Origin: an uncultured Porphyromonas sp.
GTDB taxonomy: Bacteria; Bacteroidota; Bacteroidia; Bacteroidales; Porphyromonadaceae
Assembly (NCBI GenBank): GCA_947253195.1
Contig: CAMXXM010000001.1
Location: forward strand, 1-27,607
Length of the DNA stretch: 27,607 nt
Direction: 5' to 3'
Positions 1 to 27,607 of this stretch are shown one piece after another. Below the pieces are notes generated by a model. That model did no database searches and was not told the origin of the DNA. It was given only the letters and a program-made list of their open reading frames with translations. Within the stretch, counting starts at the first letter, position 1, and each line of letters begins with the position of its first letter. Made by a program: the position numbers and the translations under genes.

Positions 1-55
1 AAAAGTGTCCTGACGCCACTTTTCTCACCGCATCAACTTTCATGCGGAATTGAGG
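1..55 (+). repeat. Hairpin-bearing dispersed repeat, copy 1
   Basis: Two successive inverted repeats are visible. AAAAGTG (1-7) pairs with CACTTTT (17-23) around a 9-nt loop, and CCGCAT (28-33) pairs with ATGCGG (42-47) around an 8-nt loop. The same blocks, AAAAGTGTCCTG..CACT and ATGC.GAATTGAGG, recur on the minus strand at 23653-23611. This copy sits about 70 nt before the first gene. It could be a terminator of a gene left of the window, a regulatory site, or the remnant of a small mobile element. The left end may be cut by the window edge. Confidence 0.6.
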
Positions 56-89
56 CCACCCTTGTTAGAGAGTTGTGATAATATTCTGT

Positions 90-97
90 TAGGTTTG
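90..97 (+). promoter_or_regulatory. Bacteroidota-type -7 promoter element (TAGGTTTG)
   Basis: TAGGTTTG matches the TAnnTTTG consensus of the Bacteroidota primary sigma factor and lies 29 nt before the ATG at 126. TTG trinucleotides occur upstream at 62-64 and 73-75, but neither has the usual 19-nt spacing, so the -33 part is weak. Confidence 0.45.
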
Positions 98-125
98 TGC
101 AATTATGTCTATCACGTACTGACCT

Positions 126-1037
126 ATGAGTAGAGATGACATGCGTAACGACATCCTCTCGATCGAGGATCTGGGGGAGATGGTGCCATTCTTCCGTACC
201 GGTCTGGGTCGTGGTGTCGGACGCCGGCTCATGCGGATCCTCGGGGTTAACTCCATCAACCGGCTCAATGCCGACCTCTGTCACCTCAGCGGCCCCGAGT
301 ACGCCGGTGCAGCGCTTCGGCACCCCTTGGTGGACGTGGCGTATAGGGTACACGGGGAGGAGAATCTCGAGCTGATGCGGGAGGGGCAGTTCCTCACCGT
401 CTCCAATCATCCCTTCGGTGGCATTGATGGACTGATCCTTGTGGACATCGTGGGACACATACGCCCGGACTACAAGGTGCTGGTCAATTCCGTCCTCTCA
501 CATATCTCATCTCTTGAGCAAATGTGGGTGCCTGTGGTGCCCAATCGGGAGAGCAATCCGCGCTATGTCCACGACCCGAGTGTAAATGTCAAGAGCCTCA
601 GGGCGCTTGTCCGAGAGTTTCAGGCCGGATACCCCCTTGGCCTCTTCCCCGCCGGTGGGGTGGGGCGCTTCTCGCTCAGGCGGGGACTTCCGGTGGAGAG
701 TCCGTGGAAAAACTCCAGCCTCCGGATCCTAAGCCGGGCATCGAGACCGATATTCCCGATCATATTTGACGGGCACAACTCCGGGCTTTTCTATTACATG
801 AAAAAACACATCCCCATCGTCAGCGACCTGATGCTCCCGCGTGAGATCCTCAATAAGAAGGGCGAAGTGATAGATGTCTACGTCGGCAAGCCGATCCTCC
901 CCTCAGAGACGGAGCAGCTGACCGATCTCAGGAGCTACGGCACCTATCTCATCGAGCGAAGTATGAGCCTCCTCCCGCGAGCCATGTATCAGCCTCGGGT
1001 GGGGGCAAAGGCGGTGCTGATAGACCGAAAGGGCTGA
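126..1037 (+). CDS. PlsC-like phospholipid/aminolipid acyltransferase
   Basis: This 303-residue protein should transfer an acyl chain to a lyso-lipid at the inner membrane. The acyltransferase signature is SNHPFGGIDG with catalytic His95 and Asp101. This is an HX5D spacing rather than the HX4D of classical PlsC, as is usual in the OlsF/GlsA-like and 'hemolysin' branch of lysophospholipid acyltransferases. A second motif, LFPAGGVGRFS, stands where PlsC has FPEG. No signal peptide or long membrane segment is obvious. The ATG at 126 follows a TAGGTTTG promoter element and has no clear Shine-Dalgarno. In Bacteroides a related enzyme, GlsA, O-acylates glycine lipids next to the N-acyltransferase GlsB. 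No glsB partner is visible here, so the substrate is uncertain. An M48 protease gene follows 57 nt downstream with its own promoter element. Confidence 0.85.
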   Translation: MSRDDMRNDILSIEDLGEMVPFFRTGLGRGVGRRLMRILGVNSINRLNADLCHLSGPEYAGAALRHPLVDVAYRVHGEENLELMREGQFLTVSNHPFGGIDGLILVDIVGHIRPDYKVLVNSVLSHISSLEQMWVPVVPNRESNPRYVHDPSVNVKSLRALVREFQAGYPLGLFPAGGVGRFSLRRGLPVESPWKNSSLRILSRASRPIFPIIFDGHNSGLFYYMKKHIPIVSDLMLPREILNKKGEVIDVYVGKPILPSETEQLTDLRSYGTYLIERSMSLLPRAMYQPRVGAKAVLIDRKG

Positions 1038-1058
1038 CAGCACAAGGCGATAATTGTG

Positions 1059-1066
1059 TATCTTTG
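1059..1066 (+). promoter_or_regulatory. -7 promoter element (TATCTTTG) before the M48 protease
   Basis: TATCTTTG matches TAnnTTTG and lies 28 nt before the ATG at 1095, which would give a leader of about 20 nt. No good -33 TTTG is visible at the expected distance. Confidence 0.5.
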
Positions 1067-1094
1067 GTGGAGTAAATCAGTAAGTCCATATACA

Positions 1095-2009
1095 ATGAAA
1101 ATAATCCATCCCCATAGGCTCCTCCTTGCGACTCTGATGACCGCCCTCTTGGTGAGTGGCTGCTCGTTGGTACCGCTCACCGGACGGAGACAGATCAATC
1201 TCGTCTCCGATGCCCAGGTCGTCGCCATCAGTGAGCAGCAGTACCGATCCTTCATCTCCCAGGCCCCCAAGAGTCGTGACATGGCTCAGACAGAGCGTAC
1301 CCGCGAGATGGGTAAGCGCATTGCCTCAGCCACCGAGCGGTACCTCCGCTCCATCGGGCACACGGAGGACATCCGCTACTTCCGGTGGGAGTTTAATCTC
1401 ATCGCCTCCAATCAAGTCAATGCCTTCTGTATGCCGGGTGGCAAGATCGTCGTCTACGAGGGCATCCTCCCGGTGGCACGGACCGACGATGAGCTCGCCA
1501 CGGTGATCGCTCACGAGGTGGCGCACGCTGTTGCTAAGCACTCCAATGAGCGGCTCTCCCAAGCGATCCTCCGCCAGTATGGTGGTCAGGCGCTGGGGCA
1601 GATCCTCTCCGACAGCTCGGCAGGCGCCCAGGTGGTCGGCAATATCCTATATAATGTGGGAGGAAAGCTTATCTTCGAGCTCCCCTACTCGCGCAAGCAG
1701 GAGTATGAGGCGGACCAGATCGGTCTCTACCTCATGGCACTTGCCGGCTACGACTACCATAATGCACCCAATCTCTGGGTCAAGATGGCCAGCCGCAGTG
1801 GTGGAGGCAATCAGAGCGAGGTGATCAGTTCTCACCCCAATGACCAAAACCGCATCAGGGCGATCCGTGAGGAGATCCCGAGAGTCGAGGCCTTTATGCG
1901 CAGTGGGGGCAAAGTGATCCCCGCCGCCACCCCCTCGACCTCCAAGAAGACCTCTGCTAATAAGAAGTCCAAGGATCAAGGCAATGTGCCAATCATCACC
2001 CACTACTGA
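1095..2009 (+). CDS. M48 family metalloprotease lipoprotein
   Basis: This is a 304-residue zinc metallopeptidase, probably a periplasm-facing lipoprotein involved in envelope protein quality control, like LoiP/YcaL/BepA-type M48C enzymes. The start at 1095 puts a clean signal peptide first, with lipobox VSGC and lipidated Cys23. An upstream GTG at 1056 is in frame but overlaps the promoter element, so I reject it. The zinc motif is HEVAH (His140, Glu141, His144), and the third ligand is Glu203 in RKQEYEAD. There is no TPR domain as in BepA; the C-terminal tail is Ser/Thr/Lys-rich and low in complexity. The next gene starts 56 nt later. The family is clear, but the exact substrates cannot be read from sequence. 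Confidence 0.93.
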   Translation: MKIIHPHRLLLATLMTALLVSGCSLVPLTGRRQINLVSDAQVVAISEQQYRSFISQAPKSRDMAQTERTREMGKRIASATERYLRSIGHTEDIRYFRWEFNLIASNQVNAFCMPGGKIVVYEGILPVARTDDELATVIAHEVAHAVAKHSNERLSQAILRQYGGQALGQILSDSSAGAQVVGNILYNVGGKLIFELPYSRKQEYEADQIGLYLMALAGYDYHNAPNLWVKMASRSGGGNQSEVISSHPNDQNRIRAIREEIPRVEAFMRSGGKVIPAATPSTSKKTSANKKSKDQGNVPIITHY

Positions 2010-2065
2010 TCCGGTGATCTGCATTTTCATCAGTCTATATTTCATCACGATAATCAAGCAATACC

Positions 2066-3100
2066 ATGGTTGATCTAACCACCACCTATGCCGGACTAAA
2101 GCTGAAGAGTCCCATCATCGCAGCAAGCTCCAGTCTCACCGCATCTGTCGATAAGATCCAGACCTTTGCCGACGCAGGCGCCGGTGCGGTCATCCTCAAG
2201 TCTATCTTTGAGGAGCAGATCCGGAGCGAGGCAGACGACACCTATACCCAGTCGCATGACTTCCCCGAGGCATACAATTACATCAAGGAGTACTCCGAGG
2301 AGCACTCTGTGCGCCGGCATGAGCAGCTGGTGCGCGACGTCAAGAGGGCGGTCGACATCCCCGTATTTGCCAGCGTCAATTGCTCCAGCTCTGAGGGATG
2401 GGTGGACTATGCCAAGAGTCTCTCTGATGCCGGTGCCGATGGTCTCGAGCTCAACGTCATGCGCATCGAGACGGACCGGACGCAGGACTATGGAGAGCCG
2501 GAGCGCGCCATCCTAAGGGTGGTCACCACACTGCGGGAGTCGGGGTACAAGAAGCCCCTGGTCGTCAAGATCTCCAAGTACTACAGCAACCTCATCCGCC
2601 TCTGCGCTGACCTCCATATGGTCGGAGCCGATGGTGTGGTCCTCTTCAATAGGTCTTACATGCCTGATGTGGACTTGATGGCTGAGTGCCTCTCTGCCGG
2701 GCCGGTCTTCAGCAGCCCGAGTGACTTCTACGATGGTCTCCGCTTCACGGCACTTGTCCGGGGAGCCGTCCCCGGTCTCTCCATCTCGATCTCCTCCGGA
2801 GCACGAAATGGCAAAGACGTCGTCAAGGGAGTCCTTGCCGGTGGCAACGCCATACAGATGGCATCCATCCTCTATGGGAAAAAGGAGAAGGCCATCACCG
2901 AGTCTCTTGACGAGGTGAAGAGCTGGATGGAGGAGCACAAGTATGAGAGCATCACTGAGATGACCGGTCGCCTGGCTGCCAAGCAGGTAGATAAGGCCAA
3001 TTTCCTTGCTCGCTCTCAGTTTATGAAGTACTTCGACTCGCCCGAGTCTGCTCATCCCACCAATACCTTCAGTGGGGCAGTAGAGCGTCCGAGAGGCTGA
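2066..3100 (+). CDS. Dihydroorotate dehydrogenase-like flavoprotein
   Basis: This 344-residue protein belongs to the FMN-binding DHOD/DPD TIM-barrel family. The N-terminus (LKLKSPIIAASSSLT), a Lys in the loop AVILKSIFEE (Lys45), the strand IPVFASVNC (residues 98-106), LELNV (127-131) and the phosphate-binding GNAIQMAS region fit an FMN barrel. The usual catalytic block LNxSCPN of true DHODs is replaced by LNVMRIETDR, so neither the catalytic Cys nor Ser is at its normal place. The protein may therefore not make orotate. It is widespread in Bacteroidetes under the name 'dihydroorotate dehydrogenase-like'. Translation starts at ATG 2066, and holB begins only 7 nt after its stop, which suggests a two-gene transcript. 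No other pyrimidine gene is nearby. Confidence 0.88.
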   Translation: MVDLTTTYAGLKLKSPIIAASSSLTASVDKIQTFADAGAGAVILKSIFEEQIRSEADDTYTQSHDFPEAYNYIKEYSEEHSVRRHEQLVRDVKRAVDIPVFASVNCSSSEGWVDYAKSLSDAGADGLELNVMRIETDRTQDYGEPERAILRVVTTLRESGYKKPLVVKISKYYSNLIRLCADLHMVGADGVVLFNRSYMPDVDLMAECLSAGPVFSSPSDFYDGLRFTALVRGAVPGLSISISSGARNGKDVVKGVLAGGNAIQMASILYGKKEKAITESLDEVKSWMEEHKYESITEMTGRLAAKQVDKANFLARSQFMKYFDSPESAHPTNTFSGAVERPRG

Positions 3101-3107
3101 TCCCGAC

Positions 3108-4244
3108 ATGACCGACCATCTCCTCCCGGACTATGCGGCTACTCTTGCCGACCCCTCGCTGATAGATCAGCTCTCCTCGATCCGGCTGAGAGATGCGGTA
3201 CCGCACGCCCTCCTCTTCTGCGGAGATGAGGGCGGTGAGGCACTCCCCCTTGCGACAGCCTTTGCCCGCCACATACTGTGTGAGCAGCCCGGGGCGGATG
3301 CATGTGGGCAGTGCGAGTCCTGCCGTCAGATGGATCTCTGGGAGCATCCCGACCTCTACCTCTGCTATCCGGTGATCAAGAGCGACTCCCGCGAGGTCAT
3401 CTCGGAGGATCTCCGGGAGGACTTTGCCACGCTCCTCAGGGAGCAGCGTCGGTTTGGTCCGGAGGACTGGAGGACTCTCCTCAAGGGGGGGAATAAGCAG
3501 CCACATATCTTTGTCTCAGAGGCAGATCACCTGATCCACATCACGTCACTCCGCTCTTTCAAGAGTGCCCATCAGGTGGTCCTCATCTGGCAGCCGGAGA
3601 CGATGCGGGAGGACACGGCCAATAAGTTGCTCAAGCTCCTCGAGGAGCCCCCGGTGGGGGTCATCTTCCTTGCCGTCTCTCACGATCCCTCGAGGCTCCT
3701 CGAGACGATCCTGAGCCGCTTCCAGCGGATTGATGTACCGCCCATCGAGGAGACCCGTCTCGTGGACTACCTCGTCAGCGAGTGTGGTGCCACTCCCGAG
3801 CAGGCGTATGAGGCGGGTCACCTCGCAAGGGGCAACCTCTTGCGTGCCATGAGACTCCTCGAGGGCAAGGCGCAGGATAAGGCGATCGATCTGGCGCTCG
3901 GGCTTATGGAGACAGCGATGAAGCGGACCCCAAGGGCCTACCGCGAGTTTGCCGACCAGGCAGCCGGCCTAAGTCGTCCGGAGGTGATCTCGCTCATCGA
4001 TGCGACAGACCGGATCCTCAGGGAGATGCTGGCACTGAGCTACGGGACGGATGAGATCGTCTACACCAGGCTCGCCATCCGCGACAGGATCCGGAGTGTT
4101 GCCGCCGCCGTCCCCCTTAGCTCCTACCCCCCGCTGATGGAGGATCTCTCGTCAGCACGGAGGGAGCTGATGCAAAATGCGTCCATCAAGATTGTCTTTT
4201 TTGACCTCCTCGTGACGATGGCGATGCTGATCCCCAAGCGGTAA
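3108..4244 (+). CDS. holB: DNA polymerase III subunit delta'
   Basis: This 378-residue protein is the delta' subunit of the clamp-loader complex, which opens the sliding clamp together with DnaX and HolA. Four cysteines (C58, C66, C69, C72; CX7CX2CX2C) form the structural zinc site of the clamp-loader AAA+ fold. The P-loop position reads FCGDEGGEALPLA and lacks GKT, as expected for the non-ATPase delta' subunit. NKLLKLLEEPP and the sensor segment LETILSRFQRID follow in the expected order. A C-terminal helical collar domain occupies about residues 210-378. The gene sits 7 nt after the DHOD-like gene and ends 12 nt before a strong inverted-repeat terminator, so it closes that transcript. Confidence 0.93.
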   Translation: MTDHLLPDYAATLADPSLIDQLSSIRLRDAVPHALLFCGDEGGEALPLATAFARHILCEQPGADACGQCESCRQMDLWEHPDLYLCYPVIKSDSREVISEDLREDFATLLREQRRFGPEDWRTLLKGGNKQPHIFVSEADHLIHITSLRSFKSAHQVVLIWQPETMREDTANKLLKLLEEPPVGVIFLAVSHDPSRLLETILSRFQRIDVPPIEETRLVDYLVSECGATPEQAYEAGHLARGNLLRAMRLLEGKAQDKAIDLALGLMETAMKRTPRAYREFADQAAGLSRPEVISLIDATDRILREMLALSYGTDEIVYTRLAIRDRIRSVAAAVPLSSYPPLMEDLSSARRELMQNASIKIVFFDLLVTMAMLIPKR

Positions 4245-4256
4245 AGGGTGGGGTAA

Positions 4257-4312
4257 AAACGAGCTAAGGGACCGATGCGGATCACACACCGCATCGGTCC
4301 CTTAGCTCGTTT
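4257..4312. terminator. Bidirectional intrinsic terminator, perfect 24-bp stem
   Basis: Positions 4257-4280 and 4289-4312 are perfect reverse complements (24 bp) around an 8-nt loop (ATCACACA). The arms begin with AAAC and end with GTTT, so an A tract precedes and a short T tract follows on either strand. It lies between the convergent holB (ends 4244) and rubredoxin (ends 4392) genes, the expected place for a two-way terminator. The T tract is short, but the stem is exceptionally long. Confidence 0.88.
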
Positions 4313-4391
4313 ATGGAGACCTCAGGAGAGGTTCGGATATCTATTTCTCTTCGCTACGATCTATCGCGAATGTCTTAGGGAGTGGAGGGTA

Positions 4392-4556
4392 TTACTCCTC
4401 GACCAGCTCAAAGTCATCCTTGGTGGCTCCGCAGAGGGGGCATACCCAATCCTCCGGGATGTCCTCAAAGGCTGTTCCCGGCTCGATGCCGCCGTCAGGA
4501 TCACCTACCTCGGGATCATAGACCCAGCCACAGACTGTGCACTCGTACTTCTTCAT
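4392..4556 (-). CDS. Rubredoxin
   Basis: A 54-residue rubredoxin is encoded, short enough to be missed by length-limited gene calling. The protein begins [19 protein letters not shown] and contains the two knuckles CTVCG (C6, C9) and CPLCG (C39, C42), which bind one iron. Length, spacing of the two pairs and the aromatic residues Tyr4, Trp11, Tyr13 and Trp37 are those of classical rubredoxins. It is a small cytoplasmic electron carrier, in anaerobes usually feeding rubrerythrin or superoxide reductase in oxygen or peroxide detoxification; no such partner is adjacent. It reads alone and leftward, with its own TATATTTG promoter element (4619-4612) and the shared terminator at 4257-4312 about 80 nt past its stop. 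The ATG at 4556-4554 is the only sensible start. Confidence 0.97.
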
Positions 4557-4611
4557 GATAAATTGTTTCTATTTGTCGTTAAAGTTCAGTTGTAGTCCTA
4601 CTAGACCAAGA

Positions 4612-4619
4612 CAAATATA
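4612..4619 (-). promoter_or_regulatory. -7 promoter element (TATATTTG) of rubredoxin
   Basis: On the minus strand TATATTTG fits TAnnTTTG exactly and lies about 55 nt before the rubredoxin ATG. No convincing -33 element is seen at the right spacing. Confidence 0.55.
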
Positions 4620-4698
4620 CACTTTTCCAGATACATTGCCACTGCCCCTTGGATGACGAACCGCTAAGCAGAGCGGTGTATGATCACGAGCCCTTGGT

Positions 4699-4780
4699 CT
4701 AATATCGGTATTAGAGATCACTAATACCGATAAAAGAAAATACTAATACCGATATTAATCGTCTCTAATATCGGTAAAAG
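4699..4780. repeat. 22-bp-period palindromic repeat array 1 (four units)
   Basis: Units begin at 4699, 4721, 4743 and 4765, exactly 22 bp apart. The 16-bp core is CTAATACCGATATTAG or its reverse complement CTAATATCGGTATTAG, a near-palindrome with only the central CCGA/TCGG asymmetric. Units two and four end in TAAAAG instead of TATTAG. The 6-bp gaps differ (AGATCA, AAAATA, TCGTCT). A sister array lies at 15604-15685. The function is unknown; it could be an array of operator sites or a dispersed extragenic repeat. Confidence 0.9.
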
Positions 4781-4952
4781 AATGGAGCCTGATGCCGAGG
4801 CTGTTAGCCTGCTGTAATCCACCTGATGTCTCGCAAGGGTCAGGGGGCATCAGTTGTAAGCTCAGGCATAGTCGTGTCGCTAATTTGCGATCCTCATACG
4901 CGTCACCGCTGCTCGAAGGGTGGTGCGAAGCGAGCGAGGCGTGTAAAATCAG

Positions 4953-4960
4953 TATCTTTG
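4953..4960 (+). promoter_or_regulatory. -7 promoter element (TATCTTTG) upstream of queD
   Basis: TATCTTTG fits TAnnTTTG and lies 196 nt before the queD ATG, which predicts an unusually long leader. A second, imperfect element GATCTTTG is at 4984-4991. Confidence 0.45.
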
Positions 4961-5156
4961 CATGAGGAAATAAGAAAGATACGGATCTTTGCGCCCTACC
5001 ATGTCGGGGGCTTATCGAGACTCCGCCGCGGATAGGTATGAGAGTTCGCTCTCCCGATATTCCCCGTCCCGAACGCCCATAGACCGGTCCTTGTCATCGG
5101 GGCAATCAGCACAGGTCCGCTCAATCCCTTTTTGTAAGAGGACACTATATAATATT
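4961..5156 (+). ncRNA. Candidate structured leader RNA of queDE
   Basis: Three short helices can form a nested three-way junction: CGGGG (5005-5009) with CCCCG (5062-5066) encloses CTTATC (5011-5016) with GATAGG (5031-5036, one G-U), and GAGAG (5040-5044) with CTCTC (5049-5053) closed by a TTCG tetraloop. A GACCGGTC palindrome (5082-5089) and a T5 run (5129-5133) follow. It does not match the preQ1 riboswitch classes as I know them. It may be a regulatory leader or an independent small RNA; evidence is only hand folding. Confidence 0.25.
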
Positions 5157-5507
5157 ATGTACTATATCGCTAAGAGACTTGAGGTCGCCGGATGCCACCA
5201 TCTGGAGCTTCCCTATCCCAGCAAGTGCAGCCGAGTGCATGGGCACAACTGGATCATCACGATCTACTGCCGCTCCGAGGAGCTGAATGCTGAGGGTATG
5301 GTGGTGGACTTTAATGTCATCAAGGAACGGATCCACGCCTATCTCGACCATGGGGACTTCAATGAGCTGCTGCCCTTCAACCCCACAGCGGAGAATATTG
5401 CCCGCTGGTGTGTGGAGCAGATCCCCAATTGCTACAAGGCTAAGGTGTGTGAGTCGGAGAATAATACCGCACTCTATTCCATCGACGACAATGACGCCGG
5501 CCTATGA
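5157..5507 (+). CDS. queD: 6-carboxytetrahydropterin synthase
   Basis: This 116-residue enzyme makes 6-carboxy-5,6,7,8-tetrahydropterin from dihydroneopterin triphosphate, the second step toward preQ0 and queuosine. Zinc ligands are in CHHLELP (His14/His15) and VHGHNW (His28, His30), and the catalytic Cys24 is in SKCSRVHGH. The LDHGDFNELL block with its Asp-His pair and PTAENIARW are family hallmarks, and length is close to E. coli QueD (121). The start at 5157 is chosen because the homologous sequence begins MYYIAKRLEVAGCH; upstream in-frame codons encode non-homologous, low-quality sequence. An AAGAGGA stretch lies about 15 nt upstream. The stop overlaps the queE start (ATGA), which indicates translational coupling. 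Confidence 0.95.
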   Translation: MYYIAKRLEVAGCHHLELPYPSKCSRVHGHNWIITIYCRSEELNAEGMVVDFNVIKERIHAYLDHGDFNELLPFNPTAENIARWCVEQIPNCYKAKVCESENNTALYSIDDNDAGL

Positions 5508-6082
5508 GGGTCTGCGAGATCTTTTACTCCCTGCAGGGAGAGGGCGTGCAGGCCGGTACCCCGGCGGTCTTCCTTCGCTTCTCGGGCTGCAACTTAGCCT
5601 GTGACTTCTGTGACACAGACTTCCGGCGCGGCACCGAGATGACGGCGGCTGAGATCCTCACGGAGGTCGGCTCCTATCCCGCTCCGCTCGTTGTTGTGAC
5701 CGGTGGAGAGCCCTCTCTCCAGCTGACGGAGTCTCTCGTAGAGGGACTCCGGGCGCTCGGCAAGCGTGTCGCTGTGGAGACCAATGGCACCCATCCGCTC
5801 CCCCCTGGGGTGGACTGGGTCACCTGCTCGCCCAAGCTCGCCTATGTGGGGGCAAAGGGTCGTGTGGTCCTTGAGCGGGTAGATGAGCTCAAGGTGATCT
5901 ACGACGGGGCGCATGAGGTGAGCGACTACGGCATCCACGCCGACCACTACCTCCTCCAGCCCTGCGATGTGGGCGATCCGGTGCGCAATCGTGAGATCCT
6001 CGCTGAGACCGTTGCCTATGTGCTCGCCCATCCGCAGTGGCGTCTCTCTCTCCAGCAGCATAAGCTCCTCGGTGTCCGCTGA
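5504..6082 (+). CDS. queE: 7-carboxy-7-deazaguanine synthase (radical SAM)
   Basis: QueE converts carboxytetrahydropterin, the QueD product, to 7-carboxy-7-deazaguanine using a [4Fe-4S] cluster and S-adenosylmethionine. The 192-residue protein has YSLQGEG (8-14), the cluster motif CNLACDFC (C29, C33, C36; CX3CX2C), TGGEP (66-70) for SAM binding and VETNGT. Its length suits the short QueE type. The ATG overlaps the queD stop by 4 nt, so the pair is one transcript and probably coupled in translation. queC and queF, needed for later steps, are not in the window. Confidence 0.95.
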   Translation: MRVCEIFYSLQGEGVQAGTPAVFLRFSGCNLACDFCDTDFRRGTEMTAAEILTEVGSYPAPLVVVTGGEPSLQLTESLVEGLRALGKRVAVETNGTHPLPPGVDWVTCSPKLAYVGAKGRVVLERVDELKVIYDGAHEVSDYGIHADHYLLQPCDVGDPVRNREILAETVAYVLAHPQWRLSLQQHKLLGVR

Positions 6083-6113
6083 CTTTTTCAGGGGATAGTG
6101 CGTACATTTTGAT

Positions 6114-6121
6114 TACCTTTG
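6114..6121 (+). promoter_or_regulatory. -7 promoter element (TACCTTTG) of glyS operon
   Basis: TACCTTTG matches TAnnTTTG and lies 56 nt before the glyS ATG. A T5 run (6084-6088) stands near the -33 position, at slightly more than the usual distance. Confidence 0.55.
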
Positions 6122-6177
6122 CGTAGACGACCACCGGGATCGTCCCTGTAAGCGAACCAATTGATTTTCCATATAAT

Positions 6178-7722
6178 ATGTCTGAGAATAACGAGACGCT
6201 CTTCAAGACAATCATCAGTCACTGCAAGGAGTATGGCTTTGTCTTCCCCTCCTCCGAGATCTACGATGGTCTCAGTGCCGTCTATGACTATGGTCAGAAT
6301 GGAATTGAGCTGAAGAATAACATCAAGCGCTACTGGTGGGAGAGCATGACGCACCTGCACGACAATATCGCAGGGCTGGACTCCTCCATCTTTATGCACC
6401 CGAGGATCTGGGAGGCGTCGGGTCACTTGGCGGCCTTCAATGACCCGATGATCGACAATAAGGACTCCAAGAAGCGGTACCGTGCCGACGTCCTTGTGGA
6501 GGACTATATCGCTAAGCTGGATGGGAAGATCGAGAAGGACATCGCCAAGGCGCGTAAGCGCTTCGGTGATAGCTTCGACGAGGCACAGTATCGTGAGACG
6601 AGTGTCAATCTGAAGCGCATACTCGATGAGCGAAAGAGGGTCTACGACCGCTACGCAGAGGTGTCGGGGAGTGGTGACCTGGAGGGACTTCATCAGCTGA
6701 TCCTCGACTGCGAGATCGCTGATCCGGTGAGCGGCTCGCGCAACTGGACCGATGTGCGGCAGTTCAACCTTATGTTCTCCACCCAGATGGGCTCCGCCTC
6801 CGACGACACGATGACGGTCTATCTGCGCCCCGAGACGGCACAGGGGATCTTTGTCAATTTCCTCAATGTGCAGAAGACGGGTCGCATGAAGATCCCCTTC
6901 GGCATCGCACAGATCGGTAAGGCCTTCCGCAATGAGATCGTGGCACGTCAGTTTATCTTCCGTATGCGCGAGTTTGAGCAGATGGAGATGCAGTACTTCG
7001 TGAAGCCCGGCACGGAGATCGACTGGTTTGAGCAGTGGAAGGCGGCGCGGATGAAGTGGCACAAGAACCTCGGTCTCGGGGACGATAAGTACCGCTTCCA
7101 CGACCACGAGAAGCTGGCGCACTACGCCAATGCAGCGACGGACATCGAGTTTGAGATGCCCTTTGGCTTCAGCGAGGTGGAGGGAGTCCACTCGCGGACC
7201 AATTTTGACCTCAGCCAGCACGAGAAGTACAGCGGCAAGAAGCTGCGGTACTACGATCCGGAGCTTGGCGATAGCTACGTCCCGTACGTGGTAGAGACCT
7301 CCATAGGTGTGGATCGGCTCTTCCTCAGCATCATGTGCGGCTCCTACGTGGAGGAGGAGCTTGAGAATGGCTCCTCCAGAGTGGTGCTCAAGCTGCCACC
7401 GGCACTGGCGCCCACCAAGGTGGCCGTGCTCCCGCTGGTCGCTAAGGACGGGCTGCCTGAGATCGCTGAGTCGGTCATGAAGGAGCTGCGGTATGACTTC
7501 AATTGTGTCTACGACGAGAAGGACTCCATCGGCAAGCGCTACCGCCGTCACGATGCCATCGGCACGCCCTACTGCGTGACTATAGATAATGATACGCCTT
7601 CGGATGAGGCAGTGACCGTCCGCTTCCGCGACACGATGGAGCAGAAGCGTGTCCCGATCCGGGAGCTGCACGCACTGATCGATGAGAAGGTCAGTATGAA
7701 GTCCCTCCTGAAGAACCTCTGA
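6178..7722 (+). CDS. glyS: Glycyl-tRNA synthetase (dimeric type)
   Basis: This 514-residue class II synthetase charges tRNA-Gly. It is the single-chain homodimer form, as in eukaryotes, archaea and Bacteroidota, rather than the alpha/beta GlyQ-GlyS type. Class II signatures are present: RPETAQG (217-223), motif 2 with FRNE (250-253) and FRMREFEQME (261-270), and motif 3 around IGVDRLFLSIM. An anticodon-binding domain fills about residues 415-514. The N-terminus (ISHCKEYGFVFPSSEIYDG) is also typical. It begins a tight run with the FKBP lipoprotein (15-nt gap), surE and lpxB and has a promoter element 56 nt upstream. A very long antisense frame over this gene is a composition artefact. Confidence 0.97.
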   Translation: MSENNETLFKTIISHCKEYGFVFPSSEIYDGLSAVYDYGQNGIELKNNIKRYWWESMTHLHDNIAGLDSSIFMHPRIWEASGHLAAFNDPMIDNKDSKKRYRADVLVEDYIAKLDGKIEKDIAKARKRFGDSFDEAQYRETSVNLKRILDERKRVYDRYAEVSGSGDLEGLHQLILDCEIADPVSGSRNWTDVRQFNLMFSTQMGSASDDTMTVYLRPETAQGIFVNFLNVQKTGRMKIPFGIAQIGKAFRNEIVARQFIFRMREFEQMEMQYFVKPGTEIDWFEQWKAARMKWHKNLGLGDDKYRFHDHEKLAHYANAATDIEFEMPFGFSEVEGVHSRTNFDLSQHEKYSGKKLRYYDPELGDSYVPYVVETSIGVDRLFLSIMCGSYVEEELENGSSRVVLKLPPALAPTKVAVLPLVAKDGLPEIAESVMKELRYDFNCVYDEKDSIGKRYRRHDAIGTPYCVTIDNDTPSDEAVTVRFRDTMEQKRVPIRELHALIDEKVSMKSLLKNL

Positions 7723-7737
7723 TCCCTTTTTTTGCAT

Positions 7738-8286
7738 ATGAAGTCCATACTAAAAGGTCTCCTCCTCTCGCTTACCCTCGGCCTCTTGCTCGGTCTCCTC
7801 ACCGCCTGCGATCAGACGGCTCCCGATGAGGCGAAGTCGGAGTATAGGGTGAAGAACGAGAAGTACGTGGAGGATATCGCTGCTGATACCTCCTACAAGA
7901 AGCTTGCTTTTGAGCTGTCTTCCTATGCCATTTACTATAAGGTGATCCAGGGCTTGCCGGAGGGAGCCGAGCCTCAGAGACCGCTCCAGAATAGTCAGGT
8001 GGAGTATAAGTATACCATCAAGCTGATTAGCGGTGAGGTCCTTGAGACCGACGAGATCGTCAAGTCCTGGATATACCACCAGGAGGGTAACGGACGACCT
8101 GAGTCGATCATCCGGGGGATGCAGCTGGCACTTCAGCATATGTCTGTCGGTGAGAAGTGGGAGGTGGTGATCCCCTGGCAGCTGGGCTACGGCGCCTATA
8201 CCTACGGCGGCTCCTCTCGCTCGTCTATCCCTGCATTCTCTACCCTGATCTTTGAGGTGACCCTCCTCTCTATCCCCACGCTCTAG
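7738..8286 (+). CDS. FKBP-type peptidyl-prolyl isomerase lipoprotein (GldI-like)
   Basis: This 182-residue protein is a predicted periplasmic or outer-membrane-anchored prolyl isomerase. Its Leu-rich signal peptide ends in lipobox LTAC with lipidated Cys24. The FKBP fold covers about residues 85-180: VEYKYTIKLISGEVLE, the central IRGMQLALQHMSVGEKWEVVIPWQLGYG and the final IPAFSTLIFEVTLL match FKBP strands and the active-site loop. The Trp at the bottom of the FKBP12 pocket appears to be Ile (PESIIRGMQ), as in many bacterial FKBPs. ATG 7738 is preferred over an in-frame TTG at 7732, which only adds two residues. It follows glyS by 15 nt and abuts surE with no gap. GldI-like proteins act in gliding motility in Flavobacteria, but here general folding of envelope proteins is more likely. 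Confidence 0.88.
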   Translation: MKSILKGLLLSLTLGLLLGLLTACDQTAPDEAKSEYRVKNEKYVEDIAADTSYKKLAFELSSYAIYYKVIQGLPEGAEPQRPLQNSQVEYKYTIKLISGEVLETDEIVKSWIYHQEGNGRPESIIRGMQLALQHMSVGEKWEVVIPWQLGYGAYTYGGSSRSSIPAFSTLIFEVTLLSIPTL

Positions 8287-9057
8287 ATGGCCAAGCGTCC
8301 ACTATTCTTAGTCAGCAATGATGACGGCGTCTTCGCCAAGGGGCTGACGGAGCTCTCCCTCTCGCTCCGAGATATGGGCGATGTAATCGTCGTCGCTCCT
8401 GATGAGCCGAGGAGTGGCTCATCAAGTGCCATCACCACCCGCAATCCGATCACCTACAGCCTCGTCCGGTCGGAGCCGGGGCTGACGGTCTATAGCTGTA
8501 CCGGCACGCCTGCCGACTGCGTCAAGCTAGCACTCAATGTCATCGTGACGGAGATGCCGGATATTGTCATTGCAGGGATCAATCACGGGGATAATAAGGG
8601 TATTGCGGTGAATTACTCCGGCACCCTTGGCGCTGCGATAGAGGGCTGCATCTTTGACATTCCCTCCCTCGCCATTTCCCTTATCCATGGCAAGCAGGAG
8701 AGCGACTTCCTCGCCTGCTGCCGCTATGCGCGCGCCATCTGCCGGCGGATCCTCAAGGAGGGGCTGCCTCGTGGGGTCTACCTCAATGTCAATGTGCCCA
8801 ATATCCCCCGCGTCAGGGGGCTGAGGGTCTGCAGTCAGGCGGACGGGAGGTACCACAACGAATTTATCAAGCAGCGCAACCCTCAGGGGAAGGATGTCTT
8901 CTGGCTGAGTGGTGACCTGGTGCTCAATGAGCCGGCCGAGAAGGGCTGGGATGTGGCGACCTTGGATCGAGGCTACGCCACGATGGTGCCGTGTAAGATC
9001 GATGTCACTGCCTATCAGTATGTCCGCGACCTGCAGTCGTGGGAGGAGGATGACTGA
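8287..9057 (+). CDS. surE: 5'/3'-nucleotidase SurE
   Basis: SurE is a metal-dependent phosphatase of nucleoside monophosphates that is linked to survival and phosphate salvage. The 256-residue protein, close to E. coli's 253, shows the metal site SNDDG (Asp12, Asp13), the active-site loop PRSGSSS (Ser43) and GINHGDN with the conserved Asn. The NVPN and late YATMVPCKIDVTAY segments are also family features. Its ATG directly follows the FKBP stop codon with no spacer, and lpxB starts 6 nt after its end, so it belongs to the glyS-lpxB unit. SurE and LpxB are often neighbours in Bacteroidota. Confidence 0.95.
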   Translation: MAKRPLFLVSNDDGVFAKGLTELSLSLRDMGDVIVVAPDEPRSGSSSAITTRNPITYSLVRSEPGLTVYSCTGTPADCVKLALNVIVTEMPDIVIAGINHGDNKGIAVNYSGTLGAAIEGCIFDIPSLAISLIHGKQESDFLACCRYARAICRRILKEGLPRGVYLNVNVPNIPRVRGLRVCSQADGRYHNEFIKQRNPQGKDVFWLSGDLVLNEPAEKGWDVATLDRGYATMVPCKIDVTAYQYVRDLQSWEEDD

Positions 9058-9063
9058 CGCCGG

Positions 9064-10194
9064 ATGAAGTATTTCCTCATAGCGGGTGAGGCGAGTGGAG
9101 ACCTCCATGCCGCGCATCTGATGTCTGCCTTGAGAGTCGAGGACCCTCAGGCAGACTTTGCCTATATGGGCGGTGCCGCCATGAGGGAGAGGGGAGGGGC
9201 GTGTGTGCTGAGGTCGGAGGAGATGGCCTACATGGGTATCGTGGATGTCCTGCGGCACTACCGAGAGATCAGGCGAGGACGGGACGTGGTGAGGCAGTCC
9301 CTGCTCGACTATCGCCCGGATGTGGTGATCTGTGTGGACTACGGCTCCTTCTGCATGCGGTATATCCTGCCCTTTGTGCGGAAGCAGCTACCCACGACGC
9401 AGATCGTCTACTTTATCCCGCCCAAGGTGTGGGCATGGAAAGAGTTTCGCGTCCGTCAGCTGAGGCGGGACTGCGACTTGATCCAGTGTATCTTCCCCTT
9501 CGAGGTACCCTACTTTCGCTCCAAGGGGGTGGATCGTGTCTCTTACGTCGGCAATCCTACCTATGAGGAGGTGATGCACTTCAGGTCACTCTGCTGTGCT
9601 GATGTGACGTTAGCGGAGCGACCTTACATTGCGCTCCTCTGTGGTAGTCGTCTCTCGGAGGTGAGGCGCAATCTCCCCCTGATGCTGGAGAGTGTGGCGT
9701 CTCTCGGCGACAGGTACCGGCTGGTGGTCGCCGGTGTCTCCGCCATCGATCGGTCGCTCTACAGCGAGATCATAGAGCGCCATAGCCTGCAGAGGGTGGA
9801 GGTGCGGTATGGGGAGACTTACGAGATCCTCTCGGGGGCGGATGCAGCATTAGTGACCTCCGGTACAGCGACCCTCGAGACGGCTCTTCTTGGTGCGCCT
9901 CAGGTGGTCTGCTATGCGACGCGTGCCGGGCGATTGGTGAATTTCGCCTTTGACCACTTCTTCAAGATCCCCTATATCTCGCTCGTCAATCTGATTGCTC
10001 GCCGTGAGGTGGTGGCGGAGCTCTTCGGGGCAAGGTGTACGGTCAAGGCGATAAGGAGTCACCTTACACCCTTGCTCTCTGATACAGCTGAGCGAAGAGC
10101 GATGCTGGCGGCTTACGATGCCGTCTCGGAGGCTCTCCGGACGGAGCTCCCTGCCTCGACGCTGGCGGCTCGAGAGATCGTCGCTCTACTCTGA
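9064..10194 (+). CDS. lpxB: Lipid-A-disaccharide synthase
   Basis: LpxB (glycosyltransferase family 19) joins UDP-2,3-diacylglucosamine and lipid X to form the lipid A disaccharide on the inner face of the inner membrane. At 376 residues it is near the E. coli length of 382. The N-terminal GEASGD (8-13), YFIPPKVWAWKEFRVRQLR, FPFEVPYFRSKGVDRVSYVGNP, the sugar-nucleotide loop LCGSRLSEVRRNLP and VTSGTATLETALLGAPQVV are family signatures. It is the last gene of the glyS-FKBP-surE-lpxB run. Its 3' end overlaps the convergent glycosyltransferase gene by 9 nt and no terminator hairpin is visible between them. Confidence 0.96.
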   Translation: MKYFLIAGEASGDLHAAHLMSALRVEDPQADFAYMGGAAMRERGGACVLRSEEMAYMGIVDVLRHYREIRRGRDVVRQSLLDYRPDVVICVDYGSFCMRYILPFVRKQLPTTQIVYFIPPKVWAWKEFRVRQLRRDCDLIQCIFPFEVPYFRSKGVDRVSYVGNPTYEEVMHFRSLCCADVTLAERPYIALLCGSRLSEVRRNLPLMLESVASLGDRYRLVVAGVSAIDRSLYSEIIERHSLQRVEVRYGETYEILSGADAALVTSGTATLETALLGAPQVVCYATRAGRLVNFAFDHFFKIPYISLVNLIARREVVAELFGARCTVKAIRSHLTPLLSDTAERRAMLAAYDAVSEALRTELPASTLAAREIVALL

Positions 10195-11148
10195 GCCTTC
10201 CCCCCTTCCTATCTTTGCCTCAATAAAGCCGATCCCGTAGCCAAAGAGCTGGACAAAGGCTGCTATCACGCAATTGACCGCCAGCTCGAGCGAGTCGCCC
10301 CGACCATATACATCGAAGATGATCAGGAGGGCGTACAGGAGTGGAAATATCAGCCCGCCATGTAGGCTGGAGAGTAGGGCGATGAAGCACACAATCACGA
10401 AAAGTGAGGGGAGGTAGTGCACCGGCTTCATGCTGCCGGGATGGAGACGCTCCAGCATCACGCGAGCTCGTCCGCTGTGGCGCACTTGGGCGAAGAATTT
10501 CTTGTACGTGTCCCGCCGCTTGTGGTAGACAAAGAGGTCGTCGTACAGCGCGGAGTGATAGCCCGCCTCTATCACCCGCAGGCTGAAGTCGATGTCCTCC
10601 CCATAGCGGAGATCCTGACGGAAGCCTCCGACCGCCTCATATGCCGTGCGCGTCACGCCCATATTGTAGGTGCGGGGGTAAAACTTGTCCAGCGGCTGGT
10701 CCTTTCGCCCCCCTCGGATGCCTCCTGTGGTGAAGAATGAGGTCATCGCGTAGCTGATCGCACGCTGTGTCACGGTGTAGTCCTCCTTCGCCGCATCCGG
10801 TCCCCCAAAGAGGTCTACCGGTCTCCGCTCTAAGTCGAGTGCCAGTGTGCTGAGGTAGCCGGGCGGGAGCTCTACGTCGGAGTCGAGGAAGAGGAAGATG
10901 TCTCCATTTGCCACTTTGGCTCCATGGTTGCGCGCTGCGGAGGGACCGGCATTGGGGGACTGGTAGAGGTATTGGATCGGCAGCTTGTCGGCATAGCTCT
11001 CGCATACCTCACGGCAGGGAATGCCGGAGCCGTCCTCCACGACTACCACTTCGTAGTCGTGGGGCGTGCACTCCTGATTGAGGAAGCTCTCGAGTAGCTC
11101 CCTAACCTCGTCGGGTCGGTTGTAGACAGGGATGATGAATGATATCAT
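10186..11148 (-). CDS. Family 2 glycosyltransferase with C-terminal membrane segments
   Basis: This 320-residue GT2 enzyme should transfer a nucleotide-activated sugar to an envelope glycan or lipid. The GT-A fold begins SFIIPVYNRPDEV, with VVVVEDGS (34-41), NAGPSAARNHGA and the metal-binding DSD (89-91). The C-terminal part (about 230-310) has two or more hydrophobic segments, so it is membrane-attached. I chose the ATG at 11148 because the fold starts there; an in-frame ATG at 11187 would add 13 residues and overlap the upstream gene by 26 nt. Neither start has a Shine-Dalgarno. Upstream are the DUF6427-like membrane protein and purD on the same strand. The donor sugar is unknown. Confidence 0.88.
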   Translation of the reverse strand: MISFIIPVYNRPDEVRELLESFLNQECTPHDYEVVVVEDGSGIPCREVCESYADKLPIQYLYQSPNAGPSAARNHGAKVANGDIFLFLDSDVELPPGYLSTLALDLERRPVDLFGGPDAAKEDYTVTQRAISYAMTSFFTTGGIRGGRKDQPLDKFYPRTYNMGVTRTAYEAVGGFRQDLRYGEDIDFSLRVIEAGYHSALYDDLFVYHKRRDTYKKFFAQVRHSGRARVMLERLHPGSMKPVHYLPSLFVIVCFIALLSSLHGGLIFPLLYALLIIFDVYGRGDSLELAVNCVIAAFVQLFGYGIGFIEAKIGRGEGSE

Positions 11149-11161
11149 AGGATGCGTGTCG

Positions 11162-12031
11162 TTAGGAAAGAGGGAGTAGGAATGCATATAGCGTGAAGCC
11201 GGCTATAGATCCGAGCGCGGATGTGAGAAATACAAGGCGTTGGGTATTTGTGCAGAGAAATGCGGTCACACACGAGGTGCAGAAGAAGACAGACAAAACC
11301 GGCGAGGGCATCTCTGCCGAGTAGTAGATACAGTATAGGACGAAGAGGAACCAGCCCAGCCTGAGGTGGAGATGGGTGACCCATCGGTATCTCGCGATGG
11401 CATGCCTGCGGACTATCACAGTCCCGATAGTGGTAACTGACAGAAGCATCAGGAGGGATGATACTCGTAACCGGTCGTCGGTACTGCTTGGGAGACTTGG
11501 GTGAAGAAGAGATCCATAGGTGCGGTCGATAAATCCAAGCACACCCTCGGGAGTGGGAGGCGCAAGGAGGAGGATCCCCACCCAGAGCACCATAAGCACC
11601 CCCAGAACCATGGCGGAGTAGTGCCGCCAAGTCCCCAGACCGATCTGCCTGAGCATAAAGCCAAAGATGAGGAGCGTCGGCAACCATATCGGATCGATAA
11701 GAGAAAGTAGTCCGATGCCAAGCCCGATATTAAATCCGATGAATGGGGACTTGTGCCGGGCGATCGAGGTGATGATGTACTCGCTGAGGAAGACCAGGAT
11801 GATCGTTGCGACCATCATCAGAGAGAGTGAGCGTGTAGCTATGCCTACCTGACTCATAATCAGGAGTGCCATGATGATCCACGATGTCGTCTCGTCGATA
11901 TGTGATCCGTAGCTGAGAATATTATGCCTGTGGAGCAGGAACAATAGGGCTGCGGAGAGCACGAGCGCAACTATAGGCTCAGAGAGCACTTGCTCTCCAA
12001 GTGAGGATAGCTTAGGCAGGTATTGCTCCAT
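11162..12031 (-). CDS. Polytopic membrane protein, DUF6427-like
   Basis: This 289-residue protein consists almost entirely of hydrophobic helices, roughly eight to ten, including VALVLSAALLFLL, WIIMALLIMSQVG and TIGTVIVRR segments. I see no catalytic motif. Size, helix pattern and position between purD and a GT2 gene fit the DUF6427 family, which in Bacteroidota often sits in such a cluster; this is from general knowledge of gene order, not a search. ATG 12031 is chosen because an earlier in-frame start (12109) would overlap purD and adds polar, unrelated residues. The gap to the purD stop is 22 nt. A role in glycan or lipid handling with the neighbouring glycosyltransferase is only inference. 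Confidence 0.72.
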   Translation of the reverse strand: MEQYLPKLSSLGEQVLSEPIVALVLSAALLFLLHRHNILSYGSHIDETTSWIIMALLIMSQVGIATRSLSLMMVATIILVFLSEYIITSIARHKSPFIGFNIGLGIGLLSLIDPIWLPTLLIFGFMLRQIGLGTWRHYSAMVLGVLMVLWVGILLLAPPTPEGVLGFIDRTYGSLLHPSLPSSTDDRLRVSSLLMLLSVTTIGTVIVRRHAIARYRWVTHLHLRLGWFLFVLYCIYYSAEMPSPVLSVFFCTSCVTAFLCTNTQRLVFLTSALGSIAGFTLYAFLLPLS

Positions 12032-12053
12032 AGGCTCAGTCTCCGGTCCCACC

Positions 12054-13343
12054 TTACTCGTACTCCACGAGATCCTTGCCGATGTCGTGCCGGTAGTACA
12101 TATCGTCAAAACAGGTCATCATCATCCGGTCATAGGCTCTCTTCCTCGCCCGCATGATCCCTCGATCGAGTGCGGTGACGGCAAAGACTCGCCCGCCACA
12201 CGAGCGGATGTCTCGTCCGCTGCCTGTGGTCCCGGAGTGGAAGACGATCGAGCTGTCGCTGTCGTCACCGTAGATGATGACCTGGGCGCCCTTGGGGTAG
12301 CTCTCGGGATAGCCCTTCATGGCGGCCACGACCGTGAGCGCTGTCTCCTCAATCTCACCGGGGTCCTCCGTGTCGGCCAAGCTCTGATCCCGGAGGGCAA
12401 GCAGCGAGGGAACTAGGTCGCCCGCAATCCTCGGCATTACCGCCTGTGTCTCAGGGTCGCCCATGCGGCAATTGTACTCGATGACATAGGGGTCGCCATT
12501 CTGATTCATCAGACCGAAGTAGAGGAACCCTCGGTAGTCTATCTCGTCCTCCGCAAGGCCGCGGATGGTGGGCTCGATGATCCTCTCTTTCACCTTCGTC
12601 ATAAATTCATCATCGATAAAGGGGACCGGTGATACCGCACCCATACCTCCCGTATTGAGTCCCGTATCTCCCTCACCGATGCGCTTGTAGTCCTTTGCCG
12701 TCGGCAGGATGCGGTAGCTCTTGCCATCGGTGAGGATGAAGACGGAGCACTCGATGCCGGTGAGGCAGGTCTCTATGAGGATCGTGTCGGCCGAGTGGCC
12801 AAACTTCCCCCCGAGCATGCTGTCCAGTCCCTCTTCCGCCTCCTCGAGGGTCCGGCAGATCAGCACGCCCTTCCCGGCTGCAAGGCCGTCCGCCTTAAGG
12901 ACATAGGGAGCCTTCTCTTCGTTGCGGAGGTAGTCCAGCGCCTGCTCCCGCTCGCCGGTGGTGAAGGAGCGGTACTTGGCTGTCGGGATGCCGTGCCTCT
13001 GCATAAAAGCCTTGGCGAAGTCCTTGCTTCCCTCCATCTGTGCCGCCTCACGAGTGGGACCAACGATGTGGAGGGAGCTTAGCTCAGGGCGTGCCAGTAG
13101 CCGGTTCACCAGTCCGCCCACTAAGGGCTGCTCCGGACCGACCACAAGCAGTTCGACAGACTCTTTGGTCAGAAAGTCCGCAACGGCATCGGCATCATTG
13201 ATGTCGAGGTCGGCATTCCTTGTCTTGGGGAAAGCCCCCGCATTGCCCGGTGCGATGATCACCTCGCTGACCAGTGGACTCTTAGCTATTTTCCATGCGA
13301 TGGCTTGCTCACGTCCTCCTGAGCCGAGTACTAATGCTTTCAT
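12054..13343 (-). CDS. purD: Phosphoribosylamine-glycine ligase (GARS)
   Basis: PurD joins 5-phosphoribosylamine and glycine with ATP in the second step of purine synthesis. The 429-residue protein has the N-terminal MKALVLGSGGREQAIAW, the ATP-grasp segments YVLKADGLAAGKGVLI and IECSVFIL, GGMGAVSP, and YNCRMGDPETQ for metal and ATP binding. The usual GSGGREHA motif reads GSGGREQA here, one substitution of a normally conserved His near the nucleotide-binding loop; the rest is intact, so I expect activity. It lies 20 nt downstream of ptpA and 22 nt upstream of the membrane-protein gene on the same strand, so all four genes may be one transcript. No other pur gene is in the window. Confidence 0.96.
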   Translation of the reverse strand: MKALVLGSGGREQAIAWKIAKSPLVSEVIIAPGNAGAFPKTRNADLDINDADAVADFLTKESVELLVVGPEQPLVGGLVNRLLARPELSSLHIVGPTREAAQMEGSKDFAKAFMQRHGIPTAKYRSFTTGEREQALDYLRNEEKAPYVLKADGLAAGKGVLICRTLEEAEEGLDSMLGGKFGHSADTILIETCLTGIECSVFILTDGKSYRILPTAKDYKRIGEGDTGLNTGGMGAVSPVPFIDDEFMTKVKERIIEPTIRGLAEDEIDYRGFLYFGLMNQNGDPYVIEYNCRMGDPETQAVMPRIAGDLVPSLLALRDQSLADTEDPGEIEETALTVVAAMKGYPESYPKGAQVIIYGDDSDSSIVFHSGTTGSGRDIRSCGGRVFAVTALDRGIMRARKRAYDRMMMTCFDDMYYRHDIGKDLVEYE

Positions 13344-13363
13344 ATCACTTACAGAAATTGAGA

Positions 13364-15517
13364 TTACTTGAGGAAGTCGTCAAAGTAGCGACTGATGACG
13401 GTATTGAGGTGTACCCGATCCGGACCCAGGACATTGTGCTCGTGATCGGGATAGATCATATAGTCCGGGTAGGTGCGGGCGGCAATGCAGGCGTTGAGGA
13501 AGGTCTGAGAGTTTTGCCACACCACTACCGGATCGACACCGCCGTGGATGAGGAGCAGTCTCCCTCGCAGGTCCTTGGCTCGGTCAGAGAGACGCGCGGC
13601 AGCGTAGCCCTCGGGATTCTCCTGCGGGGTGTCCATATACCGCTCGCCGTACATGATCTCGTAGAACGCCCAGTCGATCACCGGACCGCCGGCGACACCG
13701 ACCTTGAAGGTATCCCCGTGGGTCAGCATCAGGTTGGTGGTCATAAAGCCACCGAAGCTCCATCCGTAAACGCCAAGTCGGTCGGTATCGACGTAGGGTA
13801 GCGAGGAGAGAAACTTTACCCCCTCCGTCTGATCCTCCATCTCCGCCTTACCCAGTCGGCGGTGGATGATGCTCTCAAAGGCCATTCCTCGATTGTTGGA
13901 TCCCCGCCCATCCACGGTGAAGACGATGTAGCCCTGCTCAGCCATATAGTTGTCCCAATTGTACCGGAGGCTCCGCCAGCTATCCGTCACCAGCTGGGCA
14001 TGAGGACCTCCGTAGACATAGACGATGGTCGGGTACTTCTTCCCCTCCTCGAGGGTGGCAGGCAGGGTCATCTTGTAGTACAGATCGGTCACCCCATCGG
14101 CAGACTTGATCGTCCCGAGACGTACCTCGGGTCGATGGGAGAGGTCGGAGGGCACCTCGCACTTCTTGAGCAGATGAGAGCGGATGGCTTTTTTCCCTAA
14201 GTCGATGACCCGAACCTCCGCCGGGGTGTCCTTGGAGCTGAAGAGGTCATACGCCGTCGTATAGTCCGCAGACAGGCTGCAGGAGTGCCACCCCCGCTCA
14301 GGGGTGACGGCGGTCATCTCGCCATTCGCAAGCGTCACTCGGTAGAGTGCCTGACCCATCGGGTAACCCTCATTGCCGACGTAGTAGGCGTAGCGATCGT
14401 CCGGCGAGATCCCGTAGAGCGACTTGACCTCCCACGCTCCCTTGGTGAGCTGACGGATCAACTTACCATCCCTTGTGCGATATAGGTAAAGGTGGCGGTA
14501 GCCGTCGATGCGGGTGGAGCGGATAAAAGCCTTGCCGTCACCGGTAAAGGCAATGGGCTCCAGTGGCTCGACGTACCTCTCGTTGCGCTCTGTCAGCACG
14601 GTCCGCACGGGGCGACCGCTCACCACACTGTACTCCACCAGGTTGCACTCGTCCTGCGAGCGCTTCACCTCATCGATGTAGAGGCTCTTCTCATCCGGTG
14701 CCCAGGAGAGGTTGGTGAAGTACCTGTCTGTCGGCTCACCGGTGGCGAGGTAGCGGATGGAGCCATCTGCCGTGTCGTAGATGCCTACGGTCGTATGCTG
14801 GGAGCCTTGCCCGGCCATCGGGTACTTCAGCGGGTCACTCTCTGCTATCGGACGATGGATCCGGACGATCGGGTAGTCCGTCACCTCAGACTGGTCGATG
14901 CGGTAAAAGGCGAAGTACCTGCCGCTCGGGGAGAAGAAGATACCCGACTCGGTCCCAAACTCGTTCCGTGCGGCCGGCATCCCATAGACAATATTGTGCG
15001 ATGAGTCGCTCACCAGCACCCGGGGCTCTGCCGCACCGCTCTCCAGTAGAGCCATCGTCTCGCCGTCTGAGAGGACGATGTAGGAGGCTCCCGGAGCCAC
15101 GTGTAGATGCTGCCACCGCTTCGTGTCGTACGCAAAGTGCTTGGCGATGGATCCGGACTTCAGGTCGATGAAGTCGATGCCCCTCTCCGTGGTGCGGGAC
15201 AAGTACTCACCTTTTCCGAACACCGTCAGCCAGGGAAGTGCCTTGGTCGGGGCGTCGTCGATCTGTGACCACTCTTGCAGCGTCAGGAGATCGGTCTCGT
15301 GACCGGACTTGTCCACCAGCTTGAGCCCCTCCTTGTCATAGGTGACCACGCCATCGCCGATGATCCCGCAGATCGTCGGTGTAGAGGGCTGGTGGCTCCG
15401 GTAGGTCTTCCCACCTGGGGTGACGTCATCCAGAGTCAGTGGCTCGACGGTCTGTGCCGGCAGCAGATGGCAGCCGGCGATCAGGGAGAGGAGAAAAAGG
15501 TAAGTTTTGGTACTCAT
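13364..15517 (-). CDS. ptpA: Prolyl tripeptidyl peptidase (S9 family)
   Basis: This 717-residue S9B serine peptidase should release tripeptides X-Y-Pro from peptide N-termini, feeding an amino-acid-fermenting metabolism. From my recollection of P. gingivalis PtpA the match is close: GWSFGGFMTTNLMLTHG with Ser587, IHGGVDPVVVWQ with Asp662, and HEHNVLGPDRVHL with His694; spacing (75 and 32) equals that of PtpA S603/D678/H710. Glu620 (YEIMYGERY) corresponds to PtpA Glu636, which anchors the substrate N-terminus. True DPP IV proteins from this genus differ here, so PtpA is the better call. A beta-propeller occupies about residues 40-450. The signal peptide contains LIAGC (Cys16), a possible lipobox, unlike the secretory signal I recall for P. 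gingivalis. The second repeat array lies about 90 nt upstream. Confidence 0.93.
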   Translation of the reverse strand: MSTKTYLFLLSLIAGCHLLPAQTVEPLTLDDVTPGGKTYRSHQPSTPTICGIIGDGVVTYDKEGLKLVDKSGHETDLLTLQEWSQIDDAPTKALPWLTVFGKGEYLSRTTERGIDFIDLKSGSIAKHFAYDTKRWQHLHVAPGASYIVLSDGETMALLESGAAEPRVLVSDSSHNIVYGMPAARNEFGTESGIFFSPSGRYFAFYRIDQSEVTDYPIVRIHRPIAESDPLKYPMAGQGSQHTTVGIYDTADGSIRYLATGEPTDRYFTNLSWAPDEKSLYIDEVKRSQDECNLVEYSVVSGRPVRTVLTERNERYVEPLEPIAFTGDGKAFIRSTRIDGYRHLYLYRTRDGKLIRQLTKGAWEVKSLYGISPDDRYAYYVGNEGYPMGQALYRVTLANGEMTAVTPERGWHSCSLSADYTTAYDLFSSKDTPAEVRVIDLGKKAIRSHLLKKCEVPSDLSHRPEVRLGTIKSADGVTDLYYKMTLPATLEEGKKYPTIVYVYGGPHAQLVTDSWRSLRYNWDNYMAEQGYIVFTVDGRGSNNRGMAFESIIHRRLGKAEMEDQTEGVKFLSSLPYVDTDRLGVYGWSFGGFMTTNLMLTHGDTFKVGVAGGPVIDWAFYEIMYGERYMDTPQENPEGYAAARLSDRAKDLRGRLLLIHGGVDPVVVWQNSQTFLNACIAARTYPDYMIYPDHEHNVLGPDRVHLNTVISRYFDDFLK

Positions 15518-15779
15518 TTTATCTCTATTTATACTCTTATATTAGATGTACAGGACAATCGCATGAGGAAGGTCCCCCGGAATAGTGTCGGTATGAGAGA
15601 AAACTAATACCGATATTAGTGATCACTAATACCGATATTAGTCGCCACTAATACCGATATTAGCCGTCACTAATATCGGTAAAAGAAATCACCCCGATGG
15701 GGACGGACGTTTTCGTCATGATCCATTACTCACTCTCTCTTGCGTTAGCTCAGTGTAAATGTACCAAAAGAAGTCCGAA
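15518..15779. other. Intergenic region between ptpA start and MATE end
   Basis: No gene is visible. It contains the second 22-bp repeat array (15582-15685) and, just beside it, a short CCCC-GAT-GGGG hairpin (15692-15702), followed on the minus strand by a T-rich stretch that could be a weak terminator for the MATE operon. No TAnnTTTG element was found before ptpA. Confidence 0.5.
15582..15685. repeat. 22-bp-period palindromic repeat array 2
   Basis: Perfect 16-bp cores CTAATACCGATATTAG start at 15604, 15626 and 15648; a fourth variant, CTAATATCGGTAAAAG, starts at 15670. All are exactly 22 bp apart, with gaps TGATCA, TCGCCA and CCGTCA. A degenerate unit (about 12 of 16 matches) sits in phase at 15582. 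The array shares core, period, unit number and the closing TAAAAGAA with the array at 4699-4780. Confidence 0.9.
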
Positions 15780-17156
15780 TCATGCTCCCTCGGGTATCTC
15801 CTCCACAGGCGCATCGGTGGGCGGGTAGATCTTGGCGCGTCCCTTGAGCAGGTAATAGCCACCCGCGAGGGTCCCCTTGAGGATGCAGGTGATGCAGATC
15901 GTCCACCAGAGGCAGGAGATCCCACCGATCAGGCTGAGCAGCACGAGAGCCAGGGGGATACGGAGGAAGTTGCACCCGATACTGATCGCTGATGGGGGTA
16001 GTGGGCGTCGCATGCCGTAGAAGAAACCTTGGAAGCAGACCTCGACCATCATAAAGGCTTGAGCCCATGCATCGATCCGGAGGTACTCCGCCCCTGCGGC
16101 GATACCGTGAGGATCTTTGGGGATGATGAGGGAGAATAACCACGACCCGCCGAAGTAATTGATCAGCGTCCCCACGATCCCGAAGAATAGGCAGAGCCAG
16201 AGGGTAAATCGCAGTCCCTCGCGGATCCGTCCATACTTCGCTGCGCCATAGTTTTGCGACACAAAGCTGGAGAGAGACGTGGAGAAGCCCTGACCCGCAT
16301 TCCACGTGATGCCCTCCAGCTGTCCACCGATCGTCAGGGTCATCACGCCGGTGGCGCCACCGGCCGCCGAGGCGAAGCGACCAAGGGTAAGGTTGATCAC
16401 CGCTAGGAACGCATTCATCAGCGCTGCCGGTACCCCCAGCTTAAGTATGGTCCGGGTCGTCTGGGCAGACAGCTTCCGGATCATCCGGAAGCCTCCCAGC
16501 AGCCGATCTCGGTACTTCATCTGGATGAGGAAGAGCGACATCAGGATCGCCTGTGAGAGCACCGTGGCGAGAGCGGCACCCCGTATGCCGAGACCGAGGA
16601 CAAAGATGAATATCGGATCAAGGATCATATTGAGCCCCAGCCCGATCACATTGACCACAAAGGGGATCTTGGAGAGTCCGGAGGCATTATATATCCCGAT
16701 GAATGCATTGCTGAGAAAGATGAAGGGGAACCCCAGCGCACAGAGCCTCAGGTAGTCTGTCGCATACCTGTCCACCGGTGCCTCGAGCCCGTAGAAGCCG
16801 ATGAAGGTGTCTGTGAAGAGTACAAAGGTGAACGAGGTGACGAGACCGAGGTAGAGTGCCAGTGTGATATTGTGAGCCGCAAAGTCCGCTGCTGCCCGCT
16901 CGTCCTTTCGCCCAATGCCATTAGCCACCGTCACCTCAGCGCCTACCTTGGTGATGAGCGTAAAGCAATTGACCAGCCAGGTAAAGATGGAAGCCGCACC
17001 GGAGGCGGCGACCGTCTGGCTACTCAGCCGTCCCAGCCACGCCATGTCGACGAAGCTGTAGAGCATTAGGGTAAATGAGCTCCCCAGTATCGGAAGTGCC
17101 AGCGAAACGATCTGCTTACCGATCGGTCCCCCGGTAAGGTCCCTTGCCTCTCTCAT
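15780..17156 (-). CDS. MATE family multidrug/cation efflux transporter
   Basis: This 458-residue inner-membrane antiporter exports drugs or metabolites in exchange for Na+ or H+. It has the two repeated MatE halves (about 15-175 and 240-400) with about twelve hydrophobic helices; the start GGPIGKQIVSLALPILGSSF and MAWLGRLSSQTVAA are typical of bacterial NorM/DinF-type proteins. The gene begins 6 nt after the rlmN stop and is the last of the ctp-SUI1-addA-rlmN-MATE run. The substrate cannot be told. The region downstream has only a weak terminator candidate and the 22-bp repeat array. Confidence 0.94.
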   Translation of the reverse strand: MREARDLTGGPIGKQIVSLALPILGSSFTLMLYSFVDMAWLGRLSSQTVAASGAASIFTWLVNCFTLITKVGAEVTVANGIGRKDERAAADFAAHNITLALYLGLVTSFTFVLFTDTFIGFYGLEAPVDRYATDYLRLCALGFPFIFLSNAFIGIYNASGLSKIPFVVNVIGLGLNMILDPIFIFVLGLGIRGAALATVLSQAILMSLFLIQMKYRDRLLGGFRMIRKLSAQTTRTILKLGVPAALMNAFLAVINLTLGRFASAAGGATGVMTLTIGGQLEGITWNAGQGFSTSLSSFVSQNYGAAKYGRIREGLRFTLWLCLFFGIVGTLINYFGGSWLFSLIIPKDPHGIAAGAEYLRIDAWAQAFMMVEVCFQGFFYGMRRPLPPSAISIGCNFLRIPLALVLLSLIGGISCLWWTICITCILKGTLAGGYYLLKGRAKIYPPTDAPVEEIPEGA

Positions 17157-17162
17157 CGGTGA

Positions 17163-18194
17163 CTACGAGAGTGGCTTAAGTGTGGAGAGCATGCCGCACG
17201 CGGCATCGATGTCCTGACCGCGCGAGCGACGTATCGTAGCGATGACACCGTGATCATTGAGATAGTCGGCAAAGTGCTCAATGACCTCCCTCCGAGACGA
17301 GTGATAAGGCAGTCCATCGATCGGGTGGTAGGGGATAAGATTGACCCGAGACCTGAGTGGGCGGATCAGCTCCACCAGTGCCTTGGCGTGGCGGAGGTCG
17401 TCATTGAGTTCACCGAAGACGATGTACTCAAAGGAGAGCCTCCGCTGACCTGAGAAGTCGTACTTGCCCAAGGTCTCGATTACCTCCTCAATGGGAAAGA
17501 GCCCCTCCACAGGCATTATCTCCGCCCGCTCCTCGGGGAAGGGGCTGTGCAGACTAACGGCAAGATTGGCTCTCTGCTCCTCAAGGAAGCGTGTCAGCCC
17601 CACTCGGGGACCGACCGTGCTGACGGTGATCCTCTTAGGGCTCCAGGCAAGCCCGTACTCAGCGGTCATGATCTCCAGCACGGAGGCGACCACCTTGTAG
17701 TTATCCAGTGGCTCACCCATACCCATAAAGACGACGTTGGTGAGGGAGTCGAAGTGGGGAGCGCTGAGTACTTGGTTGATCACATCAGCCGGGGTGAGAT
17801 GCCCGTGAAATCCCATCTGCCCCGTGGCGCAGAAGCGACATCCCATCCGACATCCCACCTGCGAGGAGATGCAGAGCGTCGCCCGACCATCCTCCTCCGG
17901 GATATAGACGGTCTCGAAGGTCTGCTCCGGACGATCCTGCTTGCGGAAGAGGTACTTCTCCGTCCCGTCCTTGGACACCTGCGTGAGAGCGACCGGGCTG
18001 CGACCTATGGTGCAGGTCTCCTCCAGCTTGGAGCGAAGTGCCTTGGGGAGATTGGTCATCTCATCGAGGGTGGTGGCTCTCTTGACGTAGAGCCACTCGG
18101 CGAGCTGCTTTGCCCGATACTTTGGCTCCCCGACCTCCTGCACAAGGGCGGTAAGCTCGTCTAAAGTCAGTCCCAGTAATGTTGTCGTCCCCAT
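17163..18194 (-). CDS. rlmN: 23S rRNA (adenine2503-C2)/tRNA methyltransferase RlmN
   Basis: RlmN is a radical SAM enzyme that methylates C2 of A2503 in 23S rRNA and of A37 in some tRNAs. In this 343-residue protein the cluster motif is CRMGCRFC (C115, C119, C122). The two mechanistic cysteines are Cys108 (LCISSQ) and Cys333 (DIDAACGML), with spacing like E. coli C118 and C355. GMGEPLDN is present. I use ATG 18194, although GTG at 18200 is in frame, because ATG overlaps the addA stop by one base (TGATG), a typical coupling arrangement. Having both mechanistic cysteines with RlmN-type flanks fits RlmN; Cfr uses the same chemistry and is excluded only by context and overall similarity. Confidence 0.95.
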   Translation of the reverse strand: MGTTTLLGLTLDELTALVQEVGEPKYRAKQLAEWLYVKRATTLDEMTNLPKALRSKLEETCTIGRSPVALTQVSKDGTEKYLFRKQDRPEQTFETVYIPEEDGRATLCISSQVGCRMGCRFCATGQMGFHGHLTPADVINQVLSAPHFDSLTNVVFMGMGEPLDNYKVVASVLEIMTAEYGLAWSPKRITVSTVGPRVGLTRFLEEQRANLAVSLHSPFPEERAEIMPVEGLFPIEEVIETLGKYDFSGQRRLSFEYIVFGELNDDLRHAKALVELIRPLRSRVNLIPYHPIDGLPYHSSRREVIEHFADYLNDHGVIATIRRSRGQDIDAACGMLSTLKPLS

Positions 18195-21100
18195 CAGCAC
18201 ACCTTGATTATGCCCTTATCGCTGCGAAGGTACCACAAATATCCGGTCACCTCGTCCACGCCACTGCTGCGGAGCTGGTCAACGTAGTGCTTGACCTGTC
18301 GGCGATAAGCCTCAGGTACAGGGTCCGGGTCGCCCAGCTTGTAGTCTATGACCACACCGTGGAGCGTCCCGTCGCCATTTCTCCTGAGTACTACCCGATC
18401 CGGTCGCTGCTCCCTGCCGTAGCCTTGGTCATAGAGGGTCGACTCCGTGCGGATGATGGCCTCTCCGTAGGGTGGAAACCATCCGGCGTAGGTGGGATCC
18501 TTCATTGCTGTGGTGAAGTTGGCGAGGAGATTGTCGTGGTCCTCCTTGCTGATCCTGCCGGTGTTGAGAAGATTCTGGAGCAGGGGGGCAAAGTCATCAG
18601 CGGTATACACTGATGAGAGGAGACTGTGCATCAGTATGCCGAAGTCGGTTCGCTCATCCGCATACTTATCCCGTACCTTCAGGTCTTTCAGGTCGACGAT
18701 ACTGACGAGACTGTCGAGGGTTACCTGACCACAGCTCGTCGAGGTCAACTCCTCCTTCTGTCGCCGTGGCTTCACCTCTACGTTGCTTCGCCACACCGAT
18801 ATGCCCTGCTGCTCCTCTGTGATAAGGTCGTCCTTGAGGTCTTCTTCTAATTTTTTCATGCGATCCAAGATGATATCATTTATCCTGGTCACTGTGCCAT
18901 CCTTAGGCTTTGGCTTAGTGAAGACATAGAGCTCGCTCTTTGCCCTCGTGAGGGCGACATATAGGAGATTAAGCTCATCCATATAGTGTGTCTCTCTCTC
19001 TGCCTCATAGATAGGCGCCAAGTCACTCGCCAGCCCTCGTATGCCATCCTCCATATTGATCAGGTAGATGCCCGGCTTAACATCTGAGGGTAGGTTAGGA
19101 TCATCCTCAGGGATCCGAATCAGGCGGAGATCCCTCTTACTTTTATTGGGTGAGTAGATGTCCCAGTTGGCGAATGGGAGTATGACGACGGGGAACTCTA
19201 GCCCCTTTGCTTCGTGTATCGTCAGGACATTGATGCGATCCAGCTCGCCACTGCCCATATCAACCTTGGTCCTGTCGATGTTTTGCTCCAGCCAGTCGTC
19301 AAACTGCCGGATCGTCAGATCCGGACTTCGCCTGCTGTAGGTGTATGCCAGGTCGATGAAGGAATTGACATAGAGCTTTTCCTCGACAGGCAGCTCTCCG
19401 AGGAGATTAATGGCTCTGAGGAGGAACTCATACACCGACAGACCGGTGGTGGAGAGCTTCATAAGACTATCGTAGAGCTGCTCTGCGCTATTCGTACCGC
19501 TCTCAGTGTTACTACTCTGCACATAGGACTGGATCATCAGTCTCAGTAGATTATCGCTCTGAGGAGAGGCGGTCGAGAGTGCCCTGATCAGGGTCCTAAG
19601 GAGACGGACTATGACAGAGCTTGTCAGGCTGAGAGCGCCCTTGCTTACAAAGGCATACTGACCTGCCTGATCTTCCTCCTCAGCAGCCCACTCGGTAAGC
19701 CACGTGGCGACTTTTTCGCACTGGGCGTTTTGACGAGAGAGGATCGCGATGTCCCCCGGCTTATATCCTCGAGCGAAGAGATCCACAAGGTGGTCGCGGA
19801 GGTAGGTCTCTACATCGGGTATGCTCTCATCCTTTTTTCCACCTGGTAGGGCGGAGACCTCAATATACCCGGGGCGGGAGGCTTTCTTATGATCGGGGAC
19901 TTCTTGTTTCACATTGTCCCTCTCGTATACCATCTTGTGGAGCCTGGTCAGTTCGGTATCGTAGTCCTCTGTGTAGTAGCCATTGTAATTATAGATGTCT
20001 GCAAAGAACTCGTTATTAAAGGTGATGATCCTCTCGTCGCTCCGCCAGTTTGTAGGCAGATTGATGACCTGATCGGTTTCGCCAGATCCTTTTTTGATCT
20101 CATCCACCAGGTTGATGAAGTTGCTACTCTCTGCCCCGCGGAAGGCATAGATACTCTGCTTGGCATCACCAACGACGAAGTTCTCGTGTTTACTACTACG
20201 AGCCTCACGGATGAGTGGCTCGAAGTTGGACCACTGCAGCTTGGCCGTGTCCTGAAACTCATCGATCACGTAGTGGTGTAGTCGCACGCCCACACGGTCG
20301 TAGACAAAGGGGGTGTCGTCTCCGTCTATGATCTGATCAAGGAGCTGATTTACCCTGGGAATGAGGAGCAGGTGATTCTGATGCTCATACTCCTCGATCG
20401 ACTTGGCAATCTCTGCCAGTATGGGGATATAGTCCAAGTAGTCCAGTAGCAGTCGGGCAGTCACATACTCCTTGGCACCGCTCGTAGGGAGCAGATTTGC
20501 GACCTGGTCCCTCAGAGGGTAGATATCCCTCTCATACTCTTTACCGCTACCCGTAAGTTTCCACTCCGAGATCCCTTCCTTAGTGAGTCCTTCCTGTAGT
20601 ATGGCATCAGCAATATTGTCTATCGTCGAGATACTCTTGATCTTGCTCGTCCATCCGTAGGGATTGTACTCACTTATTTTCCTCGCTATGGTAGTTATCG
20701 GTAGCAGCTTGCTCTCGTACGTGTCGACTACCCCCTTGAGGTATTGCTGGTTTTGACTTACGAGCTGTTGTGCTTTCTGGCTTAGGAGGTCGGGCTTGAT
20801 CTCCTCCCACTCATTGCCATTGATGAGGTGCTTAGCGATGTCAGCGATTTCCTTGAAGGGGTCCACCCGTTCGTCCGTGCCGATAGACTCGGCCTGGAGC
20901 CTTCTGACCACGCTCGAGATGTTGCTGTAGGTATTAGCATCCATCTCGAGCTTTAGGTTATCAATGGCAAGGTTGATCGCCTCCTCGACATTCAGCTCGA
21001 TCTGGTACGACCCGGAGAAACTCTGACCGGTGATCTCGCGGCGCAGACCCCGCAATACCTCTTGGAAGAAGGAGTCGATGGTCCGGACATTGAAGTGGCT

Positions 21101-21502
21101 GTAGTCCTCAAGGATCTGCTTTACAGCGTGCTTGCTGAGGCGAGGCAGATCATCACTCAGCTCCCCCACTGTCTTGCCGACCAGTCCGCTCAGCTCCTTG
21201 ATGACATCCTTAGAGATGCCGGTGATCGTCGTGCCCGCCTTCACCTCGCTCAGGCGGATCAGCTCTCGGAGGATCCTCTGCTTGAGCTCCAGGGTCGCTT
21301 TCTTCGTAAAGGTGACGCCCAAGATACCCTGGAAACCGAAGTACGGATCCCCCTTCGACTCGGTTACTTTACGGTCCCCTGAGAGGTCTGAGTGTGGGGC
21401 GTAGTGATTAAGAAAAAGGAGCAGCAGGAATTCCTTGACCAAGCTGTACGTCTTGCCACTTCCTGCCGAGGCAGAGTAGACCGTGAGTGTCTTCCTATTC
21501 AT
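18194..21502 (-). CDS. addA: AddA/RecB-like UvrD helicase-nuclease
   Basis: This 1102-residue protein is the helicase-nuclease subunit of an AddAB-type recombination complex that resects double-strand breaks. Walker A is SAGSGKT (12-18); Walker B reads YVIDEFQDT; helicase motifs LPTNWRS, VLTIHEAKGLEFPVV and YVALTRAKSELYVF follow in order. The C-terminal PD-(D/E)XK nuclease is complete, with His in LMHSLL, Asp in RPDRVVL, the DYK core (Asp1053, Lys1055) and the QVKHY helix. Start ATG 21502 overlaps the SUI1 stop by one base (TAATG), and the stop overlaps the rlmN start. The expected partner AddB is not next to it, so it must be elsewhere in the genome if the complex is of the usual kind. Confidence 0.93.
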   Translation of the reverse strand: MNRKTLTVYSASAGSGKTYSLVKEFLLLLFLNHYAPHSDLSGDRKVTESKGDPYFGFQGILGVTFTKKATLELKQRILRELIRLSEVKAGTTITGISKDVIKELSGLVGKTVGELSDDLPRLSKHAVKQILEDYSHFNVRTIDSFFQEVLRGLRREITGQSFSGSYQIELNVEEAINLAIDNLKLEMDANTYSNISSVVRRLQAESIGTDERVDPFKEIADIAKHLINGNEWEEIKPDLLSQKAQQLVSQNQQYLKGVVDTYESKLLPITTIARKISEYNPYGWTSKIKSISTIDNIADAILQEGLTKEGISEWKLTGSGKEYERDIYPLRDQVANLLPTSGAKEYVTARLLLDYLDYIPILAEIAKSIEEYEHQNHLLLIPRVNQLLDQIIDGDDTPFVYDRVGVRLHHYVIDEFQDTAKLQWSNFEPLIREARSSKHENFVVGDAKQSIYAFRGAESSNFINLVDEIKKGSGETDQVINLPTNWRSDERIITFNNEFFADIYNYNGYYTEDYDTELTRLHKMVYERDNVKQEVPDHKKASRPGYIEVSALPGGKKDESIPDVETYLRDHLVDLFARGYKPGDIAILSRQNAQCEKVATWLTEWAAEEEDQAGQYAFVSKGALSLTSSVIVRLLRTLIRALSTASPQSDNLLRLMIQSYVQSSNTESGTNSAEQLYDSLMKLSTTGLSVYEFLLRAINLLGELPVEEKLYVNSFIDLAYTYSRRSPDLTIRQFDDWLEQNIDRTKVDMGSGELDRINVLTIHEAKGLEFPVVILPFANWDIYSPNKSKRDLRLIRIPEDDPNLPSDVKPGIYLINMEDGIRGLASDLAPIYEAERETHYMDELNLLYVALTRAKSELYVFTKPKPKDGTVTRINDIILDRMKKLEEDLKDDLITEEQQGISVWRSNVEVKPRRQKEELTSTSCGQVTLDSLVSIVDLKDLKVRDKYADERTDFGILMHSLLSSVYTADDFAPLLQNLLNTGRISKEDHDNLLANFTTAMKDPTYAGWFPPYGEAIIRTESTLYDQGYGREQRPDRVVLRRNGDGTLHGVVIDYKLGDPDPVPEAYRRQVKHYVDQLRSSGVDEVTGYLWYLRSDKGIIKVC

Positions 21503-21852
21503 TATTTACCTGTAGTCTGCTTATATCCCATCTCTCTCAGGAGAGAGGCTGCTCTCTCGACCACCTCTCCCTGGAGGATCACCACTCCCTCCTTGACACT
21601 CCCCCCGATGCCACACTTTGCCTTTATCTCCTTGCTCAGCTCCTCCAGGTCGGACGATCGCCCGACAAACCCGGTGATCAGTGTCACCGTCTTCCCCTTG
21701 CGTCCCTTCCGCTCCATATGGACGTGGAGCCGCTGCTCACCGGGTGAGAGCGTCTCCTCCTCACTGCCGAGGGAGATCCCCTCGAGGAGTGAGGCCATGG
21801 TCTCCTTGCCGGTCGAGTAGACCAGACCGCCTTCGCCCTTACTCCTTGCCAT
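21502..21852 (-). CDS. SUI1/YciH-like translation initiation factor
   Basis: This 116-residue protein has an N-terminal linker (about 1-45) and a SUI1/eIF1 fold (about 46-112) with RKGRKGKTVTLITGF, the ELSKEIKAKCGIGGSVKEG segment and ILQGEVVERAASLLREMGYK. It belongs to the bacterial YciH group, thought to influence start-codon fidelity in the manner of eIF1, a role that is poorly established. It overlaps ctp upstream by 14 nt (different frame) and touches addA downstream by one base, so it is embedded in the operon. It is a common Bacteroidota gene. Confidence in the fold is high; the cellular role is inference. Confidence 0.93.
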   Translation of the reverse strand: MARSKGEGGLVYSTGKETMASLLEGISLGSEEETLSPGEQRLHVHMERKGRKGKTVTLITGFVGRSSDLEELSKEIKAKCGIGGSVKEGVVILQGEVVERAASLLREMGYKQTTGK

Positions 21853-23524
21853 CGCTCCGGTCCTTAGGGGTCAGTAGGTCTCGATAGCTCTTGCGATCTC
21901 CGAGGACTCGCACTGCTTCCCTCAGTGATGGATCCGTCTCCATCATCACCGCATAGTACCCTTGGGATCCAAAGAAATGCATCGCCATCTCCCCTCTCAG
22001 CAGGTCCAGTACCAGCTGCTTGTGTGGGGCAATATCTCTGCGGAGCGAGGGGCTGAGCTTAGCCCGTAAGGCGTCAAACTCTGCCTTGCTCCCCTCGGCA
22101 TAGCCCTCGTAGTCGGCAAGCTCTCTCAGCTGGTCAAGTGCCTTGGCACTCATCTCACCATACCGGAAGTCCCCCGCCTCAAGGGTGTCTAAAAGTGCCT
22201 CATACTCAGCATCGCTGATCACGATATCGCGGTAGCTCGACGGCGCCGGGCGGCCGGAGACTAAGTGTCCGGCGTACTTGAAGAGCGCCCCCTTGCGTGA
22301 CATGGAGAGGATCGGCTCAGTCAGTATCTCGTCCTCGATCTTGATATCCGGGCGGATGCCACCCCCATCCCTCACGATGCGACCGGCAGCGGTGCGGAAG
22401 GTCTTGGTGAGGCTGTCCGGGACGGCAGCCACCGAGCCATCGGGATTTCGGTGGCTGTAGTCCAGCTGCTGGATGCACCTCCCACTCGGGATGTAGTATC
22501 GAGCTACCGTCACCTTGAGGATGCCATTGTATGGGGTGGGGCGTGTCGACTGCACGAGACCCTTTCCGAAGCTCTTACTCCCTATCAGGACAGCTCTGTC
22601 CAGATCCTGCAATGACCCGGCAACGATCTCACTCGAGGAGGCAGAGGAGCCGTTGATCAGCACCGTCAGGGGGAGGTCAAGGCTTATCGGGTCTGTGGTG
22701 GTGCGGTACTCCTGACCGGACTGCGGCAGCCTCCCCTTGGTCTCCATGACCTTAGTCCCCTTGGGGACAAACATCCCCACGATGTCTATCGCTCCATCCA
22801 GCACACCACCGGTATTTCCCCTGAGATCCAGCACCAGCCCCTTGAGCTTGCCCGAGCTGGTCAGTCGCTCGTAGGCGCGCCGCACGTCAGCAGCACTCTT
22901 GTCGGTAAAGGAATTGAGCCGGATATAACCGATGCGATCGCCATAGATGGCGCTGTAGACCACCTGATCCACCACCACATTGGCGCGCGAGAGAGTCTTC
23001 TCTACCGGCTTTGTCTCACCGACAGGTAGGATGCACACCCTCACATCAGTCCCCACCGGACCCTTCAGCTTATCACTGATCATAGATGCGGTGCCGGGCA
23101 CCACGCTCTTCCCGTCGATCTCGAGGAAAGCATCTCCACTCCGGAGACCCGCCTTGGCTGCCGGAGAGCCCGGCATAGGCTCCCTCACGTAGACCACCGA
23201 GTCCACCTGCAGGATGTAGGCACCGATACCGCCATATTCTCCTGTGGTCATGAAGGCGAAGTCCGCCCGGTCTGACTCGGGGAAAAAGTTGGTGTAGGGG
23301 TCCAGCTGAGAGAGCGTCATGTTCAGTCCCTGAGAGGTCACCTTTTCCATATCGAAGGTGTCCACGTAGAGTGTCGAGACATTGCCGAGGACGCTCCTGT
23401 ATATGTCGATCGCTCTGGAGGTGGCAAGCTGAGGATCTGTAGGGGTCTTGTCGCTCTGGGCGACAGCAGAGAGGCAAAGCCCGGAGAGCAAGCCTGCAGT
23501 AAGTAGGGATAATATTTTATTCAT
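21839..23524 (-). CDS. C-terminal processing protease, S41 family
   Basis: This 561-residue periplasmic serine protease trims or degrades proteins from their C-termini. It has a signal peptide (1 to about 22, ending SAVA), an N-terminal cap, a PDZ domain (about 95-170; GGIGAYILQVDSV and PAAKAGLRSGD), and a core with YIRLNSFTD, LDLRGNTGG and the catalytic Ser296 (GSSASSSEI), Lys321 (SFGKG) and Gln325, spaced exactly like CtpB. A C-terminal helical domain follows. P. gingivalis has a CTP family of similar size. ATG 23524 is used; an in-frame GTG at 23536 would only add four residues. It begins the five-gene run and overlaps the SUI1 gene by 14 nt. A hairpin-bearing repeat lies 87 nt upstream. 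Confidence 0.94.
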   Translation of the reverse strand: MNKILSLLTAGLLSGLCLSAVAQSDKTPTDPQLATSRAIDIYRSVLGNVSTLYVDTFDMEKVTSQGLNMTLSQLDPYTNFFPESDRADFAFMTTGEYGGIGAYILQVDSVVYVREPMPGSPAAKAGLRSGDAFLEIDGKSVVPGTASMISDKLKGPVGTDVRVCILPVGETKPVEKTLSRANVVVDQVVYSAIYGDRIGYIRLNSFTDKSAADVRRAYERLTSSGKLKGLVLDLRGNTGGVLDGAIDIVGMFVPKGTKVMETKGRLPQSGQEYRTTTDPISLDLPLTVLINGSSASSSEIVAGSLQDLDRAVLIGSKSFGKGLVQSTRPTPYNGILKVTVARYYIPSGRCIQQLDYSHRNPDGSVAAVPDSLTKTFRTAAGRIVRDGGGIRPDIKIEDEILTEPILSMSRKGALFKYAGHLVSGRPAPSSYRDIVISDAEYEALLDTLEAGDFRYGEMSAKALDQLRELADYEGYAEGSKAEFDALRAKLSPSLRRDIAPHKQLVLDLLRGEMAMHFFGSQGYYAVMMETDPSLREAVRVLGDRKSYRDLLTPKDRSDGKE

Positions 23525-23610
23525 CTGAGGTAACACGACTTGGTGTCATGGTCATATAGGATAGACACAAAGTTCCACTTTTTCCCCCACCTTCCCAAAC
23601 AAAAGCGGAT

Positions 23611-23653
23611 CCTCAATTCTGCATAAAACCAATAGTGCCGACAGGACACTTTT
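23611..23653 (-). repeat. Hairpin-bearing dispersed repeat, copy 2
   Basis: Read on the minus strand, AAAAGTGTCCTGTCGGCACT (23653-23634) matches window positions 1-20 at 18 of 20 bases, and ATGCAGAATTGAGG (23624-23611) matches 42-55 at 13 of 14. The gap between blocks is 9 nt here but 21 nt in copy 1; the missing 12 nt include the left arm of the second hairpin. It lies 87 nt before ctp and immediately after a decayed gene. Confidence 0.65.
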
Positions 23654-24119
23654 TTGAGTGATGGCGATCAGATCAGCTCTTAATTCTTGTTTTTGGTCTT
23701 TAAAGACCGTGCCGGACTTCATCTCAGAGGAGTGGAGGGGAGACCAATCGAAGCCGTTTTTGAGCCGGTCAATGTTTCCATCCCTATTCTCGACGTAGAA
23801 GGGGTGTCCGTTGACGAAAGCCACACGGGGGAAGTGGCTCCGGCACTCCTTAAAGGTGTACTTTACATCCTGTTTCTCCATCTTTATCAGTACGTTATCG
23901 TTGTCAAAGGCTATCCACTCCTCCGTCTTTTCTCGAGTCAGAGCACTGCAATACTGACTGCGTCAGCAGGTTGTTGAGTACGTTGTCGATATTGAATTTG
24001 TAGGATCTTTGGACAGCGGGCTGGGAGAAGTCACGACCTTTACGTATATCTGATACGTCATCCGCTAGAGTATCAGTGTTTAGTATATGTAAGGTACACG
24101 AATTACCCCTTGTTTGTAC
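23654..24119 (-). pseudogene. Decayed gene fragment of unknown family
   Basis: Two adjacent minus-strand frames carry protein-like sequence that reads through if joined. The first, from 24119 to about 23950, contains TLADDVSDIRKGRDFSQPA and FNIDNVLNNLLTQSVLQ. The second continues with LTREKTEEWIAFDNDNVLIK, KYTFKECRSHFPRVAFVNG and FYVENRDG. A one-base shift near 23945-23955 separates them. Third-codon-position G/C bias is clear through residue VFKD and is lost afterwards. No start codon exists in the first frame after the upstream TGA (24122-24120), so the 5' end is also missing. A shorter 109-codon frame starting at ATG 23881 is only its tail plus repeat sequence. I do not recognise the family. 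It fills the 634-nt gap between ctp and the SGNH gene. Confidence 0.6.
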
Positions 24120-24158
24120 TCACCTTTTTCTTGCGGAATTAATGGATTTACACAATAT

Positions 24159-25493
24159 TCAGAGGTTCACGCTGCGGGCGATGTTGTCGCCGAGGATGCG
24201 GTAGCCGTCGGCATTGGGATGCAGGCCATCGCGGAAGAGGGCATCGATGAGCTTGCCGTCCTCTGTCAGCCCCTCGGAGACGTCGATGAAGGTGGCTCCG
24301 GGGACGATGCTGATGAGCGACTCGGTCAGCATATTGAGCGGGCGGATCCGGGACATCATATCCTTGCGGGGCAGCACCCCGAGGACGTAGAGCCGAGCCT
24401 TGGGCTTCATGCGCCGGATGAGGGTAGCCGTCTCAGCGATGCCGAGGGCGATGTGCCGGTTGTCGTCTCCGGCGGAGAGGTTATTGGTGCCGATGGCGAG
24501 CAGGATCACCTCGGGGTCGCAGTCGTCGAGCTCCCCGTGGGTGAGGCGCCAATTCAGGTTCTCCACCCGGTCCCAGCCGAAGCCCATATTGGTCACTACG
24601 CGATCTCCGAAGAGCTTGCTCCAGGAGTCATCCCCGCGGTGGTGCTGCGATGCCGGCAGCCCGGACCAGTAGTGCATGATAGAGTTGCCCAGCACCAGCA
24701 CGCTCGGCTTGGCGGTCCGATTGCGGAGGATTACCTCGTTGTGCCTTTGCTCCCAGACGTAGGACGCCCGATCCCTCGACTGAGTCACCGGCGGGCAGAC
24801 CCACTTCGTCGGCAGCCCCAGTGCCTCCCTCGCTTCTGAGGCAAGGTCTTTCGCTTCCCCCGTAAGGATAAGGCGTGGCCGGGACTTCATCATCTCCTCC
24901 TTAGACAACCCCTCAGGGACAGCGATCACCGGGATGTCCAGCTCGCGCTCCAGCCGAGCCGCACGGGTCGCCGACGGACTCACGCCACGCTCCGCCGGCA
25001 GGCAGACTAAGATCGGTCGCTCCACCCGGTCGGGCATCCAGTCAAAGTGCGCCCCCTCGTCCACGCCCACCTGCAGTGACGTGACCGTCACTCCGAGGGG
25101 CAGATAGAGTCGGCAGCGGTCGCCGTACTTATGGGCGCTCTTCGTCTTCGGCTTGGTAAAGGTGATGATGTCGCCCGCTACCATAGTCTCTCGGCAGGGT
25201 CGTGTCACTCCGTCGCAGTCGGTAGCGAAGAGGTCTACTCCCGATGAGATCGCCCCGTCGGCGGTGATCCGGACGCGGATCGTCGGCGAGGTGGTGTAAA
25301 ACTCCACCAACAGCCCATCGGAGCCGCTTCCCTTCCCGGCCCGCTCGTAGAGACCGGCATCGGTAGTCAACCGCCTCTGCACCGGGCAGGGATCGGCATC
25401 GGCAGGGTCCATCCACTGCTGCGCCCGCACGACTGAGGTCGATAGCAAGACGAGCAGCGAGACGAGGAGTGTAGATCTAAAGCAGGTGCGCAT
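24159..25493 (-). CDS. Secreted SGNH/GDSL-family hydrolase
   Basis: This 444-residue exported protein is probably an esterase or carbohydrate deacetylase. It has a signal peptide (1-24, ending VVRA), an N-terminal beta-rich domain (about 30-150) like SGNH_hydro_N, a middle region (150-260) with an alpha/beta look but no catalytic motif, and a C-terminal SGNH domain. Catalytic blocks: VLGNSI (Ser271; GNS replaces GDS), NMGFGWD (Gly304), IGTNN (Asn337) and DGLHPN (Asp422, His425). All four SGNH residues are therefore present. ATG 25493 is chosen since the signal peptide begins there; an upstream in-frame start adds 11 polar residues. The TonB-receptor gene ends 50 nt upstream on the same strand, so co-transcription is possible. 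The substrate is unknown. Confidence 0.9.
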   Translation of the reverse strand: MRTCFRSTLLVSLLVLLSTSVVRAQQWMDPADADPCPVQRRLTTDAGLYERAGKGSGSDGLLVEFYTTSPTIRVRITADGAISSGVDLFATDCDGVTRPCRETMVAGDIITFTKPKTKSAHKYGDRCRLYLPLGVTVTSLQVGVDEGAHFDWMPDRVERPILVCLPAERGVSPSATRAARLERELDIPVIAVPEGLSKEEMMKSRPRLILTGEAKDLASEAREALGLPTKWVCPPVTQSRDRASYVWEQRHNEVILRNRTAKPSVLVLGNSIMHYWSGLPASQHHRGDDSWSKLFGDRVVTNMGFGWDRVENLNWRLTHGELDDCDPEVILLAIGTNNLSAGDDNRHIALGIAETATLIRRMKPKARLYVLGVLPRKDMMSRIRPLNMLTESLISIVPGATFIDVSEGLTEDGKLIDALFRDGLHPNADGYRILGDNIARSVNL

Positions 25494-25543
25494 ACTATAA
25501 TAGGTGTCTATCGTTGGACCCGACAAGATACCTAAAGGCCGTC

Positions 25544-27607
25544 TTACATACCGAAGCGGCTGGTGTCCAGCTGCGACGGGTTCTTCACGCTCTTATAGTT
25601 GCCAAAGGTGTAGCGGATGTCCAGACTAAAGTTTCGCCCGTAGCGGCTGGGGACAAATTCAAACTGCTGCACCCCTTGGTTCGCCTTGATCTTAGGCGTT
25701 CCCTTCTCCAGGAGATCGTTGCCCCGCATCGTCACGCTCCACTTCTTGTCGCGGCTGACCCACTTCATCCTCGCACTCAGACTGACGATATCAGAGAAGT
25801 CATAGAGCCCCTGCATACCCCCCGTAAGGTAGGAGAAGTCAAGTCCGGCGGTGAGTCCGTTACGCTCGCTGAGCACAAAGTCATTGGTGAGTGAGCCAAA
25901 TAGAGAAGTGCGCCGGCGATCTACCGTCCCGACAAAAGGCACATCAAGCTTGATCCGCGTGGGGCTGACATCCAGCACCAGCCGCCCCTGCCACCAACCG
26001 GTCTTGGGAAGAGGCGCAACCGCCGTCAGGCTGAGGTTATTGTAGTAGTGCCAGTTCCAGGTCTTGTAGACGATCTTCTCCAGCTCCGGATCGAGGTACA
26101 TCTGCTGGACGAAGTAGCGAGGGGCGTAGCTCTCACTGATGACAAACTGGTACTTCCCCCTCAGCACATAGACCGCCTGCGCATTGTAGGCGACGAAGGG
26201 TCTGATCTCAGGATTACCTTTCCACACCTGGACGGCACTTCGCTGAGTGGAGAAGGGTTCCCGCTCAAAGTAGGCGGGGTACTTCTTCTGAGAGTTAAAG
26301 GAGAGCTGCAGCATATCCGTCTGAGAGATCCTGTAGAGGAGGGAGGCCTGCGGCATCAGTCGGAAGGTCTCCTCATGACCGTAGTATCGGGCATAGTCCC
26401 CGATGAGAGTCGCATCGATGGAGAGTGCGGCTGTGAGCTGCTTCTTGACCCCCAGGTATATATCCGCCAGCAGCTCCCGACTCACCCGCTCAGTCGGGTC
26501 AGCCGTCTGCGTCTCTCCGGCGACTACCCAGTACTGCTGACGATTGGCGGTGTGGGAGAGGGAGAACTTGCTCCCGTACTCGATCCCCCAGCCGCCTCCC
26601 AGCCGGTGGCTATTGTCCACATGCGCACCCACGACCCGAGACCGCTGTCCGTTGTCGAAGGCAAAGGCCTCACGCGGCGTTGCGTCCATTCCCGTGCCGT
26701 AGGTGACAGCCTGGCTGTGGTGATAGTCCGTATAGAAGGCGCCGACCATCAGGTGTCCGTCGTAGCCATACTCCACGCTGAGGTGGTGTGTCCGCCTCTG
26801 GGACTCCTGCTCCTGCACTATCGGATGAGAGCGCTCAATATCCTTTTCGGTAAAGTGATTATTGGGGAAGAATGTGCCGTAGTAAGTCGTCGACAGGTCG
26901 TGACGCCCTTTCCGGTACCCCAGGTCAAGGGAGAGGGTATGAGTGGTGAAGGAGTTCTTCCCGACATTGCGGGTCCTTATCTCCGGCAAGGAGCCGAGGG
27001 GGCCAGTCACCACCGACAGATCGGAGATCTGGTCGCCGAGACCGGCACCATACCTCCCCGAGACGGAGAGTCCGCTCGGAGAGGTGTATAAGGCACTTCC
27101 CCCGGCAGCATACCGGCTGTAGTACTGTGAGGTATAGGTCCCAAAGAGCTGGGCGGAGAGTCCGGATGTGACTCGCTCTCGGGACTGGTGCTTGAGCACA
27201 ATGTTGACGGATGCCCCCTTAGCCCTATACCGGGCGATCGGCGTGTAGGAGATCTCCGCACTTGCCACCAGTGACACCGGGATGGTCTTGAGCTGCTCCA
27301 GCAGCTGATCCTGTGGCAGAGAGGAGGGCTTACCATTCATCACCAAGGTAAAGCCCGACACCCCGGTGAGTACCGGCACACCGCCCTCCTCCCTCATCCC
27401 CGGGAGGCGGCAGAGCATCTCGTAGGCGGTGGAGACGGGACTCTTCTCGAAGAGCAGCTCCACGTCGTAGCTCGATATGCCCCCCTCCAGCAGCTTTATC
27501 ACAGGACGCTCGGCACTCACCACCAGTCCCTCCAACAGCTCACTCCGCGGCTCCAAGCGAAGGGTGTCCGGGAGTGCAGCCCCGACCATGTCGACCGTCA
27601 GCGGGTG
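25544..27607 (-). CDS. TonB-dependent receptor/outer-membrane beta-barrel protein, 5' end outside window
   Basis: The frame stays open to the window edge, so this is the C-terminal 687 residues of a larger protein. It shows a plug domain (ISSYDVELLFEKSPVST, VPVLTGVSGFTLVMNGKPS, residues about 30-140) and then a barrel of many alternating amphipathic strands ending in Phe-Gly-Met (SRFGM) about 20 residues after a typical barrel strand (SLDIRYTFGNYKS). This is the layout of the OMP_b-brl_3 group, in which a CarboxypepD_reg-like domain would precede the plug, in the part that is cut off. An ATG at 27589 is internal to the open frame and not the likely start. The ligand is unknown. No SusD-like partner follows; an SGNH hydrolase gene lies 50 nt downstream. 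Confidence 0.9.
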   Translation of the reverse strand, partial: HPLTVDMVGAALPDTLRLEPRSELLEGLVVSAERPVIKLLEGGISSYDVELLFEKSPVSTAYEMLCRLPGMREEGGVPVLTGVSGFTLVMNGKPSSLPQDQLLEQLKTIPVSLVASAEISYTPIARYRAKGASVNIVLKHQSRERVTSGLSAQLFGTYTSQYYSRYAAGGSALYTSPSGLSVSGRYGAGLGDQISDLSVVTGPLGSLPEIRTRNVGKNSFTTHTLSLDLGYRKGRHDLSTTYYGTFFPNNHFTEKDIERSHPIVQEQESQRRTHHLSVEYGYDGHLMVGAFYTDYHHSQAVTYGTGMDATPREAFAFDNGQRSRVVGAHVDNSHRLGGGWGIEYGSKFSLSHTANRQQYWVVAGETQTADPTERVSRELLADIYLGVKKQLTAALSIDATLIGDYARYYGHEETFRLMPQASLLYRISQTDMLQLSFNSQKKYPAYFEREPFSTQRSAVQVWKGNPEIRPFVAYNAQAVYVLRGKYQFVISESYAPRYFVQQMYLDPELEKIVYKTWNWHYYNNLSLTAVAPLPKTGWWQGRLVLDVSPTRIKLDVPFVGTVDRRRTSLFGSLTNDFVLSERNGLTAGLDFSYLTGGMQGLYDFSDIVSLSARMKWVSRDKKWSVTMRGNDLLEKGTPKIKANQGVQQFEFVPSRYGRNFSLDIRYTFGNYKSVKNPSQLDTSRFGM

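Follow-up and report, generated by a model that had tools for sequence, protein, structure and literature searches.

Evenly spaced arrays of 22-bp-step palindromes in Porphyromonas suggest chromosomal landmarks for a putative DNA-binding protein

Introduction

The matS sites of MatP, the binding sites of Noc and the BIMEs bound by gyrase are examples of systems in which many short palindromic sites on a chromosome are read by one protein; the sites are mostly single and conserved in sequence. By their layout, these systems appear to be the best functional analogy for the arrays described here, which differ from them in three ways: sites come in threes or fours and in phase, neighbouring arrays are kept strongly apart, and relatives have another word. 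REP sequences and REPINs, which go with RAYT transposases, are dispersed intergenic palindromes that are private to a species and present in many copies. The arrays resemble them in all these respects; they differ in being built of 3-4 in-phase units, in being evenly spaced and in that a Y1 transposase was found in only 4 of 12 genomes of the genus. Plasmid iterons are tandem binding sites with a step of about 22 bp, lying on one helical face and belonging to a single origin; the arrays are like them in step and helical face, and are found chromosome-wide. Among dispersed chromosomal protein-binding sites, the combination of even spacing and private words is classed as new.

Within the genus, BrickBuilt is a MITE/minisatellite of P. 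gingivalis and P. gulae for which the accessible part of the paper gives 19 loci with 1 to 22.8 copies, a leader of up to 285 nt, a tail of up to 318 nt and IS5-like terminal inverted repeats (TIRs) of the GAGACCTTTGCA type (PMC4596501). The arrays share with it, as far as that text goes, the genus, the intergenic position, tandem units of 22-23 nt and the loss or gain of whole units; against its 19 loci of variable copy number stand 108 arrays in 1.56 Mb, mostly of 3-4 units and mutually exclusive (PMC4596501). The same text cites 22-nt direct repeats in P. gingivalis W83, which are alike in unit length and genus, are known here by this mention, without sequence or places, and may be the P. 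gingivalis counterpart of the arrays (PMC4596501). A literature search that had most subscription papers outside its reach found no account of these arrays as a family or of evenly spaced copies in Porphyromonas, and the accessible part of PMC5771137 yielded no passage on such arrays.

The window and its two arrays

The window is the whole stretch of 27,607 nucleotides that was analysed. Its species is not P. gingivalis, which the sequence-only reading had mentioned; it is close to Porphyromonas sp. HMSC065F10 (G001), with 93.0-95.5% identity over long pieces, and to P. bennonis (G002), with 87-89%. Array 1 had been described from the letters alone as four 16-bp near-palindromes with a step of exactly 22 bp, lying between divergent rubredoxin and queD genes. 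Both statements hold: the units keep the exact step (Table 1), with AGATCA, AAAATA and TCGTCT as the gaps between them, and the domains of the two neighbours confirm the genes, whose starts lie 142 bp (rubredoxin) and 376 bp (queD) from the array. Array 2 lies 10.9 kb from array 1. By the border types described below, array 1 is an A-B array; the left border of array 2 is of type B as found, which makes it B-B, and of type A if the degenerate fifth unit is taken as the array edge, which makes it A-B. In total, the window holds eight unit matches at up to three mismatches, against a mean of 0.10 and a maximum of 1 in 100 dinucleotide shuffles. Tandem Repeats Finder reported array 2 only; array 1 was probably missed because its gaps are too unlike one another. 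Between a gene ending at 4244 and the rubredoxin gene, a strong hairpin with a 20-bp stem and a T tail (minus strand, 4261-4308) is a good candidate for an intrinsic terminator.

Table 1. Positions of the array features and neighbouring genes in the window
Feature	Positions	Strand	Basis or remark
Array 1 unit 1, CTAATATCGGTATTAG	4699..4714	+	0 mismatches to CTAATAYCGRTATTAG
Array 1 unit 2, CTAATACCGATAAAAG	4721..4736	+	2 mismatches to CTAATAYCGRTATTAG
Array 1 unit 3, CTAATACCGATATTAA	4743..4758	+	1 mismatch to CTAATAYCGRTATTAG
Array 1 unit 4, CTAATATCGGTAAAAG	4765..4780	+	2 mismatches to CTAATAYCGRTATTAG
Array 1 left border, type A (outward ACCAAGGGC; family consensus TTTGAGGGC)	4675..4698		mixture model
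Array 1 right border, type B (family consensus AATTnnCCCtGA..GGG)	4781..4804		mixture model, posterior 0.96
Array 2, four units, period 22 (15604, 15626, 15648, 15670)	15604..15685	+	motif scan and Tandem Repeats Finder
Array 2 degenerate fifth unit, ATAGTGTCGGTATGAG, 22-bp phase kept	15582..15597	+	read from sequence
181-bp stretch with array 2, absent from the orthologous place of HMSC065F10	15562..15742		genome comparison
Rubredoxin gene, neighbour of array 1	4391..4556	-	PF00301
queD (PTPS) gene, neighbour of array 1	5157..5507	+	PF01242
Dipeptidyl peptidase IV-like gene, array 2 upstream of it	13364..15517	-	PF00930, PF00326
MATE transporter gene, array 2 downstream of it	15780..17156	-	PF01554

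Anatomy of units, spacers and borders

The unit logo is symmetric, CTAWTAYCGRTAWTAG, and its outer CT/AG and central CG are almost invariant. In 116 non-redundant arrays among the matches listed, a set that takes in matches from up to four unrelated genomes, four units were counted in 59 arrays, three in 47, two in 6 and one in 4, so that 106 of the 116 have 3-4 units. Neighbouring units are 22 bp apart in 272 of the 277 cases in this set, and the five exceptions include two of 12 bp. The gaps had been called non-conserved, which is right in so far as 147 kinds occur among 236 spacers; their composition, on the other hand, is constrained (W-S-W-W-S-W), with A/T at positions 1 and 6 in 89% and 93%, respectively.

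Identity was compared in seven orthologous array pairs, six of them between HMSC065F10 and P. bennonis and one between window array 1 and HMSC065F10, with gaps set aside. It was found to be 87% in the units (334/384), 56% in the spacers (55/99), 69% in the near flanks (188/271) and 70% in the farther flanks (917/1317), figures that retain one visibly misaligned species pair and leave out one with N runs. Together with the fixed distance, the difference between units and spacers supports the view of the sequence-only reading that the palindromic unit and its 22-bp phase are under selection and that the arrays are not plain tandem duplicates. The faster divergence of spacers than of flanks suggests that units are also rewritten through copying between arrays. 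In some arrays the order of the spacers agrees, in up to 17 of 18 bases, and the flanks do not; hence, arrays seem to be copied.

A mixture model of 292 array ends (146 arrays of HMSC065F10 and P. bennonis) gave three types of border, each about 10-40 bp in length: A (TTTGAGGGC), B (AATTnnCCCtGA..GGG) and the longer C, with CTGCTGATAACCAG. The pairs observed in the 146 arrays were A-B in 48, A-C in 43, B-B in 42, B-C in 10, A-A in 3 and C-C in none, and the pairing is non-random, with 17.6 expected for A-C and 16.1 for A-A. The profile of the C type matches 19 of the 292 ends. In P. bennonis, this border shows CTGCTGATAACCAG and a similarity fading over about 100 bp, and it may be a second binding site or the leftover of a longer element. 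The idea, formed by eye, that GC-rich inverted repeats frame the arrays was rejected, as the scores equalled those of mismatched left and right pairs in 105 arrays. Many flank pairs match, yet most of the frequent flank words are no rarer in array-free gaps; two words stand out, GCCCTCAGA, found at 7 of 108 arrays and in 1 of 243 array-free gaps, and AAATGTACC, found at 7 of 108 and in none of 243.

Occurrence in genomes, plasmids and viruses

At up to two mismatches, the unit occurs 324 times in HMSC065F10 and 413 times in P. bennonis, and a reversed control pattern once in each. The genome scans that the sequence-only reading had proposed return hundreds of copies with a fixed 22-bp period, mostly in groups of 3-4 units. 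When one genome of each species was scanned for pairs of units with starts 16-44 bp apart, at least 120 stretches were found; among those listed, 116 come from HMSC065F10 and P. bennonis and four are single matches elsewhere, which were taken as chance or unrelated repeats. A repeat with a 22-bp step in a Comamonadaceae MAG (L028 6694-6731) matches the dimer pattern and is apparently unrelated. Carriers of the dimer are 2 of the 12 genomes of the genus and 2 of 38 at family level. The dimer pattern had no match in IMG/VR, array 2 had none in phages and array 1 had none in 72,556 plasmid records, the latter being a further difference from plasmid iterons. In all, 108 arrays were located in 1.56 Mb, 42 in 783 kb of HMSC065F10 and 66 in 775 kb of P. 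bennonis. Some contigs start inside or near an array (e.g. G001:C8:1, G002:C2:348 and G002:C4:300), and arrays may break assemblies.

Even spacing along the chromosome

Spacing was analysed in 17 contig stretches (783 kb of HMSC065F10 and 775 kb of P. bennonis) with 91 spacings. The mean distance between arrays is 18 kb in HMSC065F10 and 11 kb in P. bennonis, with medians of 16.4 and 9.6 kb. Only one of the 91 spacings in 1.56 Mb is below 5 kb, where about 22 were expected. The detector took two in-phase units with up to four mismatches; decayed arrays that it missed could hide some short spacings. HMSC065F10 has none among 35, against a mean of 6.9 under random intergenic placement, for which the lowest of 2000 simulations was 1; P. 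bennonis has one among 56, against 15.4 and a lowest value of 7, and this sole short spacing includes a single-unit match. The coefficient of variation (CV) of the spacings lies below that of all 2000 random-intergenic sets in both genomes, and under uniform placement 1 of 2000 sets reaches the CV of HMSC065F10. When four further intergenic nulls were applied, no more than 1 of 1000 sets reached so small a count below 5 kb, and no more than 4 of 1000 so low a CV. Some stretches of 25-44 kb are free of arrays.

Four other dispersed words were treated as controls, with places less than 1 kb apart merged; two word/genome pairs had too few places. The MITE-end repeat GAGACCTTTGCA gave 5 of 20 spacings below 5 kb in HMSC065F10 (null 4.9), that is, no exclusion, and ACCCCATCTG gave 5 of 23 there (null 5.8). 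For GCAAAGGTAC, the counts were 2 of 14 in HMSC065F10 (null 2.0) and 4 of 13 in P. bennonis (null 1.8), the latter if anything clustered, and for ACGCATTTGA they were 0 of 9 and 0 of 5 (null 1.1 and 0.8), numbers too small to judge. The arrays of HMSC065F10 and P. bennonis are therefore distributed non-randomly on the chromosome, a trait of matS and of the Noc binding sites (NBS). Random scatter with a variable period, or residence in clear mobile elements, had been named as what would speak against a regulatory array; the period was found to be fixed and the scatter over-even, so that this outcome was not seen.

The same step with private words in other genomes of the genus

Intergenic repeats were sought by a lag scan of 18-200 kb samples from ten further Porphyromonas genomes (G003-G012). 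Repeats at lag 22 were found in eight of the ten: six in G003 (one being other sequence), five in G012, four in G004 (two being long minisatellites), three in G006, two in G005 and one each in G007, G008 (a doubtful case) and G009. G011 has five stretches at lag 23, G010 has none at the same threshold, and other lags average 0 to 0.23. Two 20-kb samples from the same family outside the genus also gave lag-22 repeats at a slightly looser threshold, a sample too small for a general statement on the family. The words are GTTTCCAGTAGGAAAC, alternating with a second unit, in G012, CTAAGTTCCCAACTTAG (17+6) in G011, CTTAGTTGCAACTAAG in G006, AAGTCGTAAGA[C/T]TCGA in G003 and TTTATTCCTAGGAATAAA in G005.

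Four of these words were counted in the whole genomes of the 12 genus members (forward/reverse strand, up to two mismatches). The G012 word occurs 259/253 times in its own genome and no more than eight times per strand in any of the remaining 11, the G011 word 149/163 times and at most once per strand, and the G003 word 82/81 times and at most three times per strand. The G006 word is a palindrome, for which both strands are the same places, and was counted 159/159 times in G006 and at most four times elsewhere. All four have about 160-510 copies in their own genome and few in others.

Exclusion was also seen in G012, where none of 22 arrays in 200 kb is closer to the next than 3.4 kb; the null gives 3.9 spacings below 3 kb, and 13 of 2000 sets are as low. 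The CV is not low in this genome (1948 of 2000 null sets are as low or lower), because of two long gaps. In G011 and G003, with 5 and 7 arrays only, spacing is indistinguishable from chance. Unit length varies among the relatives, and some arrays are much longer. At G003:C1:812817-812986, eight successive units of the G003 word follow in 22-bp steps, where the seven arrays found in 200 kb of this genome have 2-4 units each, and at about 154011-154314 and 175147-175574 of G004:C8 (L297, L298) there are 22-bp minisatellites of many units, which may be expanded relatives of the arrays. Hence, the unit number is not always 3-4.

Proposed role as binding platforms

The even arrays and the same layout with another word in relatives suggest a landmark for a putative DNA-binding protein. 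In the reading preferred here, to which a probability of roughly 0.5 is given, the arrays would be binding platforms of a putative, probably dimeric, sequence-specific protein and would act as chromosome-wide landmarks. Three or four symmetric CTAWTAYCGRTAWTAG sites at steps of 22 bp, or about two helical turns, would line up three or four dimers along the same helical face. Platforms that lie in intergenic gaps and far from one another would be anchors of loops or domains rather than operators of neighbouring genes, and the role of the putative protein would probably be architectural. Relatives that keep a step of 22 or 23 bp with private palindromes would be cases in which site and reader change together. 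Judged by geometry, the arrays of the genus members may belong to a single system. The widest form of this proposal is a "ruler" of the Porphyromonadaceae, in which one orthologous architectural protein would change its word from species to species in genome-wide co-evolution and keep the geometry (a 22/23-bp step, mostly 3-4 sites and an exclusion of several kb); it is put forward tentatively, as something we would sooner bet against than for.

If the arrays are landmarks, they would give a direct handle on how a bacterial chromosome is split up into domains of about 10 kb; this old question is usually tackled without known boundary sequences. Keeping the step and replacing the word at hundreds of sites would mean that protein and site have co-evolved across the whole genome, which would be unusual, and the reader would then be predictable from correlated change. 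Against the platform reading counts that no binding protein was found, with LacI-family and extra ParB-like proteins absent from HMSC065F10 and P. bennonis; the long array-free stretches, the CV of G012, the chance-like spacing in G011 and G003, the varying unit length and longer arrays of the relatives, the copied arrays and the turnover described next, including the lack of array 2 in HMSC065F10, also count against it.

Turnover and mobility

Sixteen places could be compared between HMSC065F10 and P. bennonis; eight have the array in common (one of them loosely), three have it only in HMSC065F10 and five only in P. bennonis. Sharing of eight in 16 is a high turnover for an essential landmark, and, with half of the compared sites private to one species, mobility of the arrays is possible. 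The main alternative is a miniature mobile element of which the array is the core and whose mobiliser, bound by the palindromes, shuns sites near an existing copy. Such target immunity is known from Tn7 and Mu, and the even spacing would be its by-product. At six places where an array is present in one genome and absent from the other, the empty side has at most 10 bp between the flanking matches and the filled side 158, 160, 183, 305, 689 and 1375 bp, which counts in favour of such an element. The exclusion zone of about 5 kb, the non-random pairing of border types and the spacer order common to arrays without common flanks point the same way, as do the Y1 transposases (PF01797) that occur in G001, G002, G006 and G012, with two copies each in HMSC065F10 and P. 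bennonis.

The missing stretches, however, end differently each time. In the comparison of filled and empty sides (five of the six places aligned, and the place between the dipeptidyl peptidase and MATE genes), inspection by eye showed neither common ends nor a terminal repeat or target duplication common to them, at a divergence of 5-15% that limits the view, and the flanking inverted repeats did no better than mismatched pairs. At the place of array 2, P. bennonis has the stretch minus one 22-bp unit, and in HMSC065F10 the 181 bp are missing and the flanks are joined. Since the array is missing in the sister genome and present in the more distant one, its absence from HMSC065F10 is best read as a loss, which is deletion-like. 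A genus-wide 22-bp step with unrelated sequences would be odd for unrelated transposons, and the lack of matches in IMG/VR, plasmids and phages is a further point against mobility. A mobile element would account for the exclusion and the turnover, and not for the missing common ends or the step shared by unrelated words; it is a possible explanation, if a rather improbable one. Were it true, a miniature element with built-in target immunity would apparently be new too. RAYT as a mobiliser for the whole genus was rejected, as Y1 is absent from 8 of 12 genomes and G003 and G011 have arrays without it; this rejection covers the genus-wide role only. The window stops being colinear with HMSC065F10 at 23607, only 3 bp short of an array of that genome (L208, G001:C73, near 18870), and arrays may be located at rearrangement points.

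Position relative to genes

Gene positions were taken from a home-made coding-potential caller, whose calls for the window lack at least one likely gene (around 11162-12109). In the 1.56 Mb of HMSC065F10 and P. bennonis, 107 of 108 arrays are intergenic. Gene context was counted for the 85 multi-unit arrays that are flanked by called genes or overlap one, of which 84 are intergenic; the count omits single-unit matches, those in stray genomes and 25 arrays that are not flanked by called genes on both sides. The sequence-only reading had taken array 1 for a regulatory array of the adjoining promoters, and the intergenic position and at least one gene start beside 74 of 84 arrays would agree with operators for a regulator of the adjoining genes. 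The gaps are, however, tandem in 51 cases, divergent in 23 and convergent in 10, much the mix seen in 172 background gaps of at least 150 bp from the same loci (112, 41 and 19), and the distances range widely, with a median of 208 bp to starts (10th-90th percentile 88-582 bp) and 112 bp to stops. This is not the pattern of an operator. Ten arrays between convergent genes, orthologous gaps that often lack the array and the even spacing along the chromosome also disagree with it. Promoter control is unlikely, and the regulatory part of the earlier reading is not supported.

Base pairing, folding and candidate readers

The palindromes could instead act as hairpins in RNA or as cruciforms, for example as a bidirectional terminator, an insulator or a transcript stabiliser. 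The folding of each array is far stronger than that of shuffled sequences on either strand (z -6.8 to -12.2), as is expected of any palindromic array. Terminator-like calls fell on two units of array 1 (minus strand) and on the right border of array 2, and by eye the arrays of several relatives finish in T runs. On the other side, no compensatory changes were found within units at the mirror positions 4 and 13: in P. bennonis (n=235), AT (73), AA (67), TT (57) and TA (35) occur in near independence, and in HMSC065F10 the swapped pair TA was found in 2 of 91. Of 18 unit pairs, 3 were more complementary than in reshuffled arrays (p<0.05), with about one expected; these were the pair 1-2 once and the pair 1-3 twice, and adjacent pairs of four-unit arrays showed no excess. 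Convergent gaps are not enriched, and no Rfam family matches the window. Selection for a hairpin or cruciform is therefore not supported despite the good folding, and an RNA or cruciform element is improbable. With neither compensation nor consistent pairing between units, the symmetry is read as two half-sites for a protein dimer, in keeping with the platform reading.

Several candidates were tried and set aside. A LacI-type reader, an idea that came from the central CpG, was dropped, as PF00356 was above the cut-off in none of the 12 genomes and had no match in HMSC065F10 and P. bennonis. A Noc-like second ParB was dropped as well, since PF02195 is present in one copy in each of 11 genomes and absent from G009. 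A CRISPR array, judged on repeat dimensions, does not fit 16-bp units with 6-bp gaps.

A BrickBuilt-type minisatellite/MITE, though in the same genus, intergenic and built of tandem 22-23-nt units, is very improbable, because the accessible text describes 1 to 22.8 copies, a long leader and tail and GAGACCTTTGCA-type TIRs and no genome-wide spacing, whereas the arrays have other borders without TIRs, leader and tail, and a 22-bp repeat in mostly 3-4 units instead of widely variable 23-nt repeats (PMC4596501). The word GAGACCTTTGCA itself, compared with the BrickBuilt end over its 12 bp only and like it, is dispersed in HMSC065F10, where it was found at 26 places in 783 kb, against one in 775 kb of P. 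bennonis.
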